In this document: piece by piece, positions 1 to 64,000 of the stretch | How positions within the stretch are numbered: position 1 is the first letter of the stretch | Layout of the letters: each line of letters opens with the position of its first letter | Source of the DNA: Salinisphaera sp. | GTDB taxonomy: Bacteria > Pseudomonadota > Gammaproteobacteria > Nevskiales > Salinisphaeraceae | NCBI GenBank assembly: GCA_027858915.1 | Contig: JAQIBT010000012.1 | Coordinates: 1-64,000 of the forward strand | DNA length: 64,000 nucleotides | Reading direction: 5' to 3' | Notes under the pieces: generated by a model | What the model was told of the DNA's origin: nothing | Databases searched by the model: none | The model's input: the letters and a program-made list of their open reading frames with translations, nothing else | Translations under genes and position numbers: made by a program

Positions 1-84
1 TTTGGCGCATCGCCGTTGAAACAGGCAGCGTTGCGCGCAGGACTGGCGCGCATGGCGGGTCGTTTCAGGCCGATAGACGGATAG
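1..84 (+). CDS. C-terminal end of an upstream CDS (…FGASPLKQAALRAGLARMAGRFRPIDG*), product unknown
   Basis: Open frame from window start to TAG at 82-84. Confidence 0.4.
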   Translation, partial: FGASPLKQAALRAGLARMAGRFRPIDG

Positions 85-261
85 CCAAACTACGATGACC
101 TGCCCAGCGAGCGGCGCGCTAGCGCGCAGGAAACAGCCGTACGATGCGATGACACGGTCTGACAAGGTCATAACGTATTTCAGAAAATCAGACATTAACG
201 GCATGTTTCATGAGGGAGAGCCCAGGCTGCTGGCATGCCACAAAGAGGATAGTCACCGGCA

Positions 262-1218
262 ATGCGCGTTCTGAGCCATTACAAGCATTGGAAACAGACC
301 ACTTACAGACGCCGGGACTGGAACATCGGTTTCGTGGCATTCGATGAGCAGACTATTTGCAAACCGCTGCAGATTGCCTGGCTGGCGCACGACTACAGCG
401 ACGGTTGGTTTGCCGATCCGTTCATCGTGCGCGACGACGGCGACCGGCTCGACGTACTGGTCGAGCATTTTGTCTATGCCGAGGACAACGGGCATATCGC
501 GCGGCTGGTGGTTCGTCGCGCGGGCGACCGTTATCTACTCGAAGATATGGCACCGGTCATACAAGACGGAACGCACTTCTCATTTCCGAATATCCATCGA
601 AGTCGCCAAGGCGGCGACAGACTATTTATCTATCCGGAAAACGCGCAGAGCGGCAAGCTGGAAATCTATGCCTATGACCTGGAGACCGGCCGCGCTGAGC
701 GAGCGGGACTGTTGCAGGACGCGCCACTGGTGGATGCGGTGATCACGCAGGCGTTCGGGCGGCCACGTCTGTTTGCGACGCATGAGGAGCGCGACCCAAG
801 CGGCCGCACGCTCGAAATATTTGTATCCGAGAGCGATGACTGGCGCGGACCCTATGCCAGCGAGAGCGAGCATGTCTTCAGCGACCGAGTGGCGCGTGGG
901 GCAGGGCAGTTTTTCTCGATGAACGGCCGGCTGATTCGCGCGGCGCAGGACAACAATGGGATCTACGGCGGCGGACTGGTGTTCTTCGATACGCACTACG
1001 ACGGCCGTCGTTTCTCGTTTACGGAAATTGCTCGTCATGTGCCGCGCGATGCGCGCTATAACCTGGCGCTGCATACCTTTAACGTCCATGGCTCGATCGC
1101 AGCGGTCGACGGCCGCGGCTATGCCCATCCGCTGCGGCGCGCCGAGCATCGGCTCAAGCAGCGGCTTGGCAAGACCAAACGCGTCGGTAGCCCGCACGCA
1201 TCAACGACTGTCTCATGA
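262..1218 (+). CDS. Glycan-biosynthesis protein resembling the GINT1-like N-terminal domain (WFADPFIVRDDG…VLVEHF)
   Basis: Full ORF, beta-propeller-like motifs, directly upstream of glycosyltransferases. Confidence 0.65.
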   Translation: MRVLSHYKHWKQTTYRRRDWNIGFVAFDEQTICKPLQIAWLAHDYSDGWFADPFIVRDDGDRLDVLVEHFVYAEDNGHIARLVVRRAGDRYLLEDMAPVIQDGTHFSFPNIHRSRQGGDRLFIYPENAQSGKLEIYAYDLETGRAERAGLLQDAPLVDAVITQAFGRPRLFATHEERDPSGRTLEIFVSESDDWRGPYASESEHVFSDRVARGAGQFFSMNGRLIRAAQDNNGIYGGGLVFFDTHYDGRRFSFTEIARHVPRDARYNLALHTFNVHGSIAAVDGRGYAHPLRRAEHRLKQRLGKTKRVGSPHASTTVS

Positions 1219-2459
1219 CGCCTGCAGACCGGCCCATGCGACGTATCGCGTTCTATCTGCCTGCGCTCGCGGCGGGGGGCATGGAGCGCGTCACGCTCGT
1301 GCTGGCCGAGGCGCTCGCAGCCCGTGGGTATGCCGTGGATATCGTGCTTGAGTACGGCACCGGCGGCTATCTCGATCGTGTGCCGCCGACCGTGGGCCGG
1401 GTGGTTCTGAGCCGGGGGCCGAAATGGCCGTCTTATCTTGCCCTGATCAGGGCCTGGCCGCGGGAGGGTCTGGCGCAGCTTGGGCGGATGGTCTGGGCCG
1501 GCGACAACTACGTGCCGCTGCGGCGGCTGGCGGCCTTGGTCGACTACATGGAGAACACGCGTCCGGCGGTAATTTTTGCCGCGCACGGGCGTATTCCGCA
1601 TCTGGCGCTCTGGGCACGCCGGCTTGCCCGTGTTTCGCCGCGCGTGGCCATCATCGAACACAGCACCTATTCGCCGTGGCTGGACACGTTCACACACGAT
1701 CGGCGTACCGACGCGTTGCTGCACTACCTGCTGTCGTTGATGCGACGGCTGTATCCCACGGCAGACGCGATTGTCGGCGTTTCGGACGGCGTCTCGGATG
1801 ATCTGGCAGCGGTGGCGGACATCCCTCGCAGCCGCATCACCACCATCTACAACCCTGTGGTGACGCCAGATATCGAACATCTTGCCGCCCAGCCGGTCGA
1901 TCATCCCTGGTTTGCAGCCGGCCAGCCGCCGGTCGTGCTGGCCGTGGGAAGACTGGTCGAGGAAAAGGATTTCAAGACGCTTGTCGAGGCGTTTGCGCGA
2001 ATGCGTGGCAAGGGGGTATTGGCACGCCTCGTCCTGCTGGGTGACGGCGAGGAAAGAGCACGATTGCTAGAGCGAGCGCAGGAACTGGGCATCGCAGAAG
2101 ATCTCGACATGCCTGGCTGGGTGGACAATCCGTATGCCTATATGGCGCGCGCAGGCGTCTTTGTGCTCTCCTCGCTATTCGAGGGGTTGCCGGTGGCGTT
2201 GATCGAAGCGCTGGCTTGCGGCTGTCCAGTCGCTGCGACCGATTGCCCGAGTGGCCCACGTGAGATTCTCGACCATGGCGCATACGGTCCGTTGGCGCCG
2301 GTTGGCGATGCCGGCGCGCTGGGAAAGGCCATGGAACAGGTGCTGACGTCGCCGTTGCCGCGCGCGCAATTGACGGCGCGCGGCGCGTATTTCAGCGTCG
2401 ATCGGGCTGCCGATTCCTATCAGGCGCTGATCGACCGGCTTATTGGCAACGATAGCTGA
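1215..2459 (+). CDS. GT4-family glycosyltransferase
   Basis: AAGGMERVTLVLAEAL, VGRLVEEKDF, SSLFEGLPVALIEALACGCPVAATDCPSGPREIL. Confidence 0.9.
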   Translation: MTPADRPMRRIAFYLPALAAGGMERVTLVLAEALAARGYAVDIVLEYGTGGYLDRVPPTVGRVVLSRGPKWPSYLALIRAWPREGLAQLGRMVWAGDNYVPLRRLAALVDYMENTRPAVIFAAHGRIPHLALWARRLARVSPRVAIIEHSTYSPWLDTFTHDRRTDALLHYLLSLMRRLYPTADAIVGVSDGVSDDLAAVADIPRSRITTIYNPVVTPDIEHLAAQPVDHPWFAAGQPPVVLAVGRLVEEKDFKTLVEAFARMRGKGVLARLVLLGDGEERARLLERAQELGIAEDLDMPGWVDNPYAYMARAGVFVLSSLFEGLPVALIEALACGCPVAATDCPSGPREILDHGAYGPLAPVGDAGALGKAMEQVLTSPLPRAQLTARGAYFSVDRAADSYQALIDRLIGNDS

Positions 2460-2461
2460 CG

Positions 2462-3706
2462 ATGGAATCAGGCACGAACCGGCCGTTGGCGCGAAAGATT
2501 GCCGTCTATGTACCGACGTTGGCTGGCGGCGGCGCCGAGACGTCGATGTTGCGGCTTTGCGAGGCATTGATGGCTCGCGGCTATGCCGTGGAACTGGTCG
2601 TCAACCGGAAGACCGGCGCCAGTGCAGACCGGATACCGCAAGGGCTGCGTGTCGTCGAGCTCAGCAGGCAAGGCAAACTGCTGGCCCGGTTGACAGCCTG
2701 GCGTGCCTACCCCGAGGACTGGCGTTTCCTGCTGCGCCCGGTGGTGTTCACTCGTCGACCCGTCATGACCTTGCCGTATCTTTCCGCGCTGGCCGATTAT
2801 CTCAGAGACAACCGGCCGGCCGTACTGATCTCGGCGATGTTCTATGCCAACCTGCTGGCCCTGTGGGCGCGCGGACTGGCGAAAGTCGATACCCGGCTGG
2901 TGGTGAGCGAACACACGACGGTGTCGAAATATGTGGAAGATCGCGGCCCTCGTGCAATCAAGCGCGGTCGCTGGCGTTATCTGCCGTCGTTGCTTGCGCG
3001 CGTCTATGCGCGCGCGGATGCCATCGTGACGGTATCGGATGGCGTCGCCGCCGATCTCGCTGCCCTGACCGGTTTGTCTGGCGGCCGGTTTACGACCATC
3101 TACAACCCGGTGGTCTGGCCCGGCCTCGTCCAGGCAGCGAGCCAGCCGGTGTCTCATCCCTGGTTTGTCGACGGCGAGCCTGCGGTCATTCTGGCGGCCG
3201 GACGGCTGGATTCGTCGAAGGACTATCCGACGTTGCTCGATGCGTTCGCGCGCATGCAAGCCAATCGTCGCTTGCGGCTGATAATCCTGGGCGAAGGGCA
3301 GCAGCGGGCTCTGCTCGAAAAACGAATCCACGAGCTGGGACTGGCTCACGACGTCCAGCTGCCCGGCTGGGTCGATAACCCGTACGCCTATATGCGGCAA
3401 GCGCGGTTATTCGTGCTGTCCTCGCGCTGGGAAGGCTTGGGCAACGTGTTGATCGAAGCGATGGCCTGTGGCTGCCCGGTGGTTTCTACCGACTGCGAGC
3501 ATGGCCCGCGTGAAATCCTCGATAACGGGCGTTACGGCAGGCTCGTCCCTGTGGGAGACGCCGTAGCGCTCGCCGCTGGCATTGAGCAGAGCCTCGAAAG
3601 CCCGGACAGCGCCGACCACTTACGACGACGCGCCGACGATTTTTCCGTGCAGCAGGCAGGTGACCGGTATGCGGCGCTTATTCGGGCCCTAATCGACCGG
3701 CGGTGA
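2462..3706 (+). CDS. GT4-family glycosyltransferase (tandem paralogue)
   Basis: LAGGGAETSMLRL, AAGRLDSSKDYPTLLDAF, SSRWEGLGNVLIEAMACGCPVVSTDCEHGPREIL. Confidence 0.9.
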   Translation: MESGTNRPLARKIAVYVPTLAGGGAETSMLRLCEALMARGYAVELVVNRKTGASADRIPQGLRVVELSRQGKLLARLTAWRAYPEDWRFLLRPVVFTRRPVMTLPYLSALADYLRDNRPAVLISAMFYANLLALWARGLAKVDTRLVVSEHTTVSKYVEDRGPRAIKRGRWRYLPSLLARVYARADAIVTVSDGVAADLAALTGLSGGRFTTIYNPVVWPGLVQAASQPVSHPWFVDGEPAVILAAGRLDSSKDYPTLLDAFARMQANRRLRLIILGEGQQRALLEKRIHELGLAHDVQLPGWVDNPYAYMRQARLFVLSSRWEGLGNVLIEAMACGCPVVSTDCEHGPREILDNGRYGRLVPVGDAVALAAGIEQSLESPDSADHLRRRADDFSVQQAGDRYAALIRALIDRR

Positions 3707-4504
3707 TTCCAACGGTGAATAGCGCGGCAGCGCCCGGATCTGCAGGTCGATCAGATCCTGAGCCGCACGACGCGTGCGACCCACCCGCATGGGGTTCTTG
3801 AAGTTATAGACGTAGATCAGATCTTCGATATATCGGATGTGTTCAGCACCGGCCATTTCCAGCATGGGCAGCATGGTGGCGACATCGCCAGCGGTCGGCA
3901 AATAATGGCCGTTGTTGTCGCACAGATGCGAAAGCTCGATACGATCCCAAAGGAATCGTCGCCACGTACGCAGATGTGAAGCCAGGAACGGGTAATAGCG
4001 AAACAGATTGTGTTCGGCCACCGCGTCCGGGTAGGCGTGAATCCAGCCGCGCTTGATCTTGAGGCCAAGTTTTTCCAGCGGCTTGCCACGCCATAGCTGA
4101 AAGCTACCGTAGGTCAGCCACACGTTTGGATCGCGGTAAACCTCTGCGATCTGGTCGAATACATCGGGATGCGGCAGCCAGTCGTCGCCGTCGACCACAA
4201 CAAATACGTCCCACGGACTGCCGGCGAGCGCCCTTGTTGCCTCGATATGATTGGCCGTGGTGCTGTCCAGACGCGTTTCGTTGCGCCAGCCGATGAAGCG
4301 TTCGTCGTTCGCAATTCGCTCTCGGGCGATCTCCCAGGTGCGGTCGGTCGACCCGTCATCGACCACCGCACAGCGGAAATGCGGATACCGCTGGGCTGCA
4401 ATCGAGTCCAGACTGCGTGTAATCCAGTCTTCTGCGTTCCAGACCGCACACAGCACGCAGATTGAGACTGGCGCCCGTGTTGCAGAAGTTGAAGGTTTTT
4501 CCAT
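3689..4504 (-). CDS. GT2-family glycosyltransferase
   Basis: SICVLCAVWNAEDWITRSLDSIAAQRYPHFRCAVVDDGSTDRT, VVVDGDDWLP. Confidence 0.9.
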   Translation of the reverse strand: MEKPSTSATRAPVSICVLCAVWNAEDWITRSLDSIAAQRYPHFRCAVVDDGSTDRTWEIARERIANDERFIGWRNETRLDSTTANHIEATRALAGSPWDVFVVVDGDDWLPHPDVFDQIAEVYRDPNVWLTYGSFQLWRGKPLEKLGLKIKRGWIHAYPDAVAEHNLFRYYPFLASHLRTWRRFLWDRIELSHLCDNNGHYLPTAGDVATMLPMLEMAGAEHIRYIEDLIYVYNFKNPMRVGRTRRAAQDLIDLQIRALPRYSPLESPPVD

Positions 4505-4607
4505 AGCACCAATAATTTACGTTAATAGTTAGAAAGACAGCGGACCAGGGCCGGTCGCAGCGTAGCGATCACAGGCGCAAAAGAACAGGCACTGGGCACG
4601 ACGGCCG

Positions 4608-5483
4608 TCAGACAATCTGGGATTGACTCCGCTTGCGAGCGCGCCGATGCATTCGCCGTACTTCACCGCTCAGGTCGATCCGGGGAAGATCCATTTTTGA
4701 GTAAAACGGTGTCCGGCTGCGCCAATTGGCGTGTTCGGTGATGTAAGCGCGGGTATAGCCTGCCACCGACGCCGCACGGCGAACCCGCCAGTTGGTGTCA
4801 CCAAAAGGATAAGCCAGGGTAGTGACCGCGTGGCCCAGCCAGGTTTCAAGTTCTTCCCGCGCTCCCTGCAACTCTCGGCGAAGCTCGACTTCGCTGCAGA
4901 ATCGCAGATCGGGATGACTGCGCGTATGCGCGCCGACGGTGATCAAGGGATGTTCATCAAGAACCCGCAGCTGTTCTCGGCTCAGGTAATCAGCCGTCAG
5001 CTCTGAGCAGTCTATTCGGTAATCCGAAAGGATTGCGGTCTGCCGGACGGCAAGCGCTTCGCTGCCGAGCGTTTTCAAGGCAGCACGCAGCCGTTCGTAG
5101 ACGTCCTGTGCATCCGTCGCGCCTCGCGTGATGTCGACGACAGATGGCCTGAACCAGTTGTCATCGCGTGCTACGAACGCCGCGACTCTTGCCAGCAGTG
5201 GATGTGTGCGATTGATGAAGCCGGTCGTGATGAACACAGTGGCGCGACGCTGGTGTCTTTCGAGAATCGGTAGGGCGGTTGTCAGATTGTCCGCATAGCC
5301 ATCGTCGAAGGTGATCGCGTCCGTCTTACGGCTTTTTGCCACGAACATCTCGAAATCCTCGGGATGCACATGGGTTATTCGATCTGGGCTGATCGCCGGG
5401 GCAGACAGCGGATCGGCGATGCCGTGCGCGAAGTAGCCGCCGTCGCGTGTGAGCTGCTTGAGCAATTTCTTTTTCAGTTTCAT
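4608..5483 (-). CDS. Polysaccharide deacetylase family protein
   Basis: DAITFDDGYADNLTTALPILERH, VGAHTRSHPDL, LAYPFGDTNWRVRRAA. Confidence 0.9.
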   Translation of the reverse strand: MKLKKKLLKQLTRDGGYFAHGIADPLSAPAISPDRITHVHPEDFEMFVAKSRKTDAITFDDGYADNLTTALPILERHQRRATVFITTGFINRTHPLLARVAAFVARDDNWFRPSVVDITRGATDAQDVYERLRAALKTLGSEALAVRQTAILSDYRIDCSELTADYLSREQLRVLDEHPLITVGAHTRSHPDLRFCSEVELRRELQGAREELETWLGHAVTTLAYPFGDTNWRVRRAASVAGYTRAYITEHANWRSRTPFYSKMDLPRIDLSGEVRRMHRRARKRSQSQIV

Positions 5484-5612
5484 GCAATGCGCAATCTGGT
5501 CGATAAAAGCGCCGGTCTACAGTCGTCTGCCGGTTCCGGCGCGTGAGAAGTTCTCTTGTCTTGACAACCTGTCGCGATGGCGCGCCCTGTCAGGAACACG
5601 CGGGCCGGAGAG

Positions 5613-6848
5613 CTAAGCGCGTCGCTCGATTACATCATGAATGAGCGTCATGTATTGCGTGACGCTGGCCTCGATGGAAAACGAGCGGCCGCGCGCGATC
5701 AATGCCTGGCGATCCCACGTGCTTAACAACGATCGTTCGAGGGCGCTGGCTAGCGCATTCACGTCGCCCAGCGGAACCAGCTGCCCATAACGTCCGTAAT
5801 CTAGGATCTCTCTCGGACCGTGCGGACAATCGTAAGCTACCGCGGCACAACCACAGGCTAATGCCTCGATCAGCACGATCGAGAGGCCTTCGGTGTGCGA
5901 CGTCAGAACGAACGAGTCGGCATGGCACAGATAATCAGAGGGCTCGGCAACCCAACCTACCAGGTCAACGTCGTCGGACAGTTCGTAGTCGCTGATCAAT
6001 TTTTCTATGGTTTTCCGTTCAGAACCTTCGCCGAGTATGATCAGTCGCGCGCGACGCCTTGCGTGCAGAATGGATAGCGCCTCAATCAGCTCCGGATAGT
6101 TCTTTTCCGGGCTTAGCCGACCAACGGCGACGAGCACGGGAATCTGCTCATCGTCTTTCAGCCAGGAGTGGGGTGGCGGAGAGCGCAAAAATGCCTGTGA
6201 CGTGTCGATTACTGGGTTGTAAATGGTACGTATTTTTTCTGGAGGGAGGCCGAGCGTATCGACGAGATCGCTTGTAATTCCGTGAGATACGGTGATCAGG
6301 AAATCGGCCGCAGTATAGACCTGGTTGCAGTAATCGATGAAGTGGCGCCATTTCGCCGGGCGTTTGGCGTTCGCCAGACGTTCGGCACAATGATGAAAAT
6401 AAGCACTGTGAAAAATACAGACGACGGCGGTGGACCGCATGCAAACGTCCCGCGCGGACACTGCCGTGAGTGCGAGCTGCCAGAGATTTGAAAGTACCAG
6501 GACCGGCTTCCGTCTCTTGATATATTGCGAAAGACTCGGAAGATAGCGGAGTTTGTCGAGCTGTTTATGGCTGACAAATACGGAGCGCGCCAAGCGCTGA
6601 AAGTTGCCGGACGCGGCCCTGAGCATGTAAAACCGCGCCCACTCCTGGCTCGACTGAACCAGGCTCTCGATATGCACCGCTGCGGGTACCCGTGTTCTGT
6701 ACTCACCGGCGGGATCATTGACTACCAGGTCGACCGCATAGCCTTTATCGAGAAGGCCGTTAATTATATGGAGTACGACCTGCGTCGCGCCGCCGCCACG
6801 CAGATGTTCATGATAAACAGCGATGCGCGGTGGATTATCGACGTTCAA
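5613..6848 (-). CDS. GT4-family glycosyltransferase
   Basis: RGGGATQVVLHIINGLL, VAVGRLSPEKNYPELIEAL, LTSHTEGLSIVLIEALACGCAAVAYDCPHGPREIL. Confidence 0.9.
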   Translation of the reverse strand: MNVDNPPRIAVYHEHLRGGGATQVVLHIINGLLDKGYAVDLVVNDPAGEYRTRVPAAVHIESLVQSSQEWARFYMLRAASGNFQRLARSVFVSHKQLDKLRYLPSLSQYIKRRKPVLVLSNLWQLALTAVSARDVCMRSTAVVCIFHSAYFHHCAERLANAKRPAKWRHFIDYCNQVYTAADFLITVSHGITSDLVDTLGLPPEKIRTIYNPVIDTSQAFLRSPPPHSWLKDDEQIPVLVAVGRLSPEKNYPELIEALSILHARRRARLIILGEGSERKTIEKLISDYELSDDVDLVGWVAEPSDYLCHADSFVLTSHTEGLSIVLIEALACGCAAVAYDCPHGPREILDYGRYGQLVPLGDVNALASALERSLLSTWDRQALIARGRSFSIEASVTQYMTLIHDVIERRA

Positions 6849-6986
6849 ACGGCACTCAGATCGGTCATCAAGTGGCGTAATGGTACAACGACTCTTGAGA
6901 CCGGCGCGCGCTCAGCCAATGTGTGGCAGGTCGCTTAATGCAGCGTCTTACGACCTGGATATCACTATTTTGGGAATGATTCATCC

Positions 6987-7709
6987 GTGCTAGACAGGCG
7001 CGCGCTATCGATTGCAGAACAAACACGGCTGCACGCACTCTGGTGGCAGCAGCGGATTCTGCATCCGAAAACCCACAAGCGCTATCAGAAACGCCGTCTA
7101 CAGCGCGCGGGCAGCGACTATTCCTATGCGCCGTTCGATCAACGCCGAACGATTTTCGTCCATATTCCCAAGTGCGCGGGCGTGTCGGTCTGTCGTGCGC
7201 TATTTGGCAACCTCGCCGGCGGTCATACGCCGCTTGCCGAGTACTGTGCGGTTTTCGAGCCGCGCGCACTGCAGACCTATTTCAAGTTCACAATTGTCCG
7301 CAACCCTTGGGATCGCGTCCTGTCCGCCTATTCTTTTCTCAAGAAAGGCGGAATGGACATAGCCGATCAGGAGTGGGCCGCGTCAGAGCTCGCTGGGTAC
7401 GATAGCTTCGAGCAGTTTGTTGAGCAATGGCTGACGCGCGACAGCCGCTGGCGCGGAGAGCACTTCTATCCTCAGACCTATTTCATCGACCCGGGTCGTT
7501 ATCCGATAGCGCTGGACTTCATCGGTCACTTCGAAACGCTGGAAGCCGACTTTCGCTATATCGCAGAGCGCATGGCACTGAGCACAAGGCTTGACCGCCT
7601 CAACGACAGTGGGCACCGCAATTATCGCGACTATTACTCGCCCCGTACCCGCGATATTGTGGCGAGGGTTTATGCTGAAGATATTCAGCGGTTTGGTTAC
7701 GAGTACTGA
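6987..7709 (+). CDS. Sulfotransferase family 2 protein
   Basis: TIFVHIPKCAGVSVCRALFG (5'-PSB loop-like), FTIVRNPWDRVLSAYSFL. Confidence 0.85.
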   Translation: MLDRRALSIAEQTRLHALWWQQRILHPKTHKRYQKRRLQRAGSDYSYAPFDQRRTIFVHIPKCAGVSVCRALFGNLAGGHTPLAEYCAVFEPRALQTYFKFTIVRNPWDRVLSAYSFLKKGGMDIADQEWAASELAGYDSFEQFVEQWLTRDSRWRGEHFYPQTYFIDPGRYPIALDFIGHFETLEADFRYIAERMALSTRLDRLNDSGHRNYRDYYSPRTRDIVARVYAEDIQRFGYEY

Positions 7710-7739
7710 TTTTGCAATTGCTGGTTGACGCGACAAGCC

Positions 7740-10514
7740 ATGAGTGAATCTTTCGAATCGACCGGGCCTGTTGATGCGGCGCCGTGCGACTACAGCCGCT
7801 TCCTGTGTCGGTACGTCGAGGCCAACCCGGAAATGTGGGCTCAGATTGACCGAGCGAGCCTGCTCGGTGGCGATAAGCCGCTGGATTTTGATTCAGACTC
7901 GCTGTGCCTCGATGGAAACGTCGAGCGTTATACCGCGCTGCGGACTTTTCGCAACCGCGCGCTGGCGGTTATCGCCTGGCGCGATCTCGCGGGCGTCGAC
8001 GAGCTCGATGCCACGCTGGCGGCCTTGTCGGAGCTCGCAGACCGCTGCATCGAGGCGGCGCTGACGCATGCCGAAGAAGAAGTATCAGAGCGCCACGGTG
8101 TGTTGCGCGATGACAACGGCGAGCCGATCCGGCTGATCGTCATCGGTATGGGTAAGCTCGGCGGTGGCGAGCTGAATTTTTCTTCTGATATCGATCTGAT
8201 CTTTGCCTATGACCGACCCGGCTGCTCCGACGGCGAGCGCGAATTGGATGCCGAAGGCTATTGTCGGCGGGTCGCTCAGAAGATGGTGCAGACGCTGGCC
8301 GAGACCACGGCGGACGGGTTTGTCTATCGCGTGGATACGCGCCTGCGGCCGTTTGGCGACGTCGGCGCGTTGGTGGCCTCGATCGCTGCCATGGAACAGT
8401 ACTACCAGGCGCATGGACGGGAATGGGAACGCTACGCCTGGGTCAAGGCCCGGCCGGTCGCCGGGGATACCGAAGGCGGTCAGCGGCTGCTCGATCGACT
8501 GCGGCCTTTTGTCTATCGGCGCTATCTCGATTACGGCACGCTGGAGTCGATCCGCGAGATGAAGGCCATGATCGAGCGCCAGGTGGCGCGCGGTGAATGG
8601 CATGCCAATATCAAGCTGGGCGCCGGCGGTATTCGTGAGGTGGAGTTCATTGTTCAGGCCTTTCAGTTGATCCGCGGCGGTCAGGAACCCGAACTGCAGG
8701 ACAGCCGGCTGCGTCCGACGCTGGCGCGCCTGATCGAGGGTGGGCATCTGCCCGCGGATACAGGAAAGGCACTCGACGCGGCGTATGTCTATCTGCGACG
8801 GGTCGAGAACCGGCTGCAGATGGTGGACGATCGCCAGACGCATGACCTGCCAGAAAGCGACCAGGCACGACAAGTCATCGCCGAAGCGATGGGGTGCGAA
8901 AGCCTGGCGACTTTCGATACCGAACTGGCCGACGTGCGACAAGTGGTGCAGGACGCGTTCGAGGAAGTGTTCGCCGCACCGCAGAACGAAAACACGGTAA
9001 GCCAGCGCGTGAACGAGCGCCTTGGCGCGTTATGGACAGCGCAGTATGACGCAGCCCAGGTCGGCGCGGTGCTTACCGATTACGGCATCGAGGACGTCGA
9101 AGCGGTGACGAAAGCCTTGGACGATCTCAAGGACCAGCGACTCTATCGCGCCCTGGAGGATCGCGGCCGGCGCTGGATTGCCCGCCTTGTGCCGTTGATG
9201 ATCGCGGCGGCTTCGCGCAACAAACAGCCCGACCAGGCGTTATTGCGCACGCTGCCGGTGATTTCGGCGATCATCGGCCGCAGCAATTATATTGCGCTGC
9301 TGGTCGAGCATCCGGCAGCGCTCGAAACGCTGATCCGGCTCTGTGCGGCCAGCGAATGGATTGCCAGCCGTATCGGCGAGCAGCCGGCGCTGCTGGATAG
9401 CCTGCTCGATTCGCGCCTGCTGTATAAACAGCCGCGGCGCCACGAACTGGCTGCCGGGCTGGACGAAGATCTGGCGGCGATCGACGAGGACGATCTGGAG
9501 CAGCGCATGGACACGCTGCGTCGTTTCAATCAGGCAACGACCCTGCGGATAGCGGCTGCCGATGTCACTAATGCGATCCCCCTGATGATCGTGTCCGATC
9601 ATCTCACCGAGCTGGCCGAAGTCACGCTCGAAGCCGCCTTGTGCATGGCCTGGCATCATTTGAGCGAGCGTTATGGCACCCCCATTACCCAGGACGGCGA
9701 GCCGGCGCCGTTCATGGTGATCGGCTACGGCAAGCTCGGCGGGTTGGAGCTTGGCTATAGTTCCGACCTGGATCTGGTGTTCCTCTACGACGGGCCGTCG
9801 GAAGGCGTCACCGAGGGCGGCAAGCGGGAGCTGAGCAACCAGGTGTTCTTCACCCGGCTGGCCCAGCGCCTGATTCATATTCTGTCCACCCAGACACCGG
9901 CCGGCCGGGTCTACGAAATTGACATGCGGCTGCGCCCCAGTGGTAACGCGGGGCTGATGGTTTCGCATATCGACGCCTTCGCGAACTATCAGCGCGAACA
10001 TGCCTGGACCTGGGAACATCAGGCCCTGGTACGGGCCCGTCCAGTGGCTGGCGATCGGGATCTGGGCAAGCGCTTCGCGGCATTGCGCCAGGATATTCTG
10101 GGCGTGGAGCGCGACGCCGAGCATCTGGCCGGCGAGGTGCGCAATATGCGCCGCCGCATGCGCAAGACCAAGGACCAGACGACCGACGAGCAATGGGACG
10201 TCAAGCAGATGCCGGGCGGACTGATTGATATCGAATTCATGGCCCAGTACGCGGCACTTCGCTATGCCGCCGAATGTCCCGAGATCGTTCGTTTCACCGA
10301 TGCGATTCGGATTCTGGAGACGATGGAATCGGGCGAGCTGGCGCGCTATGACGATATCAAGCTGCTGACCGACAGCTATCGTGCGTATCGGCGTTATATC
10401 CATCGCGATGCCTTGCAACGCCAACGCGCCATGATGGACCGCGAGACACGCGCTGAAGCACGTCAAGCCGTGGCCAGACTCTGGCAGCAATGGGTCGGTG
10501 CCGATGAGGAATAA
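7740..10514 (+). CDS. glnE: Bifunctional glutamine synthetase adenylyltransferase/deadenylase
   Basis: Two GMGKLGGGELNFSSDIDLIF / GYGKLGGLELGYSSDLDLVFLYD nucleotidyltransferase motifs; ATG at 7740 preferred over the listed 7725 start. Confidence 0.97.
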   Translation: MSESFESTGPVDAAPCDYSRFLCRYVEANPEMWAQIDRASLLGGDKPLDFDSDSLCLDGNVERYTALRTFRNRALAVIAWRDLAGVDELDATLAALSELADRCIEAALTHAEEEVSERHGVLRDDNGEPIRLIVIGMGKLGGGELNFSSDIDLIFAYDRPGCSDGERELDAEGYCRRVAQKMVQTLAETTADGFVYRVDTRLRPFGDVGALVASIAAMEQYYQAHGREWERYAWVKARPVAGDTEGGQRLLDRLRPFVYRRYLDYGTLESIREMKAMIERQVARGEWHANIKLGAGGIREVEFIVQAFQLIRGGQEPELQDSRLRPTLARLIEGGHLPADTGKALDAAYVYLRRVENRLQMVDDRQTHDLPESDQARQVIAEAMGCESLATFDTELADVRQVVQDAFEEVFAAPQNENTVSQRVNERLGALWTAQYDAAQVGAVLTDYGIEDVEAVTKALDDLKDQRLYRALEDRGRRWIARLVPLMIAAASRNKQPDQALLRTLPVISAIIGRSNYIALLVEHPAALETLIRLCAASEWIASRIGEQPALLDSLLDSRLLYKQPRRHELAAGLDEDLAAIDEDDLEQRMDTLRRFNQATTLRIAAADVTNAIPLMIVSDHLTELAEVTLEAALCMAWHHLSERYGTPITQDGEPAPFMVIGYGKLGGLELGYSSDLDLVFLYDGPSEGVTEGGKRELSNQVFFTRLAQRLIHILSTQTPAGRVYEIDMRLRPSGNAGLMVSHIDAFANYQREHAWTWEHQALVRARPVAGDRDLGKRFAALRQDILGVERDAEHLAGEVRNMRRRMRKTKDQTTDEQWDVKQMPGGLIDIEFMAQYAALRYAAECPEIVRFTDAIRILETMESGELARYDDIKLLTDSYRAYRRYIHRDALQRQRAMMDRETRAEARQAVARLWQQWVGADEE

Positions 10515-10553
10515 CCAGCCGTTCGAACAAACAGGCAGCGCTATGTCGGCACA

Positions 10554-11639
10554 ATGAGCACCTTGGCCGGTTTCTCCGGGGATCCGATGTCTTCCTGTCC
10601 TGTTATCACCCACGTCAATCTGGCCCGCGGGTTTCGCGGCGGCGAGCGCCAGACCGAGTTGCTGGTGCGCGAGTTGGCCGGCTTTGGAGTAAGGCAGCGC
10701 ATCGTGTTGCGCGCCGGCCAGCCGTTAGTCGCCCGGCTGAAAGATGTGCCCGGTCTGGAGCGACTACCGATCGGCAAGCCGTTTATCCGCCACGTATGCA
10801 AGGTGCGAGGCGCTTTTTTGCACGCGCACGACGGCAAGGGTGCCCACTTCGCCCATGCGGCGCATCGCTGGGTGGGCGCGCGTTATGTGCTGACGCGTCG
10901 CGTGGATAATCGGCCGAGTGCCAGTCGCCAGACCCGCGCGATGTACGCGCAGGCGGCCGGTGTCGCCGTGCTATCGCGCGCCATCGAGCGGGTCATGACC
11001 GCGTACTTGCCAGAACTTGGCTGTGTCATCATCCCGAGCGCTGCCGGCGCATTGTCGGTCGATACCGAACGAGCCGCTGCGCTACGGCGATCATGGCCGG
11101 GCGACTGCGTGGTCGGACACGTCGGCGCGCTGGACGACAGCCAGAAAGGCCAGCACGATCTGATCGCTGCCGTGCGCGAATTGGCTGGCCGGGATGATGG
11201 CTGGTACGGCGTGTTCGTCGGTGGCGGCACCGATGAAGCTGCACTGAAGCAGGCGGTTCAAGACAGTCACAATATCGCTTTTACCGGCCACGTCGACAAC
11301 GTTGGCGATTATCTGGCGGCGTTTGATCTGTTTGCGTTCCCGTCCGTGCACGAAGGGCTGGGTTCGACGCTGCTGGATGCCATGCAGGCCGGCCTGCCGA
11401 TCGTCGCCTCGGCGGTAGACGGTATCCCCGAGCTGATCGCGCACGAGGTCAACGGCCTGCTGGTGCCACCACGCGATCCGGCCGCGCTGGCCGCGGCCCT
11501 GGCACGACTGCGAGCTGATCCTGTATTGGCGACGCGGCTGGGCGAAACGGGTCGGCAGCGGGTAGCCGGTTATACTGCCGCCGCCATGGCGCATCGCTAT
11601 CTGCGCTGGTATGAAACCTTTGGCGTGCCTCGGCATTGA
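10554..11639 (+). CDS. GT4-family glycosyltransferase
   Basis: HVNLARGFRGGERQTELLVREL, FAFPSVHEGLGSTLLDAMQAGLPIVAS. Confidence 0.88.
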   Translation: MSTLAGFSGDPMSSCPVITHVNLARGFRGGERQTELLVRELAGFGVRQRIVLRAGQPLVARLKDVPGLERLPIGKPFIRHVCKVRGAFLHAHDGKGAHFAHAAHRWVGARYVLTRRVDNRPSASRQTRAMYAQAAGVAVLSRAIERVMTAYLPELGCVIIPSAAGALSVDTERAAALRRSWPGDCVVGHVGALDDSQKGQHDLIAAVRELAGRDDGWYGVFVGGGTDEAALKQAVQDSHNIAFTGHVDNVGDYLAAFDLFAFPSVHEGLGSTLLDAMQAGLPIVASAVDGIPELIAHEVNGLLVPPRDPAALAAALARLRADPVLATRLGETGRQRVAGYTAAAMAHRYLRWYETFGVPRH

Positions 11640-11681
11640 CGCCGAGGCACCCGTGGCCCGTCATCTGCAGGGAGAAGGAAC

Positions 11682-12644
11682 ATGATCATCGTCACCGGTG
11701 CGGCCGGGTTCATCGGCAGCAATATCGTTGCCGGCCTCAATAAGCGCGGCATCACCGATATTCTATTGGTCGACGATCTCGCCGACGGTCACAAATGCCT
11801 GAATCTGGCCGATCTCGATTTCAGCGATTATCTCGAATACGACGATCTGCTCGGTCGGGTCGAGCGCGACGAACCGCTGATCGACCACGGCGAGATCGAA
11901 GCCGTGTTCCACCAGGGCGCCTGCTCGGATACCACCGAATGGGACGGCCGCTATGTCATGGATCGGAATTTTCGCTACTCCAAGAGCCTGTATCGCTGGT
12001 GCATGAAGCGCGGCGTTGCCTTCCTGTATGCCTCGTCGGCTTCGGTATACGGCATGGGCCCGACGTTCGTTGAACACCGCGATGCCGAAACGCCGCTCAA
12101 CATGTATGCGTTCTCGAAACTGGCGTTTGACCAGTACATACGCGCCAACGCCGAGCGTGCGACCAGCCAGGTCGTTGGCCTGCGCTACTTCAATGTCTAC
12201 GGCCCGCGTGAAGCGCACAAGGGACGAATGGCCAGCGTGGCCAGCCATTTTTCAGCGCAGATTGCAGAGCATGGCGAATGCCGGCTGTTTGCCGGCTCCG
12301 ACGGCTACGGCGATGGCGAGCAACGACGTGATTTCATCCACGTGGACGACGTGGTCGCCGTCAATCTGTGGCTACTGGATAATCCGGGTGTCTCGGGCAT
12401 CTTCAACTGCGGCACGGGCGCCGCGCAGTCGTTCAACGACGTGGCCGCTGCCGTCCTCACCTGGCACGGCCGCGGCAGCAAGCGCTATATCGATTTCCCG
12501 GAATCTTTGGTAGGGCATTATCAGAGCTATACCCAGGCCGATATCCGATTGCTCCGTGAGGCCGGCTATCCGCACCCGTTTCTAACGGTGGAGCAGGGCG
12601 TGCCGCGCTATCTGGAGTGGCTGGCCGCGCGCGAGAGTCAATGA
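11682..12644 (+). CDS. hldD: ADP-L-glycero-D-manno-heptose-6-epimerase
   Basis: MIIVTGAAGFIGSNIVAGLN, YASSASVYG, LRYFNVYGPREAHKGRMASVASHF. Confidence 0.95.
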   Translation: MIIVTGAAGFIGSNIVAGLNKRGITDILLVDDLADGHKCLNLADLDFSDYLEYDDLLGRVERDEPLIDHGEIEAVFHQGACSDTTEWDGRYVMDRNFRYSKSLYRWCMKRGVAFLYASSASVYGMGPTFVEHRDAETPLNMYAFSKLAFDQYIRANAERATSQVVGLRYFNVYGPREAHKGRMASVASHFSAQIAEHGECRLFAGSDGYGDGEQRRDFIHVDDVVAVNLWLLDNPGVSGIFNCGTGAAQSFNDVAAAVLTWHGRGSKRYIDFPESLVGHYQSYTQADIRLLREAGYPHPFLTVEQGVPRYLEWLAARESQ

Positions 12645-12667
12645 GCCTTCTGGTAATGCTTTTACCC

Positions 12668-12706
12668 GTAGGTCAGATGACGGTGCGAGCCCCTAATCCG
12701 ACCTAC
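12668..12706. repeat. Short palindromic intergenic repeat
   Basis: gtaggtcagat…atccgacctac, 10/11-nt arms; overlaps the TAG stop of the higA-like gene. Confidence 0.55.
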
Positions 12707-13083
12707 GCAACCTGGCCATGACGATGAGCGGCATGTTTTAGAAGGCTTTCGGCCGGAATTGAAAACGAGTCATGCAAACCCTCAATCATCCGGAGCGTCA
12801 GTGGGCGCTTACGAGCCAAGATTTCATAGACACGGTTCTTGCGCCCAATCACCGGAACAAGATCTTCTACCGTAAGGCCCTGCTGCTCCATACGAAATTT
12901 GATGGCTTCAACAGGGTCGGGGAAGTCAATTGGATAGTGCTGCCGCTCATACGCTTCAACAAGTGTCACTAGGACGTCCAGTCGATCACCTTCTGGCGAG
13001 TTTACTTCCGCCATCATTAGAGACTCGATTTCTTTGAGCGTTTCGTTATAGTCCGTTTCGGATTTAATGGGACGAATTTCCAT
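12703..13083 (-). CDS. higA: HigA-type HTH antitoxin
   Basis: AIKFRMEQQGLTVEDLVPVIGRKNRVYEILARKRPLTLRMIEGL; directly downstream of toxin gene. Confidence 0.85.
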   Translation of the reverse strand: MEIRPIKSETDYNETLKEIESLMMAEVNSPEGDRLDVLVTLVEAYERQHYPIDFPDPVEAIKFRMEQQGLTVEDLVPVIGRKNRVYEILARKRPLTLRMIEGLHDSFSIPAESLLKHAAHRHGQVA

Positions 13084-13091
13084 GATTCACC

Positions 13092-13394
13092 TCAGATTGT
13101 CTGTGCATCGATTTCGTCGTACTGCCGGTGGGTGCCTAAGAAACGGATGTAGACCACTCGATATGGGTAGTTGATCCAGACCACCAATCGATACTTATTG
13201 CCGGCTATATTGACCACAACCCGACCGTCCTGGAGAATGCTGGCGCTTGAAAATTGGGCTTTCACCTCATTGGGCGTTGCCCAGTCCGCCTGTAATGCCT
13301 CTCGATACCACGCCATTCCTGGTTCGATGGAATCTGAGTAGGCCGGTGAGCCTGACCAAAATGCTTTCAGTGTCGAAAGGGCAATGATGCGCAT
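13092..13394 (-). CDS. higB: HigB-type mRNA interferase toxin (RelE superfamily)
   Basis: MRIIALSTLKAFW…DGRVVVNIAGNKYRLVVWINYPYRVVYIRFLGTHRQYDEID. Confidence 0.88.
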   Translation of the reverse strand: MRIIALSTLKAFWSGSPAYSDSIEPGMAWYREALQADWATPNEVKAQFSSASILQDGRVVVNIAGNKYRLVVWINYPYRVVYIRFLGTHRQYDEIDAQTI

Positions 13395-13630
13395 AGCCTT
13401 ATGTTAGTCCCATTTTGGGACTTCGGCAATTCAGCCAAGCCAGCATCTGCTGCTCTTGGTGTCTACCGCCGAAGCTCAGGCTGATAACGGCAACAGGTCC
13501 TTGCACCTAGACGGGGTTGGGTGTCCGCGAGTGTATATTGCACAAAAGTTCTGGCCTGCGCCTCGCTCGCTGTGGTCAAATAGCGTCCTTGCGGGTATTG
13601 GCCCGAAACCCCGGTAGATAGGAGAAGCCG

Positions 13631-14554
13631 ATGACTTCGATGGCGGATCGCGACGGTAAGATATGGCTCGACGGTGAGTTCGTCGAATGGCGTGATGCAA
13701 AAGTGCACGTGCTGACGCATACGTTGCATTACGGCATGGGCGTATTCGAAGGCGTACGTGCCTACGAGACAGCCAAGGGCGCGGCCATTTTCCGGTTGAG
13801 CGACCACACGCGCCGGCTGTGTAATTCGGCCAAGATCATGGGCATGCCGATGCCGTTCTCCGAGGACGAGATCAGCGCCGCCCAGGTCGAGACCATCCGC
13901 CAGAACAATCTCTCGTCGGCCTATATCCGGCCGATGCTGTTCTACGGCTCGGAAGGCATGGGCCTGCACGCCGAGAGTCTGACAGCGCATCTGATGATTG
14001 CGGCCTGGACCTGGGGGTCGTATCTGGGCGAAGAGAACATGACCCGCGGTATCCGTGTGAAGACGTCTTCGTTTACGCGTCATCATGTCAATTCCGTGAT
14101 GACCAAGGCCAAGGCCAACGGTCCGTATGTCAACTCGATGATGGCCGTCACCGAAGCCACCAAGGCCGGCTACGACGAGGCCTTGTTGCTCGACACCAAC
14201 GGCTATGTATCCGAGGGCAGCGGCGAGAATCTGTTCATCGTGCGCGACGGCGTTCTCTACACGCCGGACCTCACCAGCGCGCTGGACGGCATTACGCGGC
14301 GCACGATCATGACCTACGCCGAGGAGATGGGCATCGAGTGTCGTGAAAAGACACTCACGCGCGATGAAGTTTATATCGCCGACGAGGCGTTCTTGACCGG
14401 CACCGCGGCAGAAGTCACACCCATGCGCGAACTCGACGACCGGGCCATCGGCAGCGGCAGCCGCGGGCCGATCACCGAAGCCCTGCAGTCGCGTTTCTTT
14501 GATCAGGTCAGCGGCAAGCGTGACGATCACGCCGAGTGGTTGACCCACGTCTGA
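13631..14554 (+). CDS. ilvE: Branched-chain amino acid aminotransferase
   Basis: IWLDGEFVEWRDAKVHVLTHTLHYGMGVFEGVRAYET, EGSGENLFIV, GTAAEVTP. Confidence 0.96.
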   Translation: MTSMADRDGKIWLDGEFVEWRDAKVHVLTHTLHYGMGVFEGVRAYETAKGAAIFRLSDHTRRLCNSAKIMGMPMPFSEDEISAAQVETIRQNNLSSAYIRPMLFYGSEGMGLHAESLTAHLMIAAWTWGSYLGEENMTRGIRVKTSSFTRHHVNSVMTKAKANGPYVNSMMAVTEATKAGYDEALLLDTNGYVSEGSGENLFIVRDGVLYTPDLTSALDGITRRTIMTYAEEMGIECREKTLTRDEVYIADEAFLTGTAAEVTPMRELDDRAIGSGSRGPITEALQSRFFDQVSGKRDDHAEWLTHV

Positions 14555-14639
14555 TCGCCAACGCATCGGCACGCTTAGCGACATCGACGCAATACGGCAG
14601 TCGAGCGATCACGGCCGGGTTCTGGCGTGGAATCCGGCG

Positions 14640-15311
14640 GTGCTTGCTGATGCGCCCGAGCTCTCCTGGTTTTCGCCCCAGCACTGGCGCGAGCAAGATG
14701 CGCTGACCGGCAGCGCGACCGGGCGAGGCGAAGCCTATTTCATCGTACGGCCGGACGGGGCGCACTGGGTGTTACGGCATTATCGGCGCGGCGGCGCGCT
14801 GGCGCGTATCAATCAGGATCGCTATCTGTTTACAGGCGTCAATCGTAGCCGACCGGTCCGCGAGTTGAGGCTGTTGGCGCAGTTGGCGGCTCAGCGCCTG
14901 CCGGTGCCGACGCCGGTCGCTGCTCATGCAATACGTCGCGGGCCAAGTTATCAGGCCGATCTGATCACCCTGGAAATCCCAGGCAGCCAGACGCTGGCGG
15001 ATCGCTTGATGGAGCGCGCGATTGGCCCGGACCGGTGGCAGGCCATTGGTTCACTCATTGCCCGATTTCATCGAGCCGGTGTCTGGCATGCCGATCTGAA
15101 TGCGCGCAACATTCTGATGGACGACAACGCACAGTTTCATCTGATTGATTTCGATCGGGCCCGCCTGCGCCGCAACGGGTCCTGGCGCCAGGCCAATCTG
15201 GCGCGCCTGCGTCGTTCGCTCGACAAGTTTGCGGCTCAAGTGCCGAACTTCGCCTTCGCCGAGGCCGACTGGCACGCCTGCCTACGTGGTTATACCCGCG
15301 GCGCTGGATAA
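14640..15311 (+). CDS. 3-deoxy-D-manno-octulosonic acid kinase-like protein (true start may lie upstream)
   Basis: GRGEAYFIVRPDGAHWVLRHYRRGG, GVWHADLNARNILMDDNAQFHLIDFDRARLR. Confidence 0.82.
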   Translation: MLADAPELSWFSPQHWREQDALTGSATGRGEAYFIVRPDGAHWVLRHYRRGGALARINQDRYLFTGVNRSRPVRELRLLAQLAAQRLPVPTPVAAHAIRRGPSYQADLITLEIPGSQTLADRLMERAIGPDRWQAIGSLIARFHRAGVWHADLNARNILMDDNAQFHLIDFDRARLRRNGSWRQANLARLRRSLDKFAAQVPNFAFAEADWHACLRGYTRGAG

Positions 15312-15412
15312 AAACCGCTTAAGTCCGACAAGTCCTGGAGCGGGCTGATCCTTGTCTGTTGTCATTGGCGTCATATCCTGACGATACGACTGACAAGGCT
15401 TTCAGCCCGCTA

Positions 15413-15681
15413 GGGCCTGTTGCCATTTCGTGCGAGCGCCGCGTTGGAGACCTCAAATCGTCTCAGGCAAGGCGCGAGTCGCCGGTCGTGGCGTGCCACG
15501 ACCCAGACTTGCCACGCCGCCTGGGGCGATTTGAGGCCCAACCCTTCGGGACAAGGGCTGTTTTTCGGCAATACAGCGTTGCAGCGCGCTTATGTAGAAT
15601 GACTACACCGCCCTTGCTGCGCCTCGTCTTGCCGCAAAACAGCCCTTGGCGCGGCCTCGCACGGAACGGCAACAGGCCCTA
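15413..15681. repeat. Dispersed inverted-repeat element, copy A
   Basis: Terminal IR tagggcctgttgccatttcgtgcgag / ctcgcacggaacggcaacaggcccta (24/26) plus two internal inverted repeats. Confidence 0.85.
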
Positions 15682-15746
15682 GTATCTCTACAAATTTAAA
15701 AGAATTTACCCTTAAAGGAGTGCTATTGGAAGCAGGCCCCAGGCTC

Positions 15747-16721
15747 CTAGATGAGGTTCGCCACCGCGTCACGCTCTTCGCGCAGTTCAGCCTCGGTCGC
15801 TTGCATACGGCCTCGAGCAAAGTCGTTGATTTCCAATCCCTGGACAATCTCGTACTTGCCGCTGGCACAGGTCACCGGATACGAGTACATGATGCCGGGC
15901 TCGATGCCGTAGCTGCCGTCGGCGGGAATGCCCATGCTGACGATCTTGCCGTTCGTGCCGGCCACCCAGTCGCGCACGTGATCGATAGCGGCCGAGGCCG
16001 CAGAAGCCGCACTTGAGGCGCCACGAGCCTCGATAATCGCGGCGCCGCGCTTCTGCACGGTTGGAATAAAGTCGTTCTCGTACCAGCTGTGATCGACCAG
16101 ATCAAGCGCGGCCTTGCCGTTGACCGTCGCATGCGAGAGGTCAGGAAACTGGGTCGAGCTGTGATTGCCCCAGACCACCATCTTTTCGATGTCGGTCACC
16201 TGGCTGTCTGTCTTTTGCGCGAGCTGGCTCAGCGAACGGTTGTGGTCCAGCCGCATCATGGCCGTGAACTGTGTCTTATCCAGATCCGGCGCGTTGGAGG
16301 CCGCGATCAGCGCGTTGGTGTTGGCCGGGTTGCCCACCACCAGCACCTTGACGTCCTTGGATGCATGGTCGTTCAGCGCCTTGCCCTGAACCGAGAAGAT
16401 CTCGCCGTTGGCCTTGAGCAGGTCCGAGCGCTCCATGCCCTTGCCGCGGGGTTTGGAGCCGACCAGCAGGGCAATATCGACGTCCTTGAAGGCTTCTTCC
16501 GGCTTGTCGGTACCGGAGACACCGTGGACCAGCGGGAACGCACAGTCGTTGATTTCCATGATCACGCCCTTGAGGGCATCCATGGCCGGCGGGATTTCCA
16601 GCAGCTGCAGGATCACCGGTTGATCAGGGCCCAGCATGTCGCCAGCGGCAATGCGGAAGATGAGTGAGTAGCTGATATTGCCGGCGCTGCCGGTAACGGC
16701 GACGCGTAGGGGATCTTTCAT
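15747..16721 (-). CDS. mdh: Malate dehydrogenase
   Basis: [31 protein letters not shown]…[16 protein letters not shown] at 16721 preferred over 16820. Confidence 0.95.
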
Positions 16722-16947
16722 GGCGACTCCTGGAGGAAGGTTTTCAACGTGGGCCGATAACGGCCGATAGTGGTCGGCGTATCGCGTGGCTTTCGATAGA
16801 CTCCACTGCGCAGTACGCAACCGTATCTATAGAACACCAGACGTAGAGGATAGCGGAAACCTGAAAACGGGTACAAAGCATCTGCCTGCGCCAAGGCTTC
16901 GTAGATTAGGGTTGCGGACAATCTTTTCGTCAATGGAAAAATAGCGC

Positions 16948-18204
16948 ATGCAGCGAATCGCCATTGTAGGCAGCGGCATCGCCGGGCTCGGGACGGCCTG
17001 GTTGCTTCGGGATATGGCCGATATCACCGTGTTTGAGGCACGTGCCGAGCCGGGCGGTCACGTGCGCACGGTGATGCATGGCGAGCAGCCGGTGGATACC
17101 GGTTTTATTGTTCTGAACGATCGCAACTACCCGTATTTCAACGCGTTTCTCAACGAGCTTGGGGTGGCGCATCAAGACAGCGACATGTCGTTCGGCGTGA
17201 GTATCGGCGACGGCGCTATTGAATGGGCCGGGGATAGCCTGGGCGCTATGTTTGCGCAGCCGGGCCTGGCGCTGGATTGGCGCCATTGGCATATGCTGGC
17301 CGATATTGTCCGTTTCAATCGCCAGGCCAAGAAGCTGTTGGTTGCTGGCGACTGTCCGGATATTTCGCTGGGCAGATTTCTGGACAAACATCGCTACAGC
17401 GAGGCGTTCGCCGCGCGCTATCTGCTGCCGATGGCTGCCGCGATCTGGTCGACGCCAACGGCCGGCATGCGCGATTTTCCGCTGGCCTCTTTCCTGCGAT
17501 TCTTCGGCAACCACGGCCTGCTGGATCTTGCCAACCGGCCGCAGTGGGCAACCGTCGTCGGCGGCAGTCATTCCTATGTGAAGAAGATGCAGGCGCTTCT
17601 GGGGAAACGCCTGCGCTGCGATACCCCGGTGCAGGCTGTGACGCGCCTGGCCGACGGCGTATCGCTGACAACAGGCGAGGGCAAAACCGAGACGTTTGAT
17701 CGGATCGTCTTTGCCTGTCATGCCGACACCACCCGCGCGATCATCGCGGATATGGACGCCGACGAGCGTGCCATCCTCGGGGCGTTCGATTTCCAGCCTA
17801 ATCGCGCGGTGCTGCACAGCGACGCCTCGCTGATGCCCAGACGTCGGGCGGTCTGGTCGTCCTGGAACTATCAGGCCGATCGCGCCCGGCTGTCCGATCA
17901 GCGGGTGGCTGTCACCTACTGGATGAATCGATTGCAGAATATCGACGGCCCACAGCAGTACTTCGTCAGTCTCAATCCGCTGCGCGAACCCGAGCCGGAC
18001 AAGATCATCGCGGAGATCGATTACGACCATCCGGTCTTCGACGGCGGGGCCATTGCGGCCCAGCAGCGCCTGCCGGAAATTCAGGGCCGGCATCGCAGCT
18101 GGTTCGCCGGCGCCTGGACCGGTTTTGGTTTTCACGAAGACGGGCTGGCCTCGGCGACCCGCGTGGCCGAGGGGCTGGGCGTACGCGCGCCCTGGTTGAC
18201 GTGA
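16948..18204 (+). CDS. FAD/NAD(P)-binding amine oxidase family protein
   Basis: RIAIVGSGIAGLGTAWLL, EARAEPGGHVRTV. Confidence 0.9.
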   Translation: MQRIAIVGSGIAGLGTAWLLRDMADITVFEARAEPGGHVRTVMHGEQPVDTGFIVLNDRNYPYFNAFLNELGVAHQDSDMSFGVSIGDGAIEWAGDSLGAMFAQPGLALDWRHWHMLADIVRFNRQAKKLLVAGDCPDISLGRFLDKHRYSEAFAARYLLPMAAAIWSTPTAGMRDFPLASFLRFFGNHGLLDLANRPQWATVVGGSHSYVKKMQALLGKRLRCDTPVQAVTRLADGVSLTTGEGKTETFDRIVFACHADTTRAIIADMDADERAILGAFDFQPNRAVLHSDASLMPRRRAVWSSWNYQADRARLSDQRVAVTYWMNRLQNIDGPQQYFVSLNPLREPEPDKIIAEIDYDHPVFDGGAIAAQQRLPEIQGRHRSWFAGAWTGFGFHEDGLASATRVAEGLGVRAPWLT

Positions 18205-18218
18205 TTGGCTGGCGTGAG

Positions 18219-19010
18219 ATGAGTCGAGCCCACACCCAATCCGGGTCAGACACCGGGGCGCTCTATCACTGCCGCGTGATGCACCACCGGCCCGGCAAGC
18301 CGAGCTATCGCTTTGTCTATCGCGTGTTCTATCTGCTGACCGATCTGGACGGGCTGGGCGAGGCCTGTCGCAGTTCGCCGCTGATTTCGCGCAACCGGTT
18401 CAATTTACTGTCTTTTTACGACGCTGATCACGGCGCCCACGACGGTTCGGATCTGCGCTCCTGGGCAGAGTCCATTCTGGCCGATCACGCTGTCGAGCTG
18501 GCCGGCGGGCGTATTCGATTATTGGCGATGCCGCGGGTGCTGGGCTATGGCTTCAATCCGATCAGCCTGTATTACTGCGATCACGCCGACGGCCGACAGA
18601 TGGCAGTGATCGTGGAAGTCCACAACACCTTTGGCGAGCATCATATCTATGTGTTGCCGGCCGATCCGGCCGCCAGCGGCACAGCGCTGAACCAGCACAA
18701 GAACAAGCGTTTCCATGTCTCGCCGTTCTTCGATCGCAGCGGCTACTACCGCTTTCATGTATTGCCGCCAGAAGCACGGCTGGGGCTTGGCGTGCGCCTG
18801 CACGACGAGCAGGACCGGCTACGGATCGCCACCACGCTGAGCGGCGAATATCGCCCGTTGACTACGGGTTCGATCTGGCGGGCTGCCCTCGCCATGCCGC
18901 TGATGAGCCTCAAGGTCATCGGTGCCATCCACTGGCAGGCACTCAAGATCTGGCTGCGCGGCGCGATATTTCACGCCAGGCCGAATCAGGAACGTCACAA
19001 TGTTTCATAA
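18219..19010 (+). CDS. DUF1365 family protein
   Basis: LYHCRVMHHRPGKPSYRFVYRVFYLLTDLD, PRVLGYGFNPISLYYC, NKRFHVSPF. Confidence 0.92.
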   Translation: MSRAHTQSGSDTGALYHCRVMHHRPGKPSYRFVYRVFYLLTDLDGLGEACRSSPLISRNRFNLLSFYDADHGAHDGSDLRSWAESILADHAVELAGGRIRLLAMPRVLGYGFNPISLYYCDHADGRQMAVIVEVHNTFGEHHIYVLPADPAASGTALNQHKNKRFHVSPFFDRSGYYRFHVLPPEARLGLGVRLHDEQDRLRIATTLSGEYRPLTTGSIWRAALAMPLMSLKVIGAIHWQALKIWLRGAIFHARPNQERHNVS

Positions 19011-20271
19011 CGCAGAAAGTTCGTCCGATTGTGTCATCAGCCCCGATCGGTATCATGCCACGCGCAATCCGGGGCGGCCCGAGAACTGGCGCGAGCGGCA
19101 GGTGATCAAGCGGCTGGATCGTCTGCATACCGGACGCCTCGATGTGACCCTGCCCAACGGCAGCACTGCCGTGTTCGTGGGTGCCAACGACGGGCCGGCA
19201 ACGGCCATGCATATTCGCTCGCCGCGCATGGTCACGCGTCTGTTCAAGGCCGGATCGATCGGTTTTGCCGAAGGCTATATGGCCGACGACTGGGACTGCG
19301 ACGATCTGCCGCTGCTGATCTATCTGCTGCATCTCAACGAAGACGCGCTGGAGCCGGATTTTTCGCGTCTGCAGCATCTGTATACCGCTGTGTCGGCCGT
19401 GCGGCATTGGCTGCGGTCGAACAGCAAGCGCGGATCACGCCGCAATATTGCCTATCACTACGATCTCGGCAACGATTTCTATGCCCACTGGCTGGACGAG
19501 ACCTGGACTTATTCGTCGGCTATCTTTGCGCACCCAGACGAGGATCTGGCCACCGCCCAGCGCCGCAAGTATCAGAAACTTCTTGACTATCTGGATCCAG
19601 CGCCCGGCGAGCATATCCTCGAGATCGGCTGCGGCTGGGGCGGTTTCGCCCGCTATGCGGCCGAACATGCCGGCGTACGCGTCACCGGCATCACCTTGTC
19701 TCAGGAGCAACTGCGTTTTGCGCGCAAGCGGGCGGTCGAGGCCGGTCTGGACGATCTGCTGACGTTCGAACTCGTTGACTACCGCGACGTCACCGCTACC
19801 TTCGATCATGTCGCGTCCATCGAGATGTACGAAGCGGTGGGCGAGGCCTACTGGCCGGTGTATTTCCGGGCGATTCATGATCGCCTGCGTCCGGGCGGGC
19901 GAGCGGCGATCCAGGCCATCACCATCCAGGAAGCCACCTTCAACTATTACCGTCGCAATGTGGACTTCATCCAGGAATATATTTTCCCTGGCGGTATGCT
20001 GGCCTCGCCGACCGCGTTTGCCGAACAGGCAGGTGCAGCCGGTCTGGTGGAGCGCGAGCGGGCTTTCTACGGCGAAGACTATGCGCGTACGTTGATGCGT
20101 TGGGACGCGCGGGTGGTAGCAGCCCGCAACGCGATAGAAAAACCCAAGGGCATGGGCTTCTATCGCATGTGGCGTTATTATCTGGCGTACTGCGCTGCCG
20201 GTTTTGATTCCGGCAATATTGATCTGATGCAGATCTGTCTGGAAAAGCCGGCAAAAAGCCCTAATACGTGA
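19000..20271 (+). CDS. cfa: Cyclopropane-fatty-acyl-phospholipid synthase family methyltransferase
   Basis: NIAYHYDLGNDFYAHWLDETWTYSSAIF, ILEIGCGWGGFARYAAEHAGVRVTGITLS; ATG at 19000 preferred. Confidence 0.92.
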   Translation: MFHNAESSSDCVISPDRYHATRNPGRPENWRERQVIKRLDRLHTGRLDVTLPNGSTAVFVGANDGPATAMHIRSPRMVTRLFKAGSIGFAEGYMADDWDCDDLPLLIYLLHLNEDALEPDFSRLQHLYTAVSAVRHWLRSNSKRGSRRNIAYHYDLGNDFYAHWLDETWTYSSAIFAHPDEDLATAQRRKYQKLLDYLDPAPGEHILEIGCGWGGFARYAAEHAGVRVTGITLSQEQLRFARKRAVEAGLDDLLTFELVDYRDVTATFDHVASIEMYEAVGEAYWPVYFRAIHDRLRPGGRAAIQAITIQEATFNYYRRNVDFIQEYIFPGGMLASPTAFAEQAGAAGLVERERAFYGEDYARTLMRWDARVVAARNAIEKPKGMGFYRMWRYYLAYCAAGFDSGNIDLMQICLEKPAKSPNT

Positions 20272-20299
20272 GCGCGTATCGCTACCCGCTGAGCCAGTC

Positions 20300-20581
20300 A
20301 GGGCGTGTTGCTGTCTCATACGGCTCCGCGTTGCGACCCAAAATCGTGTCAGACAAGGCGCAGAGCGCCGTCCCCAGTCATTCTGCGGTCAAGCTCTGCA
20401 ACGCCGGATGGCGTAATTTTGGGCCGCAACCCCCAATAAATTTCGATGGGCCGGCAGCTATTTTCCCGCGATACGGCGTTGCAGCTCGCTTATGTAGCTG
20501 GGCTACATCGCGCTCCCTGCGGCTTGTCTTGCGAAAAAATAGCCGCCGGCGCGGCGTCGTATGAAACAGCAACGCGCCCTG
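20300..20581. repeat. Dispersed inverted-repeat element, copy B
   Basis: Termini cagggcgtgttgctgtctcatacg / cgtatgaaacagcaacgcgccctg; same internal architecture as copy A. Confidence 0.85.
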
Positions 20582-21892
20582 ATTCCGTACGGCCTGCTGG
20601 GCCTGCCGCTTGCGGCACTTGGTCTGCCACTGACGGTGTTCCTGCCGCCGTTCTATTCCGAGATGCCTGGTCTCAACACGGGTATTGTCGGCTTGATGAT
20701 CTTCGGTGCGCGCCTGTTCGACGTGCTCACCGATCCTGCCATCGGCACCTTGTCCGACCGGACCGGCCTGAAGATCGGCCGTCGCCGACCTTATATCGCG
20801 TTGGGCATCCCGATCCTCATGCTCTCTGCCTGGTTTCTGTTCGTGCCTGGCCAGAGCGCAACCGCACTCTACCTGCTGGTCTGGAGCATGCTGGCCTACT
20901 TCGGCTGGACGCTGATCTATCTGCCGTATACGACCATGGGCGCGGAGATGTCCGCGGATTATGACGAGCGCACGCGCATCACGGCCTGGCGCGAAGGATT
21001 TTTCGTGCTCGGCACCATGGTAGCGATCATGGTGCCGGCTGGAGTGAGCAAAATCGCCGGCGGCCAGGAAGCCGGCCTGAAGGCTATCGCGGTCTTCCTG
21101 CTCGTGGCCCTGCCGATCTGCGGGATACTGTTTCTCTGGCGGGTGCCGGAACCCGCAGGCAAGCGATCGCGCGTGAAGTGGGCCGAGAGTGTCAAACTGC
21201 TGATTGCCAACGCGCCGTTCCGACGTTTGCTGATTGCTTATCTGCTCAACGGTGCGGCCAACGGGCTGCCGGCCGCATTGTTTCTGTTCTTCGTCACTGG
21301 CGTACTCGGCGCCAGTCAGGCCACGGCCGGTATCTTCCTGGGCATCTATTTCCTGTCGGCGGTACTGGGCTTGCCGGTCTGGTTCTGGATCGGGCGAAAC
21401 TGGAGCAAGCATCGGTTGTGGTGTGCCTCCATGCTTTGGGTCGCGTTCGTGTTCATTTTCACGATGACGCTCGCCGACAATACCTACAGCCTGGTCGCCT
21501 ATACCCTGATCTGTATCCTCGGTGGCTCCTGTCTGGGCGTGGACCAGGCCACGGCGGCCTCGATCCAGGCCGATGTGATCGACGAAGACACCGCCGCCGG
21601 CGGCGACGGCCGGGCCGGGCTGTATTTTGGGCTTTGGGGCATGGCCACCAAGCTGGCGTTTGCGGTGGCGCTCGGTATTGCTTATCCGGTGCTCTGGCTG
21701 GCTGGCTTCAACGCCGGGCAGGACAACGACGCCACCGCCCTATGGACGCTGGCTGCGCTCTACGGCCTGCTGCCGGTGGCGGTCAAGCTGGGTGTGGTGG
21801 CCTTTATGTGGAATTTCCCGCTCGACCGGGCACGGCATGCCGAGTTGCAAGAGCGTATCGGACGCGCAAACGCCGCTGCCGGCCAGACCTGA
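20561..21892 (+). CDS. MFS transporter, GPH (glycoside-pentoside-hexuronide:cation symporter)-like
   Basis: YGLLGLPLAALGLPLTVFLPPFYSEMPGLN, RLFDVLTDPAIGTLSDRT…GRRRPYI. Confidence 0.9.
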   Translation: MKQQRALIPYGLLGLPLAALGLPLTVFLPPFYSEMPGLNTGIVGLMIFGARLFDVLTDPAIGTLSDRTGLKIGRRRPYIALGIPILMLSAWFLFVPGQSATALYLLVWSMLAYFGWTLIYLPYTTMGAEMSADYDERTRITAWREGFFVLGTMVAIMVPAGVSKIAGGQEAGLKAIAVFLLVALPICGILFLWRVPEPAGKRSRVKWAESVKLLIANAPFRRLLIAYLLNGAANGLPAALFLFFVTGVLGASQATAGIFLGIYFLSAVLGLPVWFWIGRNWSKHRLWCASMLWVAFVFIFTMTLADNTYSLVAYTLICILGGSCLGVDQATAASIQADVIDEDTAAGGDGRAGLYFGLWGMATKLAFAVALGIAYPVLWLAGFNAGQDNDATALWTLAALYGLLPVAVKLGVVAFMWNFPLDRARHAELQERIGRANAAAGQT

Positions 21893-22079
21893 AGAGAAGG
21901 GCAACTAACAAGTTCCAGCTCAAAGCACGACCAAGGTCGTGGAGACTGTATGCACACATCGGTGCATGCTACACCGAGGCAGTGGTCGCCCGCAGATGCA
22001 ATGCTCCGGCCTGTCGAGTGGCAGGAACTGATGCACCGGTCGATCCAGGCGTAATGGAGTCAACGACACGGAGATCGAC

Positions 22080-23687
22080 ATGGCCGGAAAACTCAAAAAA
22101 GATGCGGGCCTGCTGGGCCTGCTGTTTGCAGGCGTTGGCGGCATGATCGGATCCGGCTGGTTGCTGGGCCCCTTGAACGCGGCGCGTGATGCGGGCCCGT
22201 TGAGCATTGGCTCCTGGGTGATCGCGGCGGTCGTAATCATGCTGTTGGCGCTGGTGTACGCGGAACTGGCGCCGATGTTCCCACGCAGCGGTGGGGTTGT
22301 GCATATCAGTCACATCAGTCACGGCGTTCAGCTCGGCCACTTCTGGACCTGGATCCTTTTTGTCGCCTACGTGTCGATCCCGCCGGTCGAAGCGATGGCG
22401 GTGGTCAACTATGCAAACAACTATATTCCCGGTCTGATACACAGCAGCGGGCTGTTGACGACGACCGGCTTCATTGCATCCATGGTGCTGCTTGCCGTCA
22501 TGGTCGGCTTCAACTTCCTGGCCATACGCCTGGTGTTGGCTATTAATACGGTCGCTACCTGGATCAAGCTGCTAACCCCAATCGGAACCATCATCCTGTT
22601 TCTGATGCTGTCCCATCACAGCGAGAACCTGACGATAACCCAGCATGTCAGCAGCACCGGCATGTTCACCGCCATCTCCAGCGCGGGCGTCTTCTTTGCC
22701 TTGTTCGGTTTTCGGCAGGCGATTGACCTGGCGGGTGAAACCGACAACCCGGGCCGCAATCTGCCCATTGCGGTGCTTGGCACCATCGTGATCGGCGCCG
22801 CCGTATTCATCTTGCTGCAGTACGTGTTCGTCACCGCGATCCCGCAGGATACGCTGGCAAAAAATGGCTGGCACGGCCTGACCTTCAGCGGCATTTCCGG
22901 ACCATTCGCCGGGCTGGCCATGATATTTGGTGCCTCCTGGTGGGCGACCGTGCTCTATGTCGATGCCATTATCTCGCCCGGCGTATGCGGTTTCATCTGG
23001 TCGACCAGTGGTTCACGAATCATCATGGCCGGCGGCGAAAGCGAAACCATGCCATCGTTCGTGGCATGGGTGAACAACAACGGCACGCCCTGGATGGCGC
23101 TGATCGTGGTCTATGTCGTCGGCGCGATCTTTTTCCTGCCGCTGCCATCCTGGCAGAAGATGGTCTCCTATGCCTCTGCGGCCACTGTGCTGTCGTACGG
23201 CATCGGCCCTATCGTGTTGTTGAAGATGCGCCAGGCAGTGCCGGATTCAAAACTGCGATCGTTCCGCCTGCCAATGCCTTATGTTATTGCGCCGCTTGCC
23301 TTCATCGCCTCGAACTTTGTCATCTTCTGGGCCGGGTTTGGCACCAACAACTTCATGTTCCTGCTGCTGCTTGGCGTGTTCATTCTGTTTGCGATCTATT
23401 TCACGTTCGTCAAACGCGGCGTGAACGCTGGCATCAACTGGAAATCGATGGGCTGGCTGTTTCCGTATTTCGGCGGCATGTGGCTGCTGAGCTACCTCGG
23501 GCCCAAGCCAATGGGCGGTATCGGTTTACTCGAGGTGTATGTGGATATGGCAATTATCATCGTGTTCAGCCTGGCGATCATGTGGCTGGCGTTGAAAGTC
23601 GCGGTATCGCCGGAAAGCGCGCTGTTTTATTACGAGAACACCGTGCTGGCCGACGACGATCCGGAGACGTCGCCCGAAGCCGCGTGA
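22080..23687 (+). CDS. APC-superfamily amino acid permease
   Basis: LLFAGVGGMIGSGWLLGP and about 12 hydrophobic segments. Confidence 0.9.
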   Translation: MAGKLKKDAGLLGLLFAGVGGMIGSGWLLGPLNAARDAGPLSIGSWVIAAVVIMLLALVYAELAPMFPRSGGVVHISHISHGVQLGHFWTWILFVAYVSIPPVEAMAVVNYANNYIPGLIHSSGLLTTTGFIASMVLLAVMVGFNFLAIRLVLAINTVATWIKLLTPIGTIILFLMLSHHSENLTITQHVSSTGMFTAISSAGVFFALFGFRQAIDLAGETDNPGRNLPIAVLGTIVIGAAVFILLQYVFVTAIPQDTLAKNGWHGLTFSGISGPFAGLAMIFGASWWATVLYVDAIISPGVCGFIWSTSGSRIIMAGGESETMPSFVAWVNNNGTPWMALIVVYVVGAIFFLPLPSWQKMVSYASAATVLSYGIGPIVLLKMRQAVPDSKLRSFRLPMPYVIAPLAFIASNFVIFWAGFGTNNFMFLLLLGVFILFAIYFTFVKRGVNAGINWKSMGWLFPYFGGMWLLSYLGPKPMGGIGLLEVYVDMAIIIVFSLAIMWLALKVAVSPESALFYYENTVLADDDPETSPEAA

Positions 23688-23878
23688 TGGGGTTCCACTG
23701 GGTCGAAGGGAAAACCGTGGCCCGCCACGGTGATTCCTGTGTCCCGGTTATTCCTCAGAGTCTGCTGGATTTTCGCGTCAGGCAACGCGCCGCATAGGAG
23801 AAGTGTTGCCTGTTCTGGTGACTTCGGCGCAACGAGGCCTGCGCCATGCTCGCTACGAACCCCTGAGTCCGCGAAATC

Positions 23879-25381
23879 TTAAAGATAGCTGTCGCCGATT
23901 TCGTCGTGGAATGCCTGGACGTTACCCTGCCAACGTAGCGTGCCGTTTTCCAGCAGCAGCATGTGGTCCGAATGACGCAGTGCGAAATGGACGTTCTGCT
24001 CGCCGAGTAATATCGTGAGCCCGAGCTCTCGGCGCAGCTTTTCGAGGGTCTCAGAGATGGCGTCCATGATCAGCGGCGCCAGGCCCAGCGTCGGCTCGTC
24101 CAGGATCAGCAGCTGCGGCCGCTGCATGAGCGCGCGCGCGATCGTCAGCATCTGTTGTTCGCCGCCGCTGAGCGTATGAGCGGACTGCCGGCGACGTTCG
24201 GCGAGACGCGGAAAGAGGTCGAAAAGCTGCTCCAGAGACGATGCCCGTTCATCGGCGCTGCGACGATAACCGCCAAGTTGGAGATTTTCCTGAACGCTCA
24301 TATAGGTGAACAGTTCACGATTTTCCGGGCAGTGTGCGATGCCGTCACGGCTGATGCGCGCCGGAGAGCGTCCGCGAAGGGAGTTGCCGAGCCAGTGAAT
24401 ATCGCCGTCATAGCTTGTGAAACCGCTGATCGCATTGAACAGACTGGTCTTGCCCGCGCCATTCAGACCCACAACCGATACGAATTCACCAGCGGCGATA
24501 TCCAGATGAACCTGCTCGAGGGCCTGCGCCTTGCCATAGCGAAGCGCCTCAATTTTTATCTCGAGCACTTTGTTTTCGGCCGGATCGCTTTGCAGTCCGC
24601 TTTTTAGTTCGGTTCTTGCCGAACGGTCTGCGCTTGAAGGCTCGGCGTGATCGGCCGAGCTACCAAGAAAAACCTCCCGGACGCGCGCATTCCCGATGAC
24701 TTCCTGCGGCACGCCCTCGGCGATTTTCTCGCCCAGATACATGGCGACAATGCGGTCTACCAGGCCAGATACCGCTTTGACGTTATGATCAACGAGGATT
24801 ATGGCAAGGCCCTGATCCCGCAGCGATTCGGTAAAGCCGATGAACTCGCGCACCTCCGCCGGCGCCAGACCGGCAAAGGGCTCGTCGAGCAACAGCACCT
24901 GGGGTTCAAGCGCAAGCGCCTTGGCGAATTCCATGCGTCGGAGATGGGCGAAGGCAAGCCGCTCTGCCGGTTCGTCAATCACATCCGTCAAACCCACCTT
25001 GGCGGCAAGCGCTCGCGCGCGTTGATCGAGCGCGGGCTTTGGAAAGACATCCAGAATCGAGTCCTTCAACAGCGCCAGCTTGATATTTTCCAGCGTGGTC
25101 TGGCGTTTAAGCGGGCGCGAGTGCTGAAATACCATTGCCACGCCGTGATTGGCAATCCGGTGAATCGGCCAGCGGGAAATGTCGCGACCGAGGCAGCGAA
25201 TCGATCCGCGATCGGCGCGGGTAACGCCCATGAGCAGGCTCAGCGTCGTCGACTTGCCCGACCCATTCGGCCCGATCAGACCGAGAATTTCCCCTGCGCC
25301 GACCTCGAACGCCATGTCATGCACAGCCCGCACGCCACCGAAGTGCTTGCCAAGACCCTGGACTTCCAGCAGCGCGCTCAT
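23879..25381 (-). CDS. Fused branched-chain amino acid ABC transporter ATP-binding protein (LivG-LivF in one polypeptide)
   Basis: Two Walker A motifs (GPNGSGKST; GLNGAGKTS) with LivG-like then LivF-like (LSGGEQQMLTIARALMQRPQLLILDEPTLGLAP) halves. Confidence 0.93.
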   Translation of the reverse strand: MSALLEVQGLGKHFGGVRAVHDMAFEVGAGEILGLIGPNGSGKSTTLSLLMGVTRADRGSIRCLGRDISRWPIHRIANHGVAMVFQHSRPLKRQTTLENIKLALLKDSILDVFPKPALDQRARALAAKVGLTDVIDEPAERLAFAHLRRMEFAKALALEPQVLLLDEPFAGLAPAEVREFIGFTESLRDQGLAIILVDHNVKAVSGLVDRIVAMYLGEKIAEGVPQEVIGNARVREVFLGSSADHAEPSSADRSARTELKSGLQSDPAENKVLEIKIEALRYGKAQALEQVHLDIAAGEFVSVVGLNGAGKTSLFNAISGFTSYDGDIHWLGNSLRGRSPARISRDGIAHCPENRELFTYMSVQENLQLGGYRRSADERASSLEQLFDLFPRLAERRRQSAHTLSGGEQQMLTIARALMQRPQLLILDEPTLGLAPLIMDAISETLEKLRRELGLTILLGEQNVHFALRHSDHMLLLENGTLRWQGNVQAFHDEIGDSYL

Positions 25382-26304
25382 AGACCGCGCCCACGGCCTT
25401 TGAACAATCCGATGAACCCATCCGGGTAAAACAGCAGGACAAGCAACGCAAGCACCGCGACTACCACTTCATTGAGTTGACCAATCGGACGCAACAATTC
25501 TGCCGCGACAATCAGGAATATGGCGCCGAGAGCCGGGCCTATGATCGAGCGGCGGCCGCCAAGCACCGTCGCAATAATGATCTGCAGCGTCACCGAAACC
25601 GCAATCACGGTGCCGACCGACGCCGTGCCCAAATAGAACACGGTCAGCGAGCCGGCCATTCCCGAGATGAATGCGCTCAGCACAAAGGCCACCAGTTTGT
25701 ACTTGATGATGTTCAAACCCAGCGCCTGTGTCGCGATCGGATCCTGGCCGCTGGCCTCGAGAATCAAGCCGATCGACGACCGGCTGACCAGCACCATAAT
25801 CAAACCGCTTGCGAGCATGAACACGTAAGCGTCGTAATAATTGACCCAGGTGCTGAGGGACAGAATATCCGGCACGCCGAGGCCGATTTCTCCGCCCGTC
25901 ACGCTGGCAAAGATCACGATCAGCTTCTCCAGGATCAACGCGGCAACCAGTGTTATAAGCCCAAAGTAAGGCCCGCGCAGGCGAAGCGCCGGAGCGACCA
26001 GCAACAGACCACCCGCAACCGCAATCAACGCGCCTAGAATCACGCAGAGCCACATCGGCAGGCCGGCATAAACATCCAGCAGCGCCGAACCGTAGGCGCC
26101 CAGACCAATCAGAAAAGTCGGGCCGAAATTGACCTCGCCGGAATAGCCGAACAAGAGATCCCAGGACATCGCATAGCCGGAAAAAAGATAGGCCGTGGTC
26201 AGCACCCCGAGAAAATAATAGGACAGCTCGAACGGCAGTAATCCCAGCACCACGATCACGAGCAGTACCAGCCAGAATCGAATCGAGAGGAGATAACGCT
26301 TCAT
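25378..26304 (-). CDS. Branched-chain amino acid ABC transporter permease (LivM type)
   Basis: Hydrophobic, RLRGPYFGLITLVAALILEK, GGRRSIIGPALGA. Confidence 0.92.
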   Translation of the reverse strand: MKRYLLSIRFWLVLLVIVVLGLLPFELSYYFLGVLTTAYLFSGYAMSWDLLFGYSGEVNFGPTFLIGLGAYGSALLDVYAGLPMWLCVILGALIAVAGGLLLVAPALRLRGPYFGLITLVAALILEKLIVIFASVTGGEIGLGVPDILSLSTWVNYYDAYVFMLASGLIMVLVSRSSIGLILEASGQDPIATQALGLNIIKYKLVAFVLSAFISGMAGSLTVFYLGTASVGTVIAVSVTLQIIIATVLGGRRSIIGPALGAIFLIVAAELLRPIGQLNEVVVAVLALLVLLFYPDGFIGLFKGRGRGL

Positions 26305-26358
26305 GATGGCAGGATGAGGCGGCGGATTCTCACGAGTGTAACGTTGAATGGCATGAGT

Positions 26359-27240
26359 CTATTGCCGCCCGAAAAGCCCTTGCGGACGAACCAGCAGAAT
26401 CGCAATTAAAAGAAACAGAGCCGGCAGTTCCGTTATCGAACTCGATACCAGATAGGCCGTTGCCGTGCCCAGAATACCGATGATATAGGCCGCGCCGAGC
26501 GACCCCAGGATATTGCCTAAACCGCCGAGCACAACGATCGTGAAAGCCAGCGCAGTCAAGCCGGGAATATCGTCCGCGCTGGCGCCAAGAAACGACGCCA
26601 GCAGCACACCGGAAAGTCCGGTCAGCAGGCCATAAAGCCCCCAGACAATAAAATGCACCTGATTTAGTTCAACGCCGATCAGCGCGAGCCCTCTGGGGCT
26701 CATGGACGCCGCGAGCAACGCCTTGCCCAGACGGGTTTGATGCACAAACAGCCAGAGCAGCGCGAGTACGACCCACGCCACGGCGCCGATTATCAGCTCG
26801 TTGGTCGGCACCCGGACACCGATAATCTCGGTCACGCCGTTGACCAGCGGCGAAGTCGTGATCGGATTGGACCCGAAGAAATAGCTGAGCAACCCCTGCG
26901 CGATGATTCCAACCAACAAGGTCGCCGTCAGCGTAAAAATTTCCTTTTCCTCGGGCGGGATACGACGAGACCGCTCGATGGGCCGGATGACACCGCCAAA
27001 CAGCAGATACGATGAAATCAACGCGGCTACGATACCGGCCAATGAGCTACCCACCAGCCCCCAACCCCACTGTGTCAGGGCAAGCCAGGCGACGGTTGCC
27101 GCAATGACCAGATGCGCGCCGTGGGCGAGATTCAGTACACCGGACACGCCGAAGATAATGGTAAAACCGGCTGCGCCCAGCGCATAGATCGCGCTGATCA
27201 CGAACCCGTCGACCAGGATCTGGGCGATCAGATGCGTCAT
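26359..27240 (-). CDS. Branched-chain amino acid ABC transporter permease (LivH type)
   Basis: ALGAAGFTIIFGVSGVLNLAHGAHLVIAA, GGLGNILGSLGAAYIIG. Confidence 0.92.
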   Translation of the reverse strand: MTHLIAQILVDGFVISAIYALGAAGFTIIFGVSGVLNLAHGAHLVIAATVAWLALTQWGWGLVGSSLAGIVAALISSYLLFGGVIRPIERSRRIPPEEKEIFTLTATLLVGIIAQGLLSYFFGSNPITTSPLVNGVTEIIGVRVPTNELIIGAVAWVVLALLWLFVHQTRLGKALLAASMSPRGLALIGVELNQVHFIVWGLYGLLTGLSGVLLASFLGASADDIPGLTALAFTIVVLGGLGNILGSLGAAYIIGILGTATAYLVSSSITELPALFLLIAILLVRPQGLFGRQ

Positions 27241-27284
27241 TGACGGCTACGCTTACAGGTCAACATACCGCCGCAACCGCCAGC

Positions 27285-28541
27285 TCAAGAGCCCGCTTTC
27301 GCGTAGGAGGGAATCTCGACCGGCTTGGCGACCGATGCCGGCCAGACTGGCACCTGCTTGCCGTCCTGCCATTGAAACAGCACGCCCGTAGCCAGCCCGG
27401 GTCCAAACTGCAGATCGTGGGTGTACTTGTCCTGTTTGCCATAAAACTTGATATGGCCGATGGTGCCGGTCGCATCGGTCGTCTCAAGTGCCGAAACGAG
27501 CTTGTCGGCGTTGGCCGACTTCGCCTTTTCGATGGCGTTCTTGAGCAGATAGATCGCGTCGTAGGTGGTATAGCCGGTATACCCTGGGTAATTGTTGTAT
27601 TTCGCGTGGTAGGCCTTGGTGAACGGTTCGGTCTTGTCGGACAACGCCGCGCCGGGCACCGCGCTCGACTGCGAGATCACGCCTTGCGTTGCGCCGTTGC
27701 TCTGCTGCCAGAAGCTGGAGCTACCGGCTTGCGCGTTCACACCCACCAGCAACGCTGGCACTTGTCGCTGCGACCATTGGATGGTCGGCCGCAGGCCGGT
27801 ATGCGCCCAACCCGTCAGAATCAGATGCGCGCCGGTGCCTTCGATCTTGCTGAAGATAGGCCCAAAGTCGTTGGTATCCGGCGAGTAGCGAATTTCCTTG
27901 ACCACATTGACGCCGGCCTTGGATTTCAGATTCTGCTTCCAGGTGTTGCCGAGCGGAATCGTCCACGCCGAATCCTCACTCATGATCGCGGCAGACTTGA
28001 ACCCCTTGGGTGCAAGCGTCGTCTGTATGAAATCGATCACCGACTCTGCCATGAAATGAGAGTTGAGCTTGTCACGAAACACATATTTGTATTGGCTGTA
28101 ATTGTCGTGGATCCGCTGGGTGATTTTCGGGCTCGCGGCGCCGGTCACGATAAACGGCAGTTTCAAACGCGCCGACCACGGCTCCATCGACAGCGCAACC
28201 TCGCTGATGAAGGTTCCGACCATCGCCACCGTATGATCACGGTTGGCTGCGCGTTGCATCGCACGTACGCCGTCCGATGCCGATTTGTGGTCATCGTAGA
28301 AGAAAAGCTTGATCTGCTTGCCGTCGATACCGCCAGCTGCGTTGATATGGTCGGCTGCCAGTTTGGCGCCATTGACGATCGACTTGCCTTCCAGCGTTTC
28401 CTGCGGCGCGGTCACCCCGATATTGATGGTCGAGGCCGCTGCCAACGCCATGGGCGCAGCAACCAGGCAGCCCACGGCCAGCAGACCGCGCAGTGTGGCG
28501 CGCGTCGCCTTCGCGTAATTCTTGTCGTATATCGGATTCAT
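27285..28541 (-). CDS. ABC transporter substrate-binding protein (LivK type)
   Basis: Signal peptide then INIGVTAPQETLEGKSIVNGAKLAADHINAAGGIDGKQIKLFFYDD; ATG at 28541 preferred. Confidence 0.9.
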   Translation of the reverse strand: MNPIYDKNYAKATRATLRGLLAVGCLVAAPMALAAASTINIGVTAPQETLEGKSIVNGAKLAADHINAAGGIDGKQIKLFFYDDHKSASDGVRAMQRAANRDHTVAMVGTFISEVALSMEPWSARLKLPFIVTGAASPKITQRIHDNYSQYKYVFRDKLNSHFMAESVIDFIQTTLAPKGFKSAAIMSEDSAWTIPLGNTWKQNLKSKAGVNVVKEIRYSPDTNDFGPIFSKIEGTGAHLILTGWAHTGLRPTIQWSQRQVPALLVGVNAQAGSSSFWQQSNGATQGVISQSSAVPGAALSDKTEPFTKAYHAKYNNYPGYTGYTTYDAIYLLKNAIEKAKSANADKLVSALETTDATGTIGHIKFYGKQDKYTHDLQFGPGLATGVLFQWQDGKQVPVWPASVAKPVEIPSYAKAGS

Positions 28542-28779
28542 AACAGGTTCCACTCGCTTGGTAATTTTGATTATAAGTTGATCGTCAGCAGCGATGAATC
28601 GCAATCAACCCATCCTGAATTAACCCCTGCTGTCTCATCAGCAATCCCCACTATATAGCTCAGCGTCACTTTACGGAAACTGTCTTGATGATGCATGTTT
28701 TTTAAGGTCGCCGAACGCGGCCCCGGCAAGACTTGGCCTCGGCGATACGACAGAAGAGTTCGTATGTCTGCGCTGTGCA

Positions 28780-29166
28780 TCATAGAAGCTCGATGTTGCC
28801 GGGATAGCGAGCGACAGTTTGGTCATTGGTAAAAAGCGTCAGGTCTTCTACCTGCGCCTGTGCCACGAGTATCTGATCAAAAGGGTCCTTGTGGATAGCG
28901 GGCAGGTTGGCAATAGCGGCGGCGTGCCGACCGGTTACAGCCAGCTCGTCGTAGCCGTTCTCGAATAGACCACGCCGCAGCCGTGAAGCCGATACTTTGA
29001 AGTCTTGCCGCTTGAGCCCGGCCTTGATCGCGACTTCCCAGATGCTAGCGGCGCTGAATAGCAGCTGGTTGCTCTCGTCCTGGATGAGTTTGGTCGCCCG
29101 GGTAGAGAGTCTATCCGACCCTGCGGCTGCCCATAAAAGCAGGTGTGTATCCAGCAGAGCGATCAC
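28780..29166 (-). CDS. PIN-domain toxin (VapC family), GTG start
   Basis: IALLDTHLLLWAAAG…AASIWEVAIK…PAIHKDPFDQILVAQAQ; start overlaps upstream TGA. Confidence 0.9.
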   Translation of the reverse strand: MIALLDTHLLLWAAAGSDRLSTRATKLIQDESNQLLFSAASIWEVAIKAGLKRQDFKVSASRLRRGLFENGYDELAVTGRHAAAIANLPAIHKDPFDQILVAQAQVEDLTLFTNDQTVARYPGNIELL

Positions 29167-29288
29167 GAGGCGTCTTGGAACATGTCTTCGATAACGTCCG
29201 CGCCCAGCGTGTTGAAGTCGTCCGGCGTGTCGAACTCGCCCCCCATAAACCCAATGCGCGACGAGTGTTTCGCATCAGGTCCAGCACC
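29163..29288 (-). pseudogene. Truncated antitoxin fragment (Phd/YefM-like tail) coupled to the PIN toxin
   Basis: Reading …GPDAKHSSRIGFMGGEFDTPDDFNTLGADVIEDMFQDAS*; no N-terminal half found. Confidence 0.55.
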
Positions 29289-29332
29289 AACTGCGCGATC
29301 GGGGTTCGATCTTGTATCGTGCGTCAAGCCGC

Positions 29333-29435
29333 AGTAATACGATGCACTTCCTCCAGTTCATAATCAGCCTGGAGGCCCATCCAGAATGTCTCGTTCCTGC
29401 CGGAGTATCTGGCAAGCCGTACCGCGGTATCGGCA
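29333..29435 (-). pseudogene. HigA-family antitoxin C-terminal fragment
   Basis: Minus-strand reading ADTAVRLARYSGRNETFWMGLQADYELEEVHRITAA*; N-terminal HTH missing. Confidence 0.6.
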
Positions 29436-29981
29436 ACAGGCCATAGGAGCGTGGGCTGCAGGAATCAATCGGCCAGGTTTTGGCCGCCGGGCATCGTTGG
29501 TGCGCCGCTTTACGAAGCGCCGCTGGCGCAGGCGTCAACCAGCACCTTGACCATCATGGCCGGATTGCAAGGCTGCCGGCGGTGCCCATCCCCTTGATGA
29601 CGTCGGCGAACGGCCACCAAGTCCAGCGCATCCACGGCGTCGCTGCTCGCGGCCCCTGGCTTATTGACTGTCGCAGTCAATTTACCCAATTACACCCGCA
29701 ACTTGCTGAGTGAGTAACGTCGGCTTCTCCATCGAAAAATACTATTGTATCGGATACGGCGATATAAAAAACAAATAGTCGGAAATTATTACAGTCCCAA
29801 GATGGCCAAGTATTTAATTATTATCTATATAAAACAGCACGTAAAAAGGATTCTAAAACTTTTTTGGCTTCCTTGACCAGTAAAAAACGTCGATAAATAT
29901 TACACATTAGTTAATAATCGCATTACAAAACACATTAACTAGTCTTCATTAAAATTTGATTAAAAACAATAATTAAATAAC

Positions 29982-29997
29982 AGGCACGATAAGTGCA
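29982..29997 (+). promoter_or_regulatory. Sigma-54-type -24/-12 promoter candidate
   Basis: AGGCACGATAAGTGCA vs TGGCACGRNNNTTGCW: GG/GC spacing exact, 2 mismatches. Confidence 0.6.
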
Positions 29998-30070
29998 GAT
30001 AAAGGCTTCGAAAAGGCAGTGCGCTGCCTTTGTGTCTCTCTTCGAAACACTTGATAGGAGGAGAACTAAA

Positions 30071-30952
30071 ATGAACAAGGTTTCATTCCCTGTGGTGGCT
30101 GCGCTTGCGTTACTATCCGCCGGCCCCGCCGTGGCGACGGTGGTGTACACGGGCTCGGGCACGGCCGCCGGAAATCCGGTAAGCGCCTCGGCGCAATTCA
30201 CTTTTAACCGCGATCTGCTCACGATTTTTTTGAGCAATACCTCGCCATCGCATTCGGGCCAAGATACCCCTGGCTCGACGCTGACTGGGTTGTTCTTCGA
30301 CCTCACCGGCGATCCCTTGCTCAGCAGTGATTCGGCAACGGTCAGCTCTGGCTCTTCGATTATCCAGGCGTCGACATGCAGTCCTGGCCCGTGTTTGGGG
30401 GTAACGAATGTCGGCGGCGAGTTCGGCTATCAGCACGATGGCAGCCGCTTTCCGAACGGTGCAGGGGAGGGTATTGCCAGCGCCGGTTACGCGACCACCG
30501 GTTTCTCGCAGAATATCGGCAACTTCAACGGCAACAACCTGGATGACCCGGCCTCGCTCGATGGCATCAACTTCGGCCTGGTCTCGAGCGCCAGTGGTTT
30601 CACCCCGAATGGCGGAAAGAACGGAAAGGGCGGATTGAAATACGATCCACTCATCCAGGACTCGGTCACCTTCGTTCTCGATAACGTCAAGGGTCTTGCC
30701 GTCTCCGATATCTCCAATGTGAGTTTCCAGTACGGCACGAACATCAGCGAGGGCAATATTCCTGGCATGCCACCAAGCGTGTCGGTATCCGAGCCGCCAT
30801 CGGGTTATGTATTCGGCCTGGGTGCATTGCTGTTGTTGTTCAGGTTCTGGATACGGAAAAGAAACGGGGCAGACGATGTGTCCGAAAGCGACGATAGGCT
30901 GAGCGATCGAGGGGCAAGGAAGACGTCCGTTTTCCTTCAACGCTCGATCTAA
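30071..30952 (+). CDS. Secreted PEP-CTERM-like protein (variant motif VSEPPSGYVFGLGALLLLFRFWIRKR) with an atypical C-terminal extension
   Basis: Signal peptide MNKVSFPVVAALALLSAGPAVA; SD aggagg; SEP-hydrophobic-RKR tail. Confidence 0.7.
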   Translation: MNKVSFPVVAALALLSAGPAVATVVYTGSGTAAGNPVSASAQFTFNRDLLTIFLSNTSPSHSGQDTPGSTLTGLFFDLTGDPLLSSDSATVSSGSSIIQASTCSPGPCLGVTNVGGEFGYQHDGSRFPNGAGEGIASAGYATTGFSQNIGNFNGNNLDDPASLDGINFGLVSSASGFTPNGGKNGKGGLKYDPLIQDSVTFVLDNVKGLAVSDISNVSFQYGTNISEGNIPGMPPSVSVSEPPSGYVFGLGALLLLFRFWIRKRNGADDVSESDDRLSDRGARKTSVFLQRSI

Positions 30953-31289
30953 GGTCGATCATCAGAAACTGGGGCTACGCGGCAAGACGATATTAAAACA
31001 ATCGAGTTTGACCCTGGCCCATGCCCATTGCATCCAGGCAGACGACAACGAGAACGGTCAATTAACGCAAAGTAATCCCGACCCAATACCTGGGAGGAGG
31101 ATGCAATATCAGTCGAGTCTCAAAGGTTGTGTAGACGAACTCAACTATTCGTAAGAATAGGAAAGAAATGAAACACGGGGGGATTCAATGCAGTCTGCCC
31201 CCCAGCGACAGAGAGGTAAGTGATAAGTCCGTTTTTCCACAATGCTCGGTTTAAGGCCGGGTGACAAAAATTAATATCGGGGAATTCCA

Positions 31290-32177
31290 ATGTCTTATTC
31301 TAAGAACTTTGTTTGTTTTGCTATTTTTAGTGCGTCTGCCGTGGCCGCTCAAGCTTCCACAGTCACCGTCCACCAGTTCGAACCATCCACGTCATCAACC
31401 ACTGTCAACGCCTGGTACCTCTCCGATGTGAGAGGGGCGGGCACGGCCAGTATTGTGAATCTGGGTGGTATGGGTGGCAATCTGCAAACCGCTCAGCCGC
31501 TACCGCCCGGCGCCGCAAAACTCACGACGGGGAGTAATAATAGCGACAAGGCCGAGGTCAGCACATATGCCAACTTCGGAAAAGCGTCCACGTTCTTGAG
31601 CGGCTTGAATCTCTCTTATAGTTATTATAAAAAATCGGCAGGCAATCAATTTGCCGCGCCAAGCCTGAATCTCACGCTTTACAACGGCTCTACGTGCACG
31701 TCTGGCCAAGACTGCTACGGGAACCTGGTCTACGAGCCGACATGGAACCAGCCTTCCGGTGGTTCTTCGGCGGTGCCTACAGATGCCTGGCAGAATGTCG
31801 CAATCGACTCCAACACAGGTGGTAGTGACGGCACCGCCACGGGCGGCTGGTGGTGGACCGGCGGCTTTGGGCAAGCAAGCACAGCGGGTGGACCACCGCT
31901 CAAGTCCCTCAACCAGTGGGTGTCGGCCTTCGGGACCAGCGCTTCCACCGATTTTTCCAACGCGAATGTCGTTGCGCTGAGCCTTGGAATCGGTACGTAC
32001 AATCAGAACAACACCGGTTACTTCGATAAAGTGAGCTTCCAGGGTCCCGGAGATACTCAGGCCACCACTTTTGATTTCCAGCCGATTGCGGTTCCGGAAC
32101 CCGGCTCGCTGCTAATGCTCTTGAGCGGAATGGTTTTACTGGGACTTGGGGCTTTGAGGCGCCGCGGCCGGTGTTAA
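31290..32177 (+). CDS. PEP-CTERM sorting-domain protein
   Basis: Signal peptide; C-terminus VPEPGSLLMLLSGMVLLGLGALRRRGRC. Confidence 0.9.
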   Translation: MSYSKNFVCFAIFSASAVAAQASTVTVHQFEPSTSSTTVNAWYLSDVRGAGTASIVNLGGMGGNLQTAQPLPPGAAKLTTGSNNSDKAEVSTYANFGKASTFLSGLNLSYSYYKKSAGNQFAAPSLNLTLYNGSTCTSGQDCYGNLVYEPTWNQPSGGSSAVPTDAWQNVAIDSNTGGSDGTATGGWWWTGGFGQASTAGGPPLKSLNQWVSAFGTSASTDFSNANVVALSLGIGTYNQNNTGYFDKVSFQGPGDTQATTFDFQPIAVPEPGSLLMLLSGMVLLGLGALRRRGRC

Positions 32178-32323
32178 TATTTTCTTAAGCTAATCCACAT
32201 GACCAGCTGTTTTCCCGCGAGGCGCATGCCGTGGGGAGCGATTCGGGGGTCAGATGCGATGATTTCTGTTGTGCAATATTCGTATCTGACTCCGCTTCCC
32301 GCGCTTAGCTGATGAGTACGAAG

Positions 32324-32539
32324 CTAGACCTGACGCCGCAAGGCGTGCGTGCCAAAATAACTGGCAAACCGAAGCGCCGTATCGGCGCTCACGGCACGCT
32401 TACCCAGGACGATTTGATTAATTCGTCGCGGCGGCACGCCGATTTCTCTGGCCAGACGGTTCTGGCTAAGTTCCATCGGCTTCAGGAGCTCTTCGAGCGG
32501 CACTTCGCCAGGATGAATATTAGCTAGTAAGGTCATCAT
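32324..32539 (-). CDS. HigA-family addiction-module antidote, short and probably truncated
   Basis: IHPGEVPLEELLKPMELSQNRLAREIGVPPRRINQIVLGKRAVSADTALRFASYFG then divergent THALRRQV*. Confidence 0.75.
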   Translation of the reverse strand: MMTLLANIHPGEVPLEELLKPMELSQNRLAREIGVPPRRINQIVLGKRAVSADTALRFASYFGTHALRRQV

Positions 32540-32622
32540 GCTACCTCAGTGATGATCGACTAACCTGCGTCATCTATGCAATCTGCGGATAGCCTTACTC
32601 TGTATTCGAAAAGCGCAAGCGT

Positions 32623-34065
32623 CTAAATCAGCAACCGCAGCTTCCCACTCCAGGCCTTCAGATCCAGCAGCAACTGCAACTTCACCGGCTCGCCCTGAAC
32701 CGGCTCCATGAGTGCTGCAACGACTTCGTCGTATTCATCCAGCGTCAGCCCGCCGTCGGGTGCAAATTCCAGCCGTTTGGACAGCCAGTTGTTCCAGTCG
32801 TCTTTCTCGGTATCCACAAGCGTCGCGGGATAGTGCCGGGCGCGGTAGCGGAAAAGGAGCTCGTTGAGGCGGTTGTCCTTGAAGACGATGGCGCCATCGG
32901 CCAGATCGGCCGGTGGGGTACGGCGGACCTGGTCGGCTAGCTTGCGGTCGTCGTTGCCGACAAAACCCTCGTAGAGAGCCGCCTCGGCGTCGCCGTCGGG
33001 TTCGAAGCTTTGGGCATCGAAGACGGCGATGGCTTTGGCTTCGACGTCTGCCAGTTGGTCGTGGATGGTTTTCCAGTGACGCCGACACTGGTTGATGTCG
33101 AGATTGAGCCGAGCGGCTTCGTCTTCGCGCATCATCTCGAACGGTGCCAGGATCGGGCATTTATTCAGGTGCACGCCCTTGAGGGCGATGCGTGGCATAT
33201 CGTCAGGCAGATCCGCGGACGGGGTGAAGATGCGCTCGTAGATTTCGTCGGATCCCAGTTCCAGCAGCGGGGCGGGATCGACGCGCAGGTCGTAGACGAT
33301 GACGGCGTTCTTGTTGCTCGGATGGGCGGCAATCGGCATGACGGGCGACAGGCAGCCGTTGGATGCCGGGAACTTGGAGGACACGTGCAAAGCGGGTTTG
33401 CGCGTGTCCATATCGAGCTGCTTGCGTGCACTGTGTTTATCGCGGTTGCTCACCACATACTCGAACAGCTTGGGCTGTTGGTCGCGGATCAGTTTCGCAA
33501 GGGCAATGGTGGCGTGTACGTCCGAGAGCGCGTCGTGGGCTTTTTCCTGCAGCAGGCCGTTGGCGGTAGCCAGATGTTCCAGCTTGAAGCTGGGCGAGCC
33601 GTCTTCGCGTTTTGGCCATTCGATGCCGCCTGGGCGCAGCGCATAGGCCAGGCGCACCATGTTGATGATGTCCCAGCGCGAACAGCCGTTCTGCCATTCG
33701 CGGGCGTAAGGGTCGAAGAAGTTGCGCCATAGCGTATGGCGGGTGACTTCGTCGTCGAACTGAAGGCTGTTGTAGCCAACGCTGCAGGTACCGGGCTGGG
33801 CCATCTCCGACACGATGGTTTCGATGAACTCGGGTTCTGGTACGCCGCGCTCAAGTGCCATCTGCGGCGTGATGCCGGTAATGAGCGTGGCTTCCGGGTG
33901 GCCGAGCATGTCGACCGGCGGCTGGCAATAGAGCACGACTGGCTTGCCGATGATGTTGAAGTCGAGATCGGTGCGGATACCGGCAAACTGGGCAGGTTTG
34001 TCGCGGCGTGGGTTGGCGCCGAAGGTTTCGTAATCGTGCCAGAAGTAGGTTTCGGTCGCGGCCAT
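32623..34065 (-). CDS. sbcB: Exodeoxyribonuclease I
   Basis: FWHDYETFGANPRRDKPAQFAGIRTDLDFNIIG; C-terminal exonuclease I region. Confidence 0.95.
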   Translation of the reverse strand: MAATETYFWHDYETFGANPRRDKPAQFAGIRTDLDFNIIGKPVVLYCQPPVDMLGHPEATLITGITPQMALERGVPEPEFIETIVSEMAQPGTCSVGYNSLQFDDEVTRHTLWRNFFDPYAREWQNGCSRWDIINMVRLAYALRPGGIEWPKREDGSPSFKLEHLATANGLLQEKAHDALSDVHATIALAKLIRDQQPKLFEYVVSNRDKHSARKQLDMDTRKPALHVSSKFPASNGCLSPVMPIAAHPSNKNAVIVYDLRVDPAPLLELGSDEIYERIFTPSADLPDDMPRIALKGVHLNKCPILAPFEMMREDEAARLNLDINQCRRHWKTIHDQLADVEAKAIAVFDAQSFEPDGDAEAALYEGFVGNDDRKLADQVRRTPPADLADGAIVFKDNRLNELLFRYRARHYPATLVDTEKDDWNNWLSKRLEFAPDGGLTLDEYDEVVAALMEPVQGEPVKLQLLLDLKAWSGKLRLLI

Positions 34066-35987
34066 TACGCAGCACTCGCGGCTGATTTGTTGCCCGCCTT
34101 CGACTGCGCGGATTCCAGCGCTTCGGCGTTTTCAATCCAGAGCGCTTCGGCCTTGTCGAGCTGCTTGCGCAGCTTGCCCTGGTCCTGAGAAAGGCGTGCA
34201 ATCTCGGTGTTATTGCCGTAGACGCTGGGTTTGGCCATCTCTTTTTCGATGGCTGTGATCTTGTCTTCCAGCCGGGCCATATCGGCCTCGGCCTGCTTGA
34301 TTGCTCGGCGCAGCGGCTTCTCCTGCTCGCGCTGCACAGCTGCATCGCGACGGTTGCCGGCACCGTTGCCGCCCGCGGTTGTCGTTTTCTTTGGTTTGTC
34401 GCCACCTTCGCGGGCGCTGTTCTGACGCGTAAGCCACTTGGCGTAATCGTCCAGATCGCCGTCGAAAGGCGCCAGCGAACCGTCATCAACACGCCACAGC
34501 TGGTCGCAGGTGGAATCGATCAGATGGCGATCATGCGCAATCATGATCACGGCCCCCGTGTAGCCCGCCAGGGCGGTCTCTAGCGCATGACGCATGTCGA
34601 GATCGAGATGGTTGGTCGGCTCGTCCAGCAGCAGGAGATTGGGTTTTTCGTAGACCACCAGCGCCAGCGCCAGCCGGGCTTTCTCGCCGCCGGAGAACGG
34701 CGCAATCGGTTCCAGAGCCTTGTCGCCGTGGAAGTCGAAGCCACCGAGGAAATCCCGAATCTCCTGCTCGGAGGCACGCGGCGCCTGCCGCTGCAGATGC
34801 TGGGCCGCACTGGCTGAATCGTCGAGAATTTCCAGCTGATGCTGGGCGAAATAGCCAATCTTGATATATTTGTCGTGTTGGACTTCGCCGCCCATGGGCG
34901 CCAGCTCGCCGGCCAGCAGCTTCATGACCGTGGATTTGCCGGCCCCGTTGCGCCCCAGTATGGCCAGCCGATCGCCGGGCACGATACGCAGCTTGATATC
35001 GGAGATCAGCGGTACCTCGCCGTAGCCGGCGTGCGCCTTGTCCAGCCGCAACAGCGTTTCCGGCAGCCGGTCCGGGTCGCGAAAACCGAACGAGAACGGC
35101 GTATCCCAGTGCGCGGCCTCGACTTTTTCCATTCGCTCCATCTGCTTGAGCTTGCTCTGGGCCTGTCGGGCCTTGGTGGCCTGGGCACGGAAGCGATCGA
35201 CAAAACCCTGCAGTTGGGCCATTTTCTTCTGTTGGTTTTCGTAGGCTGCCTGCTGTTGCAGCTTGGCCTCGGCGCGCATGGTCTCGAATTCGGAATAGTT
35301 GCCGGTATAGAGCACCGCGCGCCCGCCTTCCAGATGCAGCGTATGACTGGTCAACGCATCGAGAAAATCACGGTCATGCGAGATGATGATTAGCGTCGCG
35401 GGATGCGAGGCCAGATACTCCTGTAGCCAGAACACGGCATCCATATCGAGATGGTTGGTCGGCTCGTCGAGCAGCAGCAGGTCGCAGCGGCGCATCAGGG
35501 CCGCGGCCAGATTCAAGCGCATACGCCAGCCGCCCGAGAACGAATCCAGCGGCGCGTAGTGGGTTTCAGGCGCAAACCCCAGCCCGTGTAGCAAGCGTGC
35601 GGCGCGCGCTACGGCGGCATAGCCGTCGATTTCGCCGAGGCGGCCGTGCAGCTCGGCTATGGCATGGCCGTCGCCGTCTTCCTCGGCTTTGGCGAGTCTT
35701 GCCTCGACCGATCGCAGCTCGCTATCGCCGTCCAGTACAAACTCGATGGCAGGTTGTTCGCCGGCGGGCGAATGCTGGCGTACGGTGGCGATGTCCAGAT
35801 TCGGCGGCATTTCGACGTCGCCGGAATCGGCCGACAGCTCGCCCAGCATCAGCGCGAACAGGCTGGTCTTGCCGGTGCCGTTCTGGCCGACGATACCGAT
35901 ACGTTGGCCGCCCTGGAAACGTACGTTGACGTTTTCCAGCAGTTTGCGGGAGCCGCGGCGGAGGGTGAGATCTTTAAGTGCAATCAT
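34065..35987 (-). CDS. ABC-F family ATP-binding protein (YheS-like)
   Basis: Two ABC domains, GQNGTGKTS and GRNGAGKST, LLDEPTNHLDMD / LLDEPTNHLDLD; ATG at 35987 preferred. Confidence 0.95.
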   Translation of the reverse strand: MIALKDLTLRRGSRKLLENVNVRFQGGQRIGIVGQNGTGKTSLFALMLGELSADSGDVEMPPNLDIATVRQHSPAGEQPAIEFVLDGDSELRSVEARLAKAEEDGDGHAIAELHGRLGEIDGYAAVARAARLLHGLGFAPETHYAPLDSFSGGWRMRLNLAAALMRRCDLLLLDEPTNHLDMDAVFWLQEYLASHPATLIIISHDRDFLDALTSHTLHLEGGRAVLYTGNYSEFETMRAEAKLQQQAAYENQQKKMAQLQGFVDRFRAQATKARQAQSKLKQMERMEKVEAAHWDTPFSFGFRDPDRLPETLLRLDKAHAGYGEVPLISDIKLRIVPGDRLAILGRNGAGKSTVMKLLAGELAPMGGEVQHDKYIKIGYFAQHQLEILDDSASAAQHLQRQAPRASEQEIRDFLGGFDFHGDKALEPIAPFSGGEKARLALALVVYEKPNLLLLDEPTNHLDLDMRHALETALAGYTGAVIMIAHDRHLIDSTCDQLWRVDDGSLAPFDGDLDDYAKWLTRQNSAREGGDKPKKTTTAGGNGAGNRRDAAVQREQEKPLRRAIKQAEADMARLEDKITAIEKEMAKPSVYGNNTEIARLSQDQGKLRKQLDKAEALWIENAEALESAQSKAGNKSAASAA

Positions 35988-36087
35988 GAGCGTTATTGTA
36001 AAGGATGCGGCGGCCATGGCCGGGTAGCCCGGGCTGGCGATTCGCGGACCTGCCCGGAATCCCTGTGGGTTTCGGGTCGCAGGTATG

Positions 36088-36112
36088 AAAAAGCCGGCGC
36101 TGACGCCGGCTT
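36088..36112 (-). terminator. Intrinsic terminator of rhlE
   Basis: GCCGGCG-TCA-CGCCGGC type hairpin followed by T-run on the minus strand. Confidence 0.8.
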
Positions 36113-36131
36113 GTTCAGGTCGTTCTAGCGA

Positions 36132-37511
36132 TCAGCTCGACGGCGTGCTGCCGCCGGAACGCTGACCGCCTCGGTTGCCACGGCGCGGGTTGCGTCGGCG
36201 ACTGGCGTTGTTGGGCGCGCCACCTTCGGCCTTGGGCGCGCCGCGGTTGGCGCCATTGCCGCGTCCCTGGCCACCACGGTTGCCGTTGCCGCCACCGCCG
36301 CCACGTTTGGGCGGACGCTGGCCACCGTCGTTATCCGGACGACGCGCCTGCTGCTCGCGCTCGTCTTCTTCGTCGTCCTTGCCGGGCGCGCGCAGGTCGA
36401 TACCTTCGACCTGGATACGCTCGATCTGATTGCCGATGAGCTTCTCGATATCCTTTAGGAACTTGCGCTCATCCGGGCCTACCAGCGACACGGCTTCGCC
36501 TTCCAGACCAGCACGGCCGGTACGGCCGATACGGTGGACATAGTCTTCGGGAATATTGGGCAGTTCGTAGTTCACGACGTGCGGCAGGGTATCGATATCG
36601 ATGCCGCGGGCAGCGATATCGGTAGCGACCAGTACGCGAACCGTGCCTTTCTTGAACCCGTCGAGTGCCTTGGTACGGGCGTTCTGCGATTTGTTGCCGT
36701 GCAGGGCGGAGGCGCTGAGACCGTCGATTTCCAGCTGTTTCACCAGGCGGTTGGCCCCGTGCTTGGTGCGCGTGAAGACCAGCACCTGCGACCAGTTACC
36801 GGTCGAGATCATGTGCGACAGCAAGGCGCGCTTGCGCGCTTTTTCCACCATCACGACTTTCTGATCAATACGATCGGCGGTCGCATTGCGGGGCGCCACG
36901 TCGATCTCGACTGGCTTGTTGAGCAGAGTCGACGCCAGCTTGCGAATGTCCTTGGAGAAGGTGGCCGAGAACAACAGCGTCTGACGCTTGGCCGGGATAT
37001 GCTTCAAGACGCGCTTGATGTCGTTGATGAAGCCCATGTCCAGCATGCGGTCGGCTTCGTCCAGCACCAGCGTTTCCAGCATGCCCAGATTGAGGTTGCC
37101 CTGTTGCAGATGATCGAGCAGCCGACCGGGGGTAGCGACGATGATGTCGACACCTTTCCGGAAAGCAGATATCTGCGGCTGATAGCCAACGCCGCCGAAC
37201 ACCACGGTGCTGCGGATCTGGGTCTTGGCACCATAGGTCTTGACTGATTGCTCGACCTGGGCTGCCAGTTCGCGGGTCGGGGTGAGCACAAGAACGCGTG
37301 GATTCCTGTGTTTTTCGGAACCGAGGCGCTCGAGGATCGGCAGTACGAAAGCTGCGGTCTTGCCGGTGCCGGTCTGGGCAGCGGCCAGTACATCGCTGTT
37401 GTCGAGTACGGCTGGAATCGCCTTGGACTGGATGGGTGTAGGCTGGGTATAGCCCGAGTCGGCAATCGCCGCGAGCAGGTGCGGCGACAGGCCGAGAGAG
37501 TCGAATGACAT
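36132..37511 (-). CDS. rhlE: DEAD-box RNA helicase, RhlE-like
   Basis: [38 protein letters not shown]-rich tail. Confidence 0.93.
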
Positions 37512-37705
37512 AGGTGTCCTGATTGACGTGTTTGAGAGCGACGCATGACTGCTGCGAACGCAACGTCATGCACTTCGGTTGTTCTGATTGAGAGCGGCGA
37601 CGCATCGGTAAAACGCGGCGTCGGTTAAAAAACCGGCGCGCTGCCATGTGTCGCCTGACCGAATACAACTTAAGTATACCTGTTCTTGATGGCCGCGTGT
37701 TTGAC

Positions 37706-37731
37706 GGCAACACGCCCTAGGGCGCGTTACC
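37706..37731. repeat. Near-perfect palindrome made of two abutted termini of the dispersed element
   Basis: ggcaacacgccctagggcgcgttacc. Confidence 0.55.
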
Positions 37732-37770
37732 ATAAGTGCCTGTTTGTTATCGTAAGCGAGAACCTGAGTC

Positions 37771-38286
37771 ATGACCGCTGAATTCCTGCCGCTGCATATC
37801 GCGGTGCTAACCGTCTCTGACTCCCGCATTGATGCCACCGACAAATCGGGAAAAGTACTGGTCGAGCGTCTGCAAGCGGCCGGACACGTGCTGCACGAGA
37901 AAGCGATCTGCCCGGACGACGTCTACGAGCTGCGAGCCCGCGTATCCCGCTGGATCTCCGACGACAAGCCGGATGTGGTGATCACCACCGGCGGCACCGG
38001 CCTGACCGGGCGCGACGTGACACCGCAGGCGATCGAGGTCCTGTTCGATCGCCGGATCGATGGCTTCGGCGAGATGTTCCGCGTGCTGTCCTATGAGAAT
38101 ATCGGCACGTCCACGCTGCAGTCTCGCGCGATTGCGGGTGTGGCCAAGGCCACCTTCATCTTCTGTCTGCCAGGCTCGTCGGGCGCCTGCGCTGACGGCT
38201 GGGACAAGCTGATTGCCGAGCAGATCGACGTTCGCACTCAGCCATGCAATCTGCATGAACTGCTGCCCAGACTGACAGAGCGCTAG
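37771..38286 (+). CDS. moaB: Molybdenum cofactor biosynthesis protein B
   Basis: IAVLTVSDSRIDATDKSGKVL, VITTGGTGLTGRDVTPQAIE. Confidence 0.93.
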   Translation: MTAEFLPLHIAVLTVSDSRIDATDKSGKVLVERLQAAGHVLHEKAICPDDVYELRARVSRWISDDKPDVVITTGGTGLTGRDVTPQAIEVLFDRRIDGFGEMFRVLSYENIGTSTLQSRAIAGVAKATFIFCLPGSSGACADGWDKLIAEQIDVRTQPCNLHELLPRLTER

Positions 38287-38306
38287 CTGTGGAGTAGAGG
38301 CGGCCA

Positions 38307-38347
38307 CGAAAAAGCCCCTGTCGGTGTAGTCGACAGGGGGCTTTTCG
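38307..38347. terminator. Bidirectional intrinsic terminator between moaB and ppa
   Basis: cgaaaaagcccctgtcg…cgacagggggcttttcg. Confidence 0.85.
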
Positions 38348-38378
38348 TGCTCAACAAGCCGCGTAATATCGCGATCGA

Positions 38379-38912
38379 TCAGCTCTTGTTGTAAGCCTCG
38401 ATGGATTTGACGATCTCGGCCTTGGCTTTCTCTGCGCCTTCCCAGCCAGTGATCTTCACCCACTTGCCTTCTTCCTGATCCTTGTAGTGCTCGAAGAAGT
38501 GCTGGATCTTGTTCTTCAGACGCTCGTCAATGTCGGCCAGATCCTTGACGTCCTTGTAGTAGCCGGTCGAGATCTTGTCTGTGGGTACGCACAGGATCTT
38601 GGCGTCCATGCCGGCCTCGTCCTCGGTGCCGAGGACCGCCACCGGGCGGCACTTGATGACCGAGCCGGCCACGATCGGCTCTGGGGTCAGCACCAGCACG
38701 TCGACCGGATCGCCGTCGTCATAGAGCGTCTGCGGCACAAAGCCGTAGTTGGCCGGATAGTGCATGGCCACGTTCATGAAGCGGTCGACCATCAGCACGT
38801 TGCTATCCTTGTCAACCTCGTATTTCACCGAGGAGCTACCCTCGACGATTTCGATGATGACATTGATCTCTTCCGGCGGATTCTTGCCAGGAGTGAGTGC
38901 TTCGTAGCCCAT
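38379..38912 (-). CDS. ppa: Inorganic pyrophosphatase
   Basis: INVIIEIVEGSSSVKYEVDKDSNVLMVDRFMNVAMHYPANYGFVPQTLYDDGDPVDVLVL. Confidence 0.97.
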   Translation of the reverse strand: MGYEALTPGKNPPEEINVIIEIVEGSSSVKYEVDKDSNVLMVDRFMNVAMHYPANYGFVPQTLYDDGDPVDVLVLTPEPIVAGSVIKCRPVAVLGTEDEAGMDAKILCVPTDKISTGYYKDVKDLADIDERLKNKIQHFFEHYKDQEEGKWVKITGWEGAEKAKAEIVKSIEAYNKS

Positions 38913-38980
38913 GGGAGCCTCTCTGAATGCGAAAATGAATGAAATGATCGTGTCGGATTGTAACGGATAAGACGCAGCCG

Positions 38981-40243
38981 CTATACCTTGAAATCCGTGT
39001 GCAGTCTGCGGGGTACCGCCTGGCTCTTCAGTTTCGCGTAGGCGGGGAGACCGTCAACGTAGGGCGGATAGCTTTCGCCGGCGATCAGCGGCTTGAGATA
39101 ACGACGCGCGGTATCGGTGATATGGAAACCGTCCTTGCTGATGAAGTCACGGGGCATGGTCTTTTCAACGTTGGCGACTTCATCCAGCGGCGCTTCGCCG
39201 ATCGACCAGCGGTAGGGCTCGTCTGATTCGCGCTTGATAGTGACCATCACGCCGGATTTGCCAGCCATCGCGAAATCAACCGCTGCGCGGCCGACGGCAT
39301 AAGCCTGTTCGACGTCGGTCGCCGATGCGATATGCCGAGCGGCGCGCATCAGGTAGTCGGCGATCGCGTAATGGAATTTGTAGCCCAGCTCGCTCTTGAT
39401 GATGCGTGCCAGTTCCGGGGCGACGCCGCCGAGCTGGGCATGGCCGAAGGCGTCGGCGGGGCGGCCGTCGCCACGCTCGAAATCCTTGTCGATCTCCACG
39501 CCCTCCGAGGCGACGATGGCGCAGTAGCCGTTACGTTTGACGGCCTCATCGACCTTGGCGAGAAACCGTTCCCGGTCGAATCTGACCTCCGGAAATAAAA
39601 GAATATGGGGGGCATCACCTTCGGCTTCGGCCGCCAGGCCACCCGCGGCAGCAGTCCAGCCGGCGTTGCGGCCCATCACTTCGAGAATGAAGACCTTGGT
39701 CGAGGTCTTGCACATGCTGTGCAGGTCATAGCCGGCTTCGCGGATCGACACGGCCGTGTACTTGGCCACGCTGCCAAATCCCGGGGAGCAGTCGGTGTGC
39801 GGCAGGTCGTTGTCCATGGTCTTGGGGATATGGATCGCCTGTATCGGGTACCCCATTGTGTCGGCGATCTGGCTGACTTTCAGGCAGGTATCTGCTGAGT
39901 CACCGCCGCCGTTATAGAAGAAATAGCCGATGTCGTGGGCCTTGAATACCTCGATCAGCCGCTCGTACTCGGCCTTGTTGTCGTCGAGTCCCTTGAGCTT
40001 GTATCGAGCCGAGCCGAAGATGCCGGCCGGCGTGTACTTCAGGGCGGCAATATCGTCGGCCGATTCGACGCTGGTATCGATCAGCTGCTCGGTGAGCGCA
40101 CCGACAATCCCATCACGCCCGGCGTAGACCTTCCCGATGGCGTCGCCGTGTTCGCGGGCGCTTTCGATCAATCCTGCGGCAGAGGCGTTGATCACGGCGG
40201 TAACGCCGCCACTTTGAGCGTAAAAGGCATTCTTGGCAGTCAT
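38981..40243 (-). CDS. pfp: Pyrophosphate-dependent 6-phosphofructokinase
   Basis: GGVTAVINASAAGLIESA, YNGGGDSADTCLKVS, IPKTMDNDLPHTDCSPGFGSVAKY. Confidence 0.93.
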   Translation of the reverse strand: MTAKNAFYAQSGGVTAVINASAAGLIESAREHGDAIGKVYAGRDGIVGALTEQLIDTSVESADDIAALKYTPAGIFGSARYKLKGLDDNKAEYERLIEVFKAHDIGYFFYNGGGDSADTCLKVSQIADTMGYPIQAIHIPKTMDNDLPHTDCSPGFGSVAKYTAVSIREAGYDLHSMCKTSTKVFILEVMGRNAGWTAAAGGLAAEAEGDAPHILLFPEVRFDRERFLAKVDEAVKRNGYCAIVASEGVEIDKDFERGDGRPADAFGHAQLGGVAPELARIIKSELGYKFHYAIADYLMRAARHIASATDVEQAYAVGRAAVDFAMAGKSGVMVTIKRESDEPYRWSIGEAPLDEVANVEKTMPRDFISKDGFHITDTARRYLKPLIAGESYPPYVDGLPAYAKLKSQAVPRRLHTDFKV

Positions 40244-40411
40244 TCATCAGTTCCCGGCTGTGTCGAGCGTCAAAGCATACGTGACGAGCCTGAACGTCGA
40301 CAATTGACTTGCATGGGGGCAGGCTTTAACTTCGATCTCCGGCCAACGTGCGGTAATGATACAGATCGTGCGCATGGCCTTTATCCAATGCATCTTTACC
40401 GCGGGGACGTA

Positions 40412-40969
40412 ATGCTGAAAATCGTGCTGCTGGGCGCGCCCGGTTCGGGAAAGGGTACACAGAGCCTGAAACTGGTGGCCGAGTACGGGGTACCGCAGGT
40501 GTCGACCGGCGATCTGCTGCGTCACGCGGTCGCGGAGCAGACCGAGCTGGGTCTGAAGGCCAAGGCGGCAATGGACGCAGGCGAGCTGGTCTCCGACGAT
40601 ATCGTCGTCGGTATGATCCGCGAACGCCTCGACCAGCCGGATGCCGAGAACGGCTTCATCCTCGACGGTTTTCCGCGCAGTCAGGCGCAGGCGGCCGCGC
40701 TGGACGTATTGCTGAGCCGGCTGGATCGGCCGTTACAGCGTGTCGTACATCTGGAGGTTGACAACGAAGAGATCGTGCAGCGCCTGATGTCGCGTGGGCG
40801 CGCTGACGATAATGAAGAGACGATTCGCAACCGTCTGGCTGTGTTTCAGGAACAGACCGAGCCGCTGGTGCAGTACTACAAGGACCAGGGCCTGCTGGTG
40901 GCAGTAAAGGGGGTTGGCGACGTCGACGAGATTTTTGCGCGAATCAAGGCTGCGCTCGACGCCGCCTGA
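40412..40969 (+). CDS. adk: Adenylate kinase, short-LID form
   Basis: MLKIVLLGAPGSGKGTQ, FILDGFPRSQAQA; ATG at 40412 preferred. Confidence 0.95.
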   Translation: MLKIVLLGAPGSGKGTQSLKLVAEYGVPQVSTGDLLRHAVAEQTELGLKAKAAMDAGELVSDDIVVGMIRERLDQPDAENGFILDGFPRSQAQAAALDVLLSRLDRPLQRVVHLEVDNEEIVQRLMSRGRADDNEETIRNRLAVFQEQTEPLVQYYKDQGLLVAVKGVGDVDEIFARIKAALDAA

Positions 40970-40974
40970 GCGCT

Positions 40975-42153
40975 TTAGCCACGCTCTGTGACCGCGGGGC
41001 CCTGCAGCCGCTCTATCTCGGCGAGTATTGCCAGGCCCGCTATCTCGGCCCGCCAGCCGTGCAGCAGGCGTCCGTTGCGTTCTCCGCGCACCAGCGCCGC
41101 CACTTCCTGGCGACTCGCGATGGCCGACGGTTCAACCCCGAGTGCGTCGGCGCAGGCGTTCAACCGGTGTACTCCTGCCTTGATCTGGCGTTTGGCCGGC
41201 CCGTCCGGCGGTCCGCCGTGGTCGGCCAGTGCCTCGGGCGCCCGTGCCTGTCCGGCTGAGATTCTTTCCAGCAAGACGTCGGCGTAGCGGGCCACCGTCT
41301 TGGATGGGAGATCATGGATCTGATCCAGCGCAGCGCGATCGACGGGTTGCAAGCGCGCCAGCGTCATCACTGCGTCGTCGGCCAGAATCCAGCGGCGAGG
41401 CCGGTCGTCTGCAATGGCCTGTTGTTCGCGCCAGGCGGCCAGCTCGGCCAATACCTGCTGTTCGGCCGGTGCCATTCGATGCCAGGCCTTGAGCCGTCGC
41501 CAGGCAGCTTGCGTGTCGATGTCGAACCGACCGGGCGTGGTCATGCGAGCGAAGTCTTCGGTCAACCAGTCGAGGCGCCCGCTGTCGGTCAGGCGTTGTC
41601 GGAGTGACGTATAGGCAACGACGAGATAGCGCACGTCATCGGCGGCGTAATCCAGCGCGCCGTCGGGCAGCGGTCGCCTGCTCCAGTCGGTTCGTGTATG
41701 GGCCTTGTCCAGCTGTACGTCCAGCAGTGCATCGATCAGACGCGCGTAGCCCATCTGATCATCGAATCCGGCCAGCGGTGCCGCCACCTGGGTGTCGAAC
41801 ACCGGCGCGGGGATTGTGCCGAAGGTGTGATGCAGGACTTCCAGATCCTGTTCGGCAGAATGAAAGACCTTGGTGACATTCGGATCGGTGAGCAGCTCGG
41901 CGAGCGAGACCAGATTGTCGATGATCAGCACATCGATCAGGCCGACCTCTTCGTGGTCGGCGATCTGTACCAGACAGAGCTTGGGATAGTAGGTGCGCTC
42001 GCGCAGAAATTCGGTGTCGATGGCGACCCAGGCGCGGGCACGCATTCGCCGGCAGAAGGCGGTCAGAGTCTCGACGTCGCGGATCACTGCGACGTGTTCC
42101 GGCGGCTTAGGTATCATGCCTGTGGCTCGTTCGGGCTGCTCATATTCATACAC
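40975..42153 (-). CDS. rnd: Ribonuclease D (start possibly at 42117)
   Basis: WVAIDTEFLRERTYYPKLCLVQIAD; HRDC-like C-terminus. Confidence 0.93.
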   Translation of the reverse strand: MYEYEQPERATGMIPKPPEHVAVIRDVETLTAFCRRMRARAWVAIDTEFLRERTYYPKLCLVQIADHEEVGLIDVLIIDNLVSLAELLTDPNVTKVFHSAEQDLEVLHHTFGTIPAPVFDTQVAAPLAGFDDQMGYARLIDALLDVQLDKAHTRTDWSRRPLPDGALDYAADDVRYLVVAYTSLRQRLTDSGRLDWLTEDFARMTTPGRFDIDTQAAWRRLKAWHRMAPAEQQVLAELAAWREQQAIADDRPRRWILADDAVMTLARLQPVDRAALDQIHDLPSKTVARYADVLLERISAGQARAPEALADHGGPPDGPAKRQIKAGVHRLNACADALGVEPSAIASRQEVAALVRGERNGRLLHGWRAEIAGLAILAEIERLQGPAVTERG

Positions 42154-42165
42154 ACTGAGTTGATC

Positions 42166-42696
42166 ATGGTTTTTGCGCGACGACTTGTCGATCTCATGCT
42201 GTTTCGTTGCGGGCCACAGGATATGCCCGGCGATCAGACGACTCTGCGCCTGAGCGCTGCGGCCTATTGTATCCTGCTGTTCGTCCAGGTGATGGTTGTG
42301 GCCCCCCCGCTGGCAGCGGCGGTACAGGCAATTCTCGCCACATCGTTACTCGGCATTTACGTGTTGGCCATCCTGCGGTTACGTAAGCTGCCACACCGGT
42401 TCATGCAGACCGCGACGGCCCTCTATGCCTCGGGCGCGGTACTGACGCTGGTCATGATTGGTCCGACGCACGCCATGGGGCCCTATCTGCAGCAGATATC
42501 GCAGTCCACGAATCCGCAGTCGGTGCCCACGCCGTCGAGTCTGGTGGCGCTGATCTATCTGGTGGCCGGAGTCTGGGGGCTGGCGATCTACAGCCATATC
42601 TATCGCCATGCGCTGAGCGTCTCGATCCTGTTGGGCGTAGGAGCGACCGTGGTCTTCGAAGTGCTGTTGCTCGTGATCTTCTCATTACTGGGCTGA
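42166..42696 (+). CDS. Conserved small membrane protein, unknown function
   Basis: About 5 hydrophobic segments; in-frame ATG at 42166. Confidence 0.7.
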   Translation: MVFARRLVDLMLFRCGPQDMPGDQTTLRLSAAAYCILLFVQVMVVAPPLAAAVQAILATSLLGIYVLAILRLRKLPHRFMQTATALYASGAVLTLVMIGPTHAMGPYLQQISQSTNPQSVPTPSSLVALIYLVAGVWGLAIYSHIYRHALSVSILLGVGATVVFEVLLLVIFSLLG

Positions 42697-42763
42697 TCGG
42701 ACACCTGTCGTTACGTGGCCGCGGCCGTTACGGCTGCACCCTTGTTTGAATCGAAGAGTCGCA

Positions 42764-44122
42764 ATGCACGTTCATATCCTGGGCATCGGTGGTACTTTCA
42801 TGGCGGGCGTTGCGCTGCTCGCGCGGGCCGCCGGTCATACGGTCACCGGTTCGGATGCCGGCCTTTACCCGCCCATGAGCACGCAACTGCAGGACGCCGG
42901 GATCGCCGTGTTGGAAGGCTACGATCCGGCGCATCTGTCGCCGGCGCCGGATCAGGTCATCATCGGCAACGCAATGTCACGCGGCAATCCGGCAGTGGAG
43001 CACGTGCTGGACGCCGGGCTGGCCTATATATCCGGGCCGCAGTGGCTGGCAGAGAATGTGCTGGCCGACCGTTGGGTGCTTGCGGTGGCAGGTACCCATG
43101 GCAAGACTACGACCGCCAGCATGCTGGCACACATTCTTCAGGATGCCGGCATGCAGCCGGGCTACCTGATCGGCGGCATGGCGACGGATCTGGGCCGCTC
43201 GGCGGATTTCGGGAGCAGCGATTTCTTTGTCGTCGAGGCAGATGAGTACGATACGGCGTTTTTCGACAAGCGTTCGAAATTCGTGCACTACCGGCCGCGG
43301 ACGCTGGTGCTCAATAATCTGGAATTCGACCACGCAGATATCTTCGATGATTTAGCAGCGATTCAGCGCCAGTTCCATCATCTGATTCGCACCGTGCCCG
43401 GTAGCGGCCAGATCATCGTCAACGGCGAGGATGGCGCGCTGGCCGAGGTGCTGGTCAAGGGCTGCTGGACGCCGGTCGAGCCGTTCAACGATGCTGCCGG
43501 CTGGTTCGCCAGATCTCTGGTGGCCGACAGTCGTCAACTCGAGATTTTCCGCGACGGCCATTCCGTGGGTGAATTGAAATGGGGGCTGCGCGGGGTCCAT
43601 AACGCCAGCAACGCGCTCGCGGCGCTCGCTGCTGCCCGGCACGTCGGTGTCACGCCGGAGATTGGCATCGAGGCGTTATCGCGCTTCCAAGGCGTTGCGC
43701 GGCGCCTCGAGCTGCGCGGCAGACCAGGTGGCGTCAGCGTCTATGACGATTTTGCTCACCATCCGACGGCTATTCGTACCACACTGGCCGGGCTGGCGGC
43801 GACGGCTGATGCCGGACGTCTGCACGTGGTTTTCGAGCCGCGCTCGAACACCATGAAGCGGGGCGTGCACGCACAAACGCTCGCAGACAGCTTCGCCGAT
43901 GCCGACCAGGTGTTTGTATTCGACGCCGGCCTGGAATGGGATGCGGTCTCGATGTTCGCCGCACTGGGAGAGCGCTGCCGCTGCGTTAGCGATATTGATC
44001 GGCTCGTCGACGCCGTCGCCGATGCCGTCGTCCCGGGCGATACCGTGGTCGTAATGAGCAACGGCGGCTTCGGTGGGATCCACGAAAAGTTGATCGATCG
44101 ACTCGGGCGCGGCGTCGCATAA
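42764..44122 (+). CDS. mpl: UDP-N-acetylmuramate:L-alanyl-gamma-D-glutamyl-meso-diaminopimelate ligase
   Basis: MHVHILGIGGTFMAGVALLARAAGHTVTGSD, VAGTHGKTTTASML; ATG at 42764. Confidence 0.95.
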   Translation: MHVHILGIGGTFMAGVALLARAAGHTVTGSDAGLYPPMSTQLQDAGIAVLEGYDPAHLSPAPDQVIIGNAMSRGNPAVEHVLDAGLAYISGPQWLAENVLADRWVLAVAGTHGKTTTASMLAHILQDAGMQPGYLIGGMATDLGRSADFGSSDFFVVEADEYDTAFFDKRSKFVHYRPRTLVLNNLEFDHADIFDDLAAIQRQFHHLIRTVPGSGQIIVNGEDGALAEVLVKGCWTPVEPFNDAAGWFARSLVADSRQLEIFRDGHSVGELKWGLRGVHNASNALAALAAARHVGVTPEIGIEALSRFQGVARRLELRGRPGGVSVYDDFAHHPTAIRTTLAGLAATADAGRLHVVFEPRSNTMKRGVHAQTLADSFADADQVFVFDAGLEWDAVSMFAALGERCRCVSDIDRLVDAVADAVVPGDTVVVMSNGGFGGIHEKLIDRLGRGVA

Positions 44123-44180
44123 ACGGCAACCGCTCCCGGCTAGAAACCTCAATTAAGGATCTCCTCAGCACCAGGCAATA

Positions 44181-44204
44181 AAAAGACCGCCTCAGCGGTC
44201 TTTT
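44181..44204. terminator. Bidirectional intrinsic terminator (mpl on + strand; candidate sRNA on - strand)
   Basis: AAAAGACCGC-CTCA-GCGGTCTTTT, perfect stem with T-tracts both ways. Confidence 0.9.
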
Positions 44205-44260
44205 GTATTCGATCTAATGACTTTCCCATCGTCCGAAGGGAAAGGCACATAATCGCTGTC

Positions 44261-44334
44261 GAATCCGCCGAGCCGAATCGGACAACGCCGAGGCACGAGG
44301 GGGAACCGGGGAGGACCGATCCGGCCGGCGAAAC
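44261..44334 (-). repeat. Structured module 1 (3' copy) of the candidate sRNA
   Basis: GUUUCGCCGGCCGGAUCGG–core–CCGAUUCGGCUCGGCGGAUUC. Confidence 0.75.
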
Positions 44335-44367
44335 AGGTAGGCACATTACGTCAGTCACCCGTATGAA

Positions 44368-44444
44368 GATTCGCTCTGATCGGGCCGGCAACGCCGAGGC
44401 ACGAGGGGGGGGACCGGGAGAGACCGGGCCCGATCAGGCGAAAC
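44368..44444 (-). repeat. Structured module 2 (5' copy) of the candidate sRNA
   Basis: GUUUCGCCUGAUCGGGCC–core–GGCCCGAUCAGAGCGAAUC. Confidence 0.75.
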
Positions 44445-44638
44445 TGGGGACCGCGCAAGCGCGGTGAACATACTCCTTGTGCTAATTGCGTCTAACGTGG
44501 CCCAAGCGGCAGGCACATGGGCATCAGTTTGCTTGTACTACCGTAGTCTCCAGCGTCGCACCCAAGACTAGGGTTGTTACGAGTAACAGCTTGAACAACA
44601 AAAGTTGGCACTCGATTACTTGAACTTACCTTTGTCCA

Positions 44639-44655
44639 AGCAATCGCCGTGCCAA
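44639..44655 (-). promoter_or_regulatory. Sigma-54 promoter, perfect consensus
   Basis: Minus strand T-TGGCACGGCGATTGC-T matches TGGCACGRNNNTTGCW at every specified position; predicted +1 near 44628. Confidence 0.88.
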
Positions 44656-44748
44656 TTAAAATAAAAACAATAAAAACAATTAGATGCAGTGAATTTATAT
44701 AAGCACTGGCTGATTTGGTCGGCTAGTCTTGCAAATAGCCGGGTTTTC

Positions 44749-44766
44749 TGTCGTTAAAAAGCGACA
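44749..44766. promoter_or_regulatory. GlrR-type upstream activator site 1
   Basis: TGTC-GTTAAAAAGC-GACA (arms extend to TCTGTCG/CGACAGA). Confidence 0.75.
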
Positions 44767-44812
44767 GATATTGGGGGTAATCTATAAGCGTCTGTTATTG
44801 ATGCGCTAATAA

Positions 44813-44830
44813 TGTCGTCAATTTGAGACA
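44813..44830. promoter_or_regulatory. GlrR-type upstream activator site 2
   Basis: TGTC-GTCAATTTGA-GACA. Confidence 0.75.
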
Positions 44831-44856
44831 TCTTATGGGGGCCGTCACGACGCGGC

Positions 44857-44874
44857 TGTCGTTGTCAGGCAACA
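44857..44874. promoter_or_regulatory. GlrR-type upstream activator site 3 (one mismatch)
   Basis: TGTC-GTTGTCAGGC-AACA. Confidence 0.5.
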
Positions 44875-44886
44875 GACGGCGTTGGC

Positions 44887-46248
44887 TCAGAGCTTGTAAT
44901 CGGCGGGGTCGATCTGGTGCCGATTGAGCAGCTTGTAGAATTCGGTTCGGTTGCGCTGAGCCATTCGGGCGCTGCGTGATACGTTGCCTTCGGCAATTCG
45001 TAGCAACTGAATCAGATAGTCGCGAACGAAATCATCGCGTGCTTCAGCCAGCGGTTTGAGGTGGCCGCCAACATTGGGAGTATCCGAGCCCTGCCTATAG
45101 AGCGCCTTCTCGACTGCCGATACACCGATCACCTGGCCACGCGTCAGTGCGACGTTCTGTTCGACTACGTTTGACAACTGCCGGATGTTGCCGGGCCAGT
45201 GATAGGTGGCCAGACGCTCCATGGCGTCAGGCGCATAGACCTTGGCTCGCCGACCTGCGCGACGTGCAAGATGATCGAGAAAATGGCGGGCCAGCGGGGC
45301 GACGTCTTCTGCGCGTTCTGCCAGCGACGGTAGATCGAGGCTCACCACGGCCAGTCGATAGTAAAGATCCTCCCGAAACGCGTGCCCGGCAACCGAGGCG
45401 TTGAGATCGCGATGCGTGGCGGAGATCACGCGTACGTCGACCGCTATCGAGCGTGCCGATCCGACCGGTCGTACTTCGCGCTCCTGTAGTACGCGCAGTA
45501 GTTTGACCTGGAGGGCAACCGGCATATCGCCGATTTCGTCGAGAAAGATCGTGCCCCCCTCGGCGCTGCGAAACAAGCCTGGCTGGGCGTTCTTGGCATC
45601 GGTGAACGCGCCTTTTTCATGGCCGAACAGCTCAGACTCGAGTAATTGCTCTGGCATTGCGCCGCAGTTGATGGCGACGAAAGGCTGGCGCCCACGCGGA
45701 CTGGCTTCGTGCATGACCCGCGCCATCACTTCCTTGCCGGTACCTGATTCGCCGGTAATCAGCACGCTGGTATCGGTGTCGGCGACCAGGCGCGCATCCG
45801 CCAGGCGTGCGCGCATCAGCGGTGACCTCGTCACGATTCGATGGGTCCAGATTGACTCCCAGGCATCTGCCGGCAGCCCGCCTTGGGCGAGAGCCTGTTC
45901 TACCCGCGACAGCAGCGCCTCCTTGTCCACCGGCTTGGAGAGAAAGTCGAGCGCGCCGGCCTGAGTGGCAGCTACCGCTTCAGGGATTGTGCCATGAGCC
46001 GTGATCAGGATCACCGGTAGCGTGGGATGAGCCTGGGACAGTCGTTCCAGCAGGCCCAGCCCGTCCATTCCGTCCATTCGCAGATCGGTGATGACGCATT
46101 CGGCTGGATGTTGCTCAAGCAGTGACAACGCTCGGGCGCCACTTTCGGCGGTGGTCACGATGTGTCCAGCGCCTTCCAGACGCAGCGTCAGCAACCGGCG
46201 CAGGCTGGGATCGTCGTCAACCAGCAGGATATGACCGCGACGCTTCAT
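44887..46248 (-). CDS. glrR: Sigma-54-dependent response regulator, GlrR/QseF-like
   Basis: Receiver domain, GESGTGKEVMARVMHEASPR, GAFTDAKNAQPGLF, C-terminal HTH; operon order glrK-qseG-glrR. Confidence 0.92.
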   Translation of the reverse strand: MKRRGHILLVDDDPSLRRLLTLRLEGAGHIVTTAESGARALSLLEQHPAECVITDLRMDGMDGLGLLERLSQAHPTLPVILITAHGTIPEAVAATQAGALDFLSKPVDKEALLSRVEQALAQGGLPADAWESIWTHRIVTRSPLMRARLADARLVADTDTSVLITGESGTGKEVMARVMHEASPRGRQPFVAINCGAMPEQLLESELFGHEKGAFTDAKNAQPGLFRSAEGGTIFLDEIGDMPVALQVKLLRVLQEREVRPVGSARSIAVDVRVISATHRDLNASVAGHAFREDLYYRLAVVSLDLPSLAERAEDVAPLARHFLDHLARRAGRRAKVYAPDAMERLATYHWPGNIRQLSNVVEQNVALTRGQVIGVSAVEKALYRQGSDTPNVGGHLKPLAEARDDFVRDYLIQLLRIAEGNVSRSARMAQRNRTEFYKLLNRHQIDPADYKL

Positions 46249-46250
46249 GC

Positions 46251-46886
46251 TCAGGTGCCGCTGTCTGCTGAATCGAGCCGCTCTTCGATATGCGCGAGAG
46301 CGCGTAGTTTGCGATGGGCGTCGTCTAGTTCCGAGCGCAGCTGATCGATTTCTGCCTTGTCGTTAGCCGCGCCATCCCCGTTGTCTGGAGAAGAGCCTGC
46401 AGCGGTGGAAGCTTTGGTCTGGTTGTTCGTGAGTTGGGTGTACAGCCGCGCATAGTCGGTCAGGTACTGGCGGGCAGCCGGGGTCCAGGGTGACGGTTGG
46501 GCATCCAGTGCCAACTGCGCGTAGCGCGCTGCTTCATCCGGCGTATACAGTCGTTGGCCGGGCGTTCCCAGCGCGATCGCCAGGCGCGCATACTCGGTAG
46601 CGTTGGGTATTTTGCGGATATCGTCGCGTGCAGTATTAACCGCAGCCTCGCGTCCATCGGGCGTGATCGCAGCCAGATGATGAGCGTAGTCGAGCAGGGC
46701 TACCGCGGGATCACGCACAGGATGCGTCCTGCAAGAGGTTGCCGTCGCCTGCGCGGGGGCGCGGTCAATAGTCGTGCAGCCGGTCGCCGCCAGCACGGCA
46801 AAGACCACCGTCCCACAGCAGAGCACGCGCGCCCGCTGAAACGCAGCGATGCCCAGACCATCGCGGCCGGACCCGTTAAAGCGCAT
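46251..46886 (-). CDS. QseG-like lipoprotein
   Basis: Lipobox-like LAATGC; C-terminal coiled coil EIDQLRSELDDAHRKLRALAHIEERL; lies between glrK and glrR. Confidence 0.75.
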   Translation of the reverse strand: MRFNGSGRDGLGIAAFQRARVLCCGTVVFAVLAATGCTTIDRAPAQATATSCRTHPVRDPAVALLDYAHHLAAITPDGREAAVNTARDDIRKIPNATEYARLAIALGTPGQRLYTPDEAARYAQLALDAQPSPWTPAARQYLTDYARLYTQLTNNQTKASTAAGSSPDNGDGAANDKAEIDQLRSELDDAHRKLRALAHIEERLDSADSGT

Positions 46887-48411
46887 GAGGAGAGGGAATA
46901 TGGACTTTGAACACGGCGCCGCCCTCGGCCCCGGATTCGACTCGAATATGACCGCTGTGCGCCTGGACACATTCGCGTACCACGGATAGCCCGATACCGC
47001 TGCCCTTGACGCCGATAGCGTCAACGGCGCGGCGGCTGCCCCTGAAGAAGACATCGAAAATAGCATCCCTCTCATCGGCGGCAACGCCGGGGCCCTGGTC
47101 AGCCACGCTCAAGTCGACGCCGTCGTGCCGGCTCGTGACGGTAATCCTCACGCGCGAGGACGTGGGTGCGAATTTCACCGCATTGGCAAGCAAATTGTCG
47201 ACGATCAGATGCATTCGGTCTCGGTCCGCTGTCACTGCAAGTATCAATCCGGGTCGTTCGACTCGAAGATTCTTCCCCTCGATCGTGAGTTTCTGACGAG
47301 CCACGATCGCCTCGATGAGCGCGCTAATATCAAAGCGTTTGTACTCCAGTTTACCGCGCCGTTGCTGCCAGGCGGAAAAATCCAGCAGGCTTTCAATCAA
47401 GCCTGCGAGCTCTAGGCTGTTGCGCTGGAGTATGTCGGCGACTTCTGCCTGAGCCGGGTCGAGTTGGCCTACGGTTCCGTCGCGCAGCAATTCAGCGCCT
47501 TCGCGGATGCTGGCCAGAGGCGTTTTCAACTCGTGCGACATGTCCCGGATAAATTGCTGTTTCTCTTTATCCAGCGTGGCGAGGCGGCGTCGCATCCAGT
47601 CCAGGCGCGCGCCTAAGCGATCGAGTTCGGCTGCCGGTGCGACGATTCTGATCTGCTGCGAGAAATCCGCATCGCCCAGCCGGGTGACCGCTTGCAGAAT
47701 CTGGCGCAGCGGCCGACCGATAACCCAGGACAGGAAAACGCCAAGAATCAACACAGCCGGCACCAGCGCGAACAGGCTCAACAAAACGAAAATACGCGCG
47801 CTGGCGGCTGTGCCCTGCAGGTGGCCGAGTTCCTTGTCGACGAAGCGGCTGCCCTGAGCGGCGATCCGATCGGTCTGCTTACCGACCGTGCCCAGCGCCG
47901 CAATCACTTTATCAGTAGCCTGTTTGTCTTCGCCGAGTTGTCGCGATAAGCCCGTAACCTGGCGTGACAGACGATTGAGATTCCAGTCGGGAACGGTATC
48001 CAGCTTCAGCATGGCCAGCGTATCGAGTTCGTCGTCGAAGGCCTTGGCCTGACTCTGGAACCGGGCCAGCAGTTCGCCTGTGCGCAGCACGCGGTACTGG
48101 CGTGCGCTGCGCTCCATGGACAGCAGCAGGCTGTTCAGGCGCTTGCTCGAACGGGTTACCTCCACGCCCTGCTTGACCAGCCGTTCGCTCTGGTTGTTAA
48201 GCGTATCCACATAGACCACGCTGGCAAGCACCGCCACGATCAACGGTGCCGCGACCAGGCCAAAGCTCACCACCAGCAGGCCGGTGATCGAGCGTGGCCG
48301 CAACCAGCGACGTGTCGCAGATGACGAGCTCGCGGGTTCGCTGTGTTCGACAACGTGTTCTGGCATGCGCGCAGCATACCGCCTCGCGCGCGCCGCAGCA
48401 TGTCGCCTCAT
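46876..48411 (-). CDS. glrK: Sensor histidine kinase, GlrK/QseE-like
   Basis: HAMP, FIRDMSHELKTPLASIREGAELL, GSGIGLSVVREC. Confidence 0.9.
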   Translation of the reverse strand: MRRHAAARARRYAARMPEHVVEHSEPASSSSATRRWLRPRSITGLLVVSFGLVAAPLIVAVLASVVYVDTLNNQSERLVKQGVEVTRSSKRLNSLLLSMERSARQYRVLRTGELLARFQSQAKAFDDELDTLAMLKLDTVPDWNLNRLSRQVTGLSRQLGEDKQATDKVIAALGTVGKQTDRIAAQGSRFVDKELGHLQGTAASARIFVLLSLFALVPAVLILGVFLSWVIGRPLRQILQAVTRLGDADFSQQIRIVAPAAELDRLGARLDWMRRRLATLDKEKQQFIRDMSHELKTPLASIREGAELLRDGTVGQLDPAQAEVADILQRNSLELAGLIESLLDFSAWQQRRGKLEYKRFDISALIEAIVARQKLTIEGKNLRVERPGLILAVTADRDRMHLIVDNLLANAVKFAPTSSRVRITVTSRHDGVDLSVADQGPGVAADERDAIFDVFFRGSRRAVDAIGVKGSGIGLSVVRECVQAHSGHIRVESGAEGGAVFKVHIPSPHAL

Positions 48412-48516
48412 GTTTGCGCCGAGTGTGCCTTTGCCACCCGAGGCATCACTGGTTTGATTTATCGGTGGCAGGCTTCTAACGTCTGGCGCTTATTCGACCA
48501 CGCCGGAACCGGTTTC

Positions 48517-49896
48517 ATGAATCACACCACTGCTGATCCCCTGCCGCAATCGCCGGCCGATGCCAGCCGCAATCTGCCCCGCGACGAGGATCTCCGCGGC
48601 CCGCTTGAGGACATGCTGGCCCAGGCCAAAGCCGGCGGCGCGGATCAGGCAGAAGCGGCGCTTTCGGCGTCGCGCGCACTGTCGGTCGGGGTGCGTGCGC
48701 GAGAGCGCGAGTCGATTGAATACGAAGGCGATCGATCGGCGTCGATTACCGTCTATTGCGGCCAGCGCAGCGGGAGTGCTTCGACCACTGATCTCAGCCG
48801 GGCCGGATTGGCGGCAGCGCTCGAGCAGGCGCTGACGATTGCGCGTTTTACCGAGCCCGATGCCTATGCCGGCCTGGCTGATGTCGATCGTATGGCGCGC
48901 GACTGGCCGGAGTTGTCGCTCTGGCATCCCTGGGCGCTGACGCCGCGTGACGCTGAGGCGCTTGCCCTGGAGGTCGAGGCAGCCGCGCTGGATCATGATG
49001 CGCGTATCGCGCAGACCGAGGGCGCGACCGTCAGCACCCAGGACAGCATTGAGGTTTATGGCAACAGCCACGGTTTCATTGGTATCGAGCGCTCCAGTCG
49101 ACACGCGATATCCTGTACCGTAATCGCTCGCAATGATGCTGCCATGCAGCGTGAATCAGCCTTCTCGCAGGCGCGCCGCAGCGCTTGCCTGGATCTGGCG
49201 CGCGATATTGGCCAGCGGGCAGCTACACGTGCGCTTGATCGTCTGGGGGCGCGACGGGTGCCGACGACCATCGCGCCTGTCCTGTTTTCGCCGCGTATGG
49301 CGCGCAGCCTCTGGGGCCACCTGTTTGCAGCCATCAGCGGTGGGAGCCTTTATCGCAATGCCAGCTTTCTCAAGGACCGGATCGACACGACGATTGCGGC
49401 AACCGGCGTCACGCTTCGACAGTTTCCGCATCGCGCGCAAGCCCTCGGCAGCGCGGGGTTTGACGGCGACGGGGTAGCCACGACGGACCGTACGCTTGTC
49501 GAGGACGGTGTGCTGCGCGGCTATCTGTTAAGCGCCTACAGCGCCCGTCGACTCGGCTTGGCGACTACCGGCAATGCAGGCGGCGTGTTCAACGTGGACG
49601 TAGAACCAGGTCGACACGATTTTGACGAATTGGTCGCCAGCATGCCGCGCGGCCTGGTGGTCACCGAGCTGATGGGCCAGGGCGTGAACCTGGTCAACGG
49701 TGATTACTCGCGGGGCGCAGCTGGCTGGTGGGTCGAGAACGGTGAGCTTGCCTATCCGGTAGAGAACGCCACGATCGCTGGTAATCTGGGCGATATGTAC
49801 GCCGGCATCGCGGGACTGGGCAATGATGTCGAGCTGCAGTCGGCGCTGCGTACGCCTTCTGTGCTGATCGATCGAATGACCGTCGCTGGCGATTGA
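48517..49896 (+). CDS. pmbA: Metalloprotease PmbA/TldE
   Basis: [38 protein letters not shown]-like C-terminus; ATG at 48517 preferred. Confidence 0.94.
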   Translation: [459 protein letters not shown]

Positions 49897-50122
49897 CTCG
49901 CCAGGTGGCCCGTGCCGCCGCACGGCCAAGAGTAGCGCCGCCGCATGGAACGTCAGCAACGCTTGGCCGGCGAATGACATATGATCGCGCCCCCGAAAGG
50001 GCTGCCCTTGAGCATGCATTAGTTAGCCGTTAGCTCGCCGACTGCGTATGTGATCGACGGTTTGCAATAGGCGGACTGGAGTCGGCGGACAGCCAATGTG
50101 GCTGCCCGATGACTCGGGCGCG

Positions 50123-51487
50123 TCAGTGCAACAGAAACAGCGTTCCAAGCCCCAGGAAGCTGGCAAAACCGATCACGTCGGTAAACGTCGTCAGCACGAC
50201 CGAGCCCGCAAGCGCCGGGTCGATGCCCATTTTCTTCATCGCGAGCGGGATCGCGACGCCGGTAATCGCTGCATTGAGCTGGTTGATGACCAGGGCGGCG
50301 GCCATGATCAGGCCCAGCGCCAGGCTGTGGAACCAGAGCACGGCGACGCCGCCGACCACCACGCCCCATAGCAGGCCGTTGAGCAGGGCCACGGCCAGTT
50401 CCTTGAACAGCAGGGTACGGGCGTTGGAAAAGCCGATCTGGCCAAGTGACAGCCCGCGGATCATCAGAGTCAGTGTCTGTGAGCCGCCAATCCCGCCCAT
50501 GCTGGCGACGATCGGCATCAGCACGGCGAGTGCCACGACCTGCGACAGCGTATTGGAAAACAGGCTGACTACTTCCGACGCCAGAAAAGCCGTTGCCAAG
50601 TTGGTACCGAGCCAGACTGCACGTCGCCGGGCGCTGCGCGCGATCGGCGCGAATACGTCTTCCTCTTCGTCCAGGCCGGCCATGGTCATGATGCTGTGTT
50701 CGGCTTCGTCGCGGATCACATCGACCACGTCGTCGATTGTGATACGGCCGAGCAGGCGTTGCTCGGAGTCGACCACCGGCGCCGAGATCAGGTCGAGATC
50801 CTGAAAGCGCTTGGCCACCTGTGCCGCCGGCATATCGACGGGCAGGGCGTCGATGTCGGTGCGCATGATCTCCGAGACATCGCGTTCGGGATCGAGCGTG
50901 GCCAGCTTGGCCAGACTGAGAATGCCGACATAGCGCCCATAGCGGGAGACCACGAACAAAGCATCGGTATCGTCTGGTAGCGAACCGCGCTGGCGCAGAT
51001 AGCGTGAGACCACATCCAGCGACACGTCCGGACGTACCGTCACCGTGTCGTTGTTCATCAGACCGCCCGCCGAGTCGGGTGCGTAGGACAATACCGCTTT
51101 CAGGCGTTCGCGGTTGTCCACGTCCATCGAGTGCAGGACTTCCCGGGTGACCTGTTCCGGCAGATCCTCGATCAGATCGGCCAGGTCATCGATCGGCATG
51201 CCTTCGGTAGCCGCCAGCAGGCTATCGCCGTCGAGGGCGTTGATCAGCTCGACGCGGACCTCGTCGTTGACGTGCAGCAGCGTTTCGCCGCGATCCTCGT
51301 CGGGTATCAGGCCCCAGACCAGCTCGCGTTTGGCACGCGGTATCGATTCCAGCAGCAGGCCGATCTCAGCCGGGTTGAGCGCGTGCAGCATCGGCTTGAG
51401 CCGGCGCATGCGCCCAGATTCAAGGGCCTCATCGAGCGATGCCAGGCGCTCGTCTGTCGTATTGTTCTTGACGGCCGACTCGCTCAT
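50123..51487 (-). CDS. mgtE: Magnesium transporter MgtE
   Basis: MgtE N domain, CBS domains, membrane part GGIGGSQTLTLMIRGLSLGQI. Confidence 0.95.
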   Translation of the reverse strand: MSESAVKNNTTDERLASLDEALESGRMRRLKPMLHALNPAEIGLLLESIPRAKRELVWGLIPDEDRGETLLHVNDEVRVELINALDGDSLLAATEGMPIDDLADLIEDLPEQVTREVLHSMDVDNRERLKAVLSYAPDSAGGLMNNDTVTVRPDVSLDVVSRYLRQRGSLPDDTDALFVVSRYGRYVGILSLAKLATLDPERDVSEIMRTDIDALPVDMPAAQVAKRFQDLDLISAPVVDSEQRLLGRITIDDVVDVIRDEAEHSIMTMAGLDEEEDVFAPIARSARRRAVWLGTNLATAFLASEVVSLFSNTLSQVVALAVLMPIVASMGGIGGSQTLTLMIRGLSLGQIGFSNARTLLFKELAVALLNGLLWGVVVGGVAVLWFHSLALGLIMAAALVINQLNAAITGVAIPLAMKKMGIDPALAGSVVLTTFTDVIGFASFLGLGTLFLLH

Positions 51488-51530
51488 GCACCCATCCCAG
51501 AAACAGCGGAGATTGTGCTCAAAATAGCAG

Positions 51531-51555
51531 AAAAACGCCGATTTCTTCGGCGTTT
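51531..51555 (-). terminator. Intrinsic terminator downstream of ptsI
   Basis: AAACGCCGA-AGAAA-TCGGCGTTTTT on minus strand. Confidence 0.75.
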
Positions 51556-51564
51556 ACGGCTCAG

Positions 51565-51591
51565 GGCCGCATGAAACAGCAACCGGCCCTA
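51565..51591. repeat. Remnant terminus of the dispersed inverted-repeat element
   Basis: gggccgcatgaaacagcaaccggccct matches the right end of copy B. Confidence 0.65.
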
Positions 51592-53325
51592 ATGCCGCAG
51601 CTCGCGCGTGAGTGCCTCGAGGCCCTCGCGGTAGGCATTGGCATCGGTCAGCGCCAGTAACGCGGCGGTACGCTGGCTCAGGTGAGCGATGTTCGCGCTC
51701 ATGACTGCGCGCTTGACCTCTAGCAAGCTGGCGGGATGCATGGAGAATTCGGTCAGGCCGAGCCCCAGCAACAACGGGGTATACCGGTTGTCGGATGCCA
51801 TTTCGCCGCACATCGAAACGCTGATACCAGCGGCCCGCCCGGCGTCGATGGTCATCCGTATCAGCTGCAGAACGGCCGGGTGCAAGGGATCGTAGAGATA
51901 GTTGATCTCGTCATCGATACGGTCGATAGCCAGCGTGTACTGAATGAGGTCGTTGGTGCCCAGCGAGAAGAAATCACAGTATTTTGCGAGCGTAGGAGCC
52001 GCCAGGGCCGCGGCGGGCACCTCGATCATCGCGCCGATGGCGATAGCGGGGTCGTAGGCCAGGCCCTCCTTGTCGAGCTCGATTTTCGCCTCGGCGATGA
52101 GATGACGCGCCTGGCGCATTTCCTGGATAGTCGAGATCATTGGCAGCATGATGCGCAGCTTGCCTTCGCCCGAAGCCCGCAGCAGCGCGCGCAGCTGGAT
52201 ACGGAACATGGCCGGTTCCTTCAGGCACAGTCGGATTGCGCGCAGGCCCAGCGCCGGGTTGGTCGCCATCTTGGCCGGCCGGCCTACCGTCTTGTCGGCG
52301 CCGAGATCGAGCGTGCGGATCGTAACCGGGCCGTCGACGGACGCCAGCACCTGACGATAAGCGGCGAGCTGCTCTTCCTCGCTTGGCGAGTCCTCACGGT
52401 TCATGTAAAGAAATTCGGTACGGTACAGGCCGATGCCCTCGACGCCTACGTCCTGAGCGTCGACCGCATCCTCGGGCAGTTCAACGTTGGCCAGCATGGT
52501 GATGCGCTGGCCGTCGCCCGAGACGGCAGGCTCGTCGCGCAGCACGCTGAGCATGCGCTGATAACGTTCGTCGCGTTTCTGGCGGTGTTGGTAGAACTCG
52601 AGAGCGCCGTCGTCAGGACCGGCCAGAACATGGCCTGCCTCGCCGTCGACAATCACGGTCTCGCCGTCGACCAGCAGGCGGCGCGCCTCGTGCATGCCGA
52701 CGACTGCCGGAATACGCAGGCTGCGGGCCAGAATCGCGCTGTGCGACAGGGGGCCGCCGTGTTCGGTGACAAATGCAGCGACACCCTGTTGATGCAGCAG
52801 AATGATGTCGGCTGGTGTGAGCTCGTCGGCTACAATGACCGGCGGCGGACCATCCGGCGTGTCGCCCGTATCCAGCGCCCGTTCCTGCTTGAGCAACACG
52901 CGTTGAATGCGCGCCGTAACGTGGATCACGTCGTCACGGCGCGTCCGCAGATAGTTGTCGTCCATCTGGTCGAATACATCGACCAGGGATTCGGACTGCT
53001 GCTTGAGCGCCCATTCTGCGTTGCACTGTGATACACGAATACGACTGGCGACGGCCTCGGTGAGTGTGACGTCTTCCATCATCAATAGATGAGTCTGGAT
53101 GAAGGCCGCGATCTCGGACGGCGCGTTTCTCGGAATCTGGGCGCCGATGGTCTGCAGCTGGCGACGTGCATCGTCGATGGCCGTATCGAAACGCTCGATT
53201 TCCTGCTCGACCTGGCCGGCGTCTATGGCATATTCGGGAATATCCAGATCGGCCCCGTATATGCGATGAACCGCACCAATGGCCACACCGCGCGAGACCC
53301 CGATCGCTGAAAGCCACAGACTCAT
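51589..53325 (-). CDS. ptsI: Phosphoenolpyruvate-protein phosphotransferase (Enzyme I)
   Basis: TEHGGPLSHSAILARSLRIPAVVG, GIGLYRTEFLYMNR, FSLGTNDLIQYTLAIDR. Confidence 0.96.
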   Translation of the reverse strand: MSLWLSAIGVSRGVAIGAVHRIYGADLDIPEYAIDAGQVEQEIERFDTAIDDARRQLQTIGAQIPRNAPSEIAAFIQTHLLMMEDVTLTEAVASRIRVSQCNAEWALKQQSESLVDVFDQMDDNYLRTRRDDVIHVTARIQRVLLKQERALDTGDTPDGPPPVIVADELTPADIILLHQQGVAAFVTEHGGPLSHSAILARSLRIPAVVGMHEARRLLVDGETVIVDGEAGHVLAGPDDGALEFYQHRQKRDERYQRMLSVLRDEPAVSGDGQRITMLANVELPEDAVDAQDVGVEGIGLYRTEFLYMNREDSPSEEEQLAAYRQVLASVDGPVTIRTLDLGADKTVGRPAKMATNPALGLRAIRLCLKEPAMFRIQLRALLRASGEGKLRIMLPMISTIQEMRQARHLIAEAKIELDKEGLAYDPAIAIGAMIEVPAAALAAPTLAKYCDFFSLGTNDLIQYTLAIDRIDDEINYLYDPLHPAVLQLIRMTIDAGRAAGISVSMCGEMASDNRYTPLLLGLGLTEFSMHPASLLEVKRAVMSANIAHLSQRTAALLALTDANAYREGLEALTRELRH

Positions 53326-53365
53326 CAGAACGCCTCTCTAGGAACCTGTCTGACTCAAGATCAAT

Positions 53366-53635
53366 TTACTGCGCCTCGCCGAAGCGATCGGCGACCAGGG
53401 CGTCAAGTGCATTCAATGCCGCATCGGCGTCATCGCCTTCGGCGGTGACCTGGATCGAACTGCCACGCGCGGCGGCCAGCATCATGACGCCCATGATCGA
53501 CTTTCCCGAGACCTCACGCCCATCCTTGACGACAGTCACGCGCGCATCGTACTGCGACGCGACGGTCACGAACTTGCTGGCAGCACGCGCGTGTACCCCG
53601 AGTTTGTTGACGATGGACAGTTCACGAGTAGGCAT
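53366..53635 (-). CDS. HPr phosphocarrier protein
   Basis: IVNKLGVHARAASKFVTVAS, GKSIMGVMMLAAARGSSI. Confidence 0.94.
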   Translation of the reverse strand: MPTRELSIVNKLGVHARAASKFVTVASQYDARVTVVKDGREVSGKSIMGVMMLAAARGSSIQVTAEGDDADAALNALDALVADRFGEAQ

Positions 53636-53651
53636 GACGAGGACGATTCTC

Positions 53652-54047
53652 TCAACGGATTGAAGGTGACCAGTCGACCACTGCTGTGCGGCCGGCTTCC
53701 AGCGCCGAGGAGGCCAGCGCCTCCCGGTTCAGATTCGGATAATTGTAGACGCGTATCAGCATCGCCAGATTGAGGCCGGCGACCACATACCCCGGTCCGG
53801 AGCGCGCGATCTCACGCGCCAGGTTGCTGGGCGTGGCACCCGCCAGATCGGTGAGGACCAACACGCCGTCGCCGTCGTCCAACCGCGCGAGCGCTTGCCG
53901 GCCGGATCGACAACGTTCCTCTGGATCATCGCCTCGGCGGACCGGCAGTGTTTCGGTAGGGCGCGACAGTCCTCCCAGCATGCCTTCGGCGACCGCCAGC
54001 AACAAGTCACCGAGTCCTTCGTGGGTTACCAGCAATAGGCCGGTCAC
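53652..54047 (-). CDS. PTS EIIA, mannose family
   Basis: GLLLVTHEGLGDLLL, LVLTDLAGATPSNLA, GLNLAML. Confidence 0.92.
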   Translation of the reverse strand: MTGLLLVTHEGLGDLLLAVAEGMLGGLSRPTETLPVRRGDDPEERCRSGRQALARLDDGDGVLVLTDLAGATPSNLAREIARSGPGYVVAGLNLAMLIRVYNYPNLNREALASSALEAGRTAVVDWSPSIR

Positions 54048-54080
54048 GGCCAGTCGCTCCGGTATGCCGGCGAATCCATG

Positions 54081-54938
54081 TCAGCGCAGCTCGTTGTGGC
54101 GCACCAGGATATGGTTTTGATCGGCACGCAGCAGCGCCGCTACCTGTTCGACCAGATAGACCGAGCGATGCTTGCCGCCGGTACAGCCGATAGCGACGGT
54201 GACATAGCTGCGATCCTCGCGGGCGAAGCTGGGCAGCCAGCGCTTGAGAAATCCGTGGATATCGTCACGCATGGCGTGTGTGGCCGGCTGCGAGGCCAGG
54301 TGCTCGGCGACTTCGGCGTCGAGCCCGGTCAAAGGCCGCAGGGCAGGCACCCAGTGCGGGTTGGGCAGACAGCGCACGTCGAATACGAAGTCCACGGCCT
54401 GTGGCAGCCCGTATTTGTATCCAAAAGACTGCACCAGAATCGACAGTTCGCCGGACTGCGCGCCTTCCACCCGGTTGCGGATGATGTCGCGCAGCTGGTG
54501 GATATTGGTCCGGCTGGTATCGATGGTGATGTCGGCGCTATCGGCGATCGGCTGGGTGAGCGTTCGGTCGGCGGCGACCGCGTCAACCAGCGTGCGGCGC
54601 TCGTCGGACAGCGGATGCTTGCGCCGGGTTTCGGAGTAGCGCCGCAGGATCGTCTCTTCGCTGGCATGTAGGTAGATCACTTCGATCTGGATGCCACCGG
54701 CACGCAGTTCGGCGATCCGCTCGGCGAACCGATGAATTTCGCCCGTGCGAGCCCTGGCGTCGATGCCCACTGCGAGTCGGTCAAAATCCAGGCCTTGCTG
54801 ATGCAGTGTTTCGGCTGACACTTCGCGCAACAGCCCCAGCGGTAGATTGTCAATGCAGTAGTAGCCCAGATCCTCGAGCATGTTCAATGCCACCGACTTG
54901 CCGGCTCCGGCCAGTCCGCTGACGACGATCAGTCGCAT
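54081..54938 (-). CDS. rapZ: RNase adapter protein RapZ (YvcJ family)
   Basis: LIVVSGLAGAGKSVALNMLEDLGYYCIDNLP, FDVRCLPNPHWVPALRPLTG, AIGCTGGKHRSVYL. Confidence 0.97.
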   Translation of the reverse strand: MRLIVVSGLAGAGKSVALNMLEDLGYYCIDNLPLGLLREVSAETLHQQGLDFDRLAVGIDARARTGEIHRFAERIAELRAGGIQIEVIYLHASEETILRRYSETRRKHPLSDERRTLVDAVAADRTLTQPIADSADITIDTSRTNIHQLRDIIRNRVEGAQSGELSILVQSFGYKYGLPQAVDFVFDVRCLPNPHWVPALRPLTGLDAEVAEHLASQPATHAMRDDIHGFLKRWLPSFAREDRSYVTVAIGCTGGKHRSVYLVEQVAALLRADQNHILVRHNELR

Positions 54939-55933
54939 GATGAGACTCCTTCGGAGGTTGCGAGTGCTTGGGCCTGACGGGCAGCGAACTGCTCGTCGCT
55001 GTAGTGCCCCTGCATGCGGAGCAGGTGATCGCGACAGGCCGCCTCGACCAGTACCGACAGATTATGACCGACCGCGACCGGCAGTGTGATCTGCGGAATA
55101 TCCGTGTCCAGAATCTCATGCATTGCACGCGAACCGGTGAGCCGATCCGGCGCATCCAGAATTCCGGACTCCGGGCGCACCAGCCGGATGATCAAGCCCA
55201 GCTGCTTGCGGCGTTTGATCGCGGCTTCGCCAAACATGGCGCGGATATTGAGTATTCCCAGACCCCGAACTTCGAGAAAATCCTGCAGCAGCGGCGGGCA
55301 GCCACCGTTGAGATCATCCGGCCCCAGGAGCACGAACTCCGGTGCGTCGTCGGCTACCAGTCGATGGCCGCGGTTGATCAGCTCCAGCGCCAGTTCGCTC
55401 TTGCCGACGCCGGGATCGCCGACCAGCATCAAGCCGATCGAGAGCACTTCGAGAAATACGCCGTGCAGGGTGATTTGTCGGGCCAGGCTCTCGCCCAGAA
55501 AATGGCGTAGTCGATAGGCGACGCGATGGCCGCTGGCGTGGGTCTCGAATACCGCGATGCCGGCGTCACGCAGCGCCGCGGCCAAGGGGATGGCCAGCGC
55601 CTGGCCATCGGCCAGCACCAACAGGCGGGTGGCTCCGGTGGTCAGGCGTGCCCGGATGTGTGCGGCCAGGTCGTCACCGAGTGAAGCCAGATAGGCAGTC
55701 TCTGGTTCGCCGACGATCTGTACCTGCGGTGGATGGATGAAATTCAGATAGCCGACGGTCGGAACCCGCCAGCCGTCGATCTCGGTTGGGCCGATACTGT
55801 TATTGCTGCCGATGTCCGGTGCTGGCCAGCGCAGTGCCAGCGAACTGCCCAGCTGTTCAAACACCGCATCGACCCGGACGCGACGAGTGGTCGAGCGATC
55901 CGCGGGTACGTTCTCGGGCGAGGCGATTGTCAC
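54929..55933 (-). CDS. hprK: HPr kinase/phosphorylase
   Basis: LMLVGDPGVGKSELALELINRGHRLVADDAPEF, EVRGLGILNIRAMFG. Confidence 0.96.
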   Translation of the reverse strand: MTIASPENVPADRSTTRRVRVDAVFEQLGSSLALRWPAPDIGSNNSIGPTEIDGWRVPTVGYLNFIHPPQVQIVGEPETAYLASLGDDLAAHIRARLTTGATRLLVLADGQALAIPLAAALRDAGIAVFETHASGHRVAYRLRHFLGESLARQITLHGVFLEVLSIGLMLVGDPGVGKSELALELINRGHRLVADDAPEFVLLGPDDLNGGCPPLLQDFLEVRGLGILNIRAMFGEAAIKRRKQLGLIIRLVRPESGILDAPDRLTGSRAMHEILDTDIPQITLPVAVGHNLSVLVEAACRDHLLRMQGHYSDEQFAARQAQALATSEGVSSCD

Positions 55934-56024
55934 GACGCCACGATCCCGACAGTGGGTAAGCGGCCGGGACGGCGGCTAGCGCTTAGCGCTGAGTCATGAG
56001 AGCCGGTGTCGCCGCCTTGCGCCA

Positions 56025-56489
56025 TCATCCGTCCGATACGTCGTGGGCCAGCAGCCTGGAATGTAGTGCGCCATCGTCGCCGGCATCGCGCAGATCCGCC
56101 AATGTCTGTGGATCGGAGAACATCTCGGCCAGTCGTCGCAACAGATTCAGATGATCATCGGTTGCCTCTTCCGGCACGAGCAGCCCGAAGATCAGGTCCA
56201 CGGGCTGCTCGTCGTTGGCTTCGAAGTCCACGGCCTGGGGAAGACGCATGAAAGCGCCGACACATTCGTCGGTGCCCTTGAGCCGGGCGTGGGGGATGGC
56301 CACGCCATCGCCCACCCCGGTGCTGCCGAGTTTTTCGCGCCCGATCAGGCCGGTGAAGATATCACCGGCCGTCAGATAGGGCGTGCCCTGGGTGAGAACC
56401 TCCGATAGTTGTTCCAGTGCGCGCTTCTTGCTCTGTACGTCATCGGCAAGACGCACACGTTCGGGTGCGACGATATCGGCTATATTCAT
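56025..56489 (-). CDS. ptsN: PTS IIA-like nitrogen regulatory protein
   Basis: LIGREKLGSTGVGDGVAIPHARL. Confidence 0.95.
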   Translation of the reverse strand: MNIADIVAPERVRLADDVQSKKRALEQLSEVLTQGTPYLTAGDIFTGLIGREKLGSTGVGDGVAIPHARLKGTDECVGAFMRLPQAVDFEANDEQPVDLIFGLLVPEEATDDHLNLLRRLAEMFSDPQTLADLRDAGDDGALHSRLLAHDVSDG

Positions 56490-56504
56490 GCAGTGTCGAC
56501 GGCT

Positions 56505-56831
56505 TCAGTCCGTGCTCATATCGATATGGCGCGCTTCGCCGTTGCGATGGTCGTGGTTCTTTTCCTTGTGTCGCAATGTCTGCCGATCGAGCTTGTCGAT
56601 CATGCAGTCGATGGCGGCGTACATGTCGTCCTTGGTCGATTCGGCGTGCAGCTTAGCGCCCCGCAGTTTCACGGTGATCTCGGCCTTGTGGCGCAGCTTT
56701 TCAACTTCCAGTACCACTTCGGCGTCGAGCACGTGATCGAAATGCCGTTCGATGCGTTCCATCTTGCTCGATACATACGCATGCAGCGCATTGGTCATGT
56801 CCACGTGGTGGCCGGAGATGTTGAGATTCAT
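56505..56831 (-). CDS. hpf: Ribosome hibernation promoting factor
   Basis: MNLNISGHHVDMTNALHAYVSSKMERIERHFDHV. Confidence 0.95.
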   Translation of the reverse strand: MNLNISGHHVDMTNALHAYVSSKMERIERHFDHVLDAEVVLEVEKLRHKAEITVKLRGAKLHAESTKDDMYAAIDCMIDKLDRQTLRHKEKNHDHRNGEARHIDMSTD

Positions 56832-56886
56832 CGCGTGCTCCTTTGCAGCTTTAGGTTGACTAGCAGGAATCGTTGAACCATTGGGA

Positions 56887-58347
56887 TTAGCTGGCCTGCC
56901 TCCTGCGCTCGTGCGAGGGCGGGATGGACAAGGCTTCGCGATACTTGGCCACGGTACGTCGGGCGACCTGGATACCGTTGTCCAGCAGCAGCTCTGCCAG
57001 TTTGCTGTCGGATAGCGGCTTGCCTGATGTCTCTGCGGCGACCATGCGCTTGATCATCGCCTGGATGGCGGTCGCCGATGCGCTGCCGCCGTCGGTGGTC
57101 GACACGTGGCTGGAAAAGAAATACTTGAGTTCGAATATGCCGCGCGGTGTCTGCATGTACTTGTTGGCCGTTGCCCGGGACACGGTGGATTCGTGAATTT
57201 CGAGTCGTTCGGCCACGTCGCGGAGCACCAGCGGTTTCATTGCCTCTTCACCATATTCCAGAAAAGCGCGCTGTGCTTCAACTATGCAATGAGCGACCTG
57301 CAGCAACGTATCGTTGCGGCTCTTGAGGCTGTTGAGAAAGAACCGGGCTTCCTGCAGGTGAGACTTGAGTGTGGTCTGGTCAGCCGACTTGTCCGCGCGC
57401 TTGATCAAGGCCAGATATTGGCTGTTGATGCGCAGCTTTGGCGCGATATCGGCGTTGAGCGCGACGTGCCATCCTTGTTCGCCGCGCGTCACGAACACCT
57501 CGGGTACCACATACGTCGATTCGTGATCGGTGAACGCTTCGCCCGGGCGTGGCTGCAGCGTCTGGATCAGCGCGACGGCTGCGCCGACATCGCCAGGTTC
57601 GACGCCAAGCCGGCGCGCCAGGGCATCGCGCTGGCCGCTGGCCAGGCTTTCCAGCGGCAAATTCTCGACGATAGACAGAGCAAGCTCGCGCGCCGGCACG
57701 TCGGCCGGCAGCTGGCGCAGCTGAATTCGCAGGCATTCTGCAAGATTGCGGGCCGCCACGCCCGGTGGATCAAACTGCTGGATCTGAGCCAGCACGGCTT
57801 CGATCGCGTCGCTGCCGGTGTTGAACTCGGCGTCCAGGCGTTCGCACATATCGGCCCACTCGGGCAGCAGGCCGTCGGTATCGATGCCGTCGATGATCAC
57901 GGCCGCCATGGCTCGCTGGCTGACGCTGAACGAATGCATGTCCGCCTGCCAGCTCAGATGCGCATACAGATCTGGGGTGCTCGACAGATTGGCCTGTCGG
58001 TAGTCCCAGTAGTCTTCGTCGTCGCTGGTCGGCGCGGGCGCGCTGGGCGCCGCACTGCCGGCATAGATATCGTTCCAGTCGGCGTCGACCGGCAGATTCT
58101 CGGGAATCTCGGCGACATCCTTGTCTCGGCCGCGCTCGGCGTCGGCGGTCTTGCGCTCGGTCTCGGCGTCGGGCATGTCGATCTCGCCGTGGCCGTCGTC
58201 TGCCTCGAGCATGACGTTGGAATCCAGCGCGTCCTGAATCTCCGATTTCAGATCGAGCGTGGACAGTTGCAGCATGCGGATTGCCTGCTGAAGCGCCGGG
58301 GTCATCGTCAGCGATTGACCCAGCCCAAGATGCATCGACTGTTTCAC
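56887..58347 (-). CDS. rpoN: RNA polymerase sigma-54 factor
   Basis: [32 protein letters not shown]; RpoN box [12 protein letters not shown]. Confidence 0.97.
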
Positions 58348-59132
58348 AGCCGGAAATCCTCCCCGAGATAGACTTCACGCACCTTGCGATCCGCCAGGAT
58401 CTCGTCTCCGGAACCGTTTGCGATGACCGTGCCATCGGCCATGATGTAGGCGCGATCGCAGATCGACAGTGTTTCCCGCACGTTGTGGTCGGTGATCAGC
58501 ACGCCAATGCCGCGATTCTGCAGATGCTGAATGATGCTACGGATATCGCCAATGGAGATCGGGTCGATGCCGGCAAACGGCTCGTCCAGCAGCATGAATG
58601 CCGGCCTGGCCGCCAGTGCGCGCGCAATCTCGACGCGGCGACGCTCGCCGCCTGACAGGTTCAGACCCTTGGATCTGGCGATATGGCTGATCGAGAGTTC
58701 GTCCATCAGCGACTCGAGCTCGCGCTCGATATCGGCCTTGCTCAAGCCCCGGCGGACCTGAAGAATGGCGCGGATGTTGTCGGCCACCGATAGCTTGCGA
58801 AAGACCGATGCCTCCTGCGGCAGATAGCCGATACCGAGCTTGGCACGCCGATGCATCGGCAGGCCGACCAGATTGCGTCCCGCCAGCGTGATACGCCCGG
58901 CGTCTGGCCGGACGAGCCCCACGATCATGTAGAACGACGTGGTCTTGCCGGCGCCATTGGGGCCGAGCAGGCCCACGATTTCACCACGACCGACCTGCAC
59001 ATCCACGTCGCGCACGACGTCGCGCCCCTTGTAACGCTTGCGCAGGCCGGTTGCGGTGAGCACGGCATCGTCTGCTCGGGCGGCGGCTGTGGCAGCCTGG
59101 ACTCTGGTCGAATCAAGCGCTACCGCCATCAC
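58344..59132 (-). CDS. lptB: LPS export ABC transporter ATP-binding protein
   Basis: [45 protein letters not shown]. Confidence 0.97.
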
Positions 59133-59698
59133 GGCGATCCCTTATTCGCTTGATCCGCTTGATCCGCTTGAATCGTGACGTGAACGCGATCGTTATCGCC
59201 GCTGCCGCTTTTGGCTATCGTGCGGTCGGTGTCCAGGTCATGGGTGATAATTTGCCCGCGGACTTGGTCGCCGCCGCGATCGACTTCAGCGTTGCCGCGC
59301 AGCACCAGCTGCGCATTGCTGTTGGTGTACTCGATCTGCGATGCATGTCCGGTCACGCGCTCTGCGCTGTCCGAATCGGGTTTCTTGTCGATATGCGCCG
59401 GGCTGCCGGTCAGTACGGCCTTGAGGTTGCCGTGGTCGTTGACGCGGGTGACGACCAGCTTGTCTCCGGTCAGCGTCAGTCCGCCGCGGATCATGTGCAC
59501 GTTGCCGGTATACACACTCACACCGCTCTGCTGCGAATAGTTGGCCTGGTTGGCTTCGATATTGATCGGCAGCGACTTGTTCTTCTGCGCCAGCGCCACT
59601 GCGGGAAGCGCAACCAGGATCAGCGCGATAGCGACGGCGAACCGATAGCGCGCGGATCCCGGACGATTCGCGTTATTGCCTGTAAGTGACGTGTACAT
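59129..59698 (-). CDS. lptA: LPS transport periplasmic protein LptA
   Basis: [44 protein letters not shown] at 59698 preferred. Confidence 0.9.
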
Positions 59699-60221
59699 TG
59701 TTGAGTATATTGAGCTTGTTGGTCTTGAGATTAATCCTGAGACCGTTGCCTTCAAGCACCTGTCCCGGTTGCGTGGCACGCACTGCCGCATCCGAGTCGA
59801 TGCGGTTGGCATCCGGGCGTACCCATGCGTGATCTGTCGTCATATGTACCACGCTACCGTCCGCTGTTGGATGCTGGCCTGTTACGCCGTCGTAGAGATA
59901 CAGATTGCGCTGGCCGGCTGGTATACGTCCCTTTTGGGCTGCCAGGTTCCAATACGTGTCTGTGCCTGAAAGATAGTGTACGTGAATGTCGGTAAAACGA
60001 GATGAATCGTCGGGAAAATGCAGGCTCTGTGCGGCCGTTAGCCGATAGGCCAGTTGGCCCTGTGGGTTGAGCTGGTAGACCGTCGCGCCATCCATGTAGT
60101 AATCGCTGTTGCCAGGCGTGGCAAGCTCAGGCTTGTTGTGTGCGATTTCGCTGCGATAGAAGAAGGTCGTGCCCACGACCACCGCACAGATGACCGCCAC
60201 GGACAGGGTCATTCGATCCAC
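59673..60221 (-). CDS. lptC: LPS export system protein LptC
   Basis: Single TM, DYYMDGATVYQLNPQGQLAYRLTAAQSLHFPDDSS. Confidence 0.9.
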   Translation of the reverse strand: MDRMTLSVAVICAVVVGTTFFYRSEIAHNKPELATPGNSDYYMDGATVYQLNPQGQLAYRLTAAQSLHFPDDSSRFTDIHVHYLSGTDTYWNLAAQKGRIPAGQRNLYLYDGVTGQHPTADGSVVHMTTDHAWVRPDANRIDSDAAVRATQPGQVLEGNGLRINLKTNKLNILNNVHVTYRQ

Positions 60222-60222
60222 G

Positions 60223-60417
60223 TCAGTGCCCGGCCACGTGGTTGGTCGGCCGGGCTGCGATGATCAGTTCGCAGGCCTCGCGCACCGCGCCTTCGCCGCC
60301 CTTGCGCTGGCTTGCCCAGTGCGCCGCCTCGGGCGCTTCAGGCGCCGCATCCTCAACGGTCAGCGCCAGGCCGACCCGATGCTTCAGATCCAGATCGGGC
60401 AGATCGTCGCCCATCAT
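60223..60417 (-). pseudogene. kdsC: 3-deoxy-D-manno-octulosonate 8-phosphate phosphatase, C-terminal remnant only
   Basis: MMGDDLPDLDLKHRVGLALTVEDAAPEAPEAAHWASQRKGGEGAVREACELIIAA; catalytic DxDG N-terminal region absent before the kdsD stop at 60428. Confidence 0.85.
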
Positions 60418-60427
60418 CGAAGGAACC

Positions 60428-61405
60428 TCATATCACACCGGCCCGCAGCAGATCCTGCATGTTCAGCGCGCCGACTGGGCGCATCGACTCGTCTACCACC
60501 ATCAAGGCGCCGCCGCCGATGCGATGGGTTTCGAGCAGGCGCACGGCTTCGGCGGCCAGCATGTCGGGGTTCACGGTCTTGGGGCCTCGCGTCATGTAGT
60601 CGGCAATGGCTGCGGTTTTCAGATCAATATCACGATCCAGCGTTCGCCGCAGGTCGCCGTCGGTGAACAGGCCAATCAACAGGCCTTTTGCATCGACCAC
60701 GCCGGTCATGCCCAGACCCTTGGCGGTCATTTCCAGCAGTGCGTCGCGCAGGCTTGCGTCTTCGCTTACCAGTGGCAGGCCGCCGCCGGTGTGCATGACG
60801 TCGTCGACCGTCAGCAGCAGGCGTCGGCCGAGCGCGCCGCCGGGGTGCGAGCGGGCAAAATCCTCGGCGGTGAAGTTGCGCGCTTCCAGGAGCGCAATCG
60901 CCAGCGCGTCGCCCATCACCAGCGCTGCCGTGGTCGACGAGGTTGGCGCAAGCTCGAGCGGGCAGGCCTCGAGCGCTACCGAGACGTCCAGATTGACGTC
61001 GGCGCGGGTCGCCAGCGTGGACGCCGGCTTGCCGGTCATGGCGATCATGGGCACGCCAAGCCGCTTGAGCAGGGGCAGGATGGTGAGAATCTCGCGGGTT
61101 TCGCCAGAGTAGGACAGGGCGATCACCACATCGCTGTGGGTGATCATGCCGAGGTCGCCGTGGCTGGCTTCGCCGGGATGCACGAAGAACGAGGGGGTGC
61201 CGGTCGAAGCCAGGGTGGCCGCCAGCTTGCCGGCGATATGCCCGGATTTGCCCATGCCGGTCACTACGACCCGGCCGACGCATCCGAGCATGAATTCGGC
61301 AGCGCGCGAGAAATTACCGTCGATCCGGGATTCCAGCGCGGCAGCAGCAGCCGCCTCGATGCCGATGACGCGGCGCGCCGTAGCAAGAAGAGTCGTTTTA
61401 TCCAT
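60428..61405 (-). CDS. kdsD: D-arabinose 5-phosphate isomerase
   Basis: VVVTGMGKSGHIAGKLAATLASTGTPSFFVHPGEASHGDLGMI; two CBS domains. Confidence 0.97.
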   Translation of the reverse strand: MDKTTLLATARRVIGIEAAAAAALESRIDGNFSRAAEFMLGCVGRVVVTGMGKSGHIAGKLAATLASTGTPSFFVHPGEASHGDLGMITHSDVVIALSYSGETREILTILPLLKRLGVPMIAMTGKPASTLATRADVNLDVSVALEACPLELAPTSSTTAALVMGDALAIALLEARNFTAEDFARSHPGGALGRRLLLTVDDVMHTGGGLPLVSEDASLRDALLEMTAKGLGMTGVVDAKGLLIGLFTDGDLRRTLDRDIDLKTAAIADYMTRGPKTVNPDMLAAEAVRLLETHRIGGGALMVVDESMRPVGALNMQDLLRAGVI

Positions 61406-61517
61406 CGCCGCATTCTATCTCAGGCGTGGCCGCCGCCTACGATCGTCCGAGCCGGACGCGGTATCACGGCCGATCACTGTATAATCGCGCGCCTTCTCTC
61501 GTGATCTGCAGTTTGTC

Positions 61518-62477
61518 ATGAACGACATCGCGATATCCTTTCAGGATGTCCATAAGCGCTATGCCTCCAGCCGCGCTCTCAAGGGCGTGAGCTTTGATAT
61601 CAAGCGCGGCGAATTCTTCGGCCTGCTCGGCCCCAACGGCGCTGGTAAATCGACTTTAATCAGTATCACGGCCGGTCTGGCGCGGGCGACGTCTGGCTCG
61701 GTCGCGGTCTTGGGGCACGACGTCGTGACCGATTACCGCGCTGCCCGACGCGCTCTTGGCGTCGTGCCGCAGGAGCTGGTCTACGACCCGTTCTTCTCGG
61801 TGCGCGAGATGCTGCGACTGCAGGCCGGTTATCAGGGCTGTGGCAAGGAGGTCTGGCCCTGGATCGATGAATTGCTCGAACGCCTCGAACTGGAAGACAA
61901 GGGCGCAGATTCGATCCGCCAGCTGTCGGGCGGCATGAAACGCCGCGTGTTGATCGCGCAGGCGCTGGTGCACAAGCCCGAAGTGGTGATTCTCGACGAG
62001 CCGACCGCAGGTGTGGACGTCGAGCTGCGGCGCACGCTCTGGAATTTCACTCGGGAACTGAACCAGGCCGGGCATACGATTGTGCTTACCACGCACTATC
62101 TGGAAGAGGCCGAAGAGCTATGCGATCGCATCGCTATCCTCAACCACGGTGAACTGCAGGTGCTGGAAGACAAGACCGCCTTGCTGGGCCGTCATCCTTA
62201 TCGTTTTCTGTCGCTGGAGCTGTCGGCCGACGGCCCAACCGAAGAGCTGCCGAGTCACGTCGAGCGTCTGGTCGAAGGGCGTCACGACCAGACCCTGGAA
62301 CTCAAGCTCAAGCAGGGCGAGGATTTCATCGGTGACGTCATCGAAGGCATCCGCGGGGCTGGCTATCGCATCGTGGATGTACATACGCGCGAGCCGTCGC
62401 TCGAGAACATCTTCGTGGAGCTGACCATGGATCACGGCGCCAGCCACGGGCAGGCCCAGTCGGAGGTTTCGGCATGA
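61518..62477 (+). CDS. ABC-2 type exporter ATP-binding protein (YadG-like)
   Basis: [52 protein letters not shown]. Confidence 0.92.
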   Translation: MNDIAISFQDVHKRYASSRALKGVSFDIKRGEFFGLLGPNGAGKSTLISITAGLARATSGSVAVLGHDVVTDYRAARRALGVVPQELVYDPFFSVREMLRLQAGYQGCGKEVWPWIDELLERLELEDKGADSIRQLSGGMKRRVLIAQALVHKPEVVILDEPTAGVDVELRRTLWNFTRELNQAGHTIVLTTHYLEEAEELCDRIAILNHGELQVLEDKTALLGRHPYRFLSLELSADGPTEELPSHVERLVEGRHDQTLELKLKQGEDFIGDVIEGIRGAGYRIVDVHTREPSLENIFVELTMDHGASHGQAQSEVSA

Positions 62478-63229
62478 ACTGGCGCGGCTGCTATACGCTT
62501 TTCATCAAGGAAGTCCGGCGCTTTTACAGCGTGATTCTGCAGACCGTCGGCGCGCCGGTGGTCACCGCACTGCTCTATATGCTGGTATTCGGGCAGGTGC
62601 TCTCGGGCCAGAGTATTCAGGGCGTGTCGGCTACGGCCTTCCTGGTGCCCGGTCTGATGATGATGAGCATCATCCAGAATTCGTTTGCCAATACCTCGTC
62701 GAGCATTACCCAGTCCAAGATCATGGGTAACCTGGTGTTTCTGCTGATGACGCCGCTGTCGGCGTTCGAGATCTATCTGGCCTATGTTGCCGCATCGCTG
62801 ACGCGTGCGGTGCTGGTGGCGATCGTGCTGTATCTGGTGACCCAGATCTTTGTGACGGTACCGATCCGCGAGCCGTTGCTGGTCCTGGTGATGCTGATTC
62901 TCTCGGGCGGAACGCTCGCAGTGACCGGCATGATTGCCGGCATCGTTGCCAACAAGTTCGACCATCTGGCCGCATTCCAGAACTTCTTCATCATGCCGAT
63001 GTCGTTTCTGGCCGGCGTGTTCTACTCGATTCATGCGCTGCCGGCTTTCTGGCAGAAGGCATCGTATTTCAATCCGTTCTTCTACATGATCGACGGGTTT
63101 CGCCACGGCTTCTTCGGGGTCGGCGATGCCAATCCGTGGGTCAGCGTAATAGTCGCGGCTTGTTTCTTTGTCATCATGTCGTCGATCGCGATTACGATGC
63201 TGGCGCGCGGCTACAAGATCCGCGACTAG
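62474..63229 (+). CDS. ABC-2 type exporter permease (YadH-like)
   Basis: Hydrophobic; YTLFIKEVRRFYSVILQTVGAPVVTALLYMLVFGQVL. Confidence 0.92.
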   Translation: MNWRGCYTLFIKEVRRFYSVILQTVGAPVVTALLYMLVFGQVLSGQSIQGVSATAFLVPGLMMMSIIQNSFANTSSSITQSKIMGNLVFLLMTPLSAFEIYLAYVAASLTRAVLVAIVLYLVTQIFVTVPIREPLLVLVMLILSGGTLAVTGMIAGIVANKFDHLAAFQNFFIMPMSFLAGVFYSIHALPAFWQKASYFNPFFYMIDGFRHGFFGVGDANPWVSVIVAACFFVIMSSIAITMLARGYKIRD

Positions 63230-63334
63230 CGGCGGCATCTCTTTTGCCGCAATACGGCGTCGCAGCTCGCTTATGTAGTGATCGACACCGCGCTCGCTGC
63301 GCCTTGTCTTGCGACAAAAAGACGCCGCCGAACT
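63230..63334. repeat. Dispersed inverted-repeat element, partial copy C (inner hairpin)
   Basis: cggcgtcgcagctcgcttatgtag…cgcgctcgctgcgccttgtcttgcg matches copies A and B. Confidence 0.75.
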
Positions 63335-63426
63335 TCGAGGCACGTCTCGAGTTCAGAGGGCGAGAACCGACTGTTGATGCCGGGCCGTGCTAGCATTTCG
63401 CGCCCGTTTTAAATCAGGCATTACTA

Positions 63427-63672
63427 ATGTATAGCGCAGACGCCATACGCGAACTCATCGAGGCAGGCTTGCCCGATGCCAGCGTGCAGGTCATGGGTGA
63501 CGACGGTCAGCATTTTGCGGCTCGTATTGTCAGCCCGAGTTTCACCGGTAAGGGGATCATCGAACAGCATCGCATGGTCTATGCGACGCTGGGCGAGCGC
63601 ATGGGCGGTGAAATCCATGCGCTGTCGCTCAAGACCCTGACACCAGAGCAGGCCGACGCAGCAGCGTCCTGA
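63427..63672 (+). CDS. ibaG: BolA family protein (IbaG)
   Basis: [67 protein letters not shown]. Confidence 0.93.
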
Positions 63673-63695
63673 TTTCCTTGCGCGGAGAGCGTCTG

Positions 63696-64000
63696 ATGGA
63701 TCTTTTGCGTATCGAAGGCGGGCCACCGCTGAACGGTGTGGTACGGGCCTCCGGGGCGAAGAACGCCACGCTCCCGGTCATGGCTTCGGCGTTGCTGATC
63801 GACGAGCCACTGTTCGTTGAGAACGTACCGCATCTGGAGGACGTGACCACCACGAACGTACTGCTCGCGCATATGGGGGTCTCGGTCACCATAGGCGACT
63901 ATATGGTGGTTGAGGCCGATGCGTCGACGATCACCCAGTGTGTGGCGCCCTACGATCTGGTCAAGACCATGCGCGCTTCGATACTCGTGCTGGGGCCGCT
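63696..64000 (+). CDS. murA: UDP-N-acetylglucosamine 1-carboxyvinyltransferase, truncated by window end
   Basis: [52 protein letters not shown]. Confidence 0.95.

Follow-up and report, generated by a model that had tools for sequence, protein, structure and literature searches.

A tandem-hairpin RNA with a C-rich loop behind a glmY-type promoter in Salinisphaera: a candidate anti-Shine-Dalgarno regulator of flagellar and other surface proteins

Introduction

C-rich motifs of the Listeria LhrC RNAs act against ribosome sites. These RNAs (LhrC1-5) form a multicopy sRNA group that is induced by cell-envelope stress via the two-component system LisRK (PMC4132741). In the Alphaproteobacteria, the CcsR1-4, cuckoo and CIN1 loci carry three to four tandem hairpins with a common C-rich anti-Shine-Dalgarno loop and variable stems (PMC10253847, PMC3927594). 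For the Campylobacter RNAs CjNC1 and CjNC4, pairing is predicted with ribosome-binding sites in a number of flagellar mRNAs, that of a hook gene among them (PMC4626219), and repression by the Campylobacter RNAs was shown in E. coli reporters (PMC4626219; PMC11187230 for CJnc170/CJnc230). A fourth reference point is the glmY gene of E. coli, where three TGTN12ACA sites for QseF lie before the sigma-54 promoter (PMC6075780); the consensus of QseF (GlrR) is TGTN12ACA or TGTCN10GACA (PMC6075780, PMC8745638).

The locus described here shares features with each of these systems. It comes from Salinisphaera, a gammaproteobacterial genus for which our literature search found no small-RNA study.

The locus and its control region

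The RNA array lies on the minus strand between glrR and mpl in the window, i.e., the whole stretch of 64,000 nucleotides that was analysed. Its parts and neighbours are as follows.

44368..44444, minus strand: RNA module 1 (5′ copy), hairpin with C-rich apical loop; covariance-model match 44369-44443, 78.4 bits
44261..44334, minus strand: RNA module 2 (3′ copy), hairpin with C-rich apical loop; covariance-model match 44263-44333, 68.1 bits
44392..44418, minus strand: CCCGGUCCCCCCCCUCGUGCCUCGGCG, the conserved core and predicted seed of module 1; in the ensemble, the C-tract of its loop is unpaired at about 0.88
44286..44310, minus strand: CCCGGUUCCCCCUCGUGCCUCGGCG, the conserved core and predicted seed of module 2, from conservation and predicted loop exposure
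44640..44654, minus strand: sigma-54 promoter TGGCAC-N5-TTGC, exact; exact copy 5′ of the array in 14/14 genomes
44749..44766, minus strand: GlrR/QseF-type site TGTC-N10-GACA, exact, about 112 nt 5′ of the promoter (consensus PMC8745638)
44813..44830, minus strand: GlrR/QseF-type site, exact, about 176 nt 5′ of the promoter, by sequence match
44857..44874, minus strand: GlrR/QseF-type site, one mismatch, about 220 nt 5′ of the promoter, by sequence match
44180..44204, minus strand: intrinsic terminator AAAAGACCGCTGAGGCGGTCTTTTT, predicted 3′ end of the transcript
44180..44628, minus strand: predicted transcript of about 450 nt, its putative start placed from the promoter
44488..44523, minus strand: relic of a small EF-hand protein gene, by local alignment to the L009 EF-hand gene
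44887..46248, minus strand: glrR (qseF), sigma-54-activating response regulator; best NCBIfam model GlrR, 2.1e-178, below the curated cut-off
46251..47084, minus strand: ORF at the place of qseG, without a match to any family; overlaps the end of glrK, true start probably later
46876..48411, minus strand: histidine kinase in the glrK (qseE) position, with HAMP, HisKA and HATPase_c
42746..44122, plus strand: mpl, murein-peptide ligase, convergent neighbour; TIGR01081, 655.9 bits, cut-off 388.7
54081-54938: rapZ, 10 kb from the RNA
56887-58347: rpoN

With rpoN, hpf, ptsN and rapZ at 54081-58347, all less than 14 kb from glrKGR and the RNA, one neighbourhood houses much of a GlmY-like circuit.

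The exact TGGCAC-N5-TTGC promoter is located 148-426 nt 5′ of the first core in 14/14 genomes, and a GlrR-type TGTC-N10-GACA site with at most one mismatch is located 175-223 nt 5′ of the promoter in the same 14/14; several genomes possess three such sites, near 112, 176 and 220 nt. A GC hairpin followed by a T-run, i.e., a terminator, is found 3′ of the last module, again in 14/14. The promoter type and the regulator match those of glmY, whereas the RNA does not, and the placement of the sites suggests activation by GlrR. The original prediction for this DNA had described neither the sigma-54 promoter and GlrR sites nor the copy range of two to five and the flagellar targets discussed below.

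Immediately after glrR, an exact sigma-54 promoter together with GlrR-type sites was also observed in two genomes of other families (L118 in G018, L124 in G075), where the promoter is followed by a long hairpin region and by an ORF for a BON-domain-like exported protein, respectively. The position of the promoter behind glrR may be older than the Salinisphaera RNA.

Between the promoter and the first module, nine of the 14 genomes carry an ORF for a small EF-hand protein with a hydrophobic N-terminus (L002, L003, L005-L011; Pfam EF-hand_5, 5.9e-11). There is no EF-hand ORF at the locus in G010, G002, G008 and G006, and the window genome holds a relic of 36 nt, whose alignment to the L009 gene scores 46 vs. 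26 for the best of 200 shuffles. Since the modules sit between the EF-hand ORF and the terminator in 9/14 genomes, they might be read as a structured 3′ UTR that only stabilises or terminates the EF-hand message. However, the five genomes without the ORF keep promoter, modules and terminator, and a stabiliser needs no invariant loop, and we consider this reading very improbable. Because promoter, modules and terminator persist in 14/14 genomes and the EF-hand ORF in only 9/14, the RNA is the conserved product.

Structure and conservation of the modules

The original prediction placed two tandem modules on the minus strand, each pairing with itself; both lie where it put them and both fold better than shuffled sequences. 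The 5′ module reaches −39.8 kcal/mol (z −5.1), with 0/200 dinucleotide shuffles as good, and the 3′ module −36.9 kcal/mol (z −2.4), with 3/200 as good; the whole predicted transcript is also more stable than its shuffles (z −5.0). The differences between the two stems had been taken as compensatory change. Two copies alone are compatible with an old duplication, so that homologues were needed, and 38 modules from 14 Salinisphaera genomes settle the covariation. In a model-fitted alignment of these modules, 94.8% of the stem cells are paired and eight stem pairs are changed on both sides (44 cells), which bears out compensatory change; since this alignment was model-fitted and its sequences share ancestry, such counts lend support but should not be read as exact probabilities. 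The covariation score is 0.268 vs. 0.177 ± 0.009 for shuffled alignments, with 0/500 shuffles reaching 0.268, and it is at most 0.135 once the pairing partners are slid. An unfitted MAFFT alignment gives a similar picture.

The proposed C-rich core stood in part: a conserved core exists (CCCCCUCGUGCC), but the strings named for it, UCUCUCCC and UCCUCCCC, lie 5′ of the conserved part and are variable. Over the 38 modules, the near-invariant core reads CCCGGU-C(5-8)-UCGUGCCUCGR, in which GGUC5-8UCGUGCC hardly varies and is predicted to be exposed in the apical loop of all 38 copies, while the stems vary. In the predicted ensemble, 39/39 modules have a C-tract that is 0.66-0.94 unpaired. When the 5′ half alone is folded, most modules form an alternative 5′ hairpin (GGGCCGG with CCGGUCC), which is perhaps a folding intermediate, although its GC-rich palindromic arms make a chance origin likely. 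A repeated peptide was rejected as the source of the conservation, because the cores are not spaced in multiples of three and the modules differ in length by single bases.

By DNA search, the modules were found in 14/14 Salinisphaera genomes, and three relatives from the family but not the genus had none. A covariance model built on the 38 modules, which is the kind of search that the original prediction had proposed, recovered 14/14 Salinisphaera genomes and one sister-genus genome (G014). Each Salinisphaera genome has a single locus of two to five tandem copies, which in 14/14 genomes occupies the interval between glrR and mpl, with its orientation unchanged. When 85 genomes of the order and about 387 (384-387) sampled from the class are searched with the model, only Salinisphaera and G014 match, under strict filters that might miss very weak relatives. 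The modules match no family in Rfam. Tandem copies of varying number are also what a mobile or selfish REP-like repeat would leave, its RNA having no function. However, the one locus per genome with fixed place and orientation, the covarying stems and the conserved promoter and terminator render such an origin negligibly probable.

The G014 match is one degenerate module (44.6 bits, E 1.2e-6) with the core CCCGGUCCCCCUCGUACACCG, which retains the loop and has GGU/ACC in place of GGU/GCC as its short closing helix, still paired. At this locus (L046, reverse strand, ~5339-5900) the order is glrK, a qseG-like gene and one module; these are followed by a weak sigma-54-like site, which a GlrR-type site precedes by 175 nt, and by another module-like hairpin (17 bits, E 0.13). 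The glrR gene is gone from the locus, and its best match is on another contig (C12). A Salinisphaera array is also carried by L026 (NZ_JAGHQU010000007.1), which is labelled Endozoicomonas sp. G2_2, probably in error.

Predicted targets

The target scan started from genes in which ACGAGGGG, complementary to the loop sequence CCCCUCGU, stands immediately 5′ of the ATG. There are few such genes per genome, and they include flgE and flgG in G001 and G010 and flgF and fliE in the window genome. For counting, a gene was scored as having a target site when a run of 7 nt or more between −24 and −3 relative to the start is perfectly complementary to the core. In the eight flagellate Salinisphaera genomes, 28/54 rod, hook and MS-ring genes have such a site, in a flagellar focus that arose from scanning and a subset that was picked after the data were seen. 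The corresponding counts are 11/207 for the other flagellar genes of Salinisphaera, 26/964 for the non-flagellar genes of G010 and, in outgroup relatives that lack the RNA, 1/108 for flagellar genes (1/32 for the rod/hook/MS-ring subset). Only 2/2000 shuffled cores reach 28 matches. Restricted to the five genomes from which the flagellar idea had not arisen, the count is 17/33, and with one genome per clade it is 11/21. Fisher tests yield tiny p values but count orthologues as independent observations, and the per-genome values of 6e-4 to 3e-7 are the safer guide. An enrichment ranking made independently of the RNA, over 7-mers that occur 10 times or more, is topped by ACGAGGG (17/54 vs. 4/964) and CACGAGG (12/54 vs. 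3/964), both of which fall inside the complement of the core.

Among individual genes, flgE has CACGAGG(G) or ACGAGGGG in 7/8 flagellate Salinisphaera, with diverging flanks, flgG has ACGAGGG(G) in 5/8, flgC has CACGAGG in 4/8, and flgB of G011 has GGCACGAGGG; the flg operon of relatives without the RNA shows mostly 3-5 nt of complement. In G010, GCACGAGG precedes flhD, whose start codons are uncertain, and GGGGGGACC precedes flhC. That the core could pair with Shine-Dalgarno regions had been suggested from the window, and these complements at ribosome-binding sites support it.

Binding energies of −16 kcal/mol or lower were obtained for 15/38 flagellar-cluster sites of G010 vs. 109/964 of the rest (p 1.4e-5), the background being 1.2 Mb with 1002 called genes, i.e., 30% of one genome with simple gene and start calls. 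A difference as large occurs in 0/60 shuffled cores; part of it is explained by rod-gene ribosome sites that are already G-rich (shuffled cores, mean −1.8 vs. −3.4 kcal/mol). A cofold of module and leader cannot represent loop pairing, and an accessibility calculation was used instead; for flgE, flgF and fliE of the window genome it gives net pairing of −10.3 to −13.3 kcal/mol after the opening costs of both partners.

Three other candidates were set aside. The original prediction had singled out glmS as a target, but the 12 glmS leaders read hold no conserved complement to the core. Long perfect antisense was also rejected, as GCACGAGGGGG occurs in the window genome only inside the modules; its outside matches in other species lie, among those read, mostly within genes, and one (G010) lies just 5′ of a start, in one species. 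Finally, CGAGGGG before ATG is mostly ordinary Shine-Dalgarno enrichment, and its instance at glrK of the window lies inside coding sequence.

Six of the 14 species, in which a search finds no flgG, keep the RNA with the same core. Flagellar genes therefore cannot be the sole reason for its conservation, and the RNA has targets besides them. In G014, the module and flagella are present, but its flagellar genes have no such complement sites. One may then ask whether a similar antisense RNA acts mainly on exported and surface proteins in general (fimbrial, exported, murein-related), the flagellar genes being the part that is visible in flagellates. The core is kept in 14/14 species and flgG in only eight, ACGAGGGG lies directly 5′ of the start of a gene for a fimbrial subunit in the non-flagellate species G002 and G008 (L214 and L215), a possible alternative target, and it also precedes several proteins with signal-peptide-like N-termini. 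However, this candidate set was read by eye from a list without background comparison, and no individual non-flagellar target emerged as conserved from clade to clade; we regard this version as unlikely.

A further alternative is that the tandem loops titrate an RNA-binding protein, in the manner of GlmY/RapZ, CsrB/CsrA or CrcZ/Hfq-Crc, the flagellar match being secondary or accidental. Such a decoy would fit the two to five copies with identical loops and divergent stems, the promoter of glmY type and rapZ at 10 kb. However, the invariant stretch far exceeds a typical protein motif and matches 7-10 nt before rod and hook genes. The conserved loop has no GGA, as a CsrA-binding loop of the CsrB/RsmZ type would, the sequence has no A-rich Hfq/Crc repeats, and there is no covariance match to GlmY/GlmZ. 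A decoy is thus rather improbable. An rsmX match was rejected, as it has 14.7 bits, under the gathering score of 56, and covers the terminator region only.

Proposed function and mechanism

The covarying structure, predicted loop exposure, promoter architecture and excess of complementary sites computed here point to a multi-hairpin anti-Shine-Dalgarno RNA, controlled by GlrR and sigma-54, that represses translation of flagellar and other surface proteins; we give this reading a probability of roughly 0.6. The RNA appears to be switched on by the envelope-sensing GlrK/GlrR pair, and flagellum building is then probably halted. A GlrK signal would lead phosphorylated GlrR to the upstream TGTC-N10-GACA sites and so activate the sigma-54 promoter. 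The resulting transcript, about 450 nt in the window genome, would bear the tandem hairpins, each with the same C-rich loop. In the cell, the loop GGUCCCCCCUCGUGCC would pair with its complement GGCACGAGGGGGGACC in the ribosome-binding sites of rod, hook and MS-ring mRNAs (flgB, flgC, flgE, flgF, flgG, fliE, fliF) and block their translation, with flhD and flhC as further putative targets in some species and probably other surface-protein mRNAs. The repeats would provide several seeds per molecule, and the hairpins are perhaps cut apart by RNase E in the linkers. Pairing at a Shine-Dalgarno region predicts repression; activation may be an alternative outcome.

We propose, with somewhat less than even confidence, that the GlrK/GlrR/sigma-54 envelope circuit swaps its RNA output, from the enteric GlmY, a decoy for RapZ, to an unrelated multi-hairpin antisense RNA in Salinisphaera that stops rod and hook assembly (the flagellar part that must cross peptidoglycan) via a shared seed toward which the target sites evolved.

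If the main reading is true, the multi-hairpin anti-Shine-Dalgarno design described in Alphaproteobacteria would extend to another class and another sigma factor, and GlrK/GlrR would gain a concrete predicted output outside enteric bacteria. The locus would then be a test case for a circuit that keeps its promoter while replacing its RNA. That several rod, hook and MS-ring ribosome sites converge on a common RNA seed is a prediction open to direct test.

Comparison with known RNA systems

In its wiring, the locus resembles GlmY/GlmZ (PMC6075780, PMC7073468): it has a GlrR(QseF)/sigma-54 promoter with three upstream sites in the window and at least one in 14/14 genomes (binding predicted from sequence), it adjoins glrK-qseG-glrR, and rapZ and glmS are in the genome. 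However, the Salinisphaera RNA is located 3′ of glrR, whereas enterobacterial glmY is located 5′ of glrK. The RNA itself differs in its tandem modules, its predicted flagellar targets and its lack of sequence or covariance similarity: GlmY/GlmZ (RF00128/RF00083) have no gathering-score match in the window and none at E up to 5 in 44100-44900. Also in contrast to GlmY/GlmZ, the core has no conserved complement in 12 glmS leaders.

The CcsR/cuckoo loci likewise have a small-protein gene in front, one alternative-sigma promoter and a terminator at the end, and the two to five tandem hairpins of Salinisphaera, with covarying stems and an invariant loop, follow the same plan. We note four differences. 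First, the CcsR loop is CCUCCUCCC, whereas that of Salinisphaera is the invariant C5-8UCGUGCC. Second, CcsR depends on RpoHI/RpoHII, whereas Salinisphaera uses sigma-54/GlrR. Third, the CcsR protein is DUF1127, whereas Salinisphaera has an EF-hand protein in 9/14 genomes and none in 5/14. Fourth, the CcsR/cuckoo loci are described from Alphaproteobacteria only. Because motif, protein and sigma factor differ, the Salinisphaera RNA is not a member of that group.

CjNC1 and CjNC4 are sigma-28-dependent single short RNAs that lack tandem hairpins and are unrelated in sequence, and LhrC1-5 are separate genes of a Gram-positive host, also unrelated in sequence. The Salinisphaera array is thus a new RNA family, absent from Rfam, which is nearest in design to the CcsR/cuckoo loci and nearest in wiring to glmY, and whose predicted targets recall those of CjNC1/CjNC4.

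Follow-up and report, generated by a model that had tools for sequence, protein, structure and literature searches.

Putative GlrR enhancer array and sigma-54 promoter upstream of a tandem C-rich-loop hairpin RNA in Salinisphaera

In enterobacteria, GlrKR (QseEF) is known mostly as the driver of GlmY and rpoE. The published GlrR consensus is TGTCN10GACA (PMC8745638), and E. coli glmY carries three enhancer sites (UAS) of the form TGTN12ACA, also given as the QseF/GlrR consensus, together with IHF (PMC6075780); a preliminary description of the DNA studied here had named both the consensus and the three sites, and both are found in these papers. GlmY in turn is a decoy for RapZ in E. coli (PMC7073468). 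Three further systems bear on the product of the promoter. In Rhodobacter, ccaF1-CcsR1-4 joins a small protein gene, for a DUF1127 protein, to tandem homologous RNAs under an RpoH promoter (PMC10253847). The rhizobial RNA ar14/NfeR1 has three hairpins per RNA, in which an unpaired C-rich CCUCCUCCC is ultraconserved and the stems are variable (PMC10746234). In Listeria, LhrC1-5 has several equivalent sites, which pair with G-rich stretches of mRNA close to the start codon (PMC4132741).

The DNA analysed here, called the window throughout, is a stretch of 64,000 nucleotides from Salinisphaera sp. (assembly GCA_027858915.1, contig JAQIBT010000012.1, positions 1 to 64,000). The preliminary description had read three palindromes beside its glrR gene as a GlrR enhancer of a sigma-54 promoter. 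This putative assignment is now supported by conservation, by the geometry of E. coli glmY and by the DNA-binding helix of GlrR.

The locus shares with E. coli glmY three palindromic UAS, a sigma-54 promoter, an adjacent glrK-qseG-glrR operon and a non-coding product. By our calculation, the UAS of glmY in E. coli MG1655 start 203, 170 and 107 bp before the sigma-54 element, the two proximal ones being TGTCGCTTTCTGGCGACA and TGTCTCTTTTTAGCGACA, of which TGTCTCTTTTTAGCGACA is the nearer to the promoter. Sites 2 and 3 are thus 63 bp apart at glmY and 64 bp apart here, at positions 170/107 and 176/112, whereas the distal site lies 33 bp from the next at glmY and 44 bp here. The two loci also differ in that the unit lies upstream of glrK in E. 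coli but downstream of glrR in the window, and in that the window RNA is unrelated to GlmY and GlmZ.

Like ccaF1-CcsR1-4 and the alphaproteobacterial cuckoo RNAs, the locus combines a small protein gene, tandem RNAs, an alternative-sigma-factor promoter and a Rho-independent terminator (PMC10253847), but it has sigma-54/GlrR in place of RpoH and, in place of the DUF1127 protein, an EF-hand protein that some species have lost. Like ar14/NfeR1, it has a conserved unpaired C-rich motif within varying stems (PMC10746234), but that motif is CCUCCUCCC there and CGGUCCCCCCUCGUGCC here; identity with cuckoo/ar14 RNA was rejected, as the CCUCCUCCC loop motif is absent. With LhrC1-5 it shares a multicopy C-rich (UCCC) RNA, predicted two-component control and a setting of envelope stress (PMC4132741), whereas the LhrC RNAs are separate sRNA genes, depend on LisR and are unrelated in sequence.

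The enhancer sites and their conservation

The regulatory region and the operon comprise the following features.

44857 to 44874, minus-strand reading: UAS1 (distal), TGTTGCCTGACAACGACA, with one mismatch to TGTC-N10-GACA; starts 220 bp upstream of the promoter TGGCAC
44813 to 44830, minus-strand reading: UAS2, TGTCTCAAATTGACGACA, exact TGTC-N10-GACA; starts 176 bp upstream of the promoter
44749 to 44766, minus-strand reading: UAS3 (proximal), TGTCGCTTTTTAACGACA, exact TGTC-N10-GACA; starts 112 bp upstream of the promoter
44674 to 44686, minus strand: position of an IHF-like site (YAANNNNTTGATW), degraded in the window to CATCTAATTGTTT by two mismatches
44639 to 44654, minus strand: predicted sigma-54 promoter TGGCACGGCGATTGCT, a -24/-12 element at enhancer distance from UAS1-3
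44887 to 46248, minus strand: glrR (qseF), sigma-54-dependent response regulator; best NCBIfam match GlrR at 593.7 bits, below the equivalog cut-off of 763 bits
46251 to 47084, minus strand: qseG-like lipoprotein reading frame, named from its position and its lipobox LAATGC
46876 to 48411, minus strand: glrK (qseE) sensor kinase, with HAMP, HisKA and HATPase_c domains

The three sites lie where they had been described, and each also matches the looser published consensus TGT-N12-ACA exactly. The adjoining regulator shares 57.6% identity with E. coli GlrR. Both proteins have RMAxRNRTEFYKLLxRH in the helix-turn-helix, and the recognition helix is nearly unchanged.

Single motifs of this type are not enriched: the 4.33 Mb genome holds 59 exact TGTC-N10-GACA sites, compared with 53 for a backwards control. 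Their clustering, in contrast, is unique to this locus, where the genome scan found the only exact pair with a gap of 31-61 bp. No such exact pair occurs in the other 13 genomes of the genus, because the UAS there are partly degenerate. When the upstream region was shuffled 5000 times with its dinucleotides preserved, three sites with one mismatch or fewer never arose. Among the 14 strict sigma-54-like sites of the genome, this promoter alone is preceded by at least two UAS-type motifs within 450 bp; a second site is preceded by just one, which carries one mismatch.

The cluster recurs at the same three positions in all 13 of the testable same-genus genomes. In these 13 loci, for which the region is complete, UAS-like palindromes lie near -221, -177 and -113 from the promoter, and the mismatches summed over the three fixed positions come to 48, whereas shuffled sequences averaged 168 and never fell below 154. 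The preliminary description had named a motif frequent genome-wide and not conserved at this locus as evidence against its reading; what we find is single motifs at chance level and a conserved array. The genus consensus, (T)GTCGCC-N4-GGCGAC(A), is broader than TGTC-N10-GACA. UAS2 is the best-conserved site of the genus, and its equivalent position is also occupied in L015, L021 and E. coli glmY; some species match poorly at the third site (three mismatches in L004 and L012, for example). In two other families, sites 2 and 3 alone are kept 3' of glrR (-183/-116 in L015, -178/-112 in L021).

The promoter core TGGC-N7-TTGC lies 199-296 bases past glrR when the 13 genus loci are taken with L015 and L021, and 233-238 bases past it in the 13 complete same-genus loci, except for 296 in L010. 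About 32 bp upstream of the promoter, the IHF-type YAANNNNTTGATW is exact in 5 and near-exact in 4 of the 13 genus loci. An AT-rich spacer between enhancer and promoter, which had been pointed out in the window, is also real.

Several side observations concern the surroundings. The qseG-like reading frame has no match in NCBIfam or Pfam; as annotated, it begins inside the end of glrK, and its true start is likely further in, at the lipoprotein signal (LAATGC). On the minus strand of the window we also find rapZ (54081-54938), which 14/14 genus genomes possess, together with a sigma-54 gene resembling rpoN (56887-58347, identified by reading its translation) and with hpf-, ptsN-, HPr- and HPr-kinase-like reading frames, all of them 8-14 kb from the GlrR promoter. 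The regulator, the sigma factor and RapZ are therefore neighbours.

Across the order, GlrR-type UAS pairs at about -171/-104 occur near glrKR in L086, L091, L094, L095, L099, L100, L101 and L102. The genes that they face, named from their translations, are BON, EF-hand, DUF1328-like, mannose-1-phosphate guanylyltransferase-like and UDP-sugar-dehydrogenase-like. Such recurring pairs in front of various envelope or exopolysaccharide genes offer a possible route to predicting the GlrR regulon.

The tandem hairpin array

Downstream of the promoter, the window contains the following.

44177 to 44628, minus strand: predicted transcript of about 450 nt, deduced from promoter and terminator, its start put 12 nt past the GC of the -12 element
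44487 to 44522, minus strand: remnant of an EF-hand gene (AHVPAAWATLDA), lacking an intact reading frame
44369 to 44443, minus strand: hairpin element 1, a long variable stem with a C-rich loop (covariance model R1, 69.6 bits, E 7.4e-15)
44263 to 44333, minus strand: hairpin element 2, of the same family as element 1 (covariance model R1, 65.8 bits, E 8.4e-14)
44176 to 44204, minus strand: intrinsic terminator AAAAGACCGC-TGAG-GCGGTCTTTT with a T run, between the RNA and the convergent mpl

Hairpins of about 73 nt stand in tandem in every genome of the genus, with two copies in 7 genomes, the window included, three in 5, four in 1 and five in 1. Model R1 matches 14/14 genus genomes and one genome of a sister genus (L069), but 0/70 others in the order; in a 387-genome sample of the class, its matches fall in genus members only. 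The relatives are mostly draft assemblies, and that of G006 has glrR on one contig and the array on another. A terminator follows the last hairpin in 13/13 genus loci examined; that of the window was located by a repeat search and a script, having been missed by a simple promoter/terminator scan.

The loop, CGGUCCCCCCUCGUGCC, is almost invariant, and the stem sequence is variable. In alignment A3, which was fitted to model R1, 13 of 25 stem pairs show changes on both sides, a number reached by 0/500 shuffles in a control that ignores relatedness; pairing in this alignment is 94% and falls to 47% or less when the partners are slid. An independent plain MAFFT alignment (A1) still gives 5 pairs in which both partners have changed. 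On the strand read from the promoter, G.U cells outnumber A.C cells by 165 to 13, a count partly inflated by nearly fixed U.G/G.U positions but clear in direction, and the model scores 54-96 bits on this strand compared with 12.7-24.5 on the reverse. That the array is an RNA is structurally well supported. The GlrR promoter thus appears to drive a previously undescribed tandem C-rich-loop hairpin RNA, unlike E. coli GlmY; its transcription we infer from sequence.

The L069 hairpin occupies the same place, between mpl and qseG-glrK, although glrR is missing there. A glrR copy, 56% identical, is found on another contig of L069. A second sigma-54-like element, TGGCATAGCTCCTGC, is present in the same genome and is preceded by a UAS-like palindrome, CTGTCCCTTATTGGCAACAG; downstream of this element lies a diverged hairpin with a CCCGGCCCCCCACCG loop (about 1015-1200 and 1337-1356, minus strand, for these features).

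In eight genus loci, an intact reading frame for a small secreted EF-hand protein (Pfam PF13202, PF00036) lies 3' of the promoter. The gene is missing in L003 and L012-L014, and only the fragment listed above is left in the window. Its distribution on the GlrR tree requires three changes, most simply three losses. In L012-L014, where UAS, promoter, hairpins and terminator are intact, no more than some 100 nt separate the promoter from the first hairpin. In L102, of another family, an EF-hand gene lies 3' of a GlrR-type promoter at 1969 on the plus strand, upstream of glrK, which suggests that this protein has long been among the outputs of GlrR.

Known RNA families and several targets were also tried. 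At the gathering score, no family described in Rfam 15 matches the hairpin array, and rsmX gave only a chance match, below threshold and in another part of the region. GlmY and GlmZ (RF00128 and RF00083) were each found in 0/14 genus genomes, the window included, in a search whose E. coli control was positive; the E. coli GlmY-RapZ-GlmZ circuit is therefore not simply copied here. A CsrA/RsmA-titrating RNA was set aside on account of the invariant loop, which has no GGA, and a dispersed repeat on account of the confinement of the hairpin copies to one locus. As a loop target, glmS was rejected, its start region having neither a conserved G-rich stretch nor conserved complementarity. Pairing of the loop with glrR, glrK or qseG, as a form of self-regulation, gave no signal above shuffles in the window, and the glrR start region has no conserved complementarity to the loop. 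The long loop complement, GGCACGAGGGG, occurs in the genome only opposite the hairpins themselves; a 17-mer search allowing two mismatches returned three scattered sites.

Proposed mechanism and rival explanations

We consider it highly probable, and the best explanation of these data, that a GlrR enhancer on UAS1-3 and a sigma-54 promoter together drive a terminator-ended tandem hairpin RNA. Phosphorylated GlrR, supplied by the adjacent glrK-qseG-glrR operon, would bind UAS1-3 as an array. A bend in the DNA, due to IHF in several relatives and perhaps to an intrinsic AT tract in the window, would carry it to the sigma-54 polymerase at 44639-44654, and transcription would then head away from glrR and reach the intrinsic terminator before mpl after about 450 nt. 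The near-invariant C-rich loops of the covarying hairpins would be the selected product, because the EF-hand gene, which would be part of the same transcript in eight relatives, has been lost three times and the hairpins never. The array is likely to be a GlrR-induced regulatory RNA, and it would act in trans.

How it would do so is a more tentative matter. Taken as a single step, pairing of the loop with the G-rich ribosome-binding regions of mRNAs is the foremost candidate, though we hold it with slightly less than even confidence; it is suggested by analogy with ar14, LhrC and the ccaF1-CcsR1-4 RNAs, whose C-rich loops target ribosome-binding sites. The main alternative is that each hairpin repeats a protein-binding site, an idea that we regard as possible but doubtful; what weight remains goes to 3'-UTR or other roles. 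An invariant loop is no less compatible with a protein, or a conserved RNA partner, than with many mRNA targets.

The protein alternative, in its fuller form, takes the hairpins as a titrating RNA whose repeated sites sequester an RNA-binding protein such as RapZ. The near-invariant loop and the variable copy number of 2-5 fit such a role, as do the presence of RapZ throughout the genus, with rapZ itself 10 kb away in the window, and the precedent that GlmY is itself a RapZ decoy in E. coli (PMC7073468). RapZ is so widespread, however, that its presence is weak evidence, and a loop without GGA makes no CsrA sponge; titration is an alternative of some substance that we nevertheless consider unlikely.

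Less probable again, and a minor contender, is the proposal that the enhancer is real but that selection acts, or once acted, on the small secreted EF-hand protein as its output. The hairpins would then serve to stabilise or process the 3' untranslated part of its message, and the window unit would be a decaying leftover. Eight genus loci, and also L102, do have the gene 3' of a GlrR-type promoter. Against this, its three losses have left UAS, promoter, hairpins and terminator intact, as in L012-L014, and a 3' stabiliser has no need of a near-invariant loop.

The palindromes might also work in the DNA, as protein-binding or REP-like repeats that yield no RNA, for they lie between genes and form inverted repeats rich in GC; the excess of G.U over A.C on the promoter-read strand, the low scores of the reverse-strand model and the restriction of the copies to one locus rather than dispersal make this very improbable. 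Least credible of all is that the TGTC palindromes are chance occurrences or sites of another regulator: single motifs do occur at chance frequency genome-wide, but a three-site geometry is fixed in 13 species, glrR adjoins it and the sites match the UAS of E. coli glmY.

We return, then, to the GlrR-driven hairpin RNA. We lean modestly towards the wider proposition that in this bacterial family the GlrKR output GlmY/GlmZ has been replaced by an unrelated multi-hairpin RNA of 2-5 copies, whose loop would either target many mRNAs or titrate a dedicated protein. The array would be a new RNA that comes with an experimental entry: a regulator, a promoter and ends, all predicted, and species that already lack the EF-hand gene. 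More generally, the GlrR-sigma-54 module would have kept its architecture in a distant lineage while its target was exchanged.
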